DNA from: Lachnospiraceae bacterium AC2029
Lineage (GTDB): Bacteria > Bacillota > Clostridia > Lachnospirales > Lachnospiraceae
DNA: 64,000 nucleotides
Direction of reading: 5' to 3'
Assembly: GCA_000703065.1 (NCBI GenBank)
Contig: JNLK01000001.1
Span: 744,001 to 808,000 of the forward strand
Part shown: one piece after another, positions 1 to 64,000 of the stretch
Numbering within the stretch: position 1 is the first letter of the stretch
Layout: every line of letters begins with the position of its first letter
Made by a program: the position numbers and the translations under genes
Notes under the pieces: model-generated
Told to the model about the DNA's origin: nothing
What the model saw: the letters and a program-made list of their open reading frames with translations, nothing else
The model's database searches: none

Positions 1-32
1 AGCTTCATCCGTCATGTTGATGGCCGGATGCC

Positions 33-320
33 CTACTCGATCGGTATCCGTTTGTCCATTCCCATGGTCTTGAGTATCCCCAGGATATTCTCCGGTACGT
101 TCCGGAGCACCATCTTTCCGTTTAGCTTTTTATAGGTGGCGACAAACTGTCTGAGTCCGAAGGAAGCCACATACTCCAGTTCGGCCAGATCAAGCACAAG
201 GCTTTTATCCTCCTCCAGCTTATCCACCTCTTCCTTCAGGTCCGGGGCTGCCTTGGTATCCAGCCAGCCCACCAGCTTCATAGTCACTTCATTTCCCTGT
301 TCCGTTTTGATAATTTCCAT
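33..320 (-). CDS. STAS-domain anti-sigma factor antagonist
   Basis: A 95-residue single STAS domain of the SpoIIAA/RsbV type. The segment DLAELEYVASFGLR matches the family's phosphorylation loop (usual form D-S-S-G), with the serine kept in ASFG. I chose the start at 320 because AAGGAAG lies at the right distance upstream; the longer frame to 365 has no better site. It overlaps the end of the preceding phosphatase gene by 32 bp, so the two are probably translationally coupled. By family knowledge it would be phosphorylated by an RsbW-like kinase and dephosphorylated by a PP2C phosphatase. Both activities appear to sit in the neighbouring protein, which suggests a private partner-switch circuit for this operon. 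Confidence 0.85.
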   Translation of the reverse strand: MEIIKTEQGNEVTMKLVGWLDTKAAPDLKEEVDKLEEDKSLVLDLAELEYVASFGLRQFVATYKKLNGKMVLRNVPENILGILKTMGMDKRIPIE

Positions 321-2397
321 AATCGGTCTTCCTTTCCATTGTATTATATTCGCTGACGTCTTCATCCTGTCCTACAAGGTCAGTCCATGTCGCGTCTTTG
401 TTCTTCTTCTGTTTGAATACCAGCGTTACCACATTTCTGCACTCAACACGTTCATACCGGATCTCGGTGCAGAGATCCCTGATCATCCGGATGCCCATAC
501 CTCCGGTATCCAGGTCTTCAAATGCCTTCTCCCCGATATAGGTCGTCGGATCAAAGGGAATACCGTCATCGGCAAAGGTTACCTTGATCAGCCGGTTTTC
601 ACGGACGATATCGAAGAGGATGCTCTTGGCCTGAGAATAAAACATGATATTCACAAACCATTCCTCGGATGACATCATCACATCCTTTGCAAGCTCCTGA
701 TCCTCCACGTTGCTCATAACACACTCCTTCAACAGATCCAGTTCCGAAAGCTCCGGTACCATTCTGATCCACTGAACACCCTGCCGCTGGATGGCGATCA
801 TGGTGATGTCGTCAAAGATATGATTCTCTCCTTCAAAATCCAGCACATTATTACGGATCGTATTGACGATCTTCTTCGAATCCGGCTCTATCCCGGAAAC
901 CTGTTCCAGAAGGCGATCCAGTCCATAGGCCTCACGCCGGGGATTCAGCGCCTCCGTAACACCGTCCGTATAAAGAAGAATTCCCTCTCCTATCTCCAGC
1001 TCCATCGTTTCATTCTTGAAATAGGCGTCGTCATAAAGTCCCAGGACATCTCCCGGAAGCACCGGGATTTCCTCAACCTTTGTACCGAATCGGACCGGCG
1101 GATTATGACCTGCATTTGCATAGGTGAGTTTACCGCTCATGGGATCCCAGGATGCCGCAAAAACAGATGCAAAAAAGTCCTCCGTGTTTTCTCTGCAAAT
1201 CTCATCATTTGCCCTTTTCAGTGCCTTTGCCGGCAGCATACCAGTGCGTAGACGTTCCCGTACGATACGGTGAACAATCGACATGAACAGAGCTGCTCCG
1301 ATCCCCTTTCCGGAGATATCACCGATCAGGATTCCCACCTTTCCCATGGGTAGATCGAAGACGTCGTAAAAGTCTCCACCCACCTCCAGCGCCGGACGCA
1401 TGATCGCATATACCGAGCAGCCCCGGCCAAAGTATCCCTTCTCGGGAGGAACCATACCATTCTGGATCCGCCTCGCCAGTTCAAGCTGCACATCCGACTC
1501 CGCCTTCTCAGAGGCCATTCTCTGAATGTCATCCACATAATTCGACAGATCCTTGGCCATTTCCCGGAAGGACGTCTCCATATCCGATATCTCGTCCTGA
1601 AAATGGGACTTACTCTTCGGAAGGCGGAGCTCCTTATCCTTCTTGAACGCCTGCAAATGGCGGGACAGCACTCCGATGGGCCGGAGTACCCAGATATGGA
1701 TCATGATCAGAACCAGGAAAAATGTGATCAGGATGGCGGACAATCCGATGATCAGAAGGTAGGCGTTGTCCTTCCTCATATTCGTCATCAGTATCTCCAT
1801 ATCATAATCCGCTCCGATCATGCCGATCAGCTTACCTGTCTCATCATAATAACCCATGACGCAGTTCACGACATGTCCGAATTCGTTATCTACTTCCTGA
1901 AGAGCACTGTCTTTTGTACGATTCAGCACTTCCTTTTCATTTTCCTGGAGAGGCAATTCCATATCCTGGTCATAGTGTTGAATGTAATCTTGCAGATTAT
2001 CCTGATCGCTTATATTTTGCGTCACCGTGACGATATGATGACGTTTCTGATGCTCATCGATGGAAAACAGGTAGAGATATTTAAGATCCATCGCCGCACA
2101 GACCTCAGGGAAAAACACATCCTGCAGATAATAAAGATCCCACTGGGTTTGTTCCGTCCATTGAAAGATTTCTTCTCTGTATCCGGTAGAGTGCATGTAG
2201 TTCCGGATAATGGCACAGGCATGTCTGGCAGATTCTCCTCCCTGTTCTACCGCTTTCTTCCTGCGGTAATTCTGATACAATGTAGCAAGCAGAACGCCGG
2301 AGACAGAAAGCGCAAGGAGAACAAGGATAGAGATCCTCACCAACAGAGGCATCCGGATATTTCCTGTTATTTTATCATTTTTTCGATCACTTTTCAT
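289..2397 (-). CDS. SpoIIE/RsbU-type membrane phosphatase fused to HATPase domain
   Basis: 702 residues. A membrane segment at about 18-40 and another at about 217-239 bracket an extracytoplasmic sensor region. A HAMP-like linker follows, then a PP2C/SpoIIE domain (GGDFYDVF, GDISGKGI, YTDGVTEA) at about 330-535. The C-terminal part (about 560-680) looks like the RsbW-type HATPase_c fold (DDGIPFDP, GGMGIRMI). It would therefore carry both phosphatase and kinase-like modules acting on the adjacent STAS protein; this pairing is inferred from family roles. GGAGA precedes the start. It overlaps the CapA-like gene upstream by 11 bp. A sensor phosphatase at the end of an NRPS operon is unusual; it may link an external signal to a sigma factor. 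Confidence 0.85.
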   Translation of the reverse strand: MKSDRKNDKITGNIRMPLLVRISILVLLALSVSGVLLATLYQNYRRKKAVEQGGESARHACAIIRNYMHSTGYREEIFQWTEQTQWDLYYLQDVFFPEVCAAMDLKYLYLFSIDEHQKRHHIVTVTQNISDQDNLQDYIQHYDQDMELPLQENEKEVLNRTKDSALQEVDNEFGHVVNCVMGYYDETGKLIGMIGADYDMEILMTNMRKDNAYLLIIGLSAILITFFLVLIMIHIWVLRPIGVLSRHLQAFKKDKELRLPKSKSHFQDEISDMETSFREMAKDLSNYVDDIQRMASEKAESDVQLELARRIQNGMVPPEKGYFGRGCSVYAIMRPALEVGGDFYDVFDLPMGKVGILIGDISGKGIGAALFMSIVHRIVRERLRTGMLPAKALKRANDEICRENTEDFFASVFAASWDPMSGKLTYANAGHNPPVRFGTKVEEIPVLPGDVLGLYDDAYFKNETMELEIGEGILLYTDGVTEALNPRREAYGLDRLLEQVSGIEPDSKKIVNTIRNNVLDFEGENHIFDDITMIAIQRQGVQWIRMVPELSELDLLKECVMSNVEDQELAKDVMMSSEEWFVNIMFYSQAKSILFDIVRENRLIKVTFADDGIPFDPTTYIGEKAFEDLDTGGMGIRMIRDLCTEIRYERVECRNVVTLVFKQKKNKDATWTDLVGQDEDVSEYNTMERKTDYGNYQNGTGK

Positions 2398-3538
2398 ATT
2401 TCTCCAACAACTCGGTAAAATAGCAAACTGCCATCTCGTTCATCTCCTCCGCCTGAAGCATGAGCAGGAGGATGCGGATCTGCTTTTCGGAAAGTTCCGG
2501 AAGCTCCTCCGTACCGTAGAAGCCCTTCAGCAGGCGTTCGATGAATACCCTGCTGACCTTCCGGTTCTCCTGCAGGAACACCTCTTCCGCCTCCGGATCT
2601 CCCGCCAGAAGCCGCTCATGCAGCTGCGTCCGGGCTTTCTGTCCGGAAAGATCCTGCTCCTCATCATAGACGCAGCCGGTCTCTGTACGACGGACCACAT
2701 GCCGCTCTACCCGGTATCCTTCTTTGGTGAAATAGAAGGACAGGAGCATGCCGTGCAGCAGGCAGTCATTCACCTTCTTGGCCAGATTGAAGCAGAAATT
2801 CCCCTGCCCGTAGATGAGAAGGGATCCGTGGTATTCCTCTTCATTTCCGATGGCGTGGGTATGCTGGGAGATCAGGATATCCGCTCCCGCATCCGCCATC
2901 CGGTGAAACCGGGTTCGGATCAGTGGCGTATTGTAAAATGTGGATTCGACGCCGCCGTGATACAGCACCACCAGATGGTCGCAGTCCTTCTTCAGCTCCC
3001 GTAGCTCCGCGAGCACCCTGGTCTCATCATAGAGATTCCCTCCGGGGCCACTCTTCGTTGCGCCGTTGAAGAAGAACTCCATCACATTGTAGAGGGTGAC
3101 CCTGACGCCCTTCTGCTCCACCGTCACATGGTTTGTCATATGATCCAGGTCGGTTCCACAGCCGAAGTATCCGATCCCTCCTTCCTCCAGAAGGGAGAGA
3201 AACTCCAGGAAGCCGGTTGCTCCGCCGTCCATCATATGCGTATTTCCGAGAGTCACGGCGTTTACCCCCAGACGCTTCAGCCCAGAGAGAGTAGCTCCTC
3301 CGGCAGTGACCACCGGCCCCACCTTACGGACGGCGTCCATGTGATCCGCGATACAGCCCTCCGTATTGCAGACCGAATAATCCGCCTGCTGAAACAGTGA
3401 TACCACCTTCTCCCCGAAGAGAGCTTCCGTATCTCCGGAACGGAAATACTCTTCATTGGAGGGTACCGGAAAGACATCTCCGGCGATGAGAATATTCAGT
3501 TCCCTGTCATCTGTAGTTCTTACATCTTCCATTTGCAT
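2387..3538 (-). CDS. CapA-family metallophosphatase-like protein
   Basis: 383 residues of the CapA/PgsA (PGA_cap) family with a calcineurin-like fold. Metal-site motifs are visible: AGDVF near the start, NTEG, GNTHMMDGG, YHGGVE, and SQHTHAIG followed by IYGQGNF. Family members work in poly-gamma-glutamate or other amide polymer handling. No capBC ligase is nearby, so a role in tailoring or export of the NRPS product is only an inference. No signal peptide or membrane anchor is evident, so this copy is probably cytoplasmic. A methionine at 3532 is better spaced from GGGGTGA than the one at 3538 and may be the true start. It overlaps the phosphatase gene downstream. Confidence 0.8.
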   Translation of the reverse strand: MQMEDVRTTDDRELNILIAGDVFPVPSNEEYFRSGDTEALFGEKVVSLFQQADYSVCNTEGCIADHMDAVRKVGPVVTAGGATLSGLKRLGVNAVTLGNTHMMDGGATGFLEFLSLLEEGGIGYFGCGTDLDHMTNHVTVEQKGVRVTLYNVMEFFFNGATKSGPGGNLYDETRVLAELRELKKDCDHLVVLYHGGVESTFYNTPLIRTRFHRMADAGADILISQHTHAIGNEEEYHGSLLIYGQGNFCFNLAKKVNDCLLHGMLLSFYFTKEGYRVERHVVRRTETGCVYDEEQDLSGQKARTQLHERLLAGDPEAEEVFLQENRKVSRVFIERLLKGFYGTEELPELSEKQIRILLLMLQAEEMNEMAVCYFTELLEKYEK

Positions 3539-3558
3539 TCACCCCATCGCCCAAAGGA

Positions 3559-4908
3559 TCAGGTAATATCCTTATACATGGGCGTCTTTCCGCCGGCCTT
3601 GTTGCTGATCATCGGATCCGTGGAGAAGCTTACCTTCACTTCTGCCGCACCCGACTCGATGAAATATCCTTCCAGCTTCTCCGCCAGTTCTCCCAGCACC
3701 GCTGCCGGCTCTGCTTCTGCGGTACAGATGCCACGGACCTCCATGGTATCCTCTCCGGTCTTTACAAACTGGTAGCTGCAGAGACCCTTCTGGAACTTCG
3801 CCTTTACCTCAAGGGCCTTCGTGGTGAACTTCCTGCCTCCCAGCTCGAAGGAATCCCACACTCTTCCGCGGATATCCAGCACCGGCCGGTGATAGCAGGG
3901 GAAGTCTTCTCTTCTTATCCTTACGGAATCACTGACATAATACCGGATGATGGGCTGCACGTAGTTGGTCAGATCCGTAACCAGGATTCCCGAGGAATAA
4001 GCGTCAGGATCCGTCACCGGCTGCCGGTTCTCATCTACCGGCTCCACGATGATCCAGTCCTCATTGATATGAAGATGCGGACAGTCATGGGTCATGGCGA
4101 TCTCGCCGCCCTCTGTCATGCAGTAATTGTTCAGGATCGGAACGCCGAAGACATCATGGATCCGGTGATAACTCTCTTCCGTCAGCAGCTCGGCGGAGGA
4201 CAGGATCAGCTGGAGGGGGATGTCCAGTGTTCCCTTCAGCTTCTCTTCCGCCAGCATCACAAGATACGGAGGATAAGCCACGATGATCTCCGGTTGGAAT
4301 GCATTCAGCTTGCTTACCAGAACCTCCAGGCTGTCCGTGATGGGATAGGCGACGATATTCTCCTCAAAGCCCGGATGCAGCCGGCGCATTTTCAGATAGG
4401 AGCCGTAGCTTGAGGCTGAGTTGGATACATGCACCAGGAATGCGGTCTTATGCTTCGAATGATCGAAGAGCCCCGGTGTCACGCCGTAGAATAACCGGTT
4501 CCGAAGAAGCGCTCCGTGGATCTTGTTATGGTAGTCATCCCGGACCATGGGCAGGGGATTTCCTGTGGAGCCGGAGGTCTGCAGCGCCGTGTACTTTCCG
4601 AGCAGCAGGGAATTATCCTCCGCATCCCGTTTCAGATATGCCCGGACCTGATCCTCCTTCAGCTCCGGATCCGTTACCCATTCGTTGTAATGGGCCTGGA
4701 ATTCCTTCTTCTCCATCACCGGGATATCGCTGAGGGTATAATCCTCCGGAAGATCCTTATAGAACTCCTTCAGATAGGGCGAATTCTCCCTGACATAGTC
4801 CACCAGCTGATGCAGCCGTTCCTGCTGTACCCGCTGTATCTCCTCCGCAGTGTAGCTCTCGCCTTCCCTGACCAGGCGCTCGGCCTCTTCGATGGTGATC
4901 GTCTTCAT
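3559..4908 (-). CDS. PaaK-like adenylate-forming ligase
   Basis: 449 residues, the length of phenylacetate-CoA ligases and related coenzyme F390 synthetase-like enzymes. The ATP loop reads LQTSGSTGNP and the C-terminal part has IRGRVWDSFELGGRKF. These enzymes activate an acid as acyl-AMP and pass it to CoA or another acceptor. The gene lies 16 bp downstream of the ABC transporter pair and 20 bp before the CapA-like gene, so it belongs to the operon. Inference: it may activate a carboxylic acid building block or modify the product of the NRPS, whose first adenylation domain lacks the usual amino-acid-binding aspartate. The substrate cannot be read from the sequence. AAAGGAGG precedes the start. 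Confidence 0.85.
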   Translation of the reverse strand: MKTITIEEAERLVREGESYTAEEIQRVQQERLHQLVDYVRENSPYLKEFYKDLPEDYTLSDIPVMEKKEFQAHYNEWVTDPELKEDQVRAYLKRDAEDNSLLLGKYTALQTSGSTGNPLPMVRDDYHNKIHGALLRNRLFYGVTPGLFDHSKHKTAFLVHVSNSASSYGSYLKMRRLHPGFEENIVAYPITDSLEVLVSKLNAFQPEIIVAYPPYLVMLAEEKLKGTLDIPLQLILSSAELLTEESYHRIHDVFGVPILNNYCMTEGGEIAMTHDCPHLHINEDWIIVEPVDENRQPVTDPDAYSSGILVTDLTNYVQPIIRYYVSDSVRIRREDFPCYHRPVLDIRGRVWDSFELGGRKFTTKALEVKAKFQKGLCSYQFVKTGEDTMEVRGICTAEAEPAAVLGELAEKLEGYFIESGAAEVKVSFSTDPMISNKAGGKTPMYKDIT

Positions 4909-4924
4909 GAGTCATGTACCTCCT

Positions 4925-6688
4925 TTACTCATCCAATCCCGTTTTATACATGGACGCATACAGGCCGCCCTTGGCCAGCAGCTCGTCGTGATTTCCCACT
5001 TCCTTGATATCTCCGTTTACCATGAATATGATCTGATCCGCATTCCGGATCGTGTAGAGTCTGTGGGCGATGATAAATGTGGTCCTGCCCTCCATCATTT
5101 TCTCCATGGCTCTGGTGATGGCCGCTTCGGTCTTGGTATCCACCTGGGATGTTGCTTCATCCAGGATCAGGATCTTCGGATCCGAGATCACGGCACGGGC
5201 TATGGCCAGAAGCTGGTTCTCCCCTGCGGAAAGTGCGGAGTTCTCCGGTCCCACATGGGTCTGATATCCGTTGGGCAGCTTCCGTATGATCTCATCACAG
5301 CCGGCCATCTTCGCCGCCGCTACCACCTCCTCATGGGTGGCTCCCGGCCGTCCGAAGGCGATATTTTCTTCTATGGTTCCGTCCAGCACCCAGCTCTCCT
5401 GAAGCACCATGCCGAATACGCTTCTCAGATTCTCCTTCGTCAGCTTGGAGATATCCGTGCCGTCCACCCGGATGGTTCCGGAATTGATCTCATAGAAGCG
5501 CATGAGCAGATTGATGAGGGTGGTCTTCCCCGCTCCGGAGGGACCCACGATGGCCATGGTCTGTCCGGGCTTCGCCGTAAAGGACACATCCTCCATGAGG
5601 GGTTTATCGGGGACATACCGGAAGGATACATGATCAAAGACTACCTCTCCCTTTGCTTCGGAGGCATCCAGTTTCTCCTCCGGCTTCTCCTCCGGCTCTT
5701 CCGTCTCGTCCAGGAATTCATATACCCGTGCTCCCGAGGACAGGGCATCCTGGAAGTTGTTGATGGCCACGGAAAGCTCGCTCATGGGGGTGGCGATCAT
5801 ATTTCCGTAGAAAAGGAATGCCGTAAATTCACCCAGGGTCATGTCGCCCTTCAGCATGAAGTAACCGCTGACCAGGCACATGAGGATATAGGATATCCTG
5901 GCCAGTACATTGCTGACCGGTCTGGTAAAGCCGGAGATATATCTGGAACGCATGAACTTCCTTCCGAAATCCTCCGTCAGCTGCTCCATCTCCCGGCGCT
6001 TGATCTCCTCCATGCCGCAGGCCTTCAGGATCATGTGGTTTGCGTAGGTATCCGTCACCTTTGCGGAGATCATGCCCTGAGCCTTATTCGTCTCGACAAA
6101 GAGCTTCCGGGTACGCTTCACGATGAACTTCAGCGAGAAGGTCATGATGGGCATGAATACGATATAGATCACCGCCAGCCGAAGATCCGTGATGCACATC
6201 ATGAACACGATGGCGACCATCAGCACCAGCTGGGCGATGAGGGGAGCCACATTTGACTCCATCCCGTTGGAGAGATTCATCAGATCCACGGTCACCCGTG
6301 CCTGGGTATCTCCGATGGGATGGGAATCCAGATATCCGATGGACAGCCGGTTCAGCTTATCCCCGCAGCGGTTCCTGAGTCTTCGTACGATGGACTGGGA
6401 TACATTTACCATGGTCTTCGTGACAAATCCGTCCGCACCGTATCCGATCATATAGAACAGCGCCAGCAGACCACACAGGATCAGCAGCTTGTTCCAATCA
6501 TAATTCCCGCTGGAAACGAATTCCGTCAGGGAGTCCGTGATGCGGTTTGCCATGGATGGGGCAAAGGCCAGACAGAGCTTTGCAAAGATCACCAGGATCA
6601 TGACCGCAAAGAAACGCCCCTTCAGATTCCCCATATCCTTATATAATCTTTTCATTACCGGAGAGCCGGCCTTCTTTTTCGCAGCCAT
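4925..6688 (-). CDS. ABC exporter half-transporter (MdlB type)
   Basis: About 587 residues: an N-terminal six-helix exporter domain, then an ATPase domain with Walker A GPSGAGKTT, Walker B ILILDEATSQVD with the catalytic glutamate, and H-loop IAHRL. The signature motif is atypical (LSAGE instead of LSGGQ). In heterodimeric exporters one subunit carries the degenerate signature and the other the degenerate Walker B; the upstream gene shows exactly the complementary changes, so the two probably form a heterodimer. The start at 6688 is chosen from AAGGAGAG eight bases upstream, giving a 2-bp gap to the previous stop. It probably exports the NRPS product. Confidence 0.92.
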   Translation of the reverse strand: MAAKKKAGSPVMKRLYKDMGNLKGRFFAVMILVIFAKLCLAFAPSMANRITDSLTEFVSSGNYDWNKLLILCGLLALFYMIGYGADGFVTKTMVNVSQSIVRRLRNRCGDKLNRLSIGYLDSHPIGDTQARVTVDLMNLSNGMESNVAPLIAQLVLMVAIVFMMCITDLRLAVIYIVFMPIMTFSLKFIVKRTRKLFVETNKAQGMISAKVTDTYANHMILKACGMEEIKRREMEQLTEDFGRKFMRSRYISGFTRPVSNVLARISYILMCLVSGYFMLKGDMTLGEFTAFLFYGNMIATPMSELSVAINNFQDALSSGARVYEFLDETEEPEEKPEEKLDASEAKGEVVFDHVSFRYVPDKPLMEDVSFTAKPGQTMAIVGPSGAGKTTLINLLMRFYEINSGTIRVDGTDISKLTKENLRSVFGMVLQESWVLDGTIEENIAFGRPGATHEEVVAAAKMAGCDEIIRKLPNGYQTHVGPENSALSAGENQLLAIARAVISDPKILILDEATSQVDTKTEAAITRAMEKMMEGRTTFIIAHRLYTIRNADQIIFMVNGDIKEVGNHDELLAKGGLYASMYKTGLDE

Positions 6689-6690
6689 AC

Positions 6691-8427
6691 TTACTCTCCT
6701 TCCTGATCCAGATAACACTGTGTCTCGTAGATCTCTCGGTAGGCCTGACAGGTCTGCAGAAGCTCATCATGGGTGCCCTGTCCTGCGATCCGGCCCTTCT
6801 CCATAACGATGATATGGTCTGCATCCCGTACCGTGCTGATCTTCTGGGCAACCAGAAGCACGGTTTTCCCCGCCAGCTTCGAACGGATGGCATCCAGCAC
6901 CTTCTTCTCTGTCTTTGCATCCAGCGCGGAAAGCGTATCGTCAAAGACATAGATCTCTGCCTCCTTGGCAAAGACCCTGGCCAGGGACAGCCTCTGCCTC
7001 TGGCCTCCGGATACATTCATGCCTCCCTGGGACATCATGAAGTCGAGCCCCTCGGGCTTATCCGCAAGAACCTCACGGAAGCAGGAGGAATCCAGCGCAG
7101 ACTGTATCCTCTCTTCATCCTGCATGGCCGGATCCGGACAGATATTATTCTTCACCGTATCCTGGAAGATCATGGGCCGCTGTGTACCGTAGGAGAAATA
7201 CTCTCGGAGCCAGGGATCCTTACAGCCCCGGATGGAGACGCCGTCGATCAGGATATCCCCGAAGGTGGGCTGATAGAGTCCCTGCATCAGGTTCAGGATC
7301 GTGGTCTTGCCGCTGCCCGTGGAGCCGATCATGGCCGTGACCTTCCCCTCCTCAGCGGTAAAGCTGATATTGGCGATCACATCCACCGCACCGGCATAGC
7401 CGAAGATCACATCCTTGAATTCCACCCGTCCCTTCTTCTCGGCAGGGGCTTCCACACTCCGCCATTCCACATCGACAGAGGGCTGATACTCCAGAAGCTC
7501 ATTGATCCTGCGTGAAGACACCGCCGTCTTCGGCATCATATTTACCAGGAAAGGCACCGCCATCAGGCTGGTGATAAAGAAGGTGACGTACTGGAAGATC
7601 AGCAGCAGATTGCTGATGGAGGTCATACCCTTCTGGATCTGGGAGGTTCCCACCAGATAGATGACGACCACTACCCAGCTCATCAGTACCAGCGCCACGG
7701 GAGAAAGGAAATTGATCCTCCGGTTGGCGGCGATGGCCGAGTCATAGGCATCCTGATTGGCCTCTTCGGATTTCCGTTCTTCCATAGCCTCATTTCCGAA
7801 GGCACGGACAGGTCTCACTCCCGTGATCCTTTCCTTCATCAGCAGGTTGATCCGGTCCAGCTTCTGCTGCAGCTTCTCAAACCCGAAACGGGAAGAAGCC
7901 CCGAAATACACCAGGAATCCCACTGTTACGGCAAAGAAGCCAAACAGGATGAAGAATATGGTCAGATTCATGGTCGCGATCATGATCAGCTCCAGCACGA
8001 TCATTACCGGGACCAGCAGCCACAGCCGAAGCATATTGATCACCGTCTGCTGCATCTGTGTCACATCCGTCATGGTCCTGGTGAGCAGGGTGGACTCGCC
8101 CAGTGCGGCAAAATCCTGCGGCGTCAGCTCCTCCACCTTCGTGAAGCATGCATTTCTCAGGCGGTAGGTATAATCCGCCGTTACCCGCGCACTGAAATAC
8201 GAGGTGAGCAGCGCACATACGCCGACGCCCGCCGTGAGCGCAAGCATGATCCATATGCTCCTCCAGATGGCGTCCATATTCTTCTCCGCAACGCCGTTAT
8301 CGATCAGCCGCTTGGATTCCGGGAGCAGCAGGAAGATCTGAATCCCGTACTGCAGCATGGTAAAAAGCACTGTGGCAAAAACCTGACCCCAGCTGCCCTT
8401 TAAATACTTTCCTATCAAACGTCCCAT
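6691..8427 (-). CDS. ABC exporter half-transporter (MdlA type, degenerate site)
   Basis: 578 residues with an N-terminal membrane domain and a C-terminal ATPase domain. Walker A is GSTGSGKTT and the signature is the canonical VSGGQRQR. Walker B reads IYVFDDTLSALD, with aspartate in place of the catalytic glutamate, and the H-loop histidine is replaced by glutamine (VAQKIS). These are marks of the degenerate site in heterodimeric exporters and complement the partner gene downstream. It starts 8 bp after the NRPS stop with TAGGAG upstream. Likely substrate: the NRPS peptide or aldehyde (inferred from context). Confidence 0.92.
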   Translation of the reverse strand: MGRLIGKYLKGSWGQVFATVLFTMLQYGIQIFLLLPESKRLIDNGVAEKNMDAIWRSIWIMLALTAGVGVCALLTSYFSARVTADYTYRLRNACFTKVEELTPQDFAALGESTLLTRTMTDVTQMQQTVINMLRLWLLVPVMIVLELIMIATMNLTIFFILFGFFAVTVGFLVYFGASSRFGFEKLQQKLDRINLLMKERITGVRPVRAFGNEAMEERKSEEANQDAYDSAIAANRRINFLSPVALVLMSWVVVVIYLVGTSQIQKGMTSISNLLLIFQYVTFFITSLMAVPFLVNMMPKTAVSSRRINELLEYQPSVDVEWRSVEAPAEKKGRVEFKDVIFGYAGAVDVIANISFTAEEGKVTAMIGSTGSGKTTILNLMQGLYQPTFGDILIDGVSIRGCKDPWLREYFSYGTQRPMIFQDTVKNNICPDPAMQDEERIQSALDSSCFREVLADKPEGLDFMMSQGGMNVSGGQRQRLSLARVFAKEAEIYVFDDTLSALDAKTEKKVLDAIRSKLAGKTVLLVAQKISTVRDADHIIVMEKGRIAGQGTHDELLQTCQAYREIYETQCYLDQEGE

Positions 8428-8435
8428 ACCGTCTC

Positions 8436-11400
8436 CTATCTTTCCAATGCGTCCTCATCAAAGAAGCCCAGTGTCTCAAGAGAATCAACGAACCGCTCGA
8501 TATACGGTGCGTCCGTGATATTCCAGAAGAAGCCCTCCCGCGCAAGCACCTGTGTGGTATATTCACAGGATGCCTCCGTCGTATAGGCCGCCTTCTGTAC
8601 CCGCTTATTCTGATAAGCCAAAAGACTCTGCAGCACCTGTACCTTCTCCGGATCCTGCTCCGCCTTCTCCAGAATGGCCTTAAACTCATCATTTTCCACC
8701 AGCCGGATCTCCATACCCTTCCGGATCATCTCCAGGATGATATTCACCATGGGCGTGGAGTTGCAGTTGATGGCATTGAATACGGTACAGTCCTTCGGCG
8801 TGGTGGCCAGACGCAGGAATGCGTCCGCGCTGGTATCGATGGGACCCATCCGTACCTCTCCGCCCATGCCCGAGTAGGGGAAAGCTCCCAGCATCCAGTA
8901 GGAACGAAGTCTTCCCATGAAGCTGTTGGAAAGGTAATTGATCTGGAATTCACCGTCCGTATCCCGGGGCGCCAGGGTTCCGACGCGGATCACCTTTGCA
9001 TCCACCCGTCCTGCGGCTACCGCCTCAAGGACCAGTCGTTCCGCCAGCATCTTGGAGGAAATGTACTGATTGTTCAGGCTCTGTCCGAAATAGAGGGTCT
9101 GCTCATCCAGCACCCGGAGCTGGGACATATCCTGTACGATCTGTCCGCCCCCCACACTGGTGGTGGAGAAATGGATCAGTCTTGCCCCCCGGTTCTCACA
9201 GAAGGTGATACACTTCTCCACGCCCCCTACATTGATATCCTCGATATCCGTTCCGCTGGAGAAATGCTTTACATTTGCAGCACAGTTAAATACCGTATGC
9301 ACCGGCTGGGATTCCAGCGCCCGGAAAGCATCATAGCTGGTCACATCCCCGTCGATCACCACTACCCGGTCATCCAGAAGCTGCTTCATGCTGCTGCTGA
9401 AATAGTAGAACATGACGCTCTGCAGCCTGCTCTTCGCATCCGTAAAGCTTCCCTTACGGACGATACAGTAAGCCGTTCCCTTCTCCTTGGTAAGATAGGC
9501 GGCCAGCACATGCGCACCCATGTATCCGGTGGCTCCGGTCAGCAGGATATTTCCGATCTCTCTCCTCTTCCCGCTGCGGTAGGCAGTCAGGTTGTTCCTG
9601 GAGAGAACCTTTTCGATCTCGGTATAATCATAGCTGTCAAAATCCGTGCTGCGGTCTCCCGGTGCGGAAGCCGCGGTCTCGCCCCTGGAGACGAACTCTG
9701 CCAGCTGGCGGGGTGTGGTATACTTGAATACATCGCCGTAGTTCAGGGTATATCCCTGCTCGGATGCCTTTACCGCTATGGAGGTGACCACCAGTGAGGT
9801 TCCGCCGATCTCGAAGAAATCATCGGTAGCCCCCACCTTCTGCAGCTTCAGCACCTCGGCGAACAGATTACAGAAGAATTCCTCCTTCTCTCCCACAGGA
9901 GCAACATACTCTCCTGCTGCAACCTCGGTGGGCTCGGGCAGAGCCTTGGTATCTGTCTTTCCGTTCGGCGTCATGGGAAGCTCATCCATCTGCAGATACG
10001 CCGTGGGAACCATATAGGGTGTCAGCTGCTTTCTCAGTTCTCCCCGCAGCTGATTGATATCTATATCCTTCTCCGCAGTGAAGTATGCGCAGAGATTGTC
10101 CTGGCCATGGATCTTCCGGATCACCACCACCGCCTTTTTGATCTCCGGCTGCTGCTCCATCAGGCCTTCGATCTCACCCAGCTCGATACGGAGTCCCCGA
10201 AGCTTCACCTGATTGTCCAGACGGCCCAGGATCTCCACATCCCCGTCCTTTGTCCAGCGGGACAGATCCCCGGTGCGGTACATCCGCTCGCCTTCCTTCA
10301 TGACGAACTTCTCCCGGGTCATCTCCTCCAGATTCCGATAGCCGCGGGCCACGCCGATACCGCCCACATAGAGTTCGCCGGCGACGCCGTAGGGAGAAAG
10401 ATCTCCGAACTTATCCACGATCACCTCACTGTAATTCAGCAGCGGTTTGCCCACGGTAATGGTCTTCGCCTCCGTGATATCCGCACCGTTGCAGGATACG
10501 GTGATCTCCGTGGGTCCGTAGGTATTGATGATCCGTGCCTCCGGTGCAAGCACACGAAGCTTCTCCGCCAGGGACATGGGATATCCCTCGCCTCCCGACA
10601 TGATCAGCTTACAGCTCTTCAGCGCCTCGCCGAAGGGAGCATACTCGATATACTGCAGCAGACGGGATGGTGTAGCATTGATGCAGTCACATCCGTGCTT
10701 TTGGATCAGCTCCGCCAGAGCCCGCGGGTCGTTCATTTCCTCCTCTCCCGCAAAGACCAGGGTCTTCCCGTTACAGAGGGTTACCATATGCTCCTTAAAG
10801 GACATATCAAAAGAAACCGTGGTCACCGACAGATAGGTGTCGATATGATCATGGACATATTTCACATGCAGATTCGCCGGGTGGGGCTGCAGGTAATTGC
10901 AGATCCCCTTATGATGCAGCATAACGCCCTTCGGCTTTCCCGTGGAGCCGGAGGTGTAGATCATGTAAGACAGCTCGTCTCCGGACATGTCGAGGCCGGG
11001 ATTCTGCTTTGCCGCCTCTGCCTTCTCCGGATCCTCCGGGATCAGGAAGAGCTCATCCACGCGGATCGCCTGCTCTTTCGGATAATTATCGATCAGATCC
11101 TCCGTGGTCACCACATAGCGGGCCTCCGAATCCCCGATGATATGCCTGATCCGGTCTGCCGGATACTGGGGATCACAGGGAATAAATGCAGCGCCGGCCT
11201 TATTTACGCCCAGCATGCAGGCAAAGAAGCAGGACTCTCTTGGAAGCAGCAATGCCACGCTGTCTCCGATGCCGACGCCTCTTTTCATCAGATGATGGGC
11301 TGCAAGATTCGCCCGTTCGTTCAGCTCCCGGTAGGTATAGCTTCCATCCACCGCGATGAGGGCGGTCCTGTCCGGATCTTTCTTAACTGCTTCCTCAAAC

Positions 11401-14400
11401 AGCTGATGAAGCAGGTTGACCGGTACCTCTGCGCTTCCGGTACTGCGGAATCTCTCCAGGGCTTCCTTCTGATCCTCGGGAAGGACCAGGGCGTCTCTTA
11501 CGGTCAGCTCATTTCCGGAAGCAAGAAGCTTAAGGGTTGATCGGATCTGACCGATCATATTCCGGATCACCTGTTCCTCAAACAGCTCCGAGGAATACTG
11601 GAAGATACAGCCAAGCCCCTTGGAGGACTTATGGATCACGATGCCCACGTCCCGGCTCATTTTCTGAAGCGGGGAGTACATCTCGCAGCGGATCCCATCC
11701 TGATCATAGGGCTCGGGGGTCTGCATGTAGTTCACGCTCACATCAAAGATCGGGTTTCTGGAAGCATCCCTTTCCTTTGCAAACTCCGCCACCACCTCCT
11801 CAAAGGGCAGGGAGGAACCGTAGGTGGCTTCTCTTACTGACTCGCCTGTTTCCTTCAGCAGAGCTGCGGCCATGGCATCCCGGTTTACCCTTACCCGTAC
11901 CGGAGCCGTATTGACGAACATACCGATCACCTCCGGTGCGTCCGCCGGCCTAAGGTTCGTGGGGATGCCCAGAACCACATCATCAGAGCCGCAGTATTTT
12001 GCAACGGTCATGGCCACTGCGGAGAAGATCAGCTCGAATTCCGATATACCATAGCGCTTAGCTGCCTGGTCAAGGAGATTCACCTCTTCGGGAAGGAAGG
12101 TCACCGGGATCTCCTGATCCGAAACCGGGTGGACCATGGGGCGCTTTCCGCCCCGGACCGGCATATCATTTACGGGCACTCCACCCTCAAAAAGCTTGTG
12201 GTAGAAGGCCAAACCGGTCTCCACATCCGGATGGGACAGCTCCTCGTAAAGGTCGGACAGATCCACCTCACTCTCCGGAACCGCCTCGCCCTTCAGCGCA
12301 GCCAGGAATTCCCGGGTAAAGGTTCCGGCAGAACCACCGTCAAACGCGATATGATGTATGGCCAGGTGTACCACCTGTCCGCCGTCAGGAATGGCGTAGA
12401 TGGTCGCACGGACCGGGATTCCCGAGAGCAGGAAGGGCTCTGCGTATGCATCAACGATCCTCCTTACAGCCTCCTCCGACTCTGCTTCCTTCCTTACGAT
12501 CTCGGGAAGCTGTTCCGAAAGGATACGGACCGGAACACCGCCTTCCGTTCCGTAGAAGGAATGCAGCGCCTCATGTACCGCAAAGACCTGACTGAGGGCC
12601 TGTTCGATCTGATCCGCATTTACCCCGGTAAGGGAAAAGGCGAGATTCAGGTTATACATCACGGAATCCGGATCCTTCTCCTGCTCCAGGTACATACTGC
12701 GTTCTGCCGGCGTAAGCGGGAAGCTGCGAACATGCTTCTTCTCTCTGGTGCGGGTCCTGCTTTCTGCCTGCAGCATTCTCTGCTCGATAGCCCGAGGAGT
12801 TTTCCCCATAAGGATATCCGCCGGACGGACGTGGTATGCCGTCAGTCTGCCGGCCACCATGGCTGCAGTAATGGAGTCTCCGCCCATGGACTGGAATTCA
12901 TCCTCCAGGCCTACACGGTCCACCCCCAGGATCTCTTCCATGGCATGACAGATTGCTTTCTGTACATCCGTCTCCGGTTCCACGTATTCATTCTGGAATT
13001 CACTGTTGGCCGGCGGAAGCAGCGCTCCCCGGTCCAGCTTACCATTTGCATTTACCGGCAGCTGATCCATCCGCACAAAGAAGGCCGGAACCATATAGGC
13101 AGGCAGTGTCCCGGATATCGCATTCCGAATATCCGCCGGGTCCATCGGATGCTTCTCCACATAATAAGCTACCAGATAGGTCTGATCATACTGGTTCTTA
13201 AAATCCTTCAGTACGGCATCATGGATCCCGTCCAGGTTCTTGATCACAGTCTCGATCTCACCCGGCTCCACACGCTGTCCGTTAATCTTCACCATCCAGT
13301 CCTTCCGGTTGATGTAGATGATATTTCCGTTCTCATCCCTCTTGCCCAGATCGCCGGTACGGAGCAACGTCTCATGTCCGTCCTGATCACGGAAGGGATT
13401 CGGCAAAAAGGTTTTTGCCGTCTGCTCTTCCAGCCCGAAATACCCTGAGGCAAAGCGGCCTGTAAGACAGATCTCCCCCTCCTCCGCCGGCTGGTCATTT
13501 TCATCCAGAAGATAGACCGATATACCATGCAGAGGCTTTCCTATAGGAGTGTTATCATATGACCGGTCCACTGCAAATTCCAAAACGGCAGAGGCAGACT
13601 CCGTCTGGCCGTACCGCACCACGATCCTGAATTCATCGCTGTAAATGCCGGAGACCCGTTCACTTCCGGTGCTGACCTCCTTCAGCGTCTTCTTCTTTTG
13701 TTTGAAGACCTTAAGAACTTTTGGGGAGATAAAGGATCGTTCGATATCATTTTCCGCGAAAAACTCCGCCAGAAGCACCGGATCCCGCATCGCTTCATAG
13801 GGTGTCAGATACGCGGTATACAGCGAATACAGGGGCTGGAACACGCCTTGCACGGATGCGACAAAGGTAAAGGGAGCGCCCAGAGCTGCCCTGAATCCCA
13901 CCGACGCCTCCTGCGTCATGGCGTAACGGATCACGGAGTCATTGATGCTTCCGAAGGTATGCAGCACACCCTTCGGTTTCCCTGTGGAGCCTGAGGTATA
14001 GATCAGGATCGAGGGATCCTTCTCCTCCACCTCCGTATCCTCCGTCAGAGGTTCTTCCTCCTCCAGGCGACGCAGGAACGCTTCATCTACAACCACTTTT
14101 GCTCCGCAGTTCTCGCGGATATACTCCACACGTTCCTTCGGATAGTTGGGCGACTGTGGGACAAATGCGGCTCCGGCCAGCCATATTCCGTACATGGCCG
14201 CTACATACTCCTTGTTTCTGGGAAGAACGATCATGACGAAATCTCCCCGCTTCACTCCCCTGCTGACAAGACGGTGAGCGATCCTCCTGGCCGTCGAATC
14301 CAAGGAATTGTATGTATAGAAATTCTCTTTCCCGGCATCCACGATCGCCATAAGCTCCGGATATGCCTTTATGTTCTCTTTGATCTGATCAAGTAACTGA

Positions 14401-14408
14401 ACCCCCAT
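8436..14408 (-). CDS. Two-module NRPS ending in a thioester reductase (A-T-C-A-T-R)
   Basis: About 1990 residues. A1 spans about 1-470 (YTSGSTGKPKG near 140, NGKLDR near 458). T1 has its GGDS serine near 513. The C domain has HHIAFDG near 687, so the HHxxxDG motif is intact. A2 lies at about 1020-1500, T2 has GGTS near 1537, and a reductase domain starts near 1628 (TGATGYMGAH, later YISSK as the YxxxK pair). A reductase end releases an aldehyde or alcohol; related gut clostridial NRPSs make peptide aldehydes and pyrazinones. A1 has Val where amino-acid-activating domains have Asp235 (FTFVASV), hinting at a substrate without a free alpha-amino group. A2 keeps it (FDMSFKE). AAGGAG at 14415-14420 favours the second of two adjacent ATGs. 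There is no phosphopantetheinyl transferase in the window. Confidence 0.95.
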   Translation of the reverse strand: MGVQLLDQIKENIKAYPELMAIVDAGKENFYTYNSLDSTARRIAHRLVSRGVKRGDFVMIVLPRNKEYVAAMYGIWLAGAAFVPQSPNYPKERVEYIRENCGAKVVVDEAFLRRLEEEEPLTEDTEVEEKDPSILIYTSGSTGKPKGVLHTFGSINDSVIRYAMTQEASVGFRAALGAPFTFVASVQGVFQPLYSLYTAYLTPYEAMRDPVLLAEFFAENDIERSFISPKVLKVFKQKKKTLKEVSTGSERVSGIYSDEFRIVVRYGQTESASAVLEFAVDRSYDNTPIGKPLHGISVYLLDENDQPAEEGEICLTGRFASGYFGLEEQTAKTFLPNPFRDQDGHETLLRTGDLGKRDENGNIIYINRKDWMVKINGQRVEPGEIETVIKNLDGIHDAVLKDFKNQYDQTYLVAYYVEKHPMDPADIRNAISGTLPAYMVPAFFVRMDQLPVNANGKLDRGALLPPANSEFQNEYVEPETDVQKAICHAMEEILGVDRVGLEDEFQSMGGDSITAAMVAGRLTAYHVRPADILMGKTPRAIEQRMLQAESRTRTREKKHVRSFPLTPAERSMYLEQEKDPDSVMYNLNLAFSLTGVNADQIEQALSQVFAVHEALHSFYGTEGGVPVRILSEQLPEIVRKEAESEEAVRRIVDAYAEPFLLSGIPVRATIYAIPDGGQVVHLAIHHIAFDGGSAGTFTREFLAALKGEAVPESEVDLSDLYEELSHPDVETGLAFYHKLFEGGVPVNDMPVRGGKRPMVHPVSDQEIPVTFLPEEVNLLDQAAKRYGISEFELIFSAVAMTVAKYCGSDDVVLGIPTNLRPADAPEVIGMFVNTAPVRVRVNRDAMAAALLKETGESVREATYGSSLPFEEVVAEFAKERDASRNPIFDVSVNYMQTPEPYDQDGIRCEMYSPLQKMSRDVGIVIHKSSKGLGCIFQYSSELFEEQVIRNMIGQIRSTLKLLASGNELTVRDALVLPEDQKEALERFRSTGSAEVPVNLLHQLFEEAVKKDPDRTALIAVDGSYTYRELNERANLAAHHLMKRGVGIGDSVALLLPRESCFFACMLGVNKAGAAFIPCDPQYPADRIRHIIGDSEARYVVTTEDLIDNYPKEQAIRVDELFLIPEDPEKAEAAKQNPGLDMSGDELSYMIYTSGSTGKPKGVMLHHKGICNYLQPHPANLHVKYVHDHIDTYLSVTTVSFDMSFKEHMVTLCNGKTLVFAGEEEMNDPRALAELIQKHGCDCINATPSRLLQYIEYAPFGEALKSCKLIMSGGEGYPMSLAEKLRVLAPEARIINTYGPTEITVSCNGADITEAKTITVGKPLLNYSEVIVDKFGDLSPYGVAGELYVGGIGVARGYRNLEEMTREKFVMKEGERMYRTGDLSRWTKDGDVEILGRLDNQVKLRGLRIELGEIEGLMEQQPEIKKAVVVIRKIHGQDNLCAYFTAEKDIDINQLRGELRKQLTPYMVPTAYLQMDELPMTPNGKTDTKALPEPTEVAAGEYVAPVGEKEEFFCNLFAEVLKLQKVGATDDFFEIGGTSLVVTSIAVKASEQGYTLNYGDVFKYTTPRQLAEFVSRGETAASAPGDRSTDFDSYDYTEIEKVLSRNNLTAYRSGKRREIGNILLTGATGYMGAHVLAAYLTKEKGTAYCIVRKGSFTDAKSRLQSVMFYYFSSSMKQLLDDRVVVIDGDVTSYDAFRALESQPVHTVFNCAANVKHFSSGTDIEDINVGGVEKCITFCENRGARLIHFSTTSVGGGQIVQDMSQLRVLDEQTLYFGQSLNNQYISSKMLAERLVLEAVAAGRVDAKVIRVGTLAPRDTDGEFQINYLSNSFMGRLRSYWMLGAFPYSGMGGEVRMGPIDTSADAFLRLATTPKDCTVFNAINCNSTPMVNIILEMIRKGMEIRLVENDEFKAILEKAEQDPEKVQVLQSLLAYQNKRVQKAAYTTEASCEYTTQVLAREGFFWNITDAPYIERFVDSLETLGFFDEDALER

Positions 14409-14489
14409 CATTTACTCCTTTTCTCGAATATGACACCATACTGCGGCTTTGCATCCGGTGACTTCGGACGCAAGGCATAACATGCTACT

Positions 14490-14498
14490 ATTTTACCA
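14490..14498 (-). promoter_or_regulatory. Possible extended -10 promoter of the NRPS operon
   Basis: On the minus strand the sequence TGGTAAAAT is an extended -10 match (TGnTAAAAT) about 80 bp before the NRPS start. I see no convincing -35 at the usual distance. It is the only good candidate in the short divergent region. Confidence 0.3.
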
Positions 14499-14535
14499 CA
14501 TCAGCGACATTTCTTCCATGTGATTAATGAACGAG

Positions 14536-14565
14536 TTGACCTCTAAAATATATAATAAATAATAG
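14536..14565 (+). promoter_or_regulatory. Promoter of the restriction-modification controller gene
   Basis: TTGACC is followed after 18 bp by TAATAG in an AT-rich stretch, about 85 bp before the controller gene start. Spacing and sequence fit a sigma-A promoter. Controller proteins usually bind near their own promoter, but I could not pick out a clear C-box palindrome. Confidence 0.4.
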
Positions 14566-14649
14566 ATTGTCGTCACCTTGATTGTTACTCATAATCCGTT
14601 GCCTTATATTCAACAACCACTTAGACTATTATTGGGAGGTACTAAAGTG

Positions 14650-14856
14650 ATGATACTAAAGGAATTCGGATGGGCATGTAAGCATCTTCGAGAGTCAAAA
14701 GGATTAAGTCAAGAGAAATTTGCAGCATCCATTGGCATGGACCGAACCTATTATGCCTCTATTGAAGCCGGCCGAAGGAACGTTTCACTTATTAACATCG
14801 AAAAGATAGCTAAAGGATTTGATATTTCTTTATCAGATATGTTTAAGGAGGTATAG
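14650..14856 (+). CDS. XRE-family controller protein of a restriction-modification system
   Basis: 68 residues forming one helix-turn-helix domain (KGLSQEKFAASIGMDRTYYASIEAGRR), the size and fold of C proteins that time the expression of type II restriction enzymes. GGGAGG at 14634 sets the start at ATG 14650 (GTG 14647 is also possible); the longer open frame to 14578 has no ribosome site. It sits 3 bp before the endonuclease gene on the same strand, the usual C-R arrangement. The codon use is clearly more AT-rich than in the NRPS operon next to it, which points to transfer of the whole cassette. Confidence 0.85.
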   Translation: MILKEFGWACKHLRESKGLSQEKFAASIGMDRTYYASIEAGRRNVSLINIEKIAKGFDISLSDMFKEV

Positions 14857-14859
14857 ACT

Positions 14860-15450
14860 ATGCAATATAAGCTAAAGAAGGAAGAAATAGCCAGCTATAA
14901 TGAAAACAATACCTATTCATTTCCAAAATATACTTCCCAATTGATAAATCTCGCGAACCAAAACGCAAAGGGCACAAGGAAAAACGTTGTAGGACAAATG
15001 TCAGACTTATTTCCCGAGTTTTTGAAACAAACTCAATTCGTATCATTCGAATACTGGAAAAGCTTTTATCTTATGAGTCATCCCGAATCAATTGATACAG
15101 CTACAAATAAGATTTATGATCAAGTAGAAAATCTACGGTCTGCAATCGATTTAATTGATCGCGAAATGGTTCACAAATGGGTGGAAGATTTAATCTATAA
15201 CAAAACATACAATGGTATGTATGTTCAAAAAGCTATTCTTGCATCACTCGCCAAGGAACGAAATGTTGAGTATCGTCTTGCAACACCCGAGGAGGAGTCT
15301 AAAGGAATCGATGGATATGTCGGTGATATTCCATATTCTGTAAAACCCGACACATACAAAACTATGGAGCGACTTCCTGAATTCATTGAAGTCAGAATGA
15401 TATATTACAAAAAAAATAAAGCTGGGATCACTTTTGACGTTGAAGATTAG
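14860..15450 (+). CDS. MjaI-like type II restriction endonuclease
   Basis: 196 residues. The N-terminal pattern INLANQNAKGTRKNVVGQMS and the overall length fit the MjaI restriction endonuclease family, whose founding member cuts CTAG. A PD-(D/E)xK-like core is suggested by GIDGYVGDIPYSVK, with an acidic residue followed by SVK. It follows the controller gene by 3 bp with AGGAGG eight bases ahead of its ATG, and converges on a methyltransferase gene. The family call is from memory of sequence style; the recognition site in this organism is not shown by the sequence. Confidence 0.75.
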   Translation: MQYKLKKEEIASYNENNTYSFPKYTSQLINLANQNAKGTRKNVVGQMSDLFPEFLKQTQFVSFEYWKSFYLMSHPESIDTATNKIYDQVENLRSAIDLIDREMVHKWVEDLIYNKTYNGMYVQKAILASLAKERNVEYRLATPEEESKGIDGYVGDIPYSVKPDTYKTMERLPEFIEVRMIYYKKNKAGITFDVED

Positions 15451-15492
15451 AAAGAACGGCATGTACGAAGGGAATCGTACATGCCGTTCTTT
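15451..15492. terminator. Bidirectional terminator between endonuclease and methyltransferase
   Basis: A perfect 18-bp inverted repeat (arm AAAGAACGGCATGTACGA) starts right after the endonuclease stop. A-rich and T-rich ends flank it, so it can terminate the two convergent genes. Confidence 0.85.
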
Positions 15493-15512
15493 CTATAGCG
15501 AATACATCCCAA

Positions 15513-16568
15513 TTACTCAGAGAATGACAACTGATCAAATAATTTATACGAACACTCAAAACCAGATTCAGATTGTGTGATCGACGCTAATTGTTTTATC
15601 TCCATTGCCACTTCTTGTCGTGTTTTTACAAGGAAACCATGCACTTCGTTTTTGTAGCATTTCGCTTTTTTATCATCAGGTAATGCATCAACAAAACTAA
15701 GATGATTCTTTATCCGATCACTTATGATTTTATTAAATGATCCAACATTTATGCTCTTGTTTTCCATTGCAAGATTCATAATATCACGATCGATATCAAT
15801 CCCTATGCTATTTCGATTTAAAACCATGCACGCAATATTTGTCGTCCCCAGTCCTGCAAAAGGATCAAGAATTATATCCTCTTCAACAGAGTACATATTG
15901 ATCAATCTATATGGAACCTCAAATGGGAATGATGCATTCCGACTTCTTGTTGACTTCGAATTAAACAATGTTTGTGATACACCTTTAATTTCCCAAAGAT
16001 CGGAGAACCAAATATTTCTTTCTTCCCAAAAGAATGCACTCTTCTGTCTTTTTTTCTTTTCATTCCCGTAAAACTGACGTTTTCCACCCTTACGAAATAT
16101 CAGAATGTACTCATGTTCATAAGTTACATAGGCCCCTGCAGGATACATCCCTGATCCCATAAATTTATTCGGTGAATTTGATTGTTTCCTCCAGTGGATA
16201 TCTGGCAAAACACTATAACCTTTATTCAAAAAAAAGTCTATTATCCTTGTATGATTTGAATACAATTGGAAATTACCATTAATTGTTCTTGTTGCATCGC
16301 CAACGTTGATACAAATAAAGCCATTATCCTTAAGTACTCTATCACACTCATCCCACACACAATTCAAAATCTCATGCATTCTATAAAATGCACCATTACC
16401 ATCACCTTTTTTCAAATCATTCGCAATTTCTGGATTCTGCTGTGAAAAAATCTCATCCCACATTTCAATCATAGGATACGGGGGTGAAGTTATTATTAAA
16501 TCAACAGATTTTTCATCTATCAATTCCATATTACTACTGTTCATATTCAAATATTTATGTGTTGTCAT
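15513..16568 (-). CDS. Beta-class DNA methyltransferase (restriction-modification)
   Basis: 351 residues. The catalytic motif TSPPYP near residue 30 precedes the SAM-binding motif DPFAGLGTTN near 235, the order of beta-class amino-methyltransferases. S-P-P-Y is typical of N4-cytosine enzymes, as in methyltransferases partnered with MjaI-type endonucleases. It faces the endonuclease gene across a shared terminator and would protect the host site. It is AT-rich compared with the NRPS genes, like its partners. Modification type (N4C or N6A) is inferred from the motif only. Confidence 0.9.
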   Translation of the reverse strand: MTTHKYLNMNSSNMELIDEKSVDLIITSPPYPMIEMWDEIFSQQNPEIANDLKKGDGNGAFYRMHEILNCVWDECDRVLKDNGFICINVGDATRTINGNFQLYSNHTRIIDFFLNKGYSVLPDIHWRKQSNSPNKFMGSGMYPAGAYVTYEHEYILIFRKGGKRQFYGNEKKKRQKSAFFWEERNIWFSDLWEIKGVSQTLFNSKSTRSRNASFPFEVPYRLINMYSVEEDIILDPFAGLGTTNIACMVLNRNSIGIDIDRDIMNLAMENKSINVGSFNKIISDRIKNHLSFVDALPDDKKAKCYKNEVHGFLVKTRQEVAMEIKQLASITQSESGFECSYKLFDQLSFSE

Positions 16569-16584
16569 TATGCTTCAATCTCCC

Positions 16585-16785
16585 CTACTCTATGTCTTCA
16601 TTTTGATAATAATAGAACCGACGATATTTATTTACAAAATCTACCAACGATAATTCCTCACCACTTTCCCCATTTTCATATACGTATATATATACCGATG
16701 AAGGAAAAAGACCGTCATCGCCCTTACTATACTTTTTTAGTGAAGCAACTTGTATCGGCATTTTTTCCGAGCCATTATTACTCAT
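16585..16785 (-). CDS. Small protein upstream of the methyltransferase
   Basis: 66 residues, unrecognised, rich in Lys, Tyr and Glu (ends RRFYYYQNEDIE). A strong GAGGGGG site lies seven bases before the ATG, and the gene ends 16 bp before the methyltransferase start, so the two are probably co-transcribed. It could be a regulator or accessory factor of the restriction-modification system, but no domain is visible. Confidence 0.5.
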   Translation of the reverse strand: MSNNGSEKMPIQVASLKKYSKGDDGLFPSSVYIYVYENGESGEELSLVDFVNKYRRFYYYQNEDIE

Positions 16786-16895
16786 ATTTATCCCCCTCGT
16801 ACATTCATCTTAGATTACTTCCCTTAGTTTTCGTCTTCTTTCGATTATTAACGACAAATCTCATCTCTAATCCACCTAATTGACACTTATCAACT

Positions 16896-17125
16896 TCACA
16901 TCCGTTCCTCTCTTACAGAACGGACACCAGCAATGCTGCCATACATCGTCATCCCCAACGTATCCCCGCTCTCGGAAACCAAATGGCCCAGATATTCATG
17001 CAGTCCGTCAAATCCCTTAACATACACAGGTTTACCGGGAACCAACCCTAGTCTTCCGCCATATCATTTCTTAATCCGCCGCTTTCATTCTGCTTTGCAT
17101 TTTCATTGATAAATCTATCCTGCAT
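16896..17125 (-). pseudogene. Small frameshifted gene remnant
   Basis: Two adjacent frames read like one small protein. The first (from ATG 17125, MQDRFINENAKQNES) stops at about 17050. A second frame, open from about 17063 to 16896, encodes GGRLGLVPGKPVYVKGFDG and ends SVREERM. A single-base shift would join them into roughly 75 residues. I see no ribosome site of good quality and recognise no family. The rest of the 360 bp between 16,786 and 17,145 holds nothing else I can support. Confidence 0.35.
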
Positions 17126-17144
17126 GTCCCAACGCTGTCACGGA

Positions 17145-18518
17145 CTACCCGGCCTTTGCGATCTCATTTGCATACACGCTGAAGACGTACATCAGCTCCA
17201 TCAGATCGTCGGAGATCTCAAAATTTACCTCGATATACTTCGGCTTCTCGGATAAGCCGAAGCTCTCGGTCACATTTTCGGGTGTTACACGACCGCATTT
17301 CCGGAAGTCGGTCGGATCCACATAGTTTTTGATCCTGTCATCGTTGACATCCAGCCGGAAAGCCATTTCAAGATCATCATCCCTTGTAGCGCCGTGGCCC
17401 TTTACCAGCCCCTGGCCCTCATACACGTAAATGTTCCTGTCATCGTTCATAATGACTGCCCGGGCGTACCAGTAGTTATCCTTCCCGTAGGTCAGCTTAT
17501 TCTCCCTGTCGGAGGTCCCGTCTTCGCTGTATCCGGTGGCCACGATTGCCTTGTGATTCATCGGATCGTAGTTTCCGTCTGCCACCGCATAGAGCAGCAG
17601 ATAAACGATCGCACGGTCACGGGCATTCAGATCCTTCAGCTTCAGAGCATCCCTCTTCTCTGCTATAAATTCGGCAAATGCATTGCCCGGCACATTTAAT
17701 TCGTTGATCCATTCCAGGCACGACATCTCGGGCTTGTCTCCCAGAAAGGTCGGCTTAAGGTTCCCGCTTTCCGCCGCACGGAATATTTCCCTGTACTTTG
17801 CGGGGTAATCGTCCCATTTGTCCTTCTTCGCCATAACATCCTCTTCAATCCTGGAAAGGTCCCTTTCCAGTTCCTTTTGTGCACGCTCTTCTATATACTT
17901 ATTGGAGATGGCCGTGCTCGTCTCTTTTTTCTTCGGATCATATCCGGAAGGCCTGCCTTTTATATTTTTCCCTACGTGGACAACCCCCACAAGGAACACT
18001 ACGAATATGGTGACGCCTATAATGAACCCCAGTGTGCCATTTTCGTCGGTTTTTTTTCTGTTTTTACGCGTGGCCAGAGCGATTCCCTGTATGACAAAGG
18101 TGATCGAACTTATCCCGAAGCAACACGTTCCCATGAAGCAAACGCCTCCGAAAAAGGGAACGCGTTCGATGAGGAGGACGCCCAATATGGCCAATCCCGT
18201 TGCAATGATCGCCGTGACGAGAGCTGCCAGAAAATGTTCTCCTACAGAATACGGATGGAAGATACCCCTGCTATGCGGCAAAGGACGATACTCGGACTCG
18301 CCGTTCTGCTTTTCCGATTCTTCCGCCGATTCGGTTTTACCCAGATTCTCTGCCAGCTCGGTTCTATCCGGACCCTTCGATGCCCCGGATCTATCCGGAT
18401 CCTCTACCAGCTCAGTTCTATCCGGCTCCTTCGTCGGGTCGGTTTTACCCAGCTCCCTCATCGCCTTCTCGTAGGAATTTAGTTCACCGTCTTTATTGAA
18501 ATCAGAGAAATCTCCCAT
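17145..18518 (-). CDS. Multi-pass membrane protein with EF-hand-like N-terminus
   Basis: 457 residues. It opens with DFNKDGELNSYE, a calcium-loop-like EF-hand or dockerin pattern. A low-complexity stretch with repeated PDRTEL-like units follows (about 30-75), then three to four hydrophobic helices (about 98-200) separated by basic loops. A soluble C-terminal region of about 230 residues includes a helical charged segment and WINELNVPGNAFAEF. I do not recognise the C-terminal domain. Function unknown; it could be a surface or stress sensor. The repeats in the N-terminal linker appear as short direct repeats in the DNA. Confidence 0.7.
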   Translation of the reverse strand: MGDFSDFNKDGELNSYEKAMRELGKTDPTKEPDRTELVEDPDRSGASKGPDRTELAENLGKTESAEESEKQNGESEYRPLPHSRGIFHPYSVGEHFLAALVTAIIATGLAILGVLLIERVPFFGGVCFMGTCCFGISSITFVIQGIALATRKNRKKTDENGTLGFIIGVTIFVVFLVGVVHVGKNIKGRPSGYDPKKKETSTAISNKYIEERAQKELERDLSRIEEDVMAKKDKWDDYPAKYREIFRAAESGNLKPTFLGDKPEMSCLEWINELNVPGNAFAEFIAEKRDALKLKDLNARDRAIVYLLLYAVADGNYDPMNHKAIVATGYSEDGTSDRENKLTYGKDNYWYARAVIMNDDRNIYVYEGQGLVKGHGATRDDDLEMAFRLDVNDDRIKNYVDPTDFRKCGRVTPENVTESFGLSEKPKYIEVNFEISDDLMELMYVFSVYANEIAKAG

Positions 18519-18647
18519 ACGGTCTCCTCACGTTCTTCCTTTGTGGTGTCTTTGATCAGAAACGATCACATGATATACCCCCTGTCGTAACGTGCGCCTG
18601 GAACGATATTTTCAGGCAACAAAACGTTGCAAAACCCCAAAATCTAT

Positions 18648-18927
18648 GTACCATGTCTTTGCTTCGCAAAACCATGCATCTGCTTCGCAGATGGACGCTG
18701 CTCGCTTTGCTCGCATCGTGTATCCCTCGCTTTGCTCGGGACCAGGGGGCCCCTCCCTCGCTTTGCTCGGGCAATCCCCTGGCTATTGTACCATGTCTTT
18801 GCTTCGCAAAACCATGCATCTGCTTCGCAGATGGACGCTGCTCGCTTTGCTCGCATCGTGTATCCCTCGCTTTGCTCGGGACCAGGGGGCCCCTCCCTCG
18901 CTTTGCTCGGGCAATCCCCTGGCTATT
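18648..18927. repeat. 140-bp tandem duplication made of small hairpins
   Basis: Two nearly identical 140-bp units start at about 18648 and 18788. Each holds a row of short palindromes: TTTGCTTCGCAAA, TCTGCTTCGCAGA, GCTCGCTTTGCTCGC, GGGGGCCCC and two copies of CTCGCTTTGCTCGGG. Long open frames occur on both strands only because the unit lacks stops; they show no ribosome sites and read as arginine- and leucine-rich strings. I regard the block as non-coding. The flanks 18,519-18,647 and 18,928-19,009 hold no gene I can support. Confidence 0.85.
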
Positions 18928-19009
18928 ATACCACAATATGCCCGTAAAAGGGCCGCTCTTTTGCCAGATTTTCAGGCTTTATTCACGCATAATCCGGCAC
19001 CTGAAAATC

Positions 19010-19038
19010 GGGCGGTTCCATCCGTCATAGAACCGCCC
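19010..19038 (-). terminator. Hairpin downstream of the frameshifted small gene
   Basis: A nine-base-pair inverted repeat (GGGCGGTTC / GAACCGCCC) lies 29 bp after the stop of the gene at 19067-19415. The following tract is GATTTTC, so the U-run is weak. Confidence 0.45.
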
Positions 19039-19066
19039 TGAATCGTGTGTGAATGAGCCTGTGTGA

Positions 19067-19415
19067 CTATGCACAGATTGCGATACTGTCACACCACATT
19101 TCCGTCACTGCCGGTATCTGCAGTCCGTACCGGTTCTCCTTGCGACGCTGCTTTTGGATCATCCTGATTTTGCTCATTTTATCGGCCTTCTTCCTGGCCT
19201 CGATCATCATTCTCCTGGCAGCCGGATTGTAACGTCCGGATCTTCTGCGTCCCTGTCCAATGGGGTTCCTCTCACGGAAGATATCATGCTTGACGATATA
19301 GTCCAGATATCCTGTAGTCGAAATATTTCCTGTTCTTCTCCGGGATCAGCTTCACATAGCGGCAATCCCATGAATGAGCGATTTTGTCATCTGACTTTCC
19401 ACATATGTAACACAT
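19067..19415 (-). pseudogene. Frameshifted small zinc-ribbon-like protein gene
   Basis: From ATG 19415, with GGGAGG seven bases upstream, the frame encodes MCYICGKSDDKIAHSWDC with a CxxC and a third cysteine, then runs out of frame after about 43 codons. The next frame continues without a gap as YIVKHDIFRERNPIGQGRRR and a very basic tail (RKKADKMSKIRMIQKQRRK) to the stop at 19067. The total length of 349 nt equals 116 codons plus one base, so one base has been gained or two lost near 19,305. The intact ancestor was probably a small basic nucleic-acid-binding protein. A sequencing error is the alternative. Confidence 0.55.
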
Positions 19416-19428
19416 AGACGTTCCTCCC

Positions 19429-20166
19429 TTATTGTGCGTAATCACTCCAGAGATCCGGATTGTCCATCAAGTCATCCCATGCATCGTCGACACTCTCGAA
19501 GTCCTCCTTGTAATCCTCGTAGTAGCTCTCCACATCCAGATCGTTCGGGTCGATGTTTCGCTTGGAAGAGCTGTCTGATGTGGACTTGTGGTAGGTCGAA
19601 TGCGTTGCGTTGTAGGATGTGTCCCTGGTTTTGCTTCCGGATGTGGTTGAACTTTTGCTTGTGGAACTATTACTTGTAGAACTTTTGCTTGTGGAAGTCC
19701 TGCTCGCTGAGCTGGAGCCTGTCGATTTGTTGTAAGACTTGCTGGTGGACCAGCTTTCCATTGCTCTTCTGTCGGCTTCCACCTTTGCCTTTGCATCCCG
19801 GACTGTCTTGACCATACTGAAGAGTCCGATGCCTGCCAGAACTACAATGATCACTGCGTATGCTGCCCGCCCTTTTGCTCCCGGTTCGCTCTTCCCGGCT
19901 CTGTATCTTTTGAAGGACTTTCCAAGCGCTGTGAACCACTCTATAAGGAACTTCACGGTGAAGCATGAAAAGATGATGGCTGCTATGAACGCGATCACGC
20001 CGAGCTCCCTTCCGGTCTTTCCGCTTCCGTTGAACAGGTGGATCCCCAGCCACCAGCAGACAGCTGAAAGCGCTGCCCCGCCAAATACTCCACAGAAGGC
20101 ATCGAACGCCGTTCCGGACTGACCGTTGTTTCTATTCTGATTGTTGTTAGTGTTATAGCTGCTCAT
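19429..20166 (-). CDS. Membrane protein with Ser/Thr-rich tail
   Basis: 245 residues with three hydrophobic segments (about 25-50, 58-85 and 98-118), then a Ser/Thr/Lys low-complexity region (about 145-205) and an acidic C-terminus (YYEDYKEDFESVDDAWDD). AAAGGAGG precedes the ATG. It ends 14 bp before the start of the frameshifted zinc-ribbon-like gene. No known domain. The layout suggests a small membrane anchor with a flexible linker and acidic interaction tail. Confidence 0.65.
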   Translation of the reverse strand: MSSYNTNNNQNRNNGQSGTAFDAFCGVFGGAALSAVCWWLGIHLFNGSGKTGRELGVIAFIAAIIFSCFTVKFLIEWFTALGKSFKRYRAGKSEPGAKGRAAYAVIIVVLAGIGLFSMVKTVRDAKAKVEADRRAMESWSTSKSYNKSTGSSSASRTSTSKSSTSNSSTSKSSTTSGSKTRDTSYNATHSTYHKSTSDSSSKRNIDPNDLDVESYYEDYKEDFESVDDAWDDLMDNPDLWSDYAQ

Positions 20167-20412
20167 AAGGCGCCTCCTTTCGACTGAGGTTTGTATGTTG
20201 AACGCCTGGGCGTTGGTTTCCGCCGGTCTCGATGGTTCTCGATGGTCTCGATGGTTCTTCTAAGTACCATTATGAACTATGAGGTGTCCGTTTCTCTCCC
20301 CAGCTCCTTCGGACCAGGGCTGGAACTGAAGCGCGGTCTGAACAGCATTTCCAAGGCATACGGCGCCCTGCTCCGCTGGGAGGAAGACGGGAACACCATC
20401 GGGGCCTGATCG

Positions 20413-20817
20413 TTATCGGTTCATGGCTGCTACCGTCAGCATATAGCGTTTCTTTCGTTCCTCCGGGAGGACATTGAACTGGTAGAAGAAGAGCTTGACC
20501 AGGATCTCCTGGGCCTTCGTCTTGCCCATGTTGTGAAGCGCCATCAGCTGCTTCTTGCTGCTGAGCAGATCCGTTGCGGCATTTCTCTCCACCACGTCTC
20601 CGATCGTGCGGTATCCCGCCCTGCGAAGACAGTTGTAGGCACCCGCTCCCAGATCCAGTGTACTGATATCCTGTCTCTCCGCCTCTTTGTTGAGATACAT
20701 GGGAAAGCAGAACATTTTTCTGTTTCTTACCATGATCTCCTCGATCGTGTCCCCCTCAAGGAACCTGTTCATTTCCCTTGTGATCCGCCTGGTTTCCTCC
20801 GTATCTAGTCTCATCAT
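20413..20817 (-). CDS. Stand-alone RNA polymerase alpha-CTD-like protein
   Basis: About 134 residues. The segment DISTLDLGAGAYNCLRRAGY, with IGDVVE and later LMALHNMGKTKAQEILVKL, matches the helix-hairpin-helix C-terminal domain of RpoA, here without the alpha N-terminal domain. Compared with the usual VRSYNCL, the arginine equivalent to E. coli R265, which contacts DNA, is replaced by glycine. An N-terminal region of about 50 residues is unique. GGAGG eight bases upstream supports ATG 20817; the GTG at 20826 is worse placed. It overlaps the 3' end of the Lrp-type gene by 62 bp and is probably co-expressed with it. It may act as a polymerase- or activator-binding adaptor (inference). Confidence 0.75.
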   Translation of the reverse strand: MMRLDTEETRRITREMNRFLEGDTIEEIMVRNRKMFCFPMYLNKEAERQDISTLDLGAGAYNCLRRAGYRTIGDVVERNAATDLLSSKKQLMALHNMGKTKAQEILVKLFFYQFNVLPEERKKRYMLTVAAMNR

Positions 20818-21253
20818 ATGCGACACCTCCGAAATCGTTTCTTACGACTTCCTGGACCACCTCTCCCCTTCCGGTTTTGATCCGGCCCTTGAAGTTCTTA
20901 TTCAACATTTTCACGAGGTATCTCAGTTCCGAGATCTCCGGTGCTTCCGCCACCGCCATGAGCTTCTTCCCGCCTGTCAGGATATAGATCTCCTTCACGT
21001 ATCCGGTGCGGTTCAGATAGTACATCACTTCTTCTACCGCATCTTCTGTCACGGTCAGTGTAAGAAACATCTTCACTTCGCCTTCGCGATGGGTGATCAC
21101 ACGATAGCCCCGGATCACGCCTTCCTGCTCGAGCTTTTGGACTCTTTTCTTCACGGCAACCCGTGAGATCTCCAGCTTCTTCCCAATCTCTGAGAAGGGC
21201 ATGCGTCCGTTCTTCTTAAGCATCCGAAGGATCGCCTTGTTCGTATCGTCCAT
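20756..21253 (-). CDS. Lrp/AsnC-family transcriptional regulator
   Basis: About 165 residues. The N-terminal winged helix reads NKAILRMLKKNGRMPFSEIGKKL followed by ISRVAVKKRVQKLEQEGVIRGY, and the C-terminal RAM-like ligand domain follows. I start it at ATG 21253 because AGGAGG lies seven bases upstream; the frame is open further but without signals. The C-terminus carries about 25 extra residues overlapping the alpha-CTD-like gene. Lrp-type proteins respond to amino acids or related small molecules; the ligand here is unknown. A strong palindrome upstream may be its operator or a terminator. Confidence 0.88.
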   Translation of the reverse strand: MDDTNKAILRMLKKNGRMPFSEIGKKLEISRVAVKKRVQKLEQEGVIRGYRVITHREGEVKMFLTLTVTEDAVEEVMYYLNRTGYVKEIYILTGGKKLMAVAEAPEISELRYLVKMLNKNFKGRIKTGRGEVVQEVVRNDFGGVAYDETRYGGNQADHKGNEQVP

Positions 21254-21324
21254 GAAGATACCTCCTGTTTCATCAGTGTCGACTCTGATTGATTTCATTA
21301 TAGGAGCGGGGGTGGGGGAATGCA

Positions 21325-21358
21325 AGAGGGGGCGGTTACGTATCGTAACCGCCCCTCT
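21325..21358. repeat. Strong palindrome upstream of the Lrp gene
   Basis: GGGGCGGTTACG, a three-base loop TAT, then the exact complement; AGAG/CTCT extends the arms with one bulged G. It lies between the small ORF at 21391-21564 and the Lrp gene. It could be a terminator for the small ORF (no good U-run) or an operator. Confidence 0.6.
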
Positions 21359-21390
21359 GAAGGTGTTATTCGTATGTCTGAGATGAGATG

Positions 21391-21564
21391 TCATTTACCC
21401 CCAATTCGAGGAGTAGTTTCGCCCAAATCCATATTTTGGTCCATGATGTAATCATCCACATCATCAACAATGATCTGGTAATCGCCATCATCATCTTCTG
21501 CACCGGGATGCGTCAAAAAAAATGAACCTCTCCCCGGCTCATGAAAAAATATAAGTGAATACAT
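21391..21564 (-). CDS. Small acidic protein (57 residues)
   Basis: An uninterrupted frame starting MYSLIFFHEPGRGSFF and ending with a very acidic stretch (EDDDGDYQIIVDDVDDYIMD) and TTPRIGGK. Codon use looks coding, but no clear ribosome site lies ahead of ATG 21564. Unrecognised. It may be the end of a decayed larger gene. Confidence 0.35.
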   Translation of the reverse strand: MYSLIFFHEPGRGSFFLTHPGAEDDDGDYQIIVDDVDDYIMDQNMDLGETTPRIGGK

Positions 21565-21617
21565 TCTTATGCGTGACGCCGCTTCGGCGGATTCGGCGCA
21601 GGATCAGGAGGACAATT

Positions 21618-22280
21618 ATGAGAAGAAAAACACTTGCAGTTATCGTATTTACCTGTGTTATGAGCATCGGCCTGATGGGCTGCGGAAAAAACGACGGTCA
21701 GGAGGCTGAGCAGGGTGCCGACGGCGGAGCTCAGGTGGTAGAGGCAAAGGAAAGCGTGGAAGTGGTCCGCACAGAGGGATTTCAGCTGACGGTCAGAGAT
21801 GGGTTTACCGGACGTGCGTACAAGGAGTCTAAGGACCTTGTCGCGGGAAGTAAACCCGGCGGGGCCATTCCGGCGGATGAAATAAATGCGGATATGATCG
21901 TGGTCAACTATGCGGAAGGGAAGTCGGCGCCGGAAAGCTCCTCCTATTTCAAATTGGAGAAGCTGAAGCGACAGGAGACAGATATTCGTCAGATCGCCGG
22001 GGACGCAGCAAAACTGCAGAATGACGCGGATGTGGATTGCTCCATGGAGGAGACCACCATCGGCACTATATGGCCGGATATTGCTTCAGACAGTATGGCA
22101 GGACGGACGGTATATCATGTAACCTCCAGGCTCCGGGATAATGATTTCATGTTCGAGCATTTCTTCTTTCAGACGGATGCCGGGGTGAACATGGTGATCG
22201 GGGTATTCTATCCCAAGGGAGACGAAACCGTCCGGAAGGATATGATGAATCAGTTCCTGGAGGTTGAATTTCTAAAGTGA
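21618..22280 (+). CDS. Lipoprotein of unknown function
   Basis: 220 residues with a classic lipoprotein signal: basic MRRK, a hydrophobic core and the lipobox LMGC at about residue 18-21, followed by a Gly/Glu/Asp-rich linker. It would be lipid-anchored on the outer face of the membrane. The mature part resembles small secreted proteins with a mixed beta fold (FKLEKLKRQE, TVYHVTSRLRDNDFMFEHFF) but I cannot name the family. AGGAGG five bases before ATG 21618 sets the start. It is one of few plus-strand genes and converges with the membrane protein gene next to it. Confidence 0.8.
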   Translation: MRRKTLAVIVFTCVMSIGLMGCGKNDGQEAEQGADGGAQVVEAKESVEVVRTEGFQLTVRDGFTGRAYKESKDLVAGSKPGGAIPADEINADMIVVNYAEGKSAPESSSYFKLEKLKRQETDIRQIAGDAAKLQNDADVDCSMEETTIGTIWPDIASDSMAGRTVYHVTSRLRDNDFMFEHFFFQTDAGVNMVIGVFYPKGDETVRKDMMNQFLEVEFLK

Positions 22281-22305
22281 TGCGTGATCTGTCAAAAGTG
22301 TAGCC

Positions 22306-22920
22306 TTAGCCTTCCCCTGAAGGGGATTTCGACTGACTGTCGGTACTCCGGCCACCCTCCAGCCATATCTCCACCAGGAAAAGATAGATGAAAATGTTCT
22401 CCCAGATGAACATGGTCATCCAGAATGCCCTCCATCTTACCACTACATAGGCTATGATGAAAAACGCCGCATAGGCGGTTGCGATCATGCCAAATCTTTT
22501 CAAACTTTTATCCTTCTCAAGGAAGAGCAGAGTAAGAAATGAGAAGAACCCAACCAGCATCAGGCTGTATGCGAACATATTGTGAATCCCGGCAACCGTT
22601 CTGTTCCATTCACGGTTACACGGGAACACAGCACATCCGCACACGCAGGTAATGATCAAAATGTAGATCACCTTCCTGTAGCGTGGCATATAGGTTCTTC
22701 TCAGATATCCGATCACAAGCAGCGCCATGATTATGGCACAGAGAAGATACAGTACCGCCGTCCATGGCCGAAGTGCCACGTAACGTGATATGGACAGCCA
22801 GAGATCAAATCTGTGAAGATCAATGATCCATGCGGAAGCCACAGTGATGATCGCCATCACTGTGTATATGATCCCTGCAGCTATCACTGCATTTCTTCCG
22901 TTCGTTATCTTCTTAAACAT
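22306..22920 (-). CDS. Six-helix integral membrane protein (DUF998-like)
   Basis: 204 residues with six predicted membrane helices and the loop FPCNREWNRTVAGIHN between helices 3 and 4, reminiscent of DUF998-type proteins, whose function is unknown. The C-terminus is charged. GGGACGG lies five bases before the ATG. The gene stands alone between the convergent lipoprotein gene and the next minus-strand gene. Family assignment is tentative. Confidence 0.6.
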   Translation of the reverse strand: MFKKITNGRNAVIAAGIIYTVMAIITVASAWIIDLHRFDLWLSISRYVALRPWTAVLYLLCAIIMALLVIGYLRRTYMPRYRKVIYILIITCVCGCAVFPCNREWNRTVAGIHNMFAYSLMLVGFFSFLTLLFLEKDKSLKRFGMIATAYAAFFIIAYVVVRWRAFWMTMFIWENIFIYLFLVEIWLEGGRSTDSQSKSPSGEG

Positions 22921-22971
22921 ATATCCGTCCCAAATCTAAATATCCGCTTGTATTATATGGATACTGATCCA

Positions 22972-24582
22972 TCATTTCTTCATGCCGGTGGCGGGAGCGA
23001 GGCTGCTTCCCGTCTTGCTTTTCCCGGAACCCGATTTCACTCTTTTTTTATCGAAGTTGCCGCTCACCAATGCATTTCCATACTTGATCTGAATCCGCTG
23101 GCGCCCGTACCTTGCGATAGTCAGTCCTTCCGTCCCGCGAACCTCATTGATCCTGTCTGTGGTCACCCTGATACGATCCATGATCGCTCTGTCGAACAGC
23201 TTCCTTCCGCTATCCGTATTATGAAGGATCATCGCCTGCGCATCCAATGTGCTGTTGAAACGTTCATTCCTGTAGGAACCTGTCCGAACCTGCTTCCGCC
23301 CCTTCATATAGTATTCCGACGTGTTCATGATCCGGATATTTGCCAGCATAAATTCAGATCCCTTCGAGGTCTTCGGATCAAGCTGCGAAGCTTTATGGAC
23401 CTCTTCGGCAAATACACGAAATTCCGTTGTGACACCCTTCGGGTCCTTCTTCATCGTATGGTCGATGGAAGACCAAAGCAGCTTCATATCATCCACATAC
23501 CGGATCCTCTGTTCCTTCGGAACAGCGTACATTGCCCTTTCTCTTTTTGCGGCAAATTCTTTCACGTTGTCCGTCGTAGTAAGGATATCCTCCAGCTGCC
23601 ATCTGGTGAGTTTTTCGAGCCCAAGATGCGCCTTCATACCCTTTGCCATCTGTTTGATGGATTTCTCACTAAATGGTTTTTTCGTGCGCTGGAGCCTCTC
23701 GGCAGCCAGCACCTTCGAAAGAGTTTCTATCAATTTCTCTTTCGGTTCGTCCATAACATAATATCCTGTATGAAGGGTCTTGTAGGCTTCGTAGCTCTTC
23801 GGCATCTCCTTTGACGCCCTTTTATAATTGGCCTTTACCTGTTGGATCTTTTCATCTCTTTCCTCACGTGATTCCTTATCCTTATGGAATCCCATGTCCA
23901 CGATCTTCTGCATCACCTCAGGTACGTTTCTCATCCTTCGGCTTTCACTGAAGGTAGGCATGAAGGATGATAGCTTTGAACGAAGATTCAGTCTGCTCAC
24001 CTTTGCGTTCGGATCAATATTCTCTTCTTCATTCGGTTTTACGCTCTCCTTCTTATGCTGCTCTTTATCCTTCTCGTTGTCCGGCTTTCCGTCCGGCACA
24101 GTTTCACCCTCCTCCAGAACAGGACTGAGAGGTTCAAACTGATGGGGCTTTCTCTTCCTACGGTTTTCCTTCGCCTTCTTGATCGCATTCCAATATGCTT
24201 TGGAGAATTGTTTCTCGCCCTCCGCAGTGAGTTTCGGTTCTTCCTTGATGATATCCTTCTCTTCGTGCTTCTGCTTTCTTACCACAATTTCATAACCGTC
24301 TTCAATGGCATCGTATACCTCACGATATGCGTCGAAGACGGCATGGCTGTATTTGTCGCCGATCTTAACTCCCACATCAACCTGATAGAGTATCCCATAT
24401 ACGACCTCCATTTCCATGGCGACCTTCTTCATCTGTCTCGGATCCGTAAGGTCCACATCCGGAAGCTTGTAATCCCTGCCCTTTTCAAAGGCACGGATCT
24501 TGCTTAACCGGAACTTCTCTCTTTCCTGGTCGGTAAACTGATCCGCCTCGATAAGTAAATTTCTTATAACCTGTAACATCAA
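22972..24582 (-). CDS. Large charged protein of unknown function
   Basis: 536 residues, soluble, rich in Lys, Arg and Glu. Residues about 110-215 form a low-complexity linker (EKDKEQHKKESVKPNEEENI). The C-terminal half (about 230-510) is mostly helical, with YKTLHTGYYVMDEPKEKLIE and NVRDG-free basic stretches, and the extreme end is RVKSGSGKSKTGSS. No signal peptide or catalytic motif can be seen. The style is that of structural or phage-like accessory proteins, but no phage genes are near. I cannot assign a function. Confidence 0.6.
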   Translation of the reverse strand: MMLQVIRNLLIEADQFTDQEREKFRLSKIRAFEKGRDYKLPDVDLTDPRQMKKVAMEMEVVYGILYQVDVGVKIGDKYSHAVFDAYREVYDAIEDGYEIVVRKQKHEEKDIIKEEPKLTAEGEKQFSKAYWNAIKKAKENRRKRKPHQFEPLSPVLEEGETVPDGKPDNEKDKEQHKKESVKPNEEENIDPNAKVSRLNLRSKLSSFMPTFSESRRMRNVPEVMQKIVDMGFHKDKESREERDEKIQQVKANYKRASKEMPKSYEAYKTLHTGYYVMDEPKEKLIETLSKVLAAERLQRTKKPFSEKSIKQMAKGMKAHLGLEKLTRWQLEDILTTTDNVKEFAAKRERAMYAVPKEQRIRYVDDMKLLWSSIDHTMKKDPKGVTTEFRVFAEEVHKASQLDPKTSKGSEFMLANIRIMNTSEYYMKGRKQVRTGSYRNERFNSTLDAQAMILHNTDSGRKLFDRAIMDRIRVTTDRINEVRGTEGLTIARYGRQRIQIKYGNALVSGNFDKKRVKSGSGKSKTGSSLAPATGMKK

Positions 24583-24706
24583 TATCCGGCATGATTATGG
24601 CCTCCTCTTATCGTACTGATGATTAATTCCGGGATTGTGTTTCATCCTATATCCCACTTCGCATCACTATATCAAAAATCATATAACAAATGAGCAACAA
24701 ATGAAA

Positions 24707-24728
24707 TAGGGATGTTCACACATCCCTA
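24707..24728 (-). terminator. Terminator after the four-helix membrane protein
   Basis: Nine-base-pair stem TAGGGATGT / ACATCCCTA with a four-base loop, followed on the minus strand by TTTCATTTG. It lies 9 bp past the stop of the gene at 24737. Confidence 0.7.
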
Positions 24729-24736
24729 CTCTCTGA

Positions 24737-25420
24737 CTACTTATCCCATTTCCTCTGATGCAGCTGGACAACAGAGAGTACCACGCTGACAAGGAGTAAA
24801 AGGATCACTATATAGAGTACCACACCATAGGAGCCTGACCGGAAGACTCCGGGGGACACTGGCCTGAAGTCCGTAGAATCCGAGAACGGCCTTACATGGT
24901 TTAATTTGTTGTAGTGATAGTACGTTTTGTAACCTGCCACATAGAAGAATACGGAGAGGATCATGGCCACCATACATACATTCGTCAGGAATCCTCCTAC
25001 GATCTTTTTGCGGTCGGATTTACTTGCAAGGAGACACATAGCCACAAATAAACCGATAAAACCATAACCACCGACAGCCCCATACCAAACGGCCGCTCCA
25101 TACGCTCTATAGATAGTATAGCCTGCTCCTCCGGCAGTATAGAAGGGGAAGAACGTCAGCAAAAAGCATAAAGGAAACATAAGTCCCAGGATCAGGGTCA
25201 CCACCCTCTTTGAAAGCTCGCCCGCCGGCTCGCTCACTGCAAGCTTTCTCACCTCAGGCTCTCTCACCGCGTACTCCTTCACCTCAGGGCTGCCTCCGAT
25301 GAATGCTCCCGGTGTATAAAAATAGTTTCCGGTATTTGCTCTTTTATCATGTTTTGTGCCGCATACACCACTAAGTCTGTTTACCGGTCCTAACTGAACC
25401 CCATTCTGATCGTATAACAT
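24737..25420 (-). CDS. Four-helix membrane protein of unknown function
   Basis: 227 residues. The cytoplasmic N-terminal part (about 70 residues) is followed by four hydrophobic helices (about 75-95, 108-130, 143-165 and 200-220). I start it at ATG 25420 because AAAGGAG, eight bases upstream, would otherwise be inside the coding frame. There is no recognisable domain. It has its own terminator and no close operon partner. Confidence 0.65.
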   Translation of the reverse strand: MLYDQNGVQLGPVNRLSGVCGTKHDKRANTGNYFYTPGAFIGGSPEVKEYAVREPEVRKLAVSEPAGELSKRVVTLILGLMFPLCFLLTFFPFYTAGGAGYTIYRAYGAAVWYGAVGGYGFIGLFVAMCLLASKSDRKKIVGGFLTNVCMVAMILSVFFYVAGYKTYYHYNKLNHVRPFSDSTDFRPVSPGVFRSGSYGVVLYIVILLLLVSVVLSVVQLHQRKWDK

Positions 25421-25572
25421 ATCCTTCTCTCCTTTCACTTGTTCAAATGTGATTTACAATCCATCCCTCTGCCTTATGGAGGAGAGGCGATCTCTTGCTT
25501 AATTTGATTAAACCACATTGGCGGCAAAGAGAAATTAGGGGGAATAAGAAATTAGGGGGATAAATTTAAAAA

Positions 25573-25606
25573 GGGATCGCCTCCGCCGTCGTGCGGAAGC
25601 AATCCC
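25573..25606 (-). terminator. Terminator downstream of the first WYL regulator
   Basis: A 14-bp near-perfect stem (GGGATTGCTTCCGC / GCGGAGGCGATCCC) followed by TTTTTAAATTT on the minus strand. It lies 180 bp past the WYL gene stop, beyond a REP-like block, and marks the left edge of the stress island. Confidence 0.8.
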
Positions 25607-25680
25607 CGGTATCATGAGTGAAATGTACGGATCTAGTGCCGTGGTGAAATATACGGATCAGGCGCCATGGCCAGAGCAGG

Positions 25681-25779
25681 GAGGGACGGTTCTGATTCGA
25701 TCAGAACCGTCCCCGATTTTCGGGGACAGGTCTGATCAGGGAGGGACGGTTCTGATCGAACCAGAACCGTCCCCGAATT
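25681..25779. repeat. REP-like palindromic repeat, copy 1
   Basis: Two 60-bp-spaced units of GGGACGGTTCTG ... CAGAACCGTCCC palindromes joined by a GGGGACAGGTCTGATCAGG linker. The same doublet occurs at 26943-27062. Such GGGACGGTTCT palindromes resemble REP elements mobilised in trans by Y1-type transposases; none is in this window. Confidence 0.85.
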
Positions 25780-25786
25780 GCACCCC

Positions 25787-26803
25787 TCAGCTCACCAGAC
25801 CGTTCGGGCCCTCGGAATATCCTTCCAGGCCGCTCTGCAGCATGCGGAACACGTGGTTGCGCAGGCTCTCGGGCTCGAGGATGGTGGTGTCCATAGTGTG
25901 GTTCATTGCGAAGTCCACAGCCCGCTGTACGTCGGTTTTGGTGGAAACCAGGATATGTCCGTTCCGCATCCGGTTCACTCTCAGATCCCGACTGCCGAAG
26001 CACTCCACGAATTCAGACACTCTGTCTTCCGCGGACAGGAACTTAACGGACAGTTCCCTGGCGCCGCTCTCCTTCCGGGTCTTCTTTCCATAACGATTAC
26101 CGGAGGTTTCTGCCATTCTCATATTCGATATCAGATCAAGTCTATACATAAGCTCCTCCTCTCTTTCGTCCCTGCAGAACAGATAGTACCTTCCGTCACG
26201 GAGCTCCGTTTCATACGGCGTCACGGTACACTCCGTGAACTCCTCCTCCAGCCCCTCCCCGCCGACGCGGTAGAGCGGATACCGGAAGCTGACCTTCCTG
26301 TTCCTGGCGATTGATTCATTTATAATATCCAGCGTATAGAACAGCTGGCTGTTGGTGAAACGACTGTTCATCTCCTTCTTCACGAATCCGCTTCTCTTCC
26401 GGAAATACTTACTGGACAACCCCTCCAGCTTTCTGATCAGTTCATCCTTCTGATTGTCCGGAATGCACTCTGCATCCAGCACGCTGTCGATCAGAAAATG
26501 CAACTCGCAGTCCATGATCTCTTTCTGAAGATAGAAGCCGCTGCAAACCGCCTGTTCTTCCATCTCACCTGTATCACGGCAGTACACCAGCCTTGTCTTC
26601 TCACTCCACTGGATATCCATGCCCATGTCAATGAGATCCATGATATTTCTCTTGATGGATTTACGGTCCACAACCAGATCATACTCGTTTTTCAGAAGCT
26701 CCTCGATCTCCTTCTGGCTGAGGCTGTGATTCTCATCCGTATATCGCCGGAGAATATCCAGAATATCAAGCACTATCATTTTCTTAGACTGCTTCGTATA
26801 CAT
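25787..26803 (-). CDS. WYL-domain transcriptional regulator, copy 1
   Basis: 338 residues. An N-terminal winged helix (LDILRRYTDENHSLSQKEIE, VDRKSIKRNI) is followed by a WYL sensor domain (RKVSFRYPLYR, TPYETELRDGRYYLFC, YRLDLI) and a C-terminal WCX-like extension. WYL proteins sense nucleic acids or nucleotides and often control defence and DNA-damage genes. I start it at ATG 26803, nine bases after AAGGAGG. It is clearly paralogous to the regulator at 53490-54587. Its own promoter carries the shared GACAAATTTGT-type element, so it may be autoregulated. REP-like repeats flank it on both sides. Confidence 0.92.
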   Translation of the reverse strand: MYTKQSKKMIVLDILDILRRYTDENHSLSQKEIEELLKNEYDLVVDRKSIKRNIMDLIDMGMDIQWSEKTRLVYCRDTGEMEEQAVCSGFYLQKEIMDCELHFLIDSVLDAECIPDNQKDELIRKLEGLSSKYFRKRSGFVKKEMNSRFTNSQLFYTLDIINESIARNRKVSFRYPLYRVGGEGLEEEFTECTVTPYETELRDGRYYLFCRDEREEELMYRLDLISNMRMAETSGNRYGKKTRKESGARELSVKFLSAEDRVSEFVECFGSRDLRVNRMRNGHILVSTKTDVQRAVDFAMNHTMDTTILEPESLRNHVFRMLQSGLEGYSEGPNGLVS

Positions 26804-26838
26804 TTTCACATCCTCCTTCTTTTCTCTGTTCAAGTATG

Positions 26839-26869
26839 ATTCTACACGGTCGGTCGATACAAATTTGTC
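26839..26869 (-). promoter_or_regulatory. Island-type promoter 1 (WYL copy 1)
   Basis: GACAAATTTGTA, 13 bp, TAGAAT. The element replaces the usual -35 and is shared with twelve other sites in the island at the same or nearly the same spacing. Confidence 0.75.
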
Positions 26870-26942
26870 CGAGTTTGCATTTTTATCTATTTTTTTTCAT
26901 TCGATACAAAAACGAAGTAACCGAAGGTCGGTTCCGTCAATC

Positions 26943-27062
26943 CGGGGACAGGTGTGAGCGGCCAGGGACGGTTCTGGTTTGATCAGAACCGTCCCCGATT
27001 TGCGGGGACAGGTCTGATCAGGGAGGGACGGTTCTGATCGAACCAGAACCGTCCCCGAATTG
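26943..27062. repeat. REP-like palindromic repeat, copy 2, inside an rtcB remnant
   Basis: Two 60-bp units (26943-27002 and 27003-27062) of the same palindrome as at 25681. The block ends exactly where homology of the upstream rtcB fragment to intact RtcB stops, so insertion or rearrangement at this element truncated the gene. Confidence 0.85.
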
Positions 27063-27369
27063 ACGAATTGACCGCATCGATCTGCTGAAAAGGATACTTT
27101 CTGGTATTCAGCTTTGCCAGGGTCATCCCGCATCCGATATCCACTCCCACCAGACTCGGAAGGATGGAATCTCCGACGGTCATGGTGAGGCCGATGGTTC
27201 CCACCTTTCCCGGATGTACATCCGGCATAACCCGGATGACGCTTCCCTCTGCGCTGGGATGATCACAGATCCGCTGCGGCTGCTTGCGGGCGTAATCCTC
27301 CAGTGCATATGTTTCATTTTCAACTGTGTACACGATCGCATTCGTGTACTTTCCGTAAATTGTAATCAT
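27063..27369 (-). pseudogene. Truncated RtcB RNA ligase (N-terminal fragment)
   Basis: About 100 residues from MITIYGKYTNAIVYTV to QQIDAV match the start of the intact RtcB at 59850-60992 almost residue for residue, including VMPDVHPGKVGTIGLTM and GVDIGCGMT, which holds the first metal ligands. The catalytic histidine region is missing: the frame runs into a REP-like repeat. GAGG before the ATG and the whole leader upstream are still in place, so the fragment may be transcribed. No prfH remains here. Confidence 0.9.
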
Positions 27370-27404
27370 ATAGTTGTATTCCTCTTCTCTTTGATTTTTA
27401 GACA

Positions 27405-27431
27405 TAGAAAGAGCACCGCAAAGCGGTGCTC
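27405..27431 (-). terminator. Terminator or attenuator between leader ORF and rtcB fragment
   Basis: Nine-base-pair stem GAGCACCGC / GCGGTGCTC with loop TTT, followed by TTTCT on the minus strand. It lies between the small leader ORF and the rtcB start, the same position as the terminator at 61175-61200. Confidence 0.8.
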
Positions 27432-27462
27432 CCATCAAATCGGTCTTCAAAAGAAGATGGAA

Positions 27463-27531
27463 TTATATGAGGCCACCCTTTGCATAAGTGCTATTCATTT
27501 TTCCGTTTTTTAAGACCATAGTACCCAGCAT
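27463..27531 (-). CDS. Conserved leader peptide upstream of rtcB, copy 1
   Basis: 22 residues, starting MLGTM and containing NGKMNSTYAKGGL. AAAGGAGG lies five bases before ATG 27531. The same arrangement and the core NSTYA(E/K)GGL occur upstream of the intact rtcB at 61246-61335, although the surrounding DNA differs at many third positions. That pattern suggests selection on the peptide or on ribosome movement through it. It is followed by a TCTTC-TTTT-GAAGA hairpin and a terminator. Confidence 0.7.
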   Translation of the reverse strand: MLGTMVLKNGKMNSTYAKGGLI

Positions 27532-27597
27532 GGTGTCCTCCTTTCTGCCACGAATCACGGGCGAATAAACAAATGATTTTTTGCGTCAGCATTTACG

Positions 27598-27658
27598 AGT
27601 ATATGGGGCACGCCCCGGAAATTCAAGCCGATCGTGAGATTTTCACATTATCTTCACA
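27598..27658 (-). promoter_or_regulatory. Promoter and Pho-box-like repeat of rtcB leader, copy 1
   Basis: TTGAAT, 17 bp, TATACT make a good sigma-A promoter. About 15 bp upstream of the -35, the plus strand reads TTCACA-TTATC-TTCACA, two hexamers at 11-bp spacing as in PhoP-type response-regulator sites. The same direct repeat stands at the same place at 61439-61455. Confidence 0.7.
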
Positions 27659-27688
27659 CTGCAAAACCATCTCCGGTTCCGAAGCTGC

Positions 27689-29161
27689 TCAGTTTGCCAC
27701 AACCACATATGCCGGCTGTATCACCTCTCCATGATCCATGCAGCCCGGCTGAATGATCTTTTTCACAGTATTAGGTGGCATTTCGGGATCTGTCACATGC
27801 TCAACCGCATAATGATATCTGACATCAAACGGAACACCCGTACTCTCGATCAGCTCGATCCCCTGCTGTTCAAGGATCGCCTTTGTCTGATCGTAGATAC
27901 TGGCCATTCCCTTAGCGTACGAATTGTCCTCGCCGGAATACTTCGCCCCATAAGACAGGTTATTTATGACCGGAAGAAGGGAAGCGAGAAGCTCCAGGCG
28001 ACCACTTTCCTGTCCGCCCTGTGCTTTCTGTGCTTTCTGTGCTTTCTGTCCTTCCTGTCCGCCCTGCTCTTCATGCCGACTTCCGGTATTACCAAGCTGC
28101 ATCAACTTATCGGCCCGACATGAGATCAGATATTTATCCCCACTCTTTATACTAAACTCACAGATGCTGTTTGCATCGATGTCAATCGTTACTTCGAGAT
28201 CCCCCTTGCCTTTCAGCTTATAACTCTCCTTTTGCAAAGGAATACTCCCCTGCATCATCATCCTGTCCCCTATTTTTTCATATACCTTCAGCGTATAATC
28301 CGCATCGCCATTATCCGGTGCAGCATTGAGAAGCTTCATCTTTTTTAAAGTGGGAATTGTGTAATCTTCGTAAATCAATTCAAACATTTCATCCTTCCAT
28401 GCAACATAGAGCGGGTAAGGGGACAGTGTGTCAAGTACAAGGAAGTTTTCAACCGATTTTCCATCCAACTCACAGACTCCGCTCAGCTTTGCACATTGAA
28501 CAGCAAGACCGATCGGAACATTCCATTCGCCATAAGGCTGAACTGCATCCATTTTACCATTGGAAACACTTGCATTGATCCGCCCTTCCAGCAGTTGCAG
28601 AGTATCCGTATTACCCACAAAATATATTTTCTTTGCATTCGAAACCCCAAACATGGATTCCTTCTCGCGATTATCACAGTTCAAAATTTGACCATCAGTT
28701 TCACGCCAGGAACTGATAATATAAATCGCTAGTTTTTCGAGAAAATCATCGCTATATTCGTACTCACCAATCAGCAGATCATTGTCCTTCTCATAACCAA
28801 CCCAGAATATCCCTTCGACTCCATCATGAAAAGACAACGCCAAACCCATTGACAAGGTCTTTGAGATCATTCTTATAAGATCAATCCCACATTTTCCGGC
28901 ATATTGTAAGAGTCTGGTTTTATCTCCCATTCCAAAGGAATCCGGAATGCACAGAATATACCCCGGCTGAGGGATTCCTTCACGCTCCTCCAAAAAATGA
29001 GTGATATGATCAAACGCCCTGCGAAAGCTCTCCTGATCTGTGAAAAATGTATCCTCTCTCACACCCGGGGGCAGAATCGTATTAAGCTGTCTGGTAGCCC
29101 CGTTTTTCGGATATGCAAGAAATGCTTCATAATCCCGTATGAATACACCTACAATAGCCAT
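27689..29161 (-). CDS. Hsp70-like ATPase domain fused to GrpE domain
   Basis: 490 residues. The N-terminal part follows the Hsp70 pattern: YILCIPDSFGMGDKTRLLQY with IRMISKTLSMGLALSF in place of the classic EPTAAALAYG, then IYFVGNTDTLQLLEGRI and a substrate-domain-like segment (LVLDTLSPYPLYV, VTIDIDANSICEFSI). A low-complexity linker (QEGQKAQKAQKAQ) joins it to a C-terminal GrpE head of about 100 residues (LLASLLPVINNLSYG, GVPFDVRYHYAVEHV, VIQPAYVVVAN). The first phosphate loop of Hsp70 is not recognisable, so ATP use is uncertain. Such a chaperone plus exchange-factor fusion is unusual. AAGGGGGA sets the start at 29161; the gene begins inside the end of a decayed cobalamin gene. Confidence 0.8.
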   Translation of the reverse strand: MAIVGVFIRDYEAFLAYPKNGATRQLNTILPPGVREDTFFTDQESFRRAFDHITHFLEEREGIPQPGYILCIPDSFGMGDKTRLLQYAGKCGIDLIRMISKTLSMGLALSFHDGVEGIFWVGYEKDNDLLIGEYEYSDDFLEKLAIYIISSWRETDGQILNCDNREKESMFGVSNAKKIYFVGNTDTLQLLEGRINASVSNGKMDAVQPYGEWNVPIGLAVQCAKLSGVCELDGKSVENFLVLDTLSPYPLYVAWKDEMFELIYEDYTIPTLKKMKLLNAAPDNGDADYTLKVYEKIGDRMMMQGSIPLQKESYKLKGKGDLEVTIDIDANSICEFSIKSGDKYLISCRADKLMQLGNTGSRHEEQGGQEGQKAQKAQKAQGGQESGRLELLASLLPVINNLSYGAKYSGEDNSYAKGMASIYDQTKAILEQQGIELIESTGVPFDVRYHYAVEHVTDPEMPPNTVKKIIQPGCMDHGEVIQPAYVVVAN

Positions 29162-29436
29162 AAAAAATCCCCCTTCTTTACAATGAGTATAGAGAAATAC
29201 CCCGCCTGATCCGGGATGGACTCGATACCGGAATACACTCTCTCCTCCGGCATTCCGCAATTCTCCACCAGATAAGCCTTCTTTCCGCTTTCCGTTATCT
29301 GATATGCTATTCCGGGAGATGCTCCCCTGGCCGGGCAGGCAATGACATCTGCCTTTTCCATTATTCGAAGTGCTTTAACTGTGATCAGCTCCGGATCACC
29401 GGGGCCTACTCCCAGGCCATATAAAATACCGTCCAT
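29149..29436 (-). pseudogene. Internally deleted precorrin-2 C20-methyltransferase (CbiL/CobI)
   Basis: 95 residues. The start (GILYGLGVGPGDPELITVKA, ADVIACPARG) is the N-terminus of CbiL, and the end (YLVENCGMPEERVYSGIESI, GYFSILIVKK) resembles its C-terminus. The roughly 130 residues between are gone in frame, so the SAM site is incomplete. It is surely inactive. No other cobalamin genes are nearby, so it marks a site of past rearrangement. It overlaps the start of the Hsp70-GrpE fusion gene by 13 bp. Confidence 0.8.
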
Positions 29437-29492
29437 CATTTCATTTTCACCCTGATTCATTCCTGCCGCCCGAATGTCATAGTCCTTCTTGT

Positions 29493-30596
29493 TTATGCAG
29501 TAATCATCTTCTTAATTGTTCTCTCATTCTCCCTTGTGAACTCGCTTAGTTTATACGATCTGATACGTTGATTCACCATCAGCGGTTCTACAAATCCATT
29601 CTTTACAAGAACCTCCAGCCTGTTTATTACCGTTTTATTTGTCACTCCGATTTCACGGCTGACTTCAACGGGCGTAAATTCGCCCTTATACTTCTTCATC
29701 AAAAGAAGAAGCAATTCCTTTTCCCTGCCCTTTAAATGCGACAGGCTTCCGCTCACCTTATCCTCACCGGAACTCTCCGACAATTCACATACCTTATTGG
29801 AATACAACAATACCATACGCAAAAAATAGTTGATCCATACTTCTGGATGCGGTGGGTTGTTTCTTCCCGAATAGTAAAGCGCAGGCAATCCCATTTGAAT
29901 TGATTCATAGTATTCGTTCACGTCATATGCAAAGTATTCCTCTAATGAACCGATGCCGTTAAACCCATATCCGTTGACATCTAAAATGTAGCCGGATAAC
30001 AACCGTGCGGTTCTTCCATTTCCATCTTCGAATGGATGGATCGTCACCAACTGATAATGAACTATCGCTGCAACGATCAACGGATGATCATCCGTACTAT
30101 TCACATAATCAACCAACTCGTCCAATAATTCGGGTATATCACAATACTCCGGCGGAATATAATCAGGATTTCCGGTTTGAGAATCATACACGGCAAATAA
30201 CACGCCCGGAGGCATTGGCCCTCTTAATCCAATTTTTTCTTTGGACGCGCCCGTCTCAACACATTTCTGAACATCCAATATGAGTTTCTTTGAAAACTTC
30301 TCTTTCTTCTTTGCCTTCTCTTCCAGATAATTCAATGCAAGAAAATAATTCCGAACTTCCTGTTCCGGTTTAAGAAAATGCTTTCTTTCATCTCTCTCTA
30401 TCACTTCATCAACCTGGTTTTCGGAGAGGGGATTTCCTTCAATCTTATTTGAAGCATATGAGCTCTTCTTCTTTGAATTCTTACGCAGTCTGCCTGCAAC
30501 AGATCTCGGAAGTTTCACGGTAGAAACCCTGTATCTGTTTAGATCAATTTCGGTTATGTATTTTAGGATCTCATTGGTCAAAATCGCTTTAATCAT
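29493..30596 (-). CDS. Fic-domain AMPylase with C-terminal winged helix
   Basis: 367 residues. The Fic motif HPFEDGNGRTAR near residue 190 is complete. An inhibitory helix motif SNKIEGN (S/T-x-x-x-E-G/N) near residue 50 marks a class II, self-inhibited Fic protein. The C-terminal 80 residues form a winged helix (FTPVEVSREIGVTNKTVINRLEVL). Such proteins transfer AMP to target hydroxyls and are often regulatory. GAGGTGG precedes the start, and an extended -10 sequence TGTTATAAT lies 20-30 bp upstream, so it has its own promoter rather than the island type. Confidence 0.93.
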   Translation of the reverse strand: MIKAILTNEILKYITEIDLNRYRVSTVKLPRSVAGRLRKNSKKKSSYASNKIEGNPLSENQVDEVIERDERKHFLKPEQEVRNYFLALNYLEEKAKKKEKFSKKLILDVQKCVETGASKEKIGLRGPMPPGVLFAVYDSQTGNPDYIPPEYCDIPELLDELVDYVNSTDDHPLIVAAIVHYQLVTIHPFEDGNGRTARLLSGYILDVNGYGFNGIGSLEEYFAYDVNEYYESIQMGLPALYYSGRNNPPHPEVWINYFLRMVLLYSNKVCELSESSGEDKVSGSLSHLKGREKELLLLLMKKYKGEFTPVEVSREIGVTNKTVINRLEVLVKNGFVEPLMVNQRIRSYKLSEFTRENERTIKKMITA

Positions 30597-30613
30597 CTTC
30601 GAACCACCTCAAT

Positions 30614-30624
30614 GTTATTATAAC
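30614..30624 (-). promoter_or_regulatory. Extended -10 promoter of the Fic gene
   Basis: TGTTATAAT on the minus strand, about 20 bp before the ATG, with a perfect TATAAT. The -35 is weak. Confidence 0.55.
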
Positions 30625-30705
30625 AAAATGAAGATGATCCTTCCACTAAATCTACACTATTTTTTCACTATTTTTCATTAACGAAGAACATACGATTTTG
30701 CCCTC

Positions 30706-32094
30706 TCACACCTTTATCCTCGCCACCTTCCCCCATGGCGGTTCAACCTCCTCATTATTCAGCAGCCACAGCACGGGTATTCCCATCGCCAGATGCTCCT
30801 TCGGAAATGGGGCATATCCGTCCGTCAGGATGATGATGCTCACCGGCGGATCGTCCTCCATATGCTGATGTACATACTCAAAGATGATCTGGAAATCGGT
30901 GCCTCCGCCGCCCTTCGGCCGGATGATGTGGAATTCTTCTTCATTCTCGAAGGGCTGTGGTTCCACGATGGCCGCATCGAAGAAGCCCAGCCATCCTGCC
31001 AGTCTTCCATTGAACTGATCGATGGCCCCCTTCACCTCCGAGTATGCTGCCGTGATCATATCATCAGACATACTTCCGGAGGTATCGATCATGAAGAGGA
31101 TATTCTGAACCAGGTCGTCCTTGTCATTGAAGTCTGGAAGGTAAAATGGACTGTCGTCGAAACGCCGGTCCGGAGGCGTAAAGGAATAGTCCACGATCTC
31201 CTCCTGAACAAAGTCATTCAGGATCTGTCTCCAATCCGTCTGTGGCCGGCGAAGTTCCTTCAAAATCCGCTCCGCACAGAGAGGGATGAGCCCTCTGGAA
31301 TTCGTCGGATCCTGAAGTAGGATGGCATCGTGCGCATCCTTCATTCGCTTCACCCAGACATCCCTGAGGACATCATCCTCTTCTTCCATACCCCAATGAG
31401 AATGATCATCTACCGAGCTATTATTGTTCTCGTTATTATCTTTCTTCTTCCCCTGTTTCTTCTGCGCGCGGCCAGGAGCAAGACCTCCTCCGCTCCCTTT
31501 TTCAGGCACATCTGTACCTGAACCTCCACCGGAGCACTTCTTTGGCCTTCCGGAAGCTGTTCCATCTCCTTCCGCTTCTTCCGACTCATCTCTCCCCTCC
31601 CCTTCACCCGAGGGTTGCTTCTTCTTTCTCTTCACTCCCGTCATCACCGGCAACATTCCATACACCTGCTCTGCCGTCAATTCATACCCTTCCTGCCCAT
31701 TCGGTGCAATGTGCATGGCCGGCTGTCCCTCCAGCATGATGGATCGAAGATCCAGATGCTTGGAAAGCAGGATATTCGAATTCACCACGATATCACACGC
31801 GATATTGAAACGCTCATTATCCCGCTCGCCCTGCCGGAAGCAGTGCTGCAGGACCACGTGCAGGATCTCGTGCATCATAATAAAGTCCAGTTCCCCATCA
31901 CTCAGCTTCTCCAGGAAGTCCGGTCCGAAGAATATCCGCTTCCCGTCTGTGGCTGCCGTCTCACAGTTCTCATCCAACGCAAATACCATATGCATAAGAA
32001 GCAGCCCATAGAATCCGTGGTTCATGAGGATCCGCATTCTGGAAAGCAGCAGCCGCTTCATGTATTTCGTTATCTTCTCATTTGACAGATCCAT
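30706..32094 (-). CDS. Metallopeptidase-like plus vWA domain protein
   Basis: 462 residues. The N-terminal half has a zinc-peptidase-like HEILHVVLQH motif near residue 70 with ACDIVVNSNILL after it (DUF2201 style). A Gly/Lys/Glu-rich linker (about 150-225) leads to a vWA domain with the MIDAS motif DTSGSMS near residue 330, followed by GGGGTDF. It overlaps the MoxR-type ATPase gene by 17 bp. MoxR plus vWA pairs act as chaperone or insertion machines; versions with a metallopeptidase domain are known from conflict systems. It forms an operon with the MoxR gene and the large helicase, driven by an island-type promoter at 37040. Confidence 0.88.
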   Translation of the reverse strand: MDLSNEKITKYMKRLLLSRMRILMNHGFYGLLLMHMVFALDENCETAATDGKRIFFGPDFLEKLSDGELDFIMMHEILHVVLQHCFRQGERDNERFNIACDIVVNSNILLSKHLDLRSIMLEGQPAMHIAPNGQEGYELTAEQVYGMLPVMTGVKRKKKQPSGEGEGRDESEEAEGDGTASGRPKKCSGGGSGTDVPEKGSGGGLAPGRAQKKQGKKKDNNENNNSSVDDHSHWGMEEEDDVLRDVWVKRMKDAHDAILLQDPTNSRGLIPLCAERILKELRRPQTDWRQILNDFVQEEIVDYSFTPPDRRFDDSPFYLPDFNDKDDLVQNILFMIDTSGSMSDDMITAAYSEVKGAIDQFNGRLAGWLGFFDAAIVEPQPFENEEEFHIIRPKGGGGTDFQIIFEYVHQHMEDDPPVSIIILTDGYAPFPKEHLAMGIPVLWLLNNEEVEPPWGKVARIKV

Positions 32095-33205
32095 TCATCA
32101 AACTCCCTTTCTCCGCCAGCCATTTCGAAAACTCCGGGATCCCAAGCAGCAGCTTCTTATAGTCCTTCTCGATATACAGATAATCCTTGAGCAGCACCGC
32201 GGAGAAGTCCGGCGGAAGCTTCCGGGCATACCTGATGGAATTGGCGATCCGGTCCATTTCCGTCTTATGCTCTCTGGCATAAGCCGTCATGGAGGATGTC
32301 AAAGCGTACATGGCATCCGTATTGGTCGGCGCCTTCGGTTCCTTCCCGTCGAAGATATCCTCGATGGACGGAAGGGTCTTGTAAATGTGGTTCCAGGTCC
32401 GAAACTCCACAGCCACCCCCGTGCCCACCACACCGGCGATCATGGGATACATTTTATCGATATCATCGGAAATGCCGTTCAGCAGATTGCTCACCATTTC
32501 CCATGCACGGGGCGTGGGAAATGCCAGATCGTCCGAGGAGGAATCAAAGCCCATCAGATACTCCTGCCGGAAGGACAGAAATCCGATGACCTTCGGATTG
32601 ATGCCGGAGCGGACAGCCCACTGCTTCCACTGCTTAAAGCCACCTTCCACCTCAACATGGAGCAGTCGATTTGCCAGAGCCTTCGGCATCTTATATGCCA
32701 CCGACTTATCCGTCGTCCGGTTGCCCGCTGCGATCACGATGCAGTTCTCCGGAAGCCTGTGCTCACCCACTACCCGGTCCAGCGTGATCTGATAGGCCGC
32801 AGCCTGCACGGACTGGGGTGCAGCTGAGATCTCATCCAGGAACAGGATGTTGACAATGTCCTCCGAAGGATCCATCTGGAAGATCTGCGGCTTCAGCCAG
32901 ACCGCCAGAGTCTTGTCCGCATTTGACGTCGGGATCCCCCGAAGATCGATGGGATTAAAGAGCAGCAGCCGGACATCCGTCACCCGGACCTCCTTTCCCG
33001 TACTCTCCCGGATTTCCGCGGCGATCTCACGGACCGCCTGAGACTTACCGATCCCCGGAGGACCCCACAGCATCACCGAGGGGACGGTACGGACCGGAAG
33101 TCCCTTACTGATCACGGTGCTGTAGGATCTCGACAGCACATCTACCAGCTTCTCCACCGCCATGGCAGGAACGCTTGAAAGCTTTACACCCTTTTCTTCT
33201 CTCAT
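32078..33205 (-). CDS. MoxR-family AAA ATPase
   Basis: 375 residues. Walker A WGPPGIGKSQ near residue 50, Walker B ILFLDEISAAPQ near 120, and sensor 1 IVIAAGNRTTDKS near 160, the layout of MoxR/AAA_5 ATPases. The C-terminus is helical. It overlaps both neighbours (17 bp with the vWA gene, 4 bp with the helicase gene), so the three are translated together. By family knowledge it remodels or loads a partner recognised by the vWA protein. Confidence 0.93.
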   Translation of the reverse strand: MREEKGVKLSSVPAMAVEKLVDVLSRSYSTVISKGLPVRTVPSVMLWGPPGIGKSQAVREIAAEIRESTGKEVRVTDVRLLLFNPIDLRGIPTSNADKTLAVWLKPQIFQMDPSEDIVNILFLDEISAAPQSVQAAAYQITLDRVVGEHRLPENCIVIAAGNRTTDKSVAYKMPKALANRLLHVEVEGGFKQWKQWAVRSGINPKVIGFLSFRQEYLMGFDSSSDDLAFPTPRAWEMVSNLLNGISDDIDKMYPMIAGVVGTGVAVEFRTWNHIYKTLPSIEDIFDGKEPKAPTNTDAMYALTSSMTAYAREHKTEMDRIANSIRYARKLPPDFSAVLLKDYLYIEKDYKKLLLGIPEFSKWLAEKGSLMNGSVK

Positions 33206-36200
33206 TTCTCCACTCCCAATTTCCGATCGATATCCTCAAGCTCCTTTCTGAGGATCTCGATCTGTTTCGTGTAACCGGCACTCTTTGCCAGCTCCGTCTT
33301 CAGGTCATGTTCTCTTGTCTGCAGCCCGTTCAAGGCTTTCTGCAGCTTCTCCATATATTCATCCAGCGAATCCATAAAATGATCGATCCTGATCAGATTC
33401 CCCACCTCCGTATCTCCAAGCTCCACGCGGTACTTTCCGTTCTTCCTCAGCCAAATGTAAGGCTTTTCACGGAGCATATTTGCCGGCAGGATGAGATCAA
33501 ATCCACGGTACTCCGTGAAGCTGCGTTCTCTGGTTTCAAGCACATTTTCCTTGATTGCTTTATCAAGAGTTTCGCGGAACTGCTTCCTGAACTCAGCCTC
33601 ACGTTTCCTTATACTCTTCTTTTTTGCCTTTCCATCCGCCGATTCATCTGCCGATCCGTCAGTCACTCCATCCGGTCCATCCTTCGGTCCGTCTGTCGGT
33701 TCATCTGCCGATCCACTTGCCGGTCCATCATTCGGCCCATCCGCTGGTCCATCCATCGATCCGCCTATCGGTCCATCCATCGATCCGCTTACCGAACCAT
33801 CATTCGGCATATCCGCCGCTCCGTCTGCCGGTCCGTCTGTCGCTCCATCTGTCAGTCCTTCCGCCAACGAATGCGCTGCATTCCAACTCTCGACAAAGGC
33901 GATATCCTTCCTGCAAAGCCCGATCTGTTCTTCCTTCCTCCGGATCTCTCCCGGCAGCTCGGAAAGCTCCTTCTCCATCCGCAGACGCTCTTCCACCGTC
34001 TTTCGCTGAAGAGTCCGGAAGCGTTCCAGCTCATTGGCGGTTTCGAAACGTTTCTTGATCAGCGGATTTCCGATGGCCAGGGCCTTTACCTCCGCATAAT
34101 CAAGGGCGGTATCCTCCACATCGGACATGCTCCGCTCCTCCATGGATCCGGACAGGATCGCGTTGATGAATCTCTGCTTCGTCTCCAACAGCTGCCAGGA
34201 ATAGGCATCGAAGCTACCCTCCGTGATATACCGGAAGATCTGCACCTTCGGATTCGTATTGCCCTGCCGCAGGATGCGGCCCTCCCGCTGCGTCATGTCC
34301 GCAGGCCTCCATGGCACATCCAGATGATGCAGGGCGATCAGCCGGTCCTGCACATTTACGCCCAGGCCCAGTTTAAATGTGGAGCCGATCAGCACACGCA
34401 CCTCACCGCTTCGAACCCTACTGAAGAGGGCCTCGCGAAGCTTCTCCGTCTCCGCATCATGGATAAATGCGATCTCGTCCCGAGGGATCCCCAGCTGCGC
34501 CAGCCGGTCCTTCAGTTCGTCATAGAGATTGAACCCACTCTTCGGCGTGGAGGAATCGCAGAACACCAGCTGTGTGCTCCGGTCCGCCAACGTCTTATAG
34601 AAAATATCTGCCACATTTTCCGCGCACCTGGCCACCTTGGACTGATCGGTAAATATGGCCATGGGGTCCACCAGCCGCATGTCCAGAGCAGCCTTCCGCC
34701 CGTCGGTGGTGATCTTCAGCATATTGTCGTCCCGCCGGCTGACAGAGCCGTGGCGCACCTGATCCGCCCGGAAGGAAATGTCATCGAGATAGTCTGCAAA
34801 CTCCTGCGTCTTCGGGATCAGTGCATCCCTGCGTCCGTCACAGTCCGGCAGCCCTGCAGTTCGATCCACCTGATGAAAATCAGCGATAGAGCAAAGCAAT
34901 CCGGTCAGCTCCGGAAGGTTATGGAACTTCGTAAAACGTGTGGCCATGCGATGCTGCGTGGTATCCACATCCACCTCGAATTCCGTCACCCGTTCCGCAA
35001 ACATTCCCACCCAGCCGTCAAAGCTCTGGAGGTCCAGAAGGCCAAGCTCCCCTTCCTGCAGGTAACGCTGCATCACGTAAACATCCGTGATGGAATTCGT
35101 GATGGGTGTTCCCGTAGCCAGGACCACGCCCTTCCCCTCATTCCTGCGCTGTACCATATGGACCTTGTCCATCATATCCTGACAGCGTTTTGACCCGGCG
35201 CGGCTGATTCCGAGAACCGCATCGATCTTCGTCTCCAGCGGGACATTTTTATAATTATGTGCCTCGTCCACAAAGAGCCTTGTGATGCCCAGATCATCAA
35301 AATAAACCTGATCATAAAGATCGTCTATGGTATGCTTCAGTCTGTCGAGAGTCTCATTTACAGCATCATGCTTCTTCTTCAGACTTGCCGTTGCCTTCCC
35401 TCTCGTGGTAAGCAGCTTCTCGATCACCTGCTTCTTCTTTTCCATCTCTTCCAGATAGCATTCCTTCGACAGCGGGATCAGTTCAAAACAGCTGTAGGCC
35501 ATGATGATGCCGTCATAGTCATGGTCCCGGATATCCTCCAGAACCCGCTCTCTCTTCGACGGAGTGAACTTCCTCGGGGTCACCGTAAGCAGGTCCGCGT
35601 TCGGGTACATTTTCCGGAAAATGTTCTCCCACTGCCCCACAATGTTATTCGGGACCACATACAGATTCTTCTTCGAAAGCTTCATCCGGCGAAGCTCCTG
35701 CCCCGCCGCGATCATGATATAGGTTTTACCGGAGCCCACCTCATGGGCCAGCAGAGTGTTGGGCGAGAAGAGGATCCGCGCCACCGCGTCCTTCTGATAG
35801 GGATAGAGCTGAACGGACTTATCCATCCCCGGAAATGTGAGAAATGAACCGTCGAAGATCCGCCGGCGCATACAGCTATACTGATTTTCAAAGATCATTT
35901 CCAAGCGTTCCTTCCGGGCCGGATCCTTCCAGACCCATTTCTGAAACTCCTGAATCATCAGCTTCTGCTTCTCCATCACGGCGATGGTTTCACTCTGGTT
36001 GATAACACGCTTCTTCCCGGACTTATTTGTCGGACAGCTGACATCATCCTTTACCATAAGCGCTTTCATGTTCAGGGTTTTCTCGAGAATATGGAGAGCC
36101 TCCATCCGCTTGGTGCCATAGACGGAACGCACTGCGAGATTTCTGTGATATCTTGATTTGTTGGGGATTTCCCATGTGCCGGTATATTCGTCATGGATGG

Positions 36201-37008
36201 TCTTGAAATAATCCGGGAGCATCACGAGTCTTTCATCATCGTGTGTTCTTCTGTATAGGCATTTATAATTACTGCAGTCATTTCGCGGGCATTCTTGTAC
36301 CCAGCGCCGCTCTGCAACACATTCAAACCATTGACCCTTCATCGGATCCCCGAATAGATGAACGATAAAATCGTCTATAACATCCGCCGGCACCCAGGGA
36401 GATCCCAGTGTCACATAGATATCCTTCGTTGCCACATTTGGCGGAAGCACCTTCTCGATGGCTTTGATATTATCACTGAAGTATCCGTCATACGTTTCGT
36501 TCGCCGCCTTTGCAGCCTTCCATTTCCGCATCAGATTCCCGGACAGATACTCTTCCGCAGTCTCCCAGCCCTTATAGAAACACTCCTCCCAGGTGTCCGG
36601 ATTCTGATATATGGACCCCTTCAGCGTCGAGATCACCGTCTTATAGTCCTCACCGGTAACAGCGGACATATACTCAATATCCACACGGCCAAGGGTTGTG
36701 AGGCTGAGGATCAGGGCGTCCGGGATGCTGTCCGTATGCACACCCTGTGTACGTTCGTCGGTGTTGAAGAGATTCTCCCAGGCCAGAGGCAGATCCATGC
36801 TGGTAACCTCCCGGATGTGCATGGCCTTCTGCGCCTCCTCTTCCCTGGCCCTGCGTTCTTCCTCTTCTTTCTCCTTCCGTTCTTCTTCCTCCTTCTCACG
36901 CTTCACAGCCTTCCGCTTTGCCTGGTTCAGCTGACGGATCAATTTCTCAATCTGTTCAGAAGAGTAACTCTCCACATTTTTATCAAGAATTTTCATCACA
37001 CCTGCCAT
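33202..37008 (-). CDS. Very large SNF2-like DEAH helicase
   Basis: 1268 residues. Walker A AHEVGSGKTYIM near 425, DEAH box FVDEAHNYKNV near 580, and C-terminal helicase motifs (LIGSTFKLGLGVNVQDRLIA, QREGRILRQGN near 905). The N-terminal 110 residues are a coiled, Lys/Glu-rich segment. Residues about 1055-1140 are a degenerate repeat of DGP/DGS/DGA units, visible as short DNA repeats. The type is common on plasmids, phages and islands and is thought to act on DNA with ATP. GGAGG nine bases before ATG 37008 sets the start. First gene of the operon with MoxR and vWA. Confidence 0.9.
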   Translation of the reverse strand: MAGVMKILDKNVESYSSEQIEKLIRQLNQAKRKAVKREKEEEERKEKEEEERRAREEEAQKAMHIREVTSMDLPLAWENLFNTDERTQGVHTDSIPDALILSLTTLGRVDIEYMSAVTGEDYKTVISTLKGSIYQNPDTWEECFYKGWETAEEYLSGNLMRKWKAAKAANETYDGYFSDNIKAIEKVLPPNVATKDIYVTLGSPWVPADVIDDFIVHLFGDPMKGQWFECVAERRWVQECPRNDCSNYKCLYRRTHDDERLVMLPDYFKTIHDEYTGTWEIPNKSRYHRNLAVRSVYGTKRMEALHILEKTLNMKALMVKDDVSCPTNKSGKKRVINQSETIAVMEKQKLMIQEFQKWVWKDPARKERLEMIFENQYSCMRRRIFDGSFLTFPGMDKSVQLYPYQKDAVARILFSPNTLLAHEVGSGKTYIMIAAGQELRRMKLSKKNLYVVPNNIVGQWENIFRKMYPNADLLTVTPRKFTPSKRERVLEDIRDHDYDGIIMAYSCFELIPLSKECYLEEMEKKKQVIEKLLTTRGKATASLKKKHDAVNETLDRLKHTIDDLYDQVYFDDLGITRLFVDEAHNYKNVPLETKIDAVLGISRAGSKRCQDMMDKVHMVQRRNEGKGVVLATGTPITNSITDVYVMQRYLQEGELGLLDLQSFDGWVGMFAERVTEFEVDVDTTQHRMATRFTKFHNLPELTGLLCSIADFHQVDRTAGLPDCDGRRDALIPKTQEFADYLDDISFRADQVRHGSVSRRDDNMLKITTDGRKAALDMRLVDPMAIFTDQSKVARCAENVADIFYKTLADRSTQLVFCDSSTPKSGFNLYDELKDRLAQLGIPRDEIAFIHDAETEKLREALFSRVRSGEVRVLIGSTFKLGLGVNVQDRLIALHHLDVPWRPADMTQREGRILRQGNTNPKVQIFRYITEGSFDAYSWQLLETKQRFINAILSGSMEERSMSDVEDTALDYAEVKALAIGNPLIKKRFETANELERFRTLQRKTVEERLRMEKELSELPGEIRRKEEQIGLCRKDIAFVESWNAAHSLAEGLTDGATDGPADGAADMPNDGSVSGSMDGPIGGSMDGPADGPNDGPASGSADEPTDGPKDGPDGVTDGSADESADGKAKKKSIRKREAEFRKQFRETLDKAIKENVLETRERSFTEYRGFDLILPANMLREKPYIWLRKNGKYRVELGDTEVGNLIRIDHFMDSLDEYMEKLQKALNGLQTREHDLKTELAKSAGYTKQIEILRKELEDIDRKLGVEK

Positions 37009-37039
37009 AGCGCATTTCCTCCGTACTTTGCATACTCAC

Positions 37040-37069
37040 AGTATAGACGGAGTGATGTACTTTTTTATC
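37040..37069 (-). promoter_or_regulatory. Island-type promoter 8 (helicase-MoxR-vWA operon)
   Basis: GATAAAAAAGTA, 12 bp, TATACT. The spacer is one base shorter than at the other sites. GATGGG precedes the element, as at sites 46498 and 52720. Confidence 0.65.
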
Positions 37070-37094
37070 CCCATCTCCCATAACGGATGGCAGC

Positions 37095-37121
37095 AAAAAA
37101 GACGGCCCACTCGGAGCCGTC
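37095..37121 (-). terminator. Terminator after the AbiE toxin-antitoxin genes
   Basis: GACGGC / GCCGTC stem with TTTTTTG on the minus strand. A near-identical hairpin stands at 38772-38798. Confidence 0.75.
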
Positions 37122-37174
37122 CCATATGTCTTTTCTTTATCAGTTGAAAAAAGCAGAATCTCAACTAGTCTTAG

Positions 37175-38071
37175 TTATTTCCAACAACGGGATATGTGAT
37201 CCCATTTTGATAAATATTCTGTACCGCTTGTTATGCTGTCTACAATTGGAAGCAACACCGTCTTGAGCAAACTTACAACTTCTTCTAACTCTGCAGGTAT
37301 CAGCGCTTTCTTCTTTTTCAAAAACGCCTTCCACCTGTTCTGATGAACCTCACTCGCTAAGAAATCATCCGTGAACGCAAATATTTCATCAAAAGTGGTA
37401 CTTCGATACTCAAACGTTTTTCCGATAGCTTTCTTTAGTTCCAATCCTTCGAAATCATATCTACCAACAAGTATGTAGATGTCATAAAAGTCTTTGTATC
37501 TGCTGTTAGCATCTCCCAAAGAAACAATAGCTTCAAACTTCTCCGCAATTACTGAAGCGAGCGAATAGGCATAAATCTCCGGCACTTCCATATCAAGCAA
37601 CACTGGAAAATCCATCTTCACCTTGTCTGGATAAATGACATCACCAAATCCAATATCTATCGATATCGGGACCTTAGTCCTGTCCAAATATGCCATGATA
37701 GAAGCATTCACACCATGGCACTCCTTAAACTCTGTGATATTCTTGATATTCAAAGTGTCCAAATCAAACTTAAGCGCGTCATCGCATTCGATGGACAATA
37801 TATCCTCAAACACCGTTTTCATATCTTCCGCACTATTTGGCATATTTTTTGCCAGAAGATCGATATCTCTTGTGGCTCTGGCAAACTCACCATCAAACAG
37901 AGCATAAAGAAAAATACCGCCTTTAAGAATAAAACGATCCTTATACTCTGAAATGGAGAGTCTATATATGGTTCTCTCCAACCCATACGCTGTAAGTGTC
38001 TCCTGAAATGTCTTTCCACTTGCAACCGCCTGATTCTTCAATCTATCTTTTACCGATATAGCACTTATCAA
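37175..38071 (-). CDS. AbiEii-type nucleotidyltransferase toxin
   Basis: About 298 residues. The nucleotidyltransferase core FILKGGIFLYALFDGE and ARATRDIDLLAKN is complete. I place the start at TTG 38071, which overlaps the antitoxin stop (TTGA) and has GGAGG seven bases upstream. AbiEii proteins are toxins of type IV toxin-antitoxin pairs; related enzymes add nucleotides to tRNA. With the AbiEi gene directly upstream it forms a complete AbiE system that can act in phage exclusion. Confidence 0.88.
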   Translation of the reverse strand: MISAISVKDRLKNQAVASGKTFQETLTAYGLERTIYRLSISEYKDRFILKGGIFLYALFDGEFARATRDIDLLAKNMPNSAEDMKTVFEDILSIECDDALKFDLDTLNIKNITEFKECHGVNASIMAYLDRTKVPISIDIGFGDVIYPDKVKMDFPVLLDMEVPEIYAYSLASVIAEKFEAIVSLGDANSRYKDFYDIYILVGRYDFEGLELKKAIGKTFEYRSTTFDEIFAFTDDFLASEVHQNRWKAFLKKKKALIPAELEEVVSLLKTVLLPIVDSITSGTEYLSKWDHISRCWK

Positions 38072-38664
38072 ACAAGCACCTCCAGATATTGTCTCATCAC
38101 CTGATCGCATTTCATCAGTTCTGCATATTTGAGAAGTCGGTTTAGATTACGTTCTTTCCTTTGAAGATAAGTCACAAGGATTTCCTTTGTTTCTTCAATC
38201 CCAACCTTTTCTCTGTAAAATACGATATCAACAACAGTCTTCTCCATATCATAGATATGGAATTCATTCTTGCCCTCCTTAACCGTTGTCACTCCCAGTT
38301 CATGTCTGTCATCCGTATAATGGTGAACATTCATCTGCGGCCAGTCCGGCATAGTAGACACCTTAGCCTTCCTTGGAATGGCAACATCCACTGCATCCGG
38401 AATAAATGTTGTAAGATGATAATAAACAGCTGCACTAAGCAGACATATCACCCCCTTCGGCGCATAAGCCTCCATATAATAGAAGTCCGATTCCTCTCCA
38501 TGATATTCCGCATTCTCGTAAAAGCTCTTATTCAGTTTTATAAGTTTACCTTCACTGACCAACTTACTGACCTTATACTGCGAGAAGCCTTTATCCTTCA
38601 GCTCCTGCATGGAAAATATCTTCTGATCTTCAGGAATTATTGCCGTGCCAACCATCTTTTCCAC
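38068..38664 (-). CDS. AbiEi-type antitoxin and repressor
   Basis: 198 residues. An N-terminal winged helix (MQELKDKGFSQYKVSKLVSE) precedes the AbiEi antitoxin region (GVICLLSAAVYYHLTTFIP, DVAIPRKAKVS, EKTVVDIVFYREKVG). Family members repress their own operon by binding inverted repeats and neutralise the AbiEii toxin. A matching inverted repeat lies between its promoter and start. The gene overlaps the toxin gene. Confidence 0.88.
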   Translation of the reverse strand: MEKMVGTAIIPEDQKIFSMQELKDKGFSQYKVSKLVSEGKLIKLNKSFYENAEYHGEESDFYYMEAYAPKGVICLLSAAVYYHLTTFIPDAVDVAIPRKAKVSTMPDWPQMNVHHYTDDRHELGVTTVKEGKNEFHIYDMEKTVVDIVFYREKVGIEETKEILVTYLQRKERNLNRLLKYAELMKCDQVMRQYLEVLV

Positions 38665-38682
38665 CCCGCTTCCTTTCTGTTT

Positions 38683-38749
38683 GTTTTCGGCATTTCTTGG
38701 TTTTGCCGAATTTCAATTAAATACTACATCTAAATCCTCTGATTGTCAA
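38683..38749 (-). promoter_or_regulatory. Promoter and operator of the AbiE operon
   Basis: TTGACA, 17 bp, TAGTAT (38721-38749) is a strong sigma-A promoter. Downstream, TTCGGCA ... TGCCGAA (38686-38710) is an inverted repeat placed like an AbiEi operator. Confidence 0.75.
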
Positions 38750-38771
38750 TCAGAATCTAACAGATGGCAGT

Positions 38772-38798
38772 AATAAAGACGGCCCACTCGGAGCCGTC
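38772..38798 (-). terminator. Terminator after the 122-residue protein
   Basis: Same GACGGC / GCCGTC stem as at 37095, with TTTATT on the minus strand, 11 bp past the stop at 38809. Confidence 0.7.
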
Positions 38799-38808
38799 CC
38801 AGTCATTC

Positions 38809-39171
38809 TTATTCCAAAACCAGGCGATTCGTATCTGTCAGAAACTCAGGAATCTCGAGCTCCTCATATTGTCCGATCTCACGGTTCATCTTAAACACCC
38901 ATCTCGTCTCTGAACTTAAGCACCCCAATCCCGGAGTCACTTCTTCCACAAAAGCATAGGTAAAATAGTTCTCATACAAATCATTTGAGTGTTCTCTTAT
39001 CAGCTCAAAGGCTTCTTCCTTCTCAAAATAGAAGCCCATTGGCTGATCCTCACCCGGCCGCATCAAGCGTTTTGCTTTTACCGGTTCCTTCGGCGCTGTG
39101 GCGAAGCCGCTGATAAACACAAGTTCCTCGCAGACATAAATAACATAAATCGGATCCATTTTACCTCGCAT
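38809..39171 (-). CDS. Small protein with an island-type promoter
   Basis: About 120 residues, unrecognised. It begins MRGKMDPIYVIYVCEELVFI; the middle is acidic (FYFEKEEAFELIREHSNDLY). GGTGG lies seven bases before ATG 39171; the later ATG at 39159 is also possible. The size and single-domain look fit immunity- or adaptor-like proteins. It is a single-gene unit with its own promoter and terminator. Confidence 0.6.
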   Translation of the reverse strand: MRGKMDPIYVIYVCEELVFISGFATAPKEPVKAKRLMRPGEDQPMGFYFEKEEAFELIREHSNDLYENYFTYAFVEEVTPGLGCLSSETRWVFKMNREIGQYEELEIPEFLTDTNRLVLE

Positions 39172-39223
39172 GATCATTCCACCTTTCCATTGGTCGTACG
39201 TGCAATTCCGTTTTCTGATTCTG

Positions 39224-39254
39224 ATTATAATCGAATGTGTTTGACAAATTTGTC
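39224..39254 (-). promoter_or_regulatory. Island-type promoter 2
   Basis: Perfect palindrome GACAAATTTGTC, 13 bp, perfect TATAAT, about 50 bp before the gene at 38809-39171. Here TT precedes GACA, so a TTGACA-like sequence is also present. Confidence 0.8.
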
Positions 39255-39260
39255 ATAACA

Positions 39261-39292
39261 AAAAAAGGTGCACCGTTTTTAGGCGGTGCACC
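39261..39292 (-). terminator. Terminator of the five-gene operon
   Basis: GGTGCACCG / CGGTGCACC stem followed by TTTTTTTG on the minus strand; it overlaps the stop of the gene at 39279. Confidence 0.85.
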
Positions 39293-39647
39293 CCGACATA
39301 TCAACAACTGATATATCGGCGGAACTCAAATGTGGCTTACTGGTCAGAAAATCTACAATTGTACGGTACCAGTCATCATCTGGTGAAGCGATTCGAAAAG
39401 TCAGTTTATTATCTTCCCAAAGCCGTACCTTGCACCAGTTCTGATTATACGAGTCAAGTATTGCGGCTTTTGATGCATCCGACTTTGTAGCTCTCCATAT
39501 TTCACAGTTGGCTTTATCCTGTTCGGATCCATACTGTGAAATCACATCCACCACACTCTCAAATTCAAATGATTCTGACGGATGCGCATACACCTCTATA
39601 CAATTTCCGGATCTGTCCAGTAACCAAGCGCTTCCAAGCGGATTCAT
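39279..39647 (-). CDS. Small protein, last gene of a five-gene operon
   Basis: 122 residues, unrecognised. Features seen: MNPLGSAWLLDRSGNCIEVY, SESFEFESVVDVISQYG, and an acidic end. GGGAGG seven bases before ATG 39647 fixes the start. No cysteine cluster, signal peptide or membrane helix. The fold may be a small alpha/beta domain. Confidence 0.6.
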   Translation of the reverse strand: MNPLGSAWLLDRSGNCIEVYAHPSESFEFESVVDVISQYGSEQDKANCEIWRATKSDASKAAILDSYNQNWCKVRLWEDNKLTFRIASPDDDWYRTIVDFLTSKPHLSSADISVVDMSGCTA

Positions 39648-39691
39648 ACCATTGCCTCCCTCTGCTGATAGTGTAACAATTTTGATACAGC

Positions 39692-40102
39692 TTACTTTCT
39701 GCAATTATGACAAGTGTAATGTGTATTATCCATAGCATAATCACCCTCGTAGTTCACTTTACAAAAAGTGTTATGTAGATCAAAAACCGAATCAATTTGC
39801 TCTCTCACATTGCTGTCATTGATTATGCAGGCATCTCCATATACTCCACAGTCAAATCCAATAATATTGCAGTCATCATCAAATGTTGGGCATACTATTA
39901 CTCGACCACGCGGATAATAATCATAACTGATGACTCGGCCACCAACCAAATGCTCTGTTTTGATGTGCCGCCATGCGTCTTTATGATTCATAGCACCAAA
40001 CTCAATAAAATCCTGTGGATTAACAGTATCTGCAAAACTGATAATTTTCCCGTTAACAACCCAAAATATCCCCTGCTTAGGTAATGGCTTATGAACCTCC
40101 AT
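39692..40102 (-). CDS. Protein with C-terminal CxxC pair
   Basis: 136 residues, unrecognised. The middle repeats short beta-like units (GGRVISYDYYPRGRVIVCP, IGFDCGVYGDACIIND), as in proteins built of short hairpin repeats, and the end is YTCHNCRK with a CxxC. It overlaps nothing and follows the phosphoribosyltransferase-like gene by 27 bp. Confidence 0.6.
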   Translation of the reverse strand: MEVHKPLPKQGIFWVVNGKIISFADTVNPQDFIEFGAMNHKDAWRHIKTEHLVGGRVISYDYYPRGRVIVCPTFDDDCNIIGFDCGVYGDACIINDSNVREQIDSVFDLHNTFCKVNYEGDYAMDNTHYTCHNCRK

Positions 40103-40129
40103 ACAACCACCAGATTCATCCTTCCTGAT

Positions 40130-41056
40130 TCAATCTATAGTAAACACATATATCCCGCAATCATTATTATATTCGCGTATAACTCGTATTATTTCCGGCA
40201 GTGAAGCAACATTTGTCTTATCATCCACAATCAGTACTCTATCGGCATACAATAATGTCCGATCCACTTTTCTAAGAATATTGAAATCCCTAAAGTATTT
40301 ACGCAAATAGATTGATTTTGTTAGCTTCCTTATGGAAAAAGTGGGTAAGCTTCTGGCAGCATCCATAAAATGCGCCAAATTATCATAGGTGATCGGAACT
40401 GAGTTCTCATTCATATCAAAAAATGTGTCAGGTATTCTTCCGGATTCAACATCTGACAAACACCAGTTAAAATCAAACTGCACACTCTTTGGTTCTGCTT
40501 TCAACACCTCATAATATGTTAATCTGTCCGGCTCGCGAAAATACCGAATTACGCATCGATTCAAATAAGAGTTTAATCTGTTAGGCCCCGAAGTCGGATA
40601 CACTATAGTGTCTATATTGAAATCACTTAGTTGAATGTTTCGAAGCGCCCTTTCTACCATGGTGTATAAATCATGTTCACTTATGCCGTAACCGCCATTG
40701 CCTTCAGGTATATATAACTCTCCAGTCTCATCATCCAGGATTTCCGGAGTCCCCTGAACATTTTCCAAGTATAAACTACATGCTTTACGAAAATCTTCGG
40801 ACGCTTGACTGTATCTGTAGCCGAACAAATACGTTTTTATCCCATTAATCTCTTTTTCTTCATAATAGGGTTCAACAATCTGTATTGCATCTTCATTGAT
40901 ATTCTGTTCACTATCAACAGTAAATCTGTACTCACCATTACTGTCTCTCTTCCCCCATATCCAACATAGTATCGGTTTTCTATTCCTCATCTCCATATAA
41001 AACCATCCTATTATTGGCCGATCCCCTCCAAATCTGACGTGAGCTCCGTTTTCCAT
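40130..41056 (-). CDS. Phosphoribosyltransferase-like protein
   Basis: 308 residues. The C-terminal part contains DRVLIVDDKTNVAS, which fits the PRPP loop of phosphoribosyltransferases (four hydrophobics, two acids, then T), with TIVYPTSGPNRLNSYL earlier as a possible first strand. The N-terminal 120 residues are unknown. Related orphan phosphoribosyltransferases occur in tellurium/stress-type gene clusters. It overlaps the LRR-type gene by 46 bp. The call rests on one motif. Confidence 0.5.
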   Translation of the reverse strand: MENGAHVRFGGDRPIIGWFYMEMRNRKPILCWIWGKRDSNGEYRFTVDSEQNINEDAIQIVEPYYEEKEINGIKTYLFGYRYSQASEDFRKACSLYLENVQGTPEILDDETGELYIPEGNGGYGISEHDLYTMVERALRNIQLSDFNIDTIVYPTSGPNRLNSYLNRCVIRYFREPDRLTYYEVLKAEPKSVQFDFNWCLSDVESGRIPDTFFDMNENSVPITYDNLAHFMDAARSLPTFSIRKLTKSIYLRKYFRDFNILRKVDRTLLYADRVLIVDDKTNVASLPEIIRVIREYNNDCGIYVFTID

Positions 41057-41715
41057 TTTTCAAAGTCGGAAGCTCTTACCGACATTTTCCCCTTCATATA
41101 CGAATGCAACATTCTCTCTTCGCCATGAGGAATCATTTCATCCAGATCACAGTTGAAATGAATCGTAGCCCTAAACAGCGCTTCATTCCCCGGGATATGA
41201 CGCAACTCTGCATTTCTGATCTTCTGTATCGGTGTCCCCGGATAGAATTCACCGAACTCCACCTCATACTTCTCAGACACGATTTCAATCTTTCTCCAAT
41301 CCTCCAGGGTTCCTTCGTAATAAACATCCTCAAGTCTTTCGCAATTCTTGAACGCATTTTCCTCGATCCGTTTAACACACTTGGGTATCGTGATCCTTTT
41401 CAAACCGATACCGCCTGAAAATGATTCCGTTCCAATCGTTTGCCCGTAGCGTGCCATGATAATGTCCGTAACCTGCTCATTTTCCTTAAATGCAGACGAA
41501 TCAAACCCTGTGACATGCACATATTTTCCTTTATCCTTATTCAGTCGATACGGAGGCAGTTTTACAACATCAAGCACGGGGTCAACTTTGCTCACAATAT
41601 AAGGCCATTCGTCCGCTCTGGAAAGCATTGCTCCCCATCCCCTTGTATATGTGATCAGCGGTGGCTCCGTAAAAGCCCTGTCTCTCATAAGCTCAACATA
41701 TTCGCTGTAAATCAT
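41011..41715 (-). CDS. Leucine-rich-repeat (BspA-like) protein
   Basis: 234 residues. The segment GGIGLKRITIPKCVKRIEEN, followed by AFKNCERLEDVYYEGTLEDW, is one to two LRR_5 (BspA-type) repeats. There is no signal peptide, so this copy is probably cytoplasmic, unlike surface BspA proteins. It overlaps the small gene upstream (ATGA style, 4 bp) and the phosphoribosyltransferase-like gene downstream. Confidence 0.65.
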   Translation of the reverse strand: MIYSEYVELMRDRAFTEPPLITYTRGWGAMLSRADEWPYIVSKVDPVLDVVKLPPYRLNKDKGKYVHVTGFDSSAFKENEQVTDIIMARYGQTIGTESFSGGIGLKRITIPKCVKRIEENAFKNCERLEDVYYEGTLEDWRKIEIVSEKYEVEFGEFYPGTPIQKIRNAELRHIPGNEALFRATIHFNCDLDEMIPHGEERMLHSYMKGKMSVRASDFEKWKTELTSDLEGIGQ

Positions 41716-41903
41716 ACCTGTTCACCCCTATCATCGTCTTTTCCAATCCCCTTCTTCTCCAAATCCTCACGGATCTTCTTCATATCCTCCGATGTAATCT
41801 TTCTTGCATCATCAACAATCACGATTGCACTGATTTTCTTGATACTTCTAATAAGCTCAGAAATGTCCGCCACCTTCTCTTTTGCCATATTCGTATTATC
41901 CAT
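41712..41903 (-). CDS. Small charged helical protein, first gene of operon
   Basis: 63 residues, Lys/Asp/Glu-rich, helical (ISELIRSIKKISAIVIVDD, EDMKKIREDLEKKG). I start it at ATG 41903, six bases after AAGGTGG; the ATG at 41909 is too close to it. Unrecognised; possibly an adaptor for the downstream proteins. Confidence 0.6.
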   Translation of the reverse strand: MDNTNMAKEKVADISELIRSIKKISAIVIVDDARKITSEDMKKIREDLEKKGIGKDDDRGEQV

Positions 41904-41971
41904 ATTCATCCACCTTTCTTCCGCGTCCCTGTTACAGCCAGGGCTGCATCTCATTCTCTGCTTCTGGTATA

Positions 41972-42002
41972 ATTCTACGACACGCGCCCGTACAAATTTG
42001 TC
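41972..42002 (-). promoter_or_regulatory. Island-type promoter 3 (five-gene operon)
   Basis: GACAAATTTGTA, 13 bp, TAGAAT, about 70 bp before the first gene. Confidence 0.75.
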
Positions 42003-42055
42003 TAAGTCGCAAATCGAGGGAGGTTACGCACAATGTGCAGTACCTCCCCCATTTT

Positions 42056-44308
42056 TCACCTCTGCTCCCACTCATCTTCCGTGATCAGCACCTCTCTCGC
42101 TTTCGTCCCGGTGTCCGGGCCTATGATTCCTTCTTCATACATTTGGTCCACGATCCTTGCAGCCCGGTTGAATCCGATCCTATATACTCTCTGAAGGCTG
42201 CTGATGGAGACTTTGCCCTTGCTGATGGCAAAGCCGACAACTTCGTCATAAAGGACATCCTTCTCATCCCCGCTCTGCGCAACTCCCGGAGAGACCGTCA
42301 TTTTCTCGATCTCCTGTTCCGCTTCTTCCTCATAGACAACCGGCGGATTATTCTTACGGATATACTCCATAACCGCATTGGTTTCTTTCTTGGAAATGAG
42401 TGCTCCCTGTGCACGCACCGGCCCCGACACGGAATCGTCAAAGAACATATCCCCATTTCCGAGAAGCTTCTCTGCCCCATTTGTCTCCATGATGACACGG
42501 GAATTTGTGGCGTTTGAAGCTTTGAGCGCCACCACTCCCGGGATATTCGCCTTGATATCCCCGTCAATGATCTTCGATGACGGTCGTTGTGTTGCCAGGA
42601 TCAAATGGATTCCTGCCGCTCTGGCCTTCTGACCGATCCGCATCACAGCATCCCTGACATCCCCTCTTGAATCCATATTCAGATCCGCAAACTCATCCAG
42701 AACCACAAGGATTCTGGGAATCTCCGTCAGGACCTGATCCTCCTGCTCCGGCAGTTCCCCGTCTCGCACTGCCTCGTTATATGCCTTAATGCTGTCCACG
42801 CCACATTTGCTGAACATGGCGTAACGTTCTTCCATCAGATTTACCACCCACTCCAGCGTCGGCCCTGCCTTCCGCTTATCCGTAACCACCGGAAGAAGCA
42901 TGTGTGGTATATCGTAATATGCGCTGAATTCAACACTTTTGGGATCAATGATGACCAGTCTCACCTCCGAAGGCGAATTTCGGTACAGAATGCTGGTCAG
43001 TATGCTGTTGAGGAACACGCTTTTTCCGGATCCCGTGGTCCCTGCGATCAGCATATGCGGCATGTCCGCTATATCACCGACCACGGTATTCCCCTCGATA
43101 TCTTCTCCGATGGTAACCCCAAGCTTCGCATCGCTCGTTTGAAACGCCTCACTCTCCAGCAACTTCCGAAGATAGACGGTCTCTCTTTCCTGATTCTCAA
43201 CCTCGATCCCGACCGTTGATTTTCCGGGAATAGGAGCTATGATCCGGACGCTCCTGGCCGCAAGGCAGGACATCAGATTGTTCGTCAGACTGCTGATCCT
43301 GCTAAGATTCACACGGGGATCCACTTCCAGTTCATATTGTGTAACCGTAGAACCATGATGCCAGTTCACCACCTCCGCCGGAATTCCGAAGTTCGCCAGT
43401 GTTGATTCGATCTTGCGGGCATTACCTTCCAACGCTTTCACATCCACCGCATGATCCTTCGGATAATCATGTAGAAGGGAAAGCGGGGGTGCATTGTAAT
43501 CCGAGCGATTCCTCAGAGGATGCGTACCCCTCTTTCTTCCTCTCGGTGTTGTCATTTTACTCTTGGTCGAAGAAACATCCTGTTCCGTTGCGATCCCTTG
43601 TTCCTCTGCAACTTCCCGTACTTCTTTCACCACCTTCCGCTGTGGCCTCGCCTCTCTTACTCTTGGTTGTATCTCATCACTTTCAACATCTGGAGTATCT
43701 TCTTCCATGACCGAAAACCCTTCGTCTTCATCGATATCCTCATCACGATTCAGTTCCACATTTTCATACTCTGCTTTTTTCTCCCCCATCCTGAAAACCT
43801 TCAGCATCCCTGCGAAGAAATGAATGAGCGAAAGACCTGTCACTTCACCAAAGCAGATGATATAAAGCACTGCAAGAAAAATGATCGTCCCGCCAACACC
43901 GATCACGGAATAAATACATTTGAGCAAGCCACCGAACAGAACTCCCCCTCCGGTCCTCGTCTTCTCACAAATTCCATAGAATTCCTCAAACCCGATAAAC
44001 TCCGTATTCTCGGCAAACTGTATCGTCATCGCCACAAGTGCCATAGCGATCCAAAACCATATCACCTTCCGATGAACCCGTCTCCCTCCGATCATTTCAA
44101 GGATCATGGAAATGAGAAGCACCGCCGGAAGGATGTACTGGATCCATCCAAAAAGTCCGAAGAGGAAGCCACTGAGTGCATTCCCAACAGCACCGCAAAA
44201 ACCCAGATTGCTGAAAAATAGGAAGATCGATAAGGCGGCGATCAACAGCGTGCGGAGCATGATATCTGTTCTGTCTTTTTCTTCCTGTTTTTTCTTATTT
44301 GTCTTCAT
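42056..44308 (-). CDS. FtsK/SpoIIIE-family DNA translocase
   Basis: About 750 residues: four N-terminal membrane helices (to about 170), an acidic linker (about 180-250), and a RecA-type motor with Walker A AGTTGSGKSVF and Walker B ILVVLDEFADL. A C-terminal gamma winged helix (GKVSISSLQRVYRIGFNRAA) reads DNA polarity in housekeeping members. The protein is complete, so it could pump DNA. ATG 44308 is preceded by AAGGG at a good distance. It is the last gene of the operon starting with the NADAR gene, an odd setting for a division translocase; it is likely an accessory copy. Confidence 0.93.
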   Translation of the reverse strand: MKTNKKKQEEKDRTDIMLRTLLIAALSIFLFFSNLGFCGAVGNALSGFLFGLFGWIQYILPAVLLISMILEMIGGRRVHRKVIWFWIAMALVAMTIQFAENTEFIGFEEFYGICEKTRTGGGVLFGGLLKCIYSVIGVGGTIIFLAVLYIICFGEVTGLSLIHFFAGMLKVFRMGEKKAEYENVELNRDEDIDEDEGFSVMEEDTPDVESDEIQPRVREARPQRKVVKEVREVAEEQGIATEQDVSSTKSKMTTPRGRKRGTHPLRNRSDYNAPPLSLLHDYPKDHAVDVKALEGNARKIESTLANFGIPAEVVNWHHGSTVTQYELEVDPRVNLSRISSLTNNLMSCLAARSVRIIAPIPGKSTVGIEVENQERETVYLRKLLESEAFQTSDAKLGVTIGEDIEGNTVVGDIADMPHMLIAGTTGSGKSVFLNSILTSILYRNSPSEVRLVIIDPKSVEFSAYYDIPHMLLPVVTDKRKAGPTLEWVVNLMEERYAMFSKCGVDSIKAYNEAVRDGELPEQEDQVLTEIPRILVVLDEFADLNMDSRGDVRDAVMRIGQKARAAGIHLILATQRPSSKIIDGDIKANIPGVVALKASNATNSRVIMETNGAEKLLGNGDMFFDDSVSGPVRAQGALISKKETNAVMEYIRKNNPPVVYEEEAEQEIEKMTVSPGVAQSGDEKDVLYDEVVGFAISKGKVSISSLQRVYRIGFNRAARIVDQMYEEGIIGPDTGTKAREVLITEDEWEQR

Positions 44309-44316
44309 AGACACCC

Positions 44317-44382
44317 TTACCACCAAAGATCAAAGAAATTGTCACGCATAAGGTTAAATGCCTTATCTTTTGTCCTTTCGAA
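44317..44382 (-). pseudogene. 3' remnant of a gene like 62508-62912
   Basis: About 20 codons, FERTKDKAFNLMRDNFFDLWW (split as FERTKDKAF and NLMRDNFFDLWW) then a stop, match the end of the protein at 62508-62912. The rest is gone. The fragment sits between the DnaB-like and FtsK genes. Confidence 0.75.
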
Positions 44383-44388
44383 CGAGTT

Positions 44389-45267
44389 TTATCTCACAAA
44401 GCAACTCTCTTCCCAGGAAAATTCCATATCTACCCCAATATTTCTTCTGAGATTACAATCATGAATTACCAGGTGGGCATCGTCATAGACCGGTTCTTCA
44501 TCATCCATTAGGTCTTCCGACGGAGGGCCGTTATAATACCCATCCCGGTACATCATCAATATCGAATCCACCATTTGGGCATCAACAGGCAAGTCGGCCA
44601 GTACCGGCATGTGATCATCTCGAAGATCAACCTGACGTGCCACATTGGACAGAATCAGAACTGCAGCACCCGTGTACTCTGCAAGTTTTCGCATCTCCTT
44701 TGTTACTCTCATTGCCTCTCTACGACTCATAGTCATCGTTCCAATCTCATCGACGATCACAAGCTGTGGCGGGGCGGAGCATAGGCACATTTCATCCGTT
44801 ATTCCTTTCATTGTCGGATATTCGTGCTGCCTAAAGTAAAGTGGTGCATCCTTAACCCTTGAATAAGCCTCATTAAATAAGAGTGTTGCGTCATTATCCA
44901 CAAGATCCCGACTCCCTTTTACACCACTCATCAACTCAAGCAGGCGCATCATCAGAACAAATGGAGGGTTCTGTATCGAAATATAAAACACAGGGATATT
45001 CATCCTGATCGCATTGAATTCCGCAATAGATAATGCCAGGATTGTCTTTCCGACGCCGGGTCTGGCTCCCAACAATCTCACTTCTCCCTTTCCCAGACTG
45101 CTCCAAGTCCATTGGTTGTCCAATACTCCAAACCCGGTTTTTATGATATCCTTCGTATCCATGAGGATATCCGTGGCCTTATCCATTGCACGTTCCTTCT
45201 CCTGACGGAGCTTATTCTCATTCTTCATAGCCAATTCACCCATACTCATTTTATCAATAGCCAACAT
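44389..45267 (-). CDS. DnaB-like RecA-fold ATPase
   Basis: 292 residues. It matches the C-terminal motor of replicative helicase DnaB: LLGARPGVGKTILALSIAEF (Walker A), FYISIQNPPFVLMMRLLELM, and Walker B QLVIVDEIGTMT. The N-terminal primase-binding domain is absent. It may be a single-domain ATPase that unwinds or moves nucleic acid. AGGAGG five bases before the ATG sets the start. In operon with NADAR and HAD genes upstream and FtsK downstream. Confidence 0.85.
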   Translation of the reverse strand: MLAIDKMSMGELAMKNENKLRQEKERAMDKATDILMDTKDIIKTGFGVLDNQWTWSSLGKGEVRLLGARPGVGKTILALSIAEFNAIRMNIPVFYISIQNPPFVLMMRLLELMSGVKGSRDLVDNDATLLFNEAYSRVKDAPLYFRQHEYPTMKGITDEMCLCSAPPQLVIVDEIGTMTMSRREAMRVTKEMRKLAEYTGAAVLILSNVARQVDLRDDHMPVLADLPVDAQMVDSILMMYRDGYYNGPPSEDLMDDEEPVYDDAHLVIHDCNLRRNIGVDMEFSWEESCFVR

Positions 45268-45280
45268 TCGTCCCTCCTAC

Positions 45281-45775
45281 TCAACGATCTGTATCTGCTC
45301 CATTATTTATAATAACGATTGCCTGCTTCGCCTTCTCCACCGATAGCCCTTCAAAGCAATTCGTCTTGATCAAATGTCTCCGGATCTCTTCATCAAAATC
45401 CCCAAAGATATGATCATCAAGCACAACGTATCCCTCTGCATTCCCCAGTGCATCCAAGTATTGGTGAATCCCTCTCCCACGGTCCTGCAGGAATGGGTCT
45501 ACTACATGGTCATCGTAGGTCTTGCCCACGATCTGCAGCCCCTCCTTCGCCAGCATCTCATTCAAATACTTTGCATCTTCCGAGCAGCAGACAGAGACTG
45601 CCTCCCACCCTACCTTCCAGTCACTTGTGAGTATGATCAGTGCCTTCGTTTCACTCACGATCTTCGCCAGATTCTTCACCAGCTCCGTCTCGATCCCCGT
45701 GCATCCACTGGGAGCCTGCGCTTTTGTCTGTACACGATTCAGCACACCATCCACATCAAGAAAGATCAGTTTCAT
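45281..45775 (-). CDS. HAD phosphatase of the RNA-repair (Swiss-army-knife) type
   Basis: 164 residues. HAD motif I is FLDVDGVLN, motif II is IILTSDWK, and the late acidic motif is VLDDHIFGDFD. Size and motif style fit the HAD domains first defined in multi-domain RNA repair proteins, which are thought to remove phosphates from damaged RNA ends; nucleotidase-like HADs are the alternative. It ends 14 bp before the DnaB-like gene and follows the NADAR gene by 21 bp. With three RtcB-type genes in the window, an RNA end-processing role is plausible (inference). Confidence 0.8.
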   Translation of the reverse strand: MKLIFLDVDGVLNRVQTKAQAPSGCTGIETELVKNLAKIVSETKALIILTSDWKVGWEAVSVCCSEDAKYLNEMLAKEGLQIVGKTYDDHVVDPFLQDRGRGIHQYLDALGNAEGYVVLDDHIFGDFDEEIRRHLIKTNCFEGLSVEKAKQAIVIINNGADTDR

Positions 45776-45795
45776 ACGTTCAGCTCCTCTGATGA

Positions 45796-46452
45796 TTATC
45801 CAAACACAACTTTTCTGAATGCACCCTTATCTTTCAGTGCCTCCTCGAGCTTCCCGCTGTTCTTCAGTCCGACATAAATGGCTGCCGCCTCTGCCTGACA
45901 GTTGATCTGCCGGGCCGGATTAAACTCAATGTCTGTAAATGCCTTATACTTAACCACTTCCTCGGCCAACTCCGGGTTCTGATGGAGCGTATTCACATAC
46001 AGCCAGTCGAAGAAGTATGTGGGCGGGTTGATCGGGAATTCCTGATCAAAAAATCGGAAACACTTTATCCTTCCCGGGCCACGAAGCCGTTCGTCCTTAT
46101 GAGCCTCCGGAGATGGCATGGTGTAGATATCCGTATACGGTCCCAGGACTTCCTGGCCCAGTCGGAATACCTTGCTTCCCTGAAACAGGGATTCCACTGA
46201 CATCCGTTTTCCCTGCTCATCAACCAGGGAAAGATTAAATGCACTAAGGTCTATCCCCAGAGGGTTCCCGGACTTACTGGACACCTCCAGGATCTTGTCA
46301 TTTCCTGTTGCCTCCCTGTAGCTTCCATGCAGACTGCGGATACACCTGAGTTTCTGTTGAAAAGAGAATCCATTGTAGAATGTGAAATCAATATTTACCC
46401 TTCTGAAAAACGGTGCCTGTTCCATCACTTCAAAAACCGGTCGGTTAGCCAT
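45796..46452 (-). CDS. NADAR-domain protein of the DarT1-antitoxin type
   Basis: 218 residues. The run LEVSSKSGNPLGIDLSAFNL, then SVESLFQGSKVF, FFDWLYVNTLHQNPELAEEV and FNPARQINCQAEAAAIYVG match the NADAR family paired with DarT1 toxins, which removes ADP-ribose from guanine in DNA. No DarT toxin is visible in this window, so this is an orphan copy or the toxin lies elsewhere. GGAGG seven bases before ATG 46452 sets the start. It opens an operon with HAD, DnaB-like and FtsK genes and faces a divergent WYL regulator. Confidence 0.88.
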   Translation of the reverse strand: MANRPVFEVMEQAPFFRRVNIDFTFYNGFSFQQKLRCIRSLHGSYREATGNDKILEVSSKSGNPLGIDLSAFNLSLVDEQGKRMSVESLFQGSKVFRLGQEVLGPYTDIYTMPSPEAHKDERLRGPGRIKCFRFFDQEFPINPPTYFFDWLYVNTLHQNPELAEEVVKYKAFTDIEFNPARQINCQAEAAAIYVGLKNSGKLEEALKDKGAFRKVVFG

Positions 46453-46497
46453 TCCTGTTCCTCCATTCATTTGCTTATTCTTTCAGACTTCACTTAC

Positions 46498-46528
46498 AGT
46501 ATAGTGGCTCATATGTACCTTTTTTATC
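46498..46528 (-). promoter_or_regulatory. Island-type promoter 9 (NADAR operon)
   Basis: GATAAAAAAGGT, 13 bp, TATACT, about 45 bp before the NADAR gene, preceded by GATGG as at two other sites. Confidence 0.7.
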
Positions 46529-46572
46529 CCATCACCACCCCCTCTGCATAACCTTCTCCGTTTCTGATTTCG

Positions 46573-46622
46573 ATTATATACGGACACTCAGGATAAATTT
46601 GTCCGGACGAATCGTTTATGAT
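46573..46622. promoter_or_regulatory. Bidirectional island-type promoter 4
   Basis: One near-palindrome (46592-46603) reads GATAAATTTGTC on the plus strand and GACAAATTTATC on the minus strand. On each strand a -10 box follows after exactly 13 bp: TATGAT (46617-46622) toward the WYL gene and TATAAT (46573-46578) toward the NADAR operon. Confidence 0.75.
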
Positions 46623-46696
46623 ATAGTAAACGTAACAGCAGACTGAAACCTGTGTATGCAAAACGGATATTCAAAAAAACAAAGGAGGAACAGCGC

Positions 46697-47872
46697 ATGG
46701 ATAAAGGAATGTTTCCCGTGATGATCTACAAGTACATTAAAGAAAACTCAGATGAAGATACGTGGTTAACCCCAGAGAAAATCTACAAGTTTCTCAGAAT
46801 ATATACTCCAGACATCCAAGAGGAAAGCACATGGAAGACCGTATCTCGAAATCTCGAAAAGCTGGCGGATCAGTTTGAAGAGATCCGAATCGTATATAAG
46901 GACGACTGCGAGTATAACAAAACTGAGAAGTTCATCTTCTCAGAGATAAAAAAAATCTATTATAACCAGAGATTCACCACAAATGATGTTCGTATCATTT
47001 CTGATGCGGTTATCTACTCCCGGCATCTGAATGATAAGGATCGTAAGGATCTTTTAGGAAAGATTGCCGGGCTTTGGCCATCCCATTCCAACAAATGGTA
47101 CAGCAACGCCCTTCAGGATTCATCCGACCAAATAAAGTTGGAAACGGACCTCTTCCATAATCTGGACTATATCGATTTTGCCATCCGCGAAAAGTCCTGT
47201 ATCAACTTCGACATCATGTCTTATGGGTTTGATAAAAAACTACATCCATCAGAATCACATGAAGGTTTTACACCATACAAGATTTACATCGCTGATGGCA
47301 TCTATTATGTTGTCGGATTACTCGACAAACAGAAAAAAAGAGAGGACCACTTTGCCAAAGAATCAGGCGAACGCGAACCCGTGTATCCGATCAGGCGCTT
47401 TCCTATCCATCGGATGAAGCGCATCAGCCTTGACGAAGAACATAAATATGTTGAAATAAAGAATACCGTATTGAAGGATATGTCGCTGAAAGATATTTGT
47501 GAAGGCGAGTACAATTGGGCTGATCGATTAGTCATTCCATGGAACGCTAAAGGTCCCTTGCGTAGACGGCCAAACGCTAATGATGTACAGTTTCTCGTAT
47601 CTAAGCGAGGGATAGATGCATTGGCAGACGTTTTCGGAAAAAAACTATCCATCCAGCAAAAAAGAACAGTAAAGAAAAGATTAGGTTCATTTGAAAGAAC
47701 CGATCAACGCTTTGAAGTCACCCTGAAAAATGCATCAAGTTCTGATTGGAACAAGATTGTAACATTACTGATGAAGTATATGGAGCATGATATCGCGCTC
47801 CTCTCACACCACTCAACCCTGAATCGCTTTGTGGTACGACTAATGTCTCACAACGTCCAAACGATTGAGTAA
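46697..47872 (+). CDS. WYL-like transcriptional regulator, copy 2
   Basis: 391 residues. N-terminal winged helix (TWLTPEKIYKFLRIYTPDI, ESTWKTVSRNLEKLADQF), then a WYL-like domain (EGFTPYKIYIADGIYYVVGL, FPIHRMKRISLD) and a C-terminal extension (SLKDICEGEYNWADRLVIPW). It is more divergent than the other two WYL proteins. AAAGGAGG eight bases before ATG 46697 sets the start. It is the only plus-strand gene within the island and shares the bidirectional promoter with the NADAR operon, so it is the best candidate for a regulator of the shared promoters. Confidence 0.85.
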   Translation: MDKGMFPVMIYKYIKENSDEDTWLTPEKIYKFLRIYTPDIQEESTWKTVSRNLEKLADQFEEIRIVYKDDCEYNKTEKFIFSEIKKIYYNQRFTTNDVRIISDAVIYSRHLNDKDRKDLLGKIAGLWPSHSNKWYSNALQDSSDQIKLETDLFHNLDYIDFAIREKSCINFDIMSYGFDKKLHPSESHEGFTPYKIYIADGIYYVVGLLDKQKKREDHFAKESGEREPVYPIRRFPIHRMKRISLDEEHKYVEIKNTVLKDMSLKDICEGEYNWADRLVIPWNAKGPLRRRPNANDVQFLVSKRGIDALADVFGKKLSIQQKRTVKKRLGSFERTDQRFEVTLKNASSSDWNKIVTLLMKYMEHDIALLSHHSTLNRFVVRLMSHNVQTIE

Positions 47873-47894
47873 TTCCGAGCAATCAAGCAAAATA

Positions 47895-47920
47895 CGAACC
47901 GGGCAGTCTCCTGCCCGGTT
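47895..47920. terminator. Bidirectional terminator between WYL and RtcB genes
   Basis: Perfect 11-bp stem GAACCGGGCAG with loop TCTC, between convergent stops. Confidence 0.8.
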
Positions 47921-47934
47921 CTCCTATTTCACAA

Positions 47935-49143
47935 TTACTCCGCCGCCTTGAAGTTATAGATTGGCTTCAGGATATCGATCACATACACAGATTCTCGGAT
48001 GACATCAATGATATCGTCTAACGCCTTATACGCCATGGGTGCCTCGTCCAGTGTATTCTCATTGACGGAGGTTGTGTAGATCCCTTCCATCGTCTCACGA
48101 TATTCGTCCATGGAAAGGGTGTTCTTCGCGTCCTTCCTGGACATAAGGCGTCCGGCGCCGTGCGGTGCAGAATAATTCCACTCCGGATTTCCTTTTCCGC
48201 GTGCCAGGACACTTCCATCCCGCATATTGATAGGGATCAGGACCAGTTCACCTTCATGCGCTGCGATTGCACCCTTCCGAAGGATCATTTCCTCCGTATC
48301 AATATAATTATGGATCGTGTGAAATGCCCCCCCGGCGGTCAGCCCGGTCCGCTCCAGGAGGATCTCAGCCATCTTCTCACGGTTCATCCTTGCAAAACGC
48401 TGGCAGATCTCAACATCATAAAGATAATCCTCCAGATATTTTCCGCTAAGGTAGCAGAGGTCATCGGGAATATCCGGTCGAAGGGTTTCCTTCTTCCATT
48501 CCAGTTCTTTTAACGCGGCTTGGATCTCCTTTCTGCGCCCTGCAGCCTTATATGTTCGGATGATTTCTTCCTTTGCTTCCAGATAATCACCGATTCCTCT
48601 GTTCAGATCGATGGCTAGCTGCTGATACAGTTCTGCCACCTGCTTTCCGAGATTCCGGCTGCCGCTGTGAATGACCAGATATTTCGTGCCGTCCTCAGCC
48701 ACATCGATCTCGATAAAATGGTTTCCTCCGCCCAGAGTTCCGAGACTCCTTGCGAGCCTCTTCGGATTCTTCAGCTTCCGGTAGCAACGCAGTTCCGTCA
48801 GATCAAACTTCTCCTGCTTACTATCCCAGATATTTTTTCCTGACGGAATACAATGAGCCGCATAGTCAAACCACTCGAGGTCAATGTCCGCCTTCCCCAA
48901 ATCCACAGTATACATCCCGCAACCGATATCCACACCAACCACATTGGGAACAGCCTTGTCCACAATGGTCATCGTCGTCCCGATGGTACATCCCTTTCCG
49001 GCATGCACATCCGGCATGATCCTCACCCTGGATCCCAGTGTAAGATCATAATCACACATTCTTTGAATCTGTCTTATTGCCAGTTCATCCACTACCTTCG
49101 CATAGCAGATTGCTGTACATTCCTTTCCTACTATCTCAAACAT
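47935..49143 (-). CDS. rtcB: RtcB-family RNA ligase, island copy
   Basis: 402 residues. Metal and GMP-site motifs: MPDVHAGKGCTIGTTM, GVDIGCGM, GGGNHFIEID, VIHSGSRNLGKQV, and APHGAGRLMSR with the histidine that becomes guanylylated. RtcB joins 2',3'-cyclic-phosphate or 3'-phosphate RNA ends to 5'-OH ends. It is of a different subtype from the copy next to prfH (longer middle region YLEAKEEIIRTYKAAGRRKE). No archease or RtcA gene is adjacent. Single-gene unit with an island-type promoter. Confidence 0.95.
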   Translation of the reverse strand: MFEIVGKECTAICYAKVVDELAIRQIQRMCDYDLTLGSRVRIMPDVHAGKGCTIGTTMTIVDKAVPNVVGVDIGCGMYTVDLGKADIDLEWFDYAAHCIPSGKNIWDSKQEKFDLTELRCYRKLKNPKRLARSLGTLGGGNHFIEIDVAEDGTKYLVIHSGSRNLGKQVAELYQQLAIDLNRGIGDYLEAKEEIIRTYKAAGRRKEIQAALKELEWKKETLRPDIPDDLCYLSGKYLEDYLYDVEICQRFARMNREKMAEILLERTGLTAGGAFHTIHNYIDTEEMILRKGAIAAHEGELVLIPINMRDGSVLARGKGNPEWNYSAPHGAGRLMSRKDAKNTLSMDEYRETMEGIYTTSVNENTLDEAPMAYKALDDIIDVIRESVYVIDILKPIYNFKAAE

Positions 49144-49170
49144 ATCCTTTGCCCTCCTGTTCTACATAAC

Positions 49171-49201
49171 ATGATACATGGAAGGATGAGATAAATTTGT
49201 C
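49171..49201 (-). promoter_or_regulatory. Island-type promoter 5 (rtcB)
   Basis: GACAAATTTATC, 13 bp, TATCAT, about 30 bp before the rtcB start. Confidence 0.78.
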
Positions 49202-49349
49202 ACACAACAGATCAGTCTAACTACATTCAGCATAATCATCATCTATCGGAGTTCTATTTTAGATTTGTGGTCATTGTTCCGTTTTTCTAAAACACATACA
49301 TGTGTTTTGACATATCTCATATATAGAAAAACTTTCACACACTCTCATT

Positions 49350-50910
49350 CTACTCCATCACTCCAACCCTCCGGAAGGCATCCTCAACATCCTCAAATGA
49401 TATGCCCTTACCCGTCTCATCACGCCAGGCTTTATATACAGCAGCAGCTTTCTTTTCGTCCCCTCCTATGGCCCTGCTCCGTCCATTTATCCGTATATGG
49501 CATTCGGAAAATGATCCGCGGAAAGCAACAGTCAAACTGATCTTTTGCCTCAAGGATCATGGCATGAAACGGAGGTCCAAACGGTCTGCAGTCGATATTT
49601 ACGATATCTCCCGGCTGAAAAGGAGTCATCAGATCCAGATCTCGCTTTCCGGATGTAAATCTTCGCTCCTCCGACATATAGTAAATGTTCCCGTGTTCCT
49701 GCTTCTCCGGTATCAGTTTTTCAAACCAGCAGATCTCACCGTTATAATAATAGTAATCATACCGGGGACGCTTACACTCCGGATCCATCAAGTCCCAGCA
49801 CTCCAGCCGATACCAGCCTTCCCCGGATCTTTCTTCGTCCTCTGAAATCACGTGAATTCCATCAATGCCTTCAACGATCCCATCAACATCATTCCCCTCC
49901 TCAACCGCCTCATCTTCAAGCGCATCCTCCGCCTGCATGTATGCTTCGGCTGATTTTCGGTCCATAAACATTCCGACTCCGTATGATTTTTCAAGAAAAA
50001 CATCCGTATCATACCATTCGGAAAACAGATAATAAACCGAATTACCAACCGGATCCGAGCCGATCTCATTCAAAGCCTCATGCAGTTCCTTCCATGCCGC
50101 CTGATACTCTGACCATGCGGAATAACTGCACTTACCGTTGAATCTGAGCCGCAGCTGTTTCTTCAGGCTTTTCCATTTGTCTTTATTCCAATCGCCTTTA
50201 TTCCATTCAACAACCCGCGCCACTTCAAGGATTTCTCTTTTCAAATCGATTCTCTTCCCGAGAATGGATAGTAACTCTTCTTTCTTTGTAAGAGGAATCG
50301 GTGCTCTGCAAATGATCGTTATGAGATCATAATTTGAGATCCTGTCTTTTGAGAGCTGATAGTTTTTCATTTCCTCGGAGAATCCGCACGTATCAAGGAT
50401 TTCGGAGACAAACTCATCCGGCTGTTCGTCTTCCGGACTGACATATGCTTCAAGATCACTTACAGACTTGATCTCAAGCCACTTCTGCTGCTTGAGACTG
50501 AACACTTCACACGGCTTCCCCTGCATCAGAAGGCAGACCAGATTAACAAATGTCCCCTTACTCTCCTCATCCCAGACAGCAAATCCTACATCCGCATCCT
50601 CTGCCAGATGAATATCCTTCTCGACCCGCATACTATAGCCATTGAAGTAGGAAGCATCAAAATGCTTTTCTTCCCATTTACCCTCATTATGGCGGGCCGG
50701 TCTTTTCCTGCCTGCCACATAAACCGTAACATTTCGATAACCATTATCAATCAGATATTTCTGAACATCGGCATCAATGCCCATGCAATCTCCGATAATG
50801 ATCTCCGTATCATCCTCCATATACTCACCCAGTTTTTCTCTGATTGGATACGGCATCCTAAGCCTGTAATATCTTGCTGTTTCCTTTGATCCACTGATAA
50901 AAACCTTCAT
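49350..50910 (-). CDS. SLOG-like nucleotide-sensor protein with a frameshifted end
   Basis: About 520 residues if repaired. The N-terminal 70 residues (MKVFISGSKETARYY, IIIGDCMGIDADVQKYLIDN) have the Rossmann-like layout of SLOG/DprA-type ligand sensors. The middle (about 240-450) is acidic and unknown. The first frame ends early with KESCCCI at 49432. The neighbouring frame carries on with GGDEKKAAAVYKAWRDETGK and ends AFRRVGVME at 49350. Removing one base from a GGGG run near 49,480 would restore a single frame. SLOG proteins are linked to nucleotide signalling in conflict systems. Driven by an island-type promoter. Confidence 0.7.
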
Positions 50911-50975
50911 ACCGGCATCACGCTCCCTTCAGCAGTACATTTCCCAATCTTGATGTTAGCTCTCCCACTGATACT

Positions 50976-51006
50976 ATGATACACGGATGAGTGAGACAAA
51001 TTTGTC
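50976..51006 (-). promoter_or_regulatory. Island-type promoter 6 (SLOG gene)
   Basis: Perfect palindrome GACAAATTTGTC, 13 bp, TATCAT, about 65 bp before the gene. Confidence 0.8.
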
Positions 51007-51012
51007 GCACAA

Positions 51013-51040
51013 AAAAAGAGTGGTAGTCAGCCACTCTTTT
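51013..51040 (-). terminator. Terminator of the nuclease unit
   Basis: AAGAGTGG / CCACTCTT stem followed by TTTTT on the minus strand, immediately before promoter 6. Confidence 0.8.
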
Positions 51041-51062
51041 CCCAACGAAATTCATTCTCCAA

Positions 51063-51242
51063 TCAAATCCAGTATCTGGAACATCCCCTTCGAATATTAC
51101 AGCTACTACAGCTGCCTCCCTGGTTCTTAGCACAACCAGCCTGTCCGATCAAGTCTCGCTTACCTGTCTTACCTCGGTTCCGTTCGATATTACTCTTCTC
51201 GATTTTACTCCCGATCAACTCACTGAGAATTCCGCCCCCCAT
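51063..51242 (-). CDS. Small cysteine-rich ORF
   Basis: 59 residues, basic, with cysteines packed at the end (GCAKNQGGSCSSCNIRRGC). An AGAGGG sequence lies just before ATG 51242, and it overlaps the previous small gene by 23 bp. It could instead be the frameshifted tail of that gene. No maturation enzyme is nearby, so a modified peptide is not supported. Confidence 0.35.
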   Translation of the reverse strand: MGGGILSELIGSKIEKSNIERNRGKTGKRDLIGQAGCAKNQGGSCSSCNIRRGCSRYWI

Positions 51243-51456
51243 TGCCCTCTTCCTCAGCTTCCTGAGCTTCCTCATAACCAATCTCAGCAGCTTCTGCCAC
51301 CATGTTACGATACTCATTTATAACATCAATGAGGGGTCTGGTATAATTCTTCGTCAGTTCCGTCAAACAATACTCAATAGCCTGTTTACACCTCATGGTA
51401 TTGCTGTACTCAGTATATCCGCAATATCTGACGCCCAAATCCTCCGGTAAACCCAA
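51220..51456 (-). CDS. Small acidic-tailed protein
   Basis: About 78 residues: a helical core (CKQAIEYCLTELTKNYTRPL, NEYRNMVAEAAEIG) and the tail EEAQEAEEEGN. The start is uncertain: TTG 51456 is the first candidate, and the frame is open a little further into the nuclease gene end. Unrecognised; the overlap suggests it is co-translated with the nuclease. Confidence 0.45.
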   Translation of the reverse strand: MGLPEDLGVRYCGYTEYSNTMRCKQAIEYCLTELTKNYTRPLIDVINEYRNMVAEAAEIGYEEAQEAEEEGNGGRNSQ

Positions 51457-51482
51457 ATAATCACAAATATCAGTGTAAACTA

Positions 51483-52208
51483 CTAATGAATTTCCAAAAT
51501 CATATACTTTAACGGGTAATCCGTTTGCTCCGTATTACTGTAATATTCTTCCCATCTACATTCATATTCATTGTTTAAAAATACAGATTCATGAAGAGTC
51601 TTGCCGGTTTTCCACTCATCAAGCTTCCCTGAAATTTTCCTTCCATGTCCCAAGTTATAATCATACCACTTAATCTGCTTGGGGGTGTCTTTTTTCCTAT
51701 CCGCCCAATAGGATGACATAGACCCCTCTTTTGAATTGGCCACAATGATTGCGTATGCCTGTCGAACCTTATTCTCCTTATTAAAATTTAGAATGAGTGT
51801 TCCATTCTTCAAGTGTTCGAGTCTTTCAACATCCTTCAGGAAACCATAACATCCCTCATCCACTGCGCCCTGAGGATACATATATTGTTTTATGCCCTTA
51901 TACTCTCCGTAGCAGAACGCGTTTTTCTCTACATCAAACCCCTTTGTATTTTTTGAGTCTGGTTTTCCTGCCGCCTTATACTTCAACTCAATAGCAACGT
52001 ATTCCTTATTCCCCAGATCAACGACCAAATCCGTATAGAGTTTTTTACCGTTCTTATCATTTGATAAAACTTCAAATAATGTTCGGAATCCCCTTTTCTG
52101 CAGCCCATCAGCCAGTTCAAACTGGAACTGGTTTTCATTAGAAAACACTCTTTTTTCGTTTCTAAACTGATTTATGATGTCCGTAAGATCACTTTTTGAA
52201 AACTTCAA
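51483..52208 (-). CDS. PD-(D/E)xK nuclease-like protein
   Basis: About 241 residues. The segment YTDLVVDLGNKEYVAIELKYK has the D...ExK spacing of PD-(D/E)xK nucleases, with a conserved upstream acidic helix (NENQFQFELADGLQKRG). The rest contains AYAIIVANS and a Lys/Tyr-rich C-terminus. I prefer TTG 52208 as start because AGGAGG lies eight bases upstream, while GTG 52217 overlaps that site. Possibly a defence nuclease; the target is unknown. Confidence 0.65.
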   Translation of the reverse strand: MKFSKSDLTDIINQFRNEKRVFSNENQFQFELADGLQKRGFRTLFEVLSNDKNGKKLYTDLVVDLGNKEYVAIELKYKAAGKPDSKNTKGFDVEKNAFCYGEYKGIKQYMYPQGAVDEGCYGFLKDVERLEHLKNGTLILNFNKENKVRQAYAIIVANSKEGSMSSYWADRKKDTPKQIKWYDYNLGHGRKISGKLDEWKTGKTLHESVFLNNEYECRWEEYYSNTEQTDYPLKYMILEIH

Positions 52209-52225
52209 TATAAACACCTCCTCTA

Positions 52226-52267
52226 TTTTATCATTTTGCTGCTGGGATGAAAATCTGCAGCCATCTC
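52226..52267. repeat. Intergenic 41-bp element, copy A
   Basis: TTTATCATTTTGCT ... GGGAT ... AATCTGCAGC; a second copy with about eight differences is at 55001-55042. Both lie directly after the stop of a minus-strand gene. Confidence 0.65.
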
Positions 52268-52676
52268 ATTCGTCCACACCACCGTACGGTATTATAAACA
52301 CTTTGAACCCCTTCTTTCGTGCCTTATTGACGGTGTCCATGGTGCCTTTCGACTTGGGACTCACAAACGCCACTACCACCGGCATCACCGATTCTGCCGC
52401 ATAATCAATCATCTGCGAATTACGGATCGGTCCTGCCGCACGGCCGTATTTCTTCCATTCCGCGGGAAACACCTTACAATCGACTTCATGTTCTTCCGCA
52501 TACCGTTCACCCAACTGGTCAGTTCCGGCGCAGTGACCGCTGATAATCTCCATCTCATTCATCTGCAGGCCGAGGGATTGTACTACTCCGTTAATCTCCG
52601 CCGTCAAACGTGGATAGTCATCAAAATGTCTTCCACCACATACAATGATTCTTGAACGCACCTTCTGATTTTCCAT
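52266..52676 (-). CDS. DUF2493 SLOG-family protein
   Basis: About 136 residues. RSRIIVCGGRHFDDYPRL at the start, IISGHCAGTDQLGERYA in the middle and NSQMIDYAAE later are the DUF2493 pattern, a branch of the SLOG superfamily that binds nucleotide-derived ligands. GGGAGG eight bases before ATG 52676 sets the start. Single-gene unit with an island-type promoter; the second SLOG-type gene of the island. Confidence 0.88.
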   Translation of the reverse strand: MENQKVRSRIIVCGGRHFDDYPRLTAEINGVVQSLGLQMNEMEIISGHCAGTDQLGERYAEEHEVDCKVFPAEWKKYGRAAGPIRNSQMIDYAAESVMPVVVAFVSPKSKGTMDTVNKARKKGFKVFIIPYGGVDE

Positions 52677-52719
52677 AAACATTTCCTCCCGTTAGATCCT
52701 GTCAATTGATTCTATCTTC

Positions 52720-52750
52720 AGTCTATACGGGGTCATGCTCCATTTTTGTC
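52720..52750 (-). promoter_or_regulatory. Island-type promoter 10 (DUF2493 gene)
   Basis: GACAAAAATGGA, 13 bp, TAGACT, preceded by GATGG. The 3' half of the palindrome is weak. Confidence 0.62.
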
Positions 52751-52932
52751 CCATCAAATCCTTCCTTATACTCTTTTCTATAGTCCTTCCTCATAGTCTT
52801 TCCGAAAAATGAGCAGCCAATTTCATATGAAAACAGCTGCTCTTCATCATTCCGGACACTTAACTAATGCCATAGCCCCATTCACCCTCCAAAACGTTCC
52901 TCATAACCGCTGATATTCTGCATATATCCGAC

Positions 52933-53493
52933 TCAGAACATGTACTTCGCACCTGCTCTGGTCAATATCTGCTCATATGCTTCTTTCATCCTCTTTGCCG
53001 CATCCTCCGGCTCAACGCACCCGCACGCACCACCGAACACCGGGATCACTATAGTATTAACTTCATGTTCCAGTGCGCAAATCAGTGTAGAACGCATACA
53101 GTAATATACGATCATATCATCTTTGATAATCGATGGGTACTGCATAGTCGGTGTATGTATCAGTCCGACACCCGGGTTGTCTGTTTCTATGTAGAAGCTT
53201 GTTCCAACTCCCTGCTCGCCATAGAAACGTTCTTGTATATACTTCTGAACCTTCTTCTGAAAATCCCACCCCAGGATATCCGACAATGCAGCATCAAAAC
53301 CACCGGTCATCATTCCAAATGCGTTCGCAGGGCTTACCAGACAATCAATCTCAGAGTGTTCTTCATAGAATCTGCGTATATCTGCATGATGGATCGAAAC
53401 ATTATCATAGTCAGCAAAAGCATCTGTGAACACCTGGCAGGAATACACATCTCTGTCGACTATGTAGATATTCATATCCTTAATTTCTTTCAT
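52933..53493 (-). CDS. Macro-domain protein
   Basis: 186 residues. SPANAFGMMTGGFDAALSD near residue 50 and the later VIPVFGGACGCVEPEDAAKR have the look of macro domains, which bind or hydrolyse ADP-ribose. It starts with an ATGA overlap on the WYL gene stop, with GGAG seven bases upstream. In operon with WYL copy 3. Together with the NADAR protein it gives the island two ADP-ribose-handling activities. Whether it is an enzyme or a reader cannot be told. Confidence 0.82.
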   Translation of the reverse strand: MKEIKDMNIYIVDRDVYSCQVFTDAFADYDNVSIHHADIRRFYEEHSEIDCLVSPANAFGMMTGGFDAALSDILGWDFQKKVQKYIQERFYGEQGVGTSFYIETDNPGVGLIHTPTMQYPSIIKDDMIVYYCMRSTLICALEHEVNTIVIPVFGGACGCVEPEDAAKRMKEAYEQILTRAGAKYMF

Positions 53494-54587
53494 TTCTTTT
53501 CTCCGTAAGCCTTCACAGCCATCTTTAATTTCTCCACAATCTTCTTCCTCAGCCTCTCCGGCCGTAGCACCATCACGTCCGGTGCGTAGTTCAGCGCAAA
53601 CTGCTCCACCGCCCTCTCATTTGTCGTCGTTGTTACCGTTACTCCGGTTTCATCTTTGTCCGAGAATCTCACGCCCGTCCCGAAGAGGTCGATCACATCG
53701 CTGATCATCGGAAGTACCACCCGGAATGTCACCTGCACATCCTCACTGGAGTACATATACGGGTGCTTCTTCATGTAATCCGACAGATTCAGTCGTGACT
53801 TATTGGCCCATTTCAGCTTCTCAAACGGTTTCCATGGTTCATCCGTGATCTCGATATCCTTGATCCGATCCACCCTGTAATTGGAAATATCATCGTATTT
53901 GTCGTAATTACAGATAAGATAGTACTTCCCTTCCCTGGCCGCCATCTGATACGGAGAGATCAGATATATACGCTCGCTTCCGTCCTCACGCTTCTTCACA
54001 TGCATTTTCTTATCCGTTCCATACTCCAGATATTTGAAACGGATCTTCCGCTTTGTCCGGATGGCCTCGTCAATCTGATCGATGTTGTAGAATAACGCCT
54101 TGTTGTCCGTTTTATCTTCCGGAAGCGTGGAAATGTACTTCACACGGGAGCGGAAATAGTCGCTGGACAGCCCCTCAATCTTCTCAACCAGTTCCTTACA
54201 CTGACTGTAGGGAATGTGTCTGGAGAAGAGTAATCCATCGATCAGCAGCCGAAGCTCACTGTCCGTAAACTTACGAACCAAATAGAAATCCGACCAAACG
54301 ACATTCTCCTCCATCATCTTCTCGCCGGTTTTCGGATCATACACCTGCTTCCCCTTCTTCTTCACCGGAACCATCCGTATACTCTCGCTGTACTCGATAT
54401 CATAGCCACAATCCATCAGATTCATGATGTTTCTTCTGATGGACTTCCTGTCCACATCCATGTTATATTCCGTTTTCAGAAGTTCCTCAATCTTCTTCTG
54501 GCTGAGTCGGTGATCCTCGTCCGTGTATTTCTGAAGGATATCCAGGATATTCATGATCAGCAGCTTCTTTGGTTGTTTTTCATACAT
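53490..54587 (-). CDS. WYL-domain transcriptional regulator, copy 3
   Basis: 365 residues, paralogous to copy 1 along its whole length (MYEKQPKKLLIMNILDILQK, DVDRKSIRRNIMNLMDCGYD). WYL core: RKIRFKYLEYG, SPYQMAAREGKYYLICNYDK, YRVDRIKDIE. The C-terminal WCX region ends VLRPERLRKKIVEKLKMAVK. AGGAGG seven bases before the ATG. It overlaps the macro-domain gene by 4 bp, suggesting one regulates or depends on the other. A frameshifted small gene lies upstream in the same unit. Confidence 0.93.
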   Translation of the reverse strand: MYEKQPKKLLIMNILDILQKYTDEDHRLSQKKIEELLKTEYNMDVDRKSIRRNIMNLMDCGYDIEYSESIRMVPVKKKGKQVYDPKTGEKMMEENVVWSDFYLVRKFTDSELRLLIDGLLFSRHIPYSQCKELVEKIEGLSSDYFRSRVKYISTLPEDKTDNKALFYNIDQIDEAIRTKRKIRFKYLEYGTDKKMHVKKREDGSERIYLISPYQMAAREGKYYLICNYDKYDDISNYRVDRIKDIEITDEPWKPFEKLKWANKSRLNLSDYMKKHPYMYSSEDVQVTFRVVLPMISDVIDLFGTGVRFSDKDETGVTVTTTTNERAVEQFALNYAPDVMVLRPERLRKKIVEKLKMAVKAYGEKK

Positions 54588-54675
54588 TTTCCTTCCTCCT
54601 CAAGACAAAATGGTCCCGCAGATCATTTCTGACCCGCCGGACCATCCTGTCATATTTGTATTCTTCGATTCACCC

Positions 54676-54907
54676 TCATACATCCCCATACCCTTCATCC
54701 AGAAAGCAGCGATAGTGCCTGCTATGATCATACTTCACGGTCGGGTATTCGGTGATTCCGAACTTCTCCAGGATCTCCGGAATCAGAGCCGAATCAATAT
54801 TCGGATTCATGTAAATGACCGGCTTCCCCTTGCCGGTGTACTCAACCCTTCCGCGCGGAAAATGATCAAATCTCCTGCTACACCCTTTCGGTTTTATATG
54901 CTCCCAT
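54676..54907 (-). pseudogene. Frameshifted small gene ahead of WYL copy 3
   Basis: From ATG 54907 (GGGAGGG seven bases upstream) the frame reads MGAYK and then stops early. Dropping one A from an AAAA run gives a continuous reading KPKGCSRRFDHFPRGRVEYT, then GKGKPVIYMNPNIDSALIPE, ending DEGYGDV at 54676, about 77 residues. The coding style of the second part is convincing. Unrecognised. Its promoter is of the island type. Confidence 0.55.
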
Positions 54908-54957
54908 AATCATTCCCTCCCGTGTGAAAATGCCCATAATCAGTCGTTTCTCAGTAC

Positions 54958-54988
54958 AGGATAATAGGTGATATGCACGTTTTTTGAC
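54958..54988 (-). promoter_or_regulatory. Island-type promoter 11 (WYL copy 3 and macro genes)
   Basis: GTCAAAAAACGT, 13 bp, TATCCT. The weakest match of the set, but spacing is exact and position fits. Confidence 0.5.
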
Positions 54989-55000
54989 TCATCATCAACA

Positions 55001-55042
55001 TTTTATCATTTTGCTACAGGGATTACAATCTGCAGCTGTCTC
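55001..55042. repeat. Intergenic 41-bp element, copy B
   Basis: Second copy of the element at 52226-52267, here 2 bp after the stop of the gene at 55045. Confidence 0.65.
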
Positions 55043-55044
55043 CA

Positions 55045-56019
55045 TCAATCGTATCCAAAATAGATAAAATAACTATCAAGATAGTCTTCAAATTCGTCCA
55101 AATCATAGAAGATATCCGAATTGAAGTGGATCGAATCGATCACAAAATCTTCCTTGCTCGCTACCTTCCTGGTTTTCTTTTTTTTGATGTTTTCAACTGC
55201 TTTGTGTGAAATCGCCCACGGCAGAATATACGCCGACAATCTCGCATTCACTATGCATACGGGGTCAGCTTCCCATTGATCATTACTGTGAAATCTTGTC
55301 ACAAAATATGCCGCCTGAACATCTTCGGTTATGGCCTCATATTCTGCAGAATAGTATTGTTTATCATTAAAATACTTCTTACTATACTTCTCAAACAGCT
55401 TCACGATCCTTTTTCTGATATCATACTCACGGATATCATCGGGATAGAACCCATATCCGGAAAGCGGACTGTCATCCAATCGACTAAGATAAACTCTGAT
55501 ATCACAAGTTTCATCTCTTCGAATAAAAACTGACTCACTATCTTTCCATAGCAGCAAAAGATCCTCCAGGAAGTCTTTCACCTTCATCTGTTCGAAATTC
55601 CCATAATGCATATAATTGGTGATTAGGACCATTTCCTTGTCTTTGAGAAAAGCAATCAATTCCTCGAGCGATGGAGTTTCTACAGTTCCACACTTTCTGG
55701 TTATCCTGTCAATCGAACTATGAAAATACTTTTCCCTCTCCTCGTCACACCCTCGTTTTTCGTATATCGAAAGGTAGTATTCACAGTTCTCGTAAGACGT
55801 TTTGGATCCAGTCCTTCTTATGGAAAACGACCTGGTTATTCCATAACTATTCATATGTCCTACAAATACACTGGAAGAAAATCTGCTGATACATCGCTCC
55901 GGCTTTTCCGCCGGCATTTTGATCAAACAGAAACACCTGTCATCCAGCATCTTCCGGATCACCTTCTCCTGATTTCCTTTCAGGATGATTTCCATGTCAT
56001 TATCAGCTATTTTTGCCAT
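55045..56019 (-). CDS. Protein of unknown function after the CbbX-type ATPase
   Basis: 324 residues, unrecognised. Seen: a basic segment (RFSSSVFVGHMNSYGITRSF), a central helical part (VKDFLEDLLLLWKDSESVFI), KKKKTRKVASKEDF near the end and a very acidic, aromatic C-terminus (DLDEFEDYLDSYFIYFGYD). No membrane helices. It starts 45 bp after the ATPase gene and is likely a partner or substrate of it. Confidence 0.65.
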   Translation of the reverse strand: MAKIADNDMEIILKGNQEKVIRKMLDDRCFCLIKMPAEKPERCISRFSSSVFVGHMNSYGITRSFSIRRTGSKTSYENCEYYLSIYEKRGCDEEREKYFHSSIDRITRKCGTVETPSLEELIAFLKDKEMVLITNYMHYGNFEQMKVKDFLEDLLLLWKDSESVFIRRDETCDIRVYLSRLDDSPLSGYGFYPDDIREYDIRKRIVKLFEKYSKKYFNDKQYYSAEYEAITEDVQAAYFVTRFHSNDQWEADPVCIVNARLSAYILPWAISHKAVENIKKKKTRKVASKEDFVIDSIHFNSDIFYDLDEFEDYLDSYFIYFGYD

Positions 56020-56064
56020 ATTTCGTCACCTCATCCGCAGTATTCAAGCAGAGTTCTCCTATTT

Positions 56065-58071
56065 CTATCCGCAGAACCCAAACTTAATCACCGTGCTCTT
56101 CTCCTCAGCCTCCAGGACTTCAATATCATCCCCGCACAGTGTTGCTACATCATCTCGGGTAATCTGTTCAATATCCATCGAAAGCAACCGGCTGGACTGT
56201 GCCATTCGCGCCTTCTCGATCACGTTTCTAACATATCGGCCGTTTCCGAAATCCGACTGCTCCATCGCGATCTCAAAGTTCTGCCGCAGCTTATCGTACG
56301 CGTCCTCGATAAAGCGCATACCGCATTTGTCTGCAAGTAGGGTGGCGATATCACAAAGCTCATCCGCATTATAATCCTTGAAGGGCACATGAAAAGCGAT
56401 CCTGGATCTGAGTCCCGGATTCTTCTGCAGAAAGCCTTCCATCTTATCCGGATAACCGGCAAAGATCACTATTACTTCCTCCCGATGATTCTCCATCTCC
56501 TGGACTATGGTATTGATCGCTTCGTCTCCATACAACCCATCCCTGTCATCCACCAGGGAATAGGCTTCGTCGATAAAGAGAACTCCCCCTTTGGCCTCAG
56601 CGAACTTCCTTTTCACTGTAGGTGCAGTCCATCCGACAAATCTACCGACCAGATCACTACGCCCAACCTCCACAAGCTTTCCTGTGGATAGGATCCCGTT
56701 GTCTTTCATGATCCTCGAGAATAGTCTTGCCACAGTTGTCTTCGCCGTTCCCGGATTTCCAGTAAATACCATGTGCATGGACGGTGTATTCTGCATCATG
56801 CCCTTTTCTCTGAATAGTTTCCTTGCCTTGTAATAATCCAACGCCTGACGGATCACCGACTTTGCTTCCGTAATTCCAATCATATGTTCCAGATCATCAG
56901 ATGCAGATCCCTTCGGAGTCTCTTCCACTTCCTTCTTTTTCACTGAATGAATCCCCTGATACTGCGGATACACGGACCTCTTCAGTTTTTTGCCGAACCA
57001 TTCCTCGAAATCCTGATTCAGATCACGGAGCAGGTATTCTTCTTCATCCTTAAGCATCCCCAGAAGTTGCTTATCCGGACGCACATGATTCTTCCGGGCT
57101 TTCTTCGCCAGGATCTGCTTAGCTTCCGATCCAAAAACAAAATCCTCTTTCAGTTCAACGATACTGATATCTCCGAGGTATTCAAAGAAGATATCTTTCA
57201 GCTTGGTGCACTCTTTCGGAAGGCAGAGGATCGTAAGAACCTGATTCCTGTTCTTTTTCATTTCAACGCAAATTCGTTCAATCAGATTTCTCGAAGAACT
57301 TGCCCTGTCATTTTCTTCTTCCGCACTACCGTAATAATCAACCACAAAAGTACTCCCCGAACAATTCTCATAACAACCATCTATGGGGTCTCTGCCAAAG
57401 AGAGGCCCTCCCTCTTCTACATGTACGGTAGTTGCCCTGCGGCTTTCAATCCTGCCGTTTTCATGGAGCGCCTGAATCAACACTTTTATCGTATTATCAG
57501 CTGTTTCTTTGTCATCCGTCTCGATCATATAATGGATCGGATGACCGGGAACCCGTTTATTCTTTTTCCCCAGATAGATCCGGTCTAACTCATCTGTCAG
57601 GGAGTTTCTGATACACAACTCCTCTGCAGCCCGATAGATAGATGTCTTATCACTTATTTCAATAATCTGTTCAACGCGATCATCTGACCGCATTTGCCGT
57701 CTGATTCGTTCAAGCCCGAGGTTTTCATAGACTCCATTTCGACGACGGACAAAACTATACATTTCAGCTGTGTCCAGCATGTCGTCTAATACTGAAAAGA
57801 CAACCTCCTCATACTCGATATTATCCAATTCCAGTCCGATCGTTGACAGGAATCGATTCAGCTTCATTTCAAAACGGTCAAAAGTTTCGACAACCGCTCC
57901 TATTTCAAACCGATCATCCTCGATTTTAGAAAGAAAGAAGAAGTCTTTTCCGCTTATAAACTGCTTTTTTGTTGCGTCCTGCAGTTCTCTTTCATCCTTC
58001 CTGTCAAGGATTTCGAACTTTTGTAAGGTCTCTTTATTCTTAGGATCTCCCCAGCAACGAATATACAACAT
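56065..58071 (-). CDS. CbbX/SpoVK-type AAA ATPase with degenerate N-terminal half
   Basis: 668 residues. The C-terminal AAA domain (about 390-640) is complete: VFTGNPGTAKTTVARLFSR, VLFIDEAYSLVDDRDG, VIVIFAGYPDKMEGFL, and arginine fingers after PGLRSRI. The N-terminal 380 residues contain MIETDDKETADNTIKVLIQA and LTILCLPKECTKL, which look like a worn first AAA-like fold without Walker motifs. CbbX proteins remodel partner complexes; relatives serve type VII secretion and sporulation. The promoter is of the island type and the gene downstream is probably the partner. Confidence 0.88.
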   Translation of the reverse strand: MLYIRCWGDPKNKETLQKFEILDRKDERELQDATKKQFISGKDFFFLSKIEDDRFEIGAVVETFDRFEMKLNRFLSTIGLELDNIEYEEVVFSVLDDMLDTAEMYSFVRRRNGVYENLGLERIRRQMRSDDRVEQIIEISDKTSIYRAAEELCIRNSLTDELDRIYLGKKNKRVPGHPIHYMIETDDKETADNTIKVLIQALHENGRIESRRATTVHVEEGGPLFGRDPIDGCYENCSGSTFVVDYYGSAEEENDRASSSRNLIERICVEMKKNRNQVLTILCLPKECTKLKDIFFEYLGDISIVELKEDFVFGSEAKQILAKKARKNHVRPDKQLLGMLKDEEEYLLRDLNQDFEEWFGKKLKRSVYPQYQGIHSVKKKEVEETPKGSASDDLEHMIGITEAKSVIRQALDYYKARKLFREKGMMQNTPSMHMVFTGNPGTAKTTVARLFSRIMKDNGILSTGKLVEVGRSDLVGRFVGWTAPTVKRKFAEAKGGVLFIDEAYSLVDDRDGLYGDEAINTIVQEMENHREEVIVIFAGYPDKMEGFLQKNPGLRSRIAFHVPFKDYNADELCDIATLLADKCGMRFIEDAYDKLRQNFEIAMEQSDFGNGRYVRNVIEKARMAQSSRLLSMDIEQITRDDVATLCGDDIEVLEAEEKSTVIKFGFCG

Positions 58072-58110
58072 ACCGATGTCCTCCTTTTGCTCCGCTTGTT
58101 ATCTGATTAT

Positions 58111-58141
58111 AGGATATAAGGAAGGATGTGGAATAATTATC
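58111..58141 (-). promoter_or_regulatory. Island-type promoter 12 (CbbX operon)
   Basis: GATAATTATTCC, 13 bp, TATCCT, preceded by GATGG. About 40 bp before the ATPase gene. Confidence 0.55.
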
Positions 58142-58322
58142 CCATCTCCGGAAGATCTTCCGGTATAGTAGAAATCGTATTACAGAAACCATCTTCTCTT
58201 ACAGACCAAACACGCATGTTGCATCTTCGCTCTGATAGTTCGTGGGATTCGTATTTCTTTCTGATTTGTTTTGCATATTCTGTTCTTTCATATCTAAGGC
58301 ATTGGAAAGTCATAATATTTTA

Positions 58323-59030
58323 TTAGTTACAGGTAGTATTATGCATACCGGATTCGTGAAATGATACTGCTACATAACCATTATTGGTTTCATGATCTAC
58401 ATCTATTTTTATATATAGTTTCAATGAATCTATTGTCACAGGTGTGCCGTTTCGCTTTCTTGGTGGAAACGTAAATGGTCCAGAAATCTTAAAAATCATA
58501 AGAATATCATTCCAATTTTCTACATCATTAGAATATTTAGCAGATGTACAATTCCTATATGTCATAGCATCTATAATTTCTTTTGCATATTCATCAGTAA
58601 GTTTTGCCCCCCGATTCAAAAGCATCTGCTTAAAATCATTATTCTTATCGCTTGGTTTTATATAAATAAGTTCACAATCTTGAACCTTTTTTAATAATTT
58701 TTTCTTCTCCGCAGTTGTAAGATTTATTTCATCAACTTCATTTGTATGATATACAATAAATTGTTGCATAGGAAACAATTCGTCATACGATAACTTACGA
58801 AGTGTTGGTACATCCCTTATTTTTTCTCTAACATTGTCAGGAAGTGTCATAAGTTCATCATGATTCATTTTCGTGATATCTTTACCCTTATAGTATTCTC
58901 CAGCAGTAATATATTCACGTATAGGATGGTAGTCTGATACATCATCAACAACAATAATAGATACAATGTTTAATGAATCTATATCAAATCCAACATCAAT
59001 TAATTCATCAGTTCGTATATATTTCTTCAT
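58323..59030 (-). CDS. AT-rich protein of unknown function
   Basis: 235 residues, unrecognised. The frame is clearly richer in A and T than its neighbours (many AAT, AAA, TTA codons), which suggests recent transfer. Seen: VSIIVVDDVSDYHPIREYI, a helical basic segment (TTAEKKKLLKKVQDCELIYI), and a beta-rich end (GTPVTIDSLKLYIKIDVDHE). It begins 2 bp after a small ribbon-helix-helix-like ORF, the layout of a toxin with its antitoxin; function not shown. Confidence 0.6.
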   Translation of the reverse strand: MKKYIRTDELIDVGFDIDSLNIVSIIVVDDVSDYHPIREYITAGEYYKGKDITKMNHDELMTLPDNVREKIRDVPTLRKLSYDELFPMQQFIVYHTNEVDEINLTTAEKKKLLKKVQDCELIYIKPSDKNNDFKQMLLNRGAKLTDEYAKEIIDAMTYRNCTSAKYSNDVENWNDILMIFKISGPFTFPPRKRNGTPVTIDSLKLYIKIDVDHETNNGYVAVSFHESGMHNTTCN

Positions 59031-59032
59031 AA

Positions 59033-59134
59033 TTACATGTCTCTTCCTTTCTCATACAATTCTATCGTTTTCAAAATATACTTAGTAACAGACAGTCCAT
59101 CTGCTTTTGCATAATTCTTTATCTGACCTCTCAT
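59033..59134 (-). pseudogene. Remnant of a ribbon-helix-helix (CopG-like) antitoxin gene
   Basis: 33 codons from ATG 59134 encode MRGQIKNYAKADGLSVTKYI and end ELYEKGRDM, the helix-turn-helix half of a ribbon-helix-helix protein. The expected strand (SETIRIPK) is present just upstream in another frame, so one indel breaks the gene. No ribosome site precedes the ATG. Confidence 0.45.
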
Positions 59135-59174
59135 TCCTTTGGAATCCTAATTGTTTCGGAATCATCCTACCGCC

Positions 59175-59205
59175 ATTATATGTGGTGGCATGGAACAAAT
59201 TTGTC
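59175..59205 (-). promoter_or_regulatory. Island-type promoter 7
   Basis: GACAAATTTGTT, 13 bp, perfect TATAAT, upstream of the ribbon-helix-helix remnant and the gene at 58323. Confidence 0.78.
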
Positions 59206-59206
59206 T

Positions 59207-59240
59207 CAAAAAAAAAAGAGGGTTCACGAAAAACCCTCTT
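59207..59240 (-). terminator. Terminator of the rtcB-prfH operon
   Basis: AAGAGGGTT / AACCCTCTT stem followed by a run of ten T on the minus strand, 14 bp past the prfH stop. Confidence 0.9.
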
Positions 59241-59254
59241 CACCGCTTTAAATG

Positions 59255-59848
59255 TTATTGTCTAAACTCGGCTCCCCGATACACCCGCACCGGGTTTCCT
59301 CTCTGCAACCGAGTATGTTCTCTCCAGGCCAGGTTCTTCTGACCCGCCTTTGACGCCTTTTCCATTCGCGCAAGAACCGCTTTCAGCTTTCTCATGGCAT
59401 CTGCACGGTTCATAGCCTGCGTCCTCTCTGCAGTGGATGTCACTGTGATCCCTGTTGGCAGATGCGTAAGCCGCACGCCGGTCTCCACCTTATTCACATT
59501 CTGTCCGCCCTTTCCGCCGGAATGGAATCGTTCCATGCGGATGTCTTCCTCACTGATCTCAATATGCTCCAGCTCTATCTCCGGAATCACACTCACATCG
59601 ACAAACCAATTCTTCCTCTTATGATTTGCCCGGAAGGGGCTCTGGCAGATCCACTGCACAGAACCATCCAGATGCGACAGATCCTGTTTTGCGGAAAGCA
59701 GGATGGAACGATAACAGTTTTTCTCGTGGCCCGGATGCTGATACAGCAGCTCGACATCCGGATATTCCTTCTGTATTGCATGAAACAGGAGGCCCACTGC
59801 ATATTCACACTCTACCGGTCCCTGACCGGAACTGATCTGTAAAAGCAT
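59255..59848 (-). CDS. prfH: Peptide chain release factor homologue PrfH
   Basis: 197 residues. The catalytic GGQ is in HSGGKGGQNVNKVETGVRL, the rest being the class I release-factor core (ERTQAMNRADAMRKLKAVLA). The codon-recognition domain is missing, as in PrfH. It starts 1 bp after the RtcB stop. The RtcB2-PrfH pair is known: PrfH frees the nascent chain from ribosomes cut in the decoding centre and RtcB reseals the 16S rRNA. This operon is a full example of the pair. Confidence 0.95.
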   Translation of the reverse strand: MLLQISSGQGPVECEYAVGLLFHAIQKEYPDVELLYQHPGHEKNCYRSILLSAKQDLSHLDGSVQWICQSPFRANHKRKNWFVDVSVIPEIELEHIEISEEDIRMERFHSGGKGGQNVNKVETGVRLTHLPTGITVTSTAERTQAMNRADAMRKLKAVLARMEKASKAGQKNLAWREHTRLQRGNPVRVYRGAEFRQ

Positions 59849-59849
59849 C

Positions 59850-60992
59850 TTAGTCCCTCCCTCCAGCTTTGTAGTTGTATACCGGCTTCAGGATAAGTTC
59901 AATCTTCACCGTTTCCTCAAGCACGTCAATGATGTCATCGATCCGCCGGTAAGCGAAGGGACTCTCATCCAGCGTGTCTTTATTGATGCAACTGGAGTAA
60001 ATGCCCTGCATTTCCTTCTTGAACTCTGATACCGTATGATGCGAAGCAACCTCAGAGCGCTTATAGATTCTGCCCGCACCGTGGGGCGCTGAGCAGTTCC
60101 AGTCCGCATTACCAAGGCCTGTGCCGAGGATGATCCCGTCCCGCATGTTGATGGGAATGATCACCCGTTCATCATTCTCCGCTCTGATTGCGCCCTTACG
60201 AAGGATCGGGTGGGGAGTATCCGAGAAATCCACATAGTTGTGGATGCAGGTGAACATATCCTCCACCTTCCACTTCATCCCACGGACGATGGAATCGATC
60301 ATGGCCTCTCGGTTGATCCGTGCAAATTCCTGGGTTACTGCCAGGTCATGGAGATAATCCTCCATTAACTGACCGGTAAGACAGGTCATTTCATAAGGCG
60401 CATGACCGCCCTCTTTCTTCATCTGCTGTTCCTTCTGTCCTGCACGAAGATAATAATCCGTTACTTCCATACCCAGATGCCGGCTGCCGGAATGGATCAC
60501 AAGATATGTTCCCTTCTCGTCATCCCGGTCCACCTCGATAAAATGATTTCCTCCGCCAAGAGTTCCGATACTGCAAAGTGCCCGGCCTTCATCGATCTTA
60601 TCAAAACAACGAAGCCTCGTGAGTTCTGCCTGTTCTGCAAGCCGGTGGATCTTCTTCCGAAGGGTGCCGCCCGCCGGAACCTCCTCACGGATCACCGTAT
60701 CTAACTTCTGGCACTCCACGCCTTTGGTCTTCACCTTTGCGATGGTCATGCCACATCCAATATCTACGCCTACCAGACTGGGCAGGATGGAATCTCCCAC
60801 GGTCATTGTAAGACCGATGGTTCCCACCTTTCCGGGATGCACATCCGGCATCACCCGGATGGTGCTGCCTTCCGCAGACGGATGATTGCAGATCATTTGC
60901 AGCTGTTTTCTTGCGTATTCTTCTAACGCATATTCCTCATTTGCCACCGTGTAAACGATGGCGTTCGTATACTTTCCGTAAATTGTAATCAT
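59850..60992 (-). CDS. rtcB: RtcB-family RNA ligase paired with PrfH
   Basis: 380 residues from MITIYGKYTNAIVYTV. Motifs: VMPDVHPGKVGTIGLTM, GVDIGCGMT, GGGNHFIEVD, VIHSGSRHLGMEV and APHGAGRIYKR with the guanylylated histidine. I start it at ATG 60992, eight bases after AGAGG; the open frame further upstream is leader sequence. It is the RtcB2-like subtype that goes with PrfH. The N-terminus is nearly identical to the decayed copy at 27063-27369. A 400-bp leader with a promoter, a tiny ORF and a terminator precedes it. Confidence 0.96.
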   Translation of the reverse strand: MITIYGKYTNAIVYTVANEEYALEEYARKQLQMICNHPSAEGSTIRVMPDVHPGKVGTIGLTMTVGDSILPSLVGVDIGCGMTIAKVKTKGVECQKLDTVIREEVPAGGTLRKKIHRLAEQAELTRLRCFDKIDEGRALCSIGTLGGGNHFIEVDRDDEKGTYLVIHSGSRHLGMEVTDYYLRAGQKEQQMKKEGGHAPYEMTCLTGQLMEDYLHDLAVTQEFARINREAMIDSIVRGMKWKVEDMFTCIHNYVDFSDTPHPILRKGAIRAENDERVIIPINMRDGIILGTGLGNADWNCSAPHGAGRIYKRSEVASHHTVSEFKKEMQGIYSSCINKDTLDESPFAYRRIDDIIDVLEETVKIELILKPVYNYKAGGRD

Positions 60993-61174
60993 ATAGTATT
61001 CCTCTTCTTTCTTATCCCTCTTTGTAGCCTTTCGTATCACCATGCCGACATCTCCGTACGCTTCGCTCCCGTCGATGTCGCGGCTTCGCCGTATACAGAT
61101 GCTCCGATATTGGTATGTTCGGGAGTAAGCTCCCACATAGCATATCTCGCATCTCTGCATGGCTCATTTGCACG

Positions 61175-61200
61175 CAAAAAGGCACCCGCAAAGGGTGCCT
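61175..61200 (-). terminator. Terminator or attenuator in the rtcB-prfH leader
   Basis: GGCACCC / GGGTGCC stem with loop TTTGC, followed by TTTTTG on the minus strand. It sits between the leader ORF and rtcB, as in the decayed copy. The 180 bp from here to rtcB contain hairpins (GGGAGCTTACTCCC, CGGCGAAGCCG) but no gene I can support. Confidence 0.82.
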
Positions 61201-61245
61201 CTAAACCGGTCTCCAAAAGAAGACAGAATATACGTAGTGATACTT

Positions 61246-61335
61246 CTATCCGATGATCATATACCCTACCCGGAGGCCACCCTCTGCATAAGTGCTGTTC
61301 AATTTTCCGTCTTCTGTAATCATTGTACGCCACAT
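61246..61335 (-). CDS. Conserved leader peptide upstream of rtcB-prfH, copy 2
   Basis: 29 residues beginning MWRTM with the core DGKLNSTYAEGGL. AAAGGAGG lies five to six bases before ATG 61335. It is related to the leader at 27463-27531 in sequence, start signal and position. After its stop come a TCTTC-TTTT-GGAGA hairpin, the conserved GACCGGTTT box and the terminator. Confidence 0.7.
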   Translation of the reverse strand: MWRTMITEDGKLNSTYAEGGLRVGYMIIG

Positions 61336-61395
61336 GATGTCCTCCTTTCTGCCCATGGATGGGCGAATCAAAATATCATTTCATCAACAGACTTG

Positions 61396-61455
61396 ATTGT
61401 ATGAAACTTAAGCCTTTCCGTCAAGCCGAAAATTCCATTTCACATTATCTTCACA
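61396..61455 (-). promoter_or_regulatory. Promoter and Pho-box-like repeat of rtcB-prfH
   Basis: TTGACG, 17 bp, TACAAT is a strong sigma-A promoter. TTCACA-TTATC-TTCACA (61439-61455, plus strand) lies 14 bp upstream of the -35, the same as in copy 1. Confidence 0.75.
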
Positions 61456-61783
61456 TCTTCTCGGGGTTCGGAAAGTTCATATGAAATCTCTTATCAAAGC
61501 GCCCGCTTCTGATCAAAGAATCCGGGAGTTCCTGAATCGCATTCGTAGTTGCAATGATGAACACATCCTTATTTTTTGCCTCATCGATGCACGCTTGGAC
61601 TGTAACATATTCTTCCGCATCCCGATGATACATATCCTCATTTGCAAACTTGTCCAGATCATCCAGCAGAACAATGGACGGTGCATTCTTTACAGCCTTT
61701 TCGAATGTCTCTCTGATGTAATCCACGAACACCCCATCCGGCCGGTCTTTTCGGATCACATAAGTCTGCCGTCCACTTCCCAT
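61451..61783 (-). pseudogene. AAA ATPase fragment cut at both ends
   Basis: 110 residues with Walker B IVLLDDLDKF, sensor 1 VFIIATTN and LIRSGRFDKRFHMNFPNPE, the middle of an FtsH/Cdc48-type AAA domain. Walker A is missing: the frame begins just where it should end. The stop is supplied by the Pho-box-like sequence of the rtcB promoter, so the gene was interrupted when that module arrived. Confidence 0.82.
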
Positions 61784-62376
61784 CCTTCAACTGAAGCAAT
61801 GGTGTTAAACACTCTTTAAAATGCGAGAAAGGTTTATCAAACAACTGCTCTTCTATTTCTAAGTGATTTATCAATAATTGGGGAAGATAACACTCATAGC
61901 AGAAACCATTATCCAGATTAACCCAGAAGCGTCCTAAAGATGTACCCAGCCATAAATTTGCAGCATTGGCAAATTCAATAAACTCTCGACGGTTATTATC
62001 ATTAACAATAATTGGATGCATGAACATCATCATATGAATTCTGTCATGTTTTGTTATTCCTATAGTCTGCTGTAGTTCCCAGGAAAACAATTCATTCCCG
62101 ATCATAGCTGATAAATGGTATTCCTCCTCATCGGTTACAAACTGAATATTCTGACGATACATTCAGATTTCTGTTTCTACCAAAAGAAATCTCATAGCCA
62201 GCTTCCCCATCAGCTACCAAAAGATAATGTGATTCTGTACACTCTCCCGTTTTCAAAACATTATCCAGACAGTACATTCTTCCCTTTATCATCAATCTTC
62301 CCTTCTTCTGTTCGATTCGAACAGAAGTTGTCTCATTCTTCTGTTCAATTCGATCAGAAGTTATCTCATCATTCAT
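61659..62376 (-). pseudogene. YbjN-like protein in two frames, joined to the AAA fragment
   Basis: The first frame (62376 to 62128) begins with a repeat-derived MNDEITSDRIEQKNE and continues GRMYCLDNVLKTGECTESHY. The second frame (62162 to 61659) reads NIQFVTDEEEYHLSAMIGNE and FANAANLWLGTSLGRFWVNL, the style of YbjN/type III chaperone-like folds, and after PLLQLKDGKW it runs antisense to sense into the AAA fragment in a wrong frame. A frameshift near 62,150 and a fusion junction near 61,783 are both likely. Confidence 0.5.
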
Positions 62377-62415
62377 CTTCTTGGATTCTTCGCGCTTCGC
62401 GCTCAGAATGACAGA
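62311..62415. repeat. Tandem palindromic repeats and a common GAATGACA-type repeat
   Basis: Two 33-bp-spaced copies of CTTCTGTTCGATTCGAACAG-like palindromes (62311-62375), followed by TTCTTCGCGCTTCGCGCTCA and GAATGACA, a sequence type scattered widely in bacterial genomes. The first codons of the YbjN-like frame come from this repeat. Confidence 0.7.
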
Positions 62416-62507
62416 AGATGCGTTAATATTGGCACATCTCCATTATATCAACACACAGCCAAAATCACAAAACTATTCCCGTCGGAGCCCGTCAAAAAAG
62501 CTACCCT

Positions 62508-62912
62508 TTACCACCAAAGATCAAAGAAGTTATCACGCATAAGATCAAACGCCTTATCTTTCGCCCGGGTGCGTTCAGTTTCTTCCTTATATTCCCAGAC
62601 ATGGATATATCCACCCGATTTCTCGAGAAGTGTTCCGATGTGATATGTGAGCTTCGTAAACGCCTGGTATTTTCCCTCATCACTCATTTCATTGTACCCG
62701 GGACAGATGGTATCTGATTCCGTCGGAAAGGAAATATTCACCTTGCTGAACTCCTTCATCATCCTTGAAACCGTTTTGGCGAACCAGGTATTCATTTCCC
62801 AGAGATCCTTATCGCAATAACCCTTTCTGCCACGTTGAATGAAGAATTTGATGTTCTGACATCCTCGAGATATCAATCCCCATTTTCCAAAGAGCCTTCC
62901 GAATATAGACAT
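62508..62912 (-). CDS. Small protein of unknown function (intact relative of the 44317 remnant)
   Basis: 134 residues. Basic start (MSIFGRLFGKWGLISRG), then CDKDLWEMNTWFAKTVSRMM, FPTESDTICPGYNEM and the end RDNFFDLWW. GGAGGG nine bases before ATG 62912 sets the start. No family recognised. The remnant in the NADAR-FtsK operon shows that this gene once had a second copy inside the island, so it is probably functionally linked to it. Confidence 0.65.
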   Translation of the reverse strand: MSIFGRLFGKWGLISRGCQNIKFFIQRGRKGYCDKDLWEMNTWFAKTVSRMMKEFSKVNISFPTESDTICPGYNEMSDEGKYQAFTKLTYHIGTLLEKSGGYIHVWEYKEETERTRAKDKAFDLMRDNFFDLWW

Positions 62913-62975
62913 ATTTCTTATCCCTCCATCCGCATTAATCATAACCAAAATAACAAAGCATTCCCGCGTCTTGAT

Positions 62976-64000
62976 TTAGTAATTTATGCGCTTCCGGGCT
63001 CCTTGACAACATTGTGTTATCTCCTTCATCTCTTCCAAACCCAATGTGACATCCCGCCGTTCACAGAATTCTTTCACAAACCTAAGCAGTGTCTCTTCGC
63101 CAACAGGTTCGGACAATCCGAAACAGAATACATCTTCCATTCCGTCATTTTCACTTCCACAACAGGTTTCTTCTGTATCGCCATCCGTTTGGACCTTATT
63201 CCTACGTATAGGAGAGATCTTCTGTATCATATCCGCTATCTTATTGGGTTTTTCGATTACGACCTCACGCGCAAGTTCCGGGTCAAGGAAGTCAAATTCC
63301 TTCAGCATTTCCTCCGTTGTTCTGAAATACCGAGGCGCCTTTCGACGCATCTCATTTGACAACACTGTTTCACCTCCTGCAATAGGTATTTTTAACTTCT
63401 TCCCATTACGAATATCCCAGCCTGGAGCCGAATATCCTTCATGAATAATCGCCTGATATGCTGCATCCTCCGGATCAAGAAAATGCACATCCCCGACAGC
63501 GACCACCGGTTTTCCATATTTCTTTCCAAGAGCGATAATCTCTCTGATTCTTTTCTTCCATTCCTCACGGGCTCCGGGCCACTGAGCCTCAGTTCGGATC
63601 GGATGAACAACTCTGCCAAAGGGCTGAATTTCCAGATAATCAAACGGTGCAATGATTCGTGCTATCTCATCATCATCTGCCCCCGCAGCTAAAGCATCAT
63701 AGAGCTGTCCCAAATCCGTGCCGGATCCAAGAAGAAGTCCCTCCCGGTTCTTTATAATCTGACTCATGGGAATCGCAGCATGATATTTCGAGATCAGGCG
63801 GTATAGATTATCAAGACCCACTTCATCCTTTACCAGGATTGTTGATCCACGGAATACACGGGCATATCTTGTATAATTCGTCTCTTCGTGTCCCATCCGA
63901 TTTATTTCATCTGCCGAGCTTATTCCTTTTCTCTTCATAATGCGAAGGAGATATCGGAATTCACTGGCAATCTTTTTTGAAATCCAAAATGGACCATCCG
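62976..64000 (-). CDS. PolC-like PHP protein without polymerase domain (5' end outside window)
   Basis: At least 341 residues; the frame is open to the window edge. GSTILVKDEVGLDNLYRLIS, REGLLLGSGTDLGQLYDALA, FDYLEIQPFGR, PVVAVGDVHFLDPEDAAYQA and FRTTEEMLKEFDFLDPELAR follow the second half of the PHP domain of PolC (DNA polymerase III alpha), the part after the exonuclease insert. Where PolC goes on into its polymerase core, this protein ends after a unique 90-residue acidic and Cys-containing tail (EETCCGSENDGMEDVFCFGL). So it is either a PHP-exonuclease variant or a truncated paralogue. MKRKG at 63938 is an internal methionine only. Confidence 0.8.
   Translation of the reverse strand, partial: DGPFWISKKIASEFRYLLRIMKRKGISSADEINRMGHEETNYTRYARVFRGSTILVKDEVGLDNLYRLISKYHAAIPMSQIIKNREGLLLGSGTDLGQLYDALAAGADDDEIARIIAPFDYLEIQPFGRVVHPIRTEAQWPGAREEWKKRIREIIALGKKYGKPVVAVGDVHFLDPEDAAYQAIIHEGYSAPGWDIRNGKKLKIPIAGGETVLSNEMRRKAPRYFRTTEEMLKEFDFLDPELAREVVIEKPNKIADMIQKISPIRRNKVQTDGDTEETCCGSENDGMEDVFCFGLSEPVGEETLLRFVKEFCERRDVTLGLEEMKEITQCCQGARKRINY

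Follow-up and report, generated by a model that had tools for sequence, protein, structure and literature searches.

The vmlR gene of Bacillus subtilis is preceded by an upstream ORF (uORF) that lies within an anti-antiterminator and is followed by an antiterminator and then by an intrinsic terminator (PMC9226507). As that study describes it, mutation of the Shine-Dalgarno (SD) sequence or the start codon of the uORF virtually eliminates induction, two of three tested codon variants of the uORF equal the wild type while the third performs less well, and vmlR is also induced by ribosome assembly defects. In bmrB-bmrCD of the same species, blocking translation of the leader lowers expression (PMC4191407). 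In Pseudomonas aeruginosa, the 13-aa leader PA5471.1 precedes armZ, a drug-inducible RtcB-like gene and anti-repressor of mexXY that is transcribed together with PA5470, which is predicted to be a release factor and is called prfH in a 2025 review, and transcription attenuation in response to stalled ribosomes has been proposed for this leader (PMC3516279, PMC12057347, PMC13041342). The first-pass annotation of the DNA analyzed here knew of no attenuator for rtcB-prfH, and PA5471.1-armZ-PA5470, as presented in these sources, is a known leader-controlled operon that it had overlooked. In Escherichia coli ATCC25922, RtcB2-PrfH protects from colicin E3 (PMC9223846); the main texts of that paper and of Baranov 2006 (PMC1586002) mention neither a leader nor attenuation. 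For rtcB-prfH in Bacillota, no description of a leader was found in the open-licence PMC literature, among the matches listed and as far as titles and abstract openings show.

Here we analyze a leader upstream of rtcB-prfH in a 64,000-nt stretch of the genome of Lachnospiraceae bacterium AC2029, hereafter the window. We consider it probable that this leader is a ribosome-mediated transcription attenuator with three mutually exclusive helices, which is on when ribosomes initiate but do not elongate.

Leader anatomy upstream of rtcB-prfH

The operon, its leader and a second copy of the leader near 27.4 kb have the following features in the window, where the promoter elements, SD, ORF and small hairpin of the leader and the ORF of the second copy were read from the sequence.

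61419..61424, minus strand: -35 element TTGACG, best sigma-A-like match, followed by a 17-nt spacer
61396..61401, minus strand: -10 element TACAAT
61341-61346, minus strand: AGGAGG, SD of the leader ORF
61331..61345, minus strand: arm 1, SD/start region GGAGGACATCATGTG, anti-antiterminator strand, helix with the core
61246-61335, minus strand: leader ORF, 29 codons, ATG at 61335, peptide MWRTMITEDGKLNSTYAEGGLRVGYMIIG
61270..61296, minus strand: arm 2, ORF core AGCACTTATGCAGAGGGTGGCCTCCGG, pairs with arm 1 or arm 3
61209-61224, minus strand: small hairpin GTCTTC-TTTT-GGAGAC, then CGGTTT
61182..61209, minus strand: arm 3, CCGG box plus 5' arm and loop of the terminator, antiterminator strand
61177-61201, minus strand: intrinsic terminator (arms 3:4), GAGGCACCC..GGGTGCCTT plus T-run, stem -16.2 kcal/mol
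59850..60992, minus strand: rtcB, 380 aa, ATG at 60992 (Pfam PF01139, 194 bits)
59255..59848, minus strand: prfH, 197 aa (TIGR03072, 180.5 bits against a cut-off of 166.65)
27598..27626, minus strand: promoter of the second copy, TTGAAT-17-TATACT, 9 of 12 consensus positions
27463..27531, minus strand: leader ORF of the second copy, 22 codons, MLGTMVLKNGKMNSTYAKGGLI
27469..27492, minus strand: arm 2 core of the second copy (shuffle p 0.002 for 2:3 and 0.060 for 1:2)
27410..27432, minus strand: terminator of the second copy, by terminator call
26983..27369, minus strand: truncated rtcB of the second copy, 128 aa, covering Pfam RtcB positions 15-76 of 426

The order of promoter, AGGAGG, 29-codon ORF, hairpin, terminator and rtcB that the first-pass annotation had given was found at these minus-strand coordinates, and the promoter (TTGACG-17-TACAAT) agrees with the sigma-A-like consensus at 10 of 12 positions. 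The key feature absent from that annotation is the complementarity of the ORF core to both the SD region and the terminator arm. Within the core, CAGAGGGTGGCCTCC is complementary to the SD/start region GGAGGACATCATGTG, the part of arm 2 that pairs with arm 1 being 61272-61286 (1:2 helix); the core is also complementary to the CCGG box and the 5' arm of the terminator (2:3; duplex -35.8 kcal/mol). Because the terminator requires arm 3 too, the 1:2, 2:3 and 3:4 helices are mutually exclusive. Rfam had no match at its gathering score within the window.

Hairpins similar to that at 61209-61224 are present in the second copy and in the leader of locus L033. In these three related leaders the small hairpin stands between core and terminator and is followed by CCGG or CCGA; none was noticed by eye in the other leaders. 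It is possibly an RNA polymerase pause hairpin. Upstream of the leader, at 61451-62162, overlapping AAA ATPase-like ORF fragments in different frames (DDLDKFAN..., ...SLIRSGRFDKRF) were seen by eye and are apparently decayed.

The window RtcB lies far under the cut-offs of the two intein-less RtcB-family models of NCBIfam that it matches (TIGR03073, 114 against 271.8; PRK09588, 145 against 407). Judged by these scores, it would belong to a divergent subgroup that the NCBIfam models leave unnamed, although the Pfam RtcB match is clear.

The second leader copy is 79% identical to the window leader over 109 nt and is its sole other match in the whole genome at E<=0.1. It had been taken for a decayed copy in which the peptide core is kept while the codons differ. 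The order of elements is present as claimed, but the damage lies in the downstream rtcB and has left the leader intact, and no prfH stands behind this rtcB in the ORF list. The statement about codons is mostly wrong, since seven of the nine core codons are identical between the copies; of the other two, AAC/AAT is synonymous and GAG/AAG changes the residue (E/K). At 26983-27060 the broken rtcB runs into a repeat, GGGACGGTTCTGATC..., with the translation RGRFWFDQNRPSLIRPVPxNRGRF, which recurs within the ORF 25701-26003, and this rtcB may thus have been cut short by a dispersed repeat. A shortened rtcB was likewise seen in locus L161 (1954-2496), and in both places the leader is retained in front with no prfH seen behind. 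The leader can thus outlive its operon.

Layout, pairing and placement in relatives

Of the 397 genomes searched in the family, 19, the window's own among them, have a PrfH match at E<=1e-35, and the TIGR03072 cut-off was passed in 6 of 391 genomes of the class, so the rtcB-prfH operon is uncommon. A PrfH search of genome contigs supplied the best 80 of 102 loci. L034 and L057 (prfH at a contig end, upstream region invisible), L083 and L058 (no RtcB match) and flagged duplicates were dropped before counting. In 30 loci, each counted once and the window's among them, prfH follows an rtcB of the window type (at least 49% protein identity). The first-pass annotation had suggested a search for the leader and terminator upstream of prfH-linked rtcB in relatives; the same layout, in which an ORF preceded by an SD and with a core complementary to that SD stands between a promoter and a terminator, is present at 24 of the 30 loci in differing sequences. 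Twenty-two of the positive loci were identified by computation and two (L042, L146) by eye, since they nearly duplicate L041 and L143. The statistics rest on 24 leaders: the positive loci minus these two, joined by the second copy in the window and by L044, a locus that did not qualify. Clustering at 70% identity groups these leaders into 18. Their ORFs have 17-42 codons, and promoter-like sites lie upstream of the leaders. Terminator calls are doubtful in five of these 24 leaders (L036, L044, L049, L132, L139), which were excluded from the folding test. One leader (L049) belongs to an assembly labelled Treponema, which hints at transfer.

No recognizable leader of this kind was seen in the other six loci (L009, L010, L044, L050, L142, L148). 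In L142, L148 and L050 another ORF ends shortly upstream, as seen by eye, so rtcB is perhaps not first in its transcript. About 100 nt upstream of rtcB in L009 and L010 we observed a 27-codon ORF, MKLRRQDLTTAKTLINKG..., that has GGAGGTCC and contains GGGACCTTC, a stretch complementary to its SD; no clear terminator was seen there by eye and these loci were left uncounted. Their arrangement is possibly a translational version of the leader.

Placement was assessed by searching the 397 whole genomes with two DNA patterns, each derived from one leader sub-type. Together they matched seven places, all in front of rtcB. The first pattern matched four places, two known leaders and two new ones that both precede rtcB; both new places lie in genomes outside the 19 with PrfH, and at one of them the rtcB is shortened. 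The second matched three places, all known rtcB-prfH leaders. Neither pattern matched any place other than before rtcB, and control patterns read backwards matched nothing in the 397 genomes. Since the patterns were written from known leaders, recovery of those leaders is circular, whereas the lack of other places, like the appearance of two new rtcB loci, is informative. One full-length rtcB with a leader was seen at L162:1410-2750, in a genome not among the 19 with PrfH, where the next ORF listed has 300 aa.

Pairing was scored with a local-helix score against dinucleotide shuffles of the ORF; RNAduplex energies of long duplexes had been tried as the 2:3 statistic and given up as too noisy, because long loops are permitted. 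The 1:2 helix reached shuffle p<=0.05 in 19 of the 24 leaders and the 2:3 helix in 17, and the 2:3 helix overlaps the called terminator in 22 of 24 (the five doubtful calls counted in). The core lies entirely within the ORF, which is open through it, in all 24 leaders, and it starts +43 to +62 nt after the ATG in 23 of them. When partners were swapped between leaders, own partners scored higher for both helices (means of 22.9 against 18.9 for 1:2, and of 34.3 against 26.1 for 2:3), and none of 20,000 permutations reached the observed value in either case. With GGAGG removed and one leader taken per cluster (n=18), the z score for 1:2 was 6.4 (0/20,000), and that for 2:3, again with one leader per cluster (n=18), was 5.6 (0/20,000); the core window of +36..+75 in these comparisons was picked after the shuffle scores were known and is identical for own and swapped partners. 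Compensating arm pairs include GGACAATC/GATTGTCC, GGACAGCC/GGCTGTCC and GGAAGATC/GATCTTCC, and further GGATGATTACT/GGTAATCATCT and GAATGACTATG/CATAGTTGTTC. Both pairings covary across the leaders.

As controls we took 159 ordinary gene starts with a strong SD from the collected loci and the window. The leaders outscore them on 1:2 (Mann-Whitney p 8e-11), with 19 of 24 above the control 90th percentile and 10 of 24 above the 95th. In the window itself, 1:2 scores 20.8 (shuffle p 0.034), which 8.8% of the 159 controls reach, and 2:3 scores 44.8 (shuffle p 0.010), the scored helix being longer than 61270..61296; the 1:2 scores of the second copy and of L033 are reached by 18% of the control gene starts. 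By itself the window 1:2 helix is only moderately unusual, and the case rests on the leader set.

The core is read in all three phases. Measured at the base pairing with the last G of the SD in 23 leaders (L044, without the helix, was left out), the phase is 0 in 11, 1 in 3 and 2 in 9. An identical octamer, GATTGTCC, stands in phase 0 in two leaders (L037, L038) and in phase 2 in four others (L039, L040, L041, L045), and L037 and L039 share one 70% cluster despite this difference. Leader peptides of 17 cluster representatives have a median identity of 22% and a maximum of 48%. It is therefore the RNA pairing that is conserved and not the peptide, contrary to the first-pass annotation, which had treated NSTYAEGGL as the conserved element. 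What looks like a short conserved leader peptide can in fact be an RNA helix.

Predicted folding with a ribosome on the leader

In the switch that we propose, arm 1 would be the SD/start region, arm 2 the ORF core about 43-62 nt after the ATG, and arms 3 and 4 the 5' and 3' arms of the terminator. Without a ribosome, 1:2 would form as an anti-antiterminator, in which the ribosome-binding site of the ORF would be hidden as well, and 3:4 would terminate transcription. During normal translation the ribosome would pass across arm 2 and depart, and 3:4 would again terminate. A ribosome held at about codons 1-5 would occupy arm 1 and leave arm 2 free, so that 2:3 could form, block the terminator and let rtcB-prfH be transcribed. 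The operon would in this way report ribosomes that initiate without elongating, as expected of antibiotic-blocked ribosomes or of ribosomes damaged in the decoding centre.

We computed how probable the terminator stem is in the 19 leaders with a clean terminator when the ribosome footprint is held single-stranded; these predictions describe equilibrium folding, and co-transcriptional order, expected to favour 1:2 early, lies outside the model. The naked leaders had a median probability of 0.89 (mean 0.67), which fell to 0.07 (mean 0.33) with a ribosome at the start and stood at 0.91 (mean 0.70) with a ribosome at the stop codon and at 0.95 (mean 0.82) with one over the core, at codons 13-24. 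A drop of more than 0.5 upon placing the start ribosome was found in 8 of the 19 leaders against 4 of 228 shuffled-ORF controls. In a scan of ribosome positions over 21 leaders (the 19 plus those of L161 and L162), medians were 0.07-0.13 and means 0.31-0.41 at codons 1-5, and the median rose to 0.81 with the ribosome at codon 7 and was 0.91 or higher from codon 13 onwards. As long as arm 3 has yet to be transcribed, the SD window is predicted to pair with sequence at least 30 nt past the ATG, with a mean probability of 0.66.

Individual leaders depart from this pattern. Eleven of the 19 are predicted closed (probability over 0.8) when naked, and four (L039, L040, L041, L043) open even then. 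The naked window leader is balanced, with a terminator probability of 0.49 and the antiterminator as its minimum-energy fold. With the start ribosome in place the terminator probability is still above 0.5 in six of 19, namely above 0.9 in L035, L037, L038 and L046, 0.77 in L133 and 0.76 in L141; with the ribosome at the stop codon it is below 0.5 in six of 19 (L039, L040, L041, L140, L143, L144). L144 and L040 remain open with the core masked, and the L162 terminator did not change at any ribosome position in the scan. For most but not all leaders, the model predicts termination when they are naked or fully translated and read-through with a ribosome on codons 1-5. The idea of the first-pass annotation that stalled ribosomes on the leader alter its folding and permit read-through is borne out in silico by the covarying 1:2 and 2:3 helices and by ribosome-masked folding, with these leaders as exceptions.

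We also scanned 18 loci of Clostridia in which prfH is linked to the other RtcB type; L154 and L155 were inspected as sequence only. A candidate short ORF was present in 15 of the 18, the others being L051, L064 and L054, the last with just 129 nt upstream; at least one terminator stands behind the ORF in 14 of 18, and the ORF has 10-14 codons in 13 of 15. Masking by a start ribosome altered these terminators weakly, the largest drops being from 0.90 to 0.64 (L066), from 0.48 to 0.30 (L147) and from 0.97 to 0.83 (L047), and these leaders were therefore not counted as the same switch. The other RtcB type may use another pairing scheme, perhaps closer to that of PA5471.1. Leaders may thus control rtcB-prfH operons widely and by more than one design. 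In L152-L156, L052, L053, L055 and L059, all of this type, we observed short leader ORFs, many with EV near the end of the peptide, and terminators CACGAT..ATCGTG and CCGTGG..CACGG, sometimes in tandem.

Readings of the switch and comparison with known systems

Since arm 1 is the ribosome-binding site itself, solely a ribosome able to initiate yet stuck at the first codons would switch the operon on. Decoding-centre damage and several antibiotics would both yield such early-stuck ribosomes; that the switch works in the cell, and which insult naturally induces it, we infer. That the leader senses ribosome-targeting antibiotics in general, with nothing specific to cleaved ribosomes, has in our estimate an even chance of being right and is compatible with the attenuator proposed here: the vmlR, bmrCD and tlrB leaders are reported to respond to antibiotics (PMC9226507, PMC4191407, PMC6851288), as is armZ to those that target the ribosome (PMC12057347), and the sequence offers nothing against it, as both readings work via early stalling. 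More tentatively, the leader could be a dedicated damage sensor through which a cleaved ribosome triggers its own release factor and RNA ligase. If so, a ribosome cut by a rival's ribonuclease would induce the PrfH and RtcB that free and repair it.

The leader could instead follow a logic like that of P. aeruginosa, in which complete translation terminates, any failure, possibly including absence of initiation, opens the operon, and arm 1 is irrelevant. An amber mutation at codon 3 of PA5471.1 raises ArmZ (PMC13041342), so the response to incomplete translation there may differ from that predicted for the rtcB-prfH leader, and read-through also results from deleting 7 nt of the leader (PMC12057347); the balance of the naked window leader and the four leaders predicted open when naked also fit such a logic. 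A 226-nt deletion that begins at the start codon of PA5471.1 (PMC12057347) may take the terminator too and carries little weight in deciding between the two. We nevertheless regard this alternative as unlikely, because the covariation of arm 1 with arm 2 persists once the constant SD is removed and 11 of the 19 leaders are predicted closed when naked.

It is very improbable that the ORF and its pairings are incidental and that the terminator simply belongs to a transcript from upstream or keeps basal expression low. Terminators, like short ORFs, occur often, six of the 30 loci lack a leader and the window 1:2 helix alone is not outstanding, but the covariation, the fixed position of the core, the promoter-like sites upstream of the leaders and the absence of matches at any other place in the 397 genomes all speak against it. 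Hardly credible at all is nascent-peptide arrest, in which NSTYAEGGL would stall the ribosome and the peptide would be the sensor: the two window copies and L033 do have similar peptide cores, but the idea was dropped on the divergence of the peptides and on the reading phases, including those of the shared octamer, and a ribosome at codons 13-24 would cover arm 2, where termination is predicted.

The attenuator that we favour, on when ribosomes initiate but do not elongate, resembles vmlR in layout and logic, with the SD/start region of a uORF paired with the antiterminator strand (1:2 in the rtcB-prfH leader, supported by covariation beyond the constant SD). It differs from vmlR as described in PMC9226507 in that the target there is an ABC-F gene, the uORF has 3 codons (MIN) as against 17-42, and an extra hairpin hides the SD of the main gene. 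The logic of bmrCD is also similar (PMC4191407); there the terminator lies inside a 162-bp ORF, the genes encode a transporter, and that paper leaves open the role of an anti-anti-terminator. With the E. coli RtcB2-PrfH system the window operon shares the gene pair and its role (PMC9223846; Baranov 2006, PMC1586002).

Compared by operon layout, PA5471.1 is alike in having a leader ORF, then an rtcB-like gene, then prfH. Its leader is shorter, with 13 codons, and is on when cut short at codon 3, a response that may differ from the one predicted for the rtcB-prfH leader, and the accounts in PMC12057347, PMC13041342 and PMC3516279 describe, in the parts available, no pairing of an arm 1 (SD). What is new here is the version in Lachnospiraceae and relatives, with a structure supported by covariation and a placement only before rtcB in 397 genomes, together with the prediction that ribosomes would switch on their own repair when they can initiate but not elongate. 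The signal would then be ribosomes stalled at the start codon, and not the identity of the peptide or the drug. The inducer of rtcB-prfH outside Pseudomonas is apparently undescribed in the literature searched, and for a group of gut and rumen bacteria the leader would offer a cis-acting answer that can be read from sequence, one that ties ribosome repair by rtcB-prfH to the vmlR type of antibiotic attenuator.
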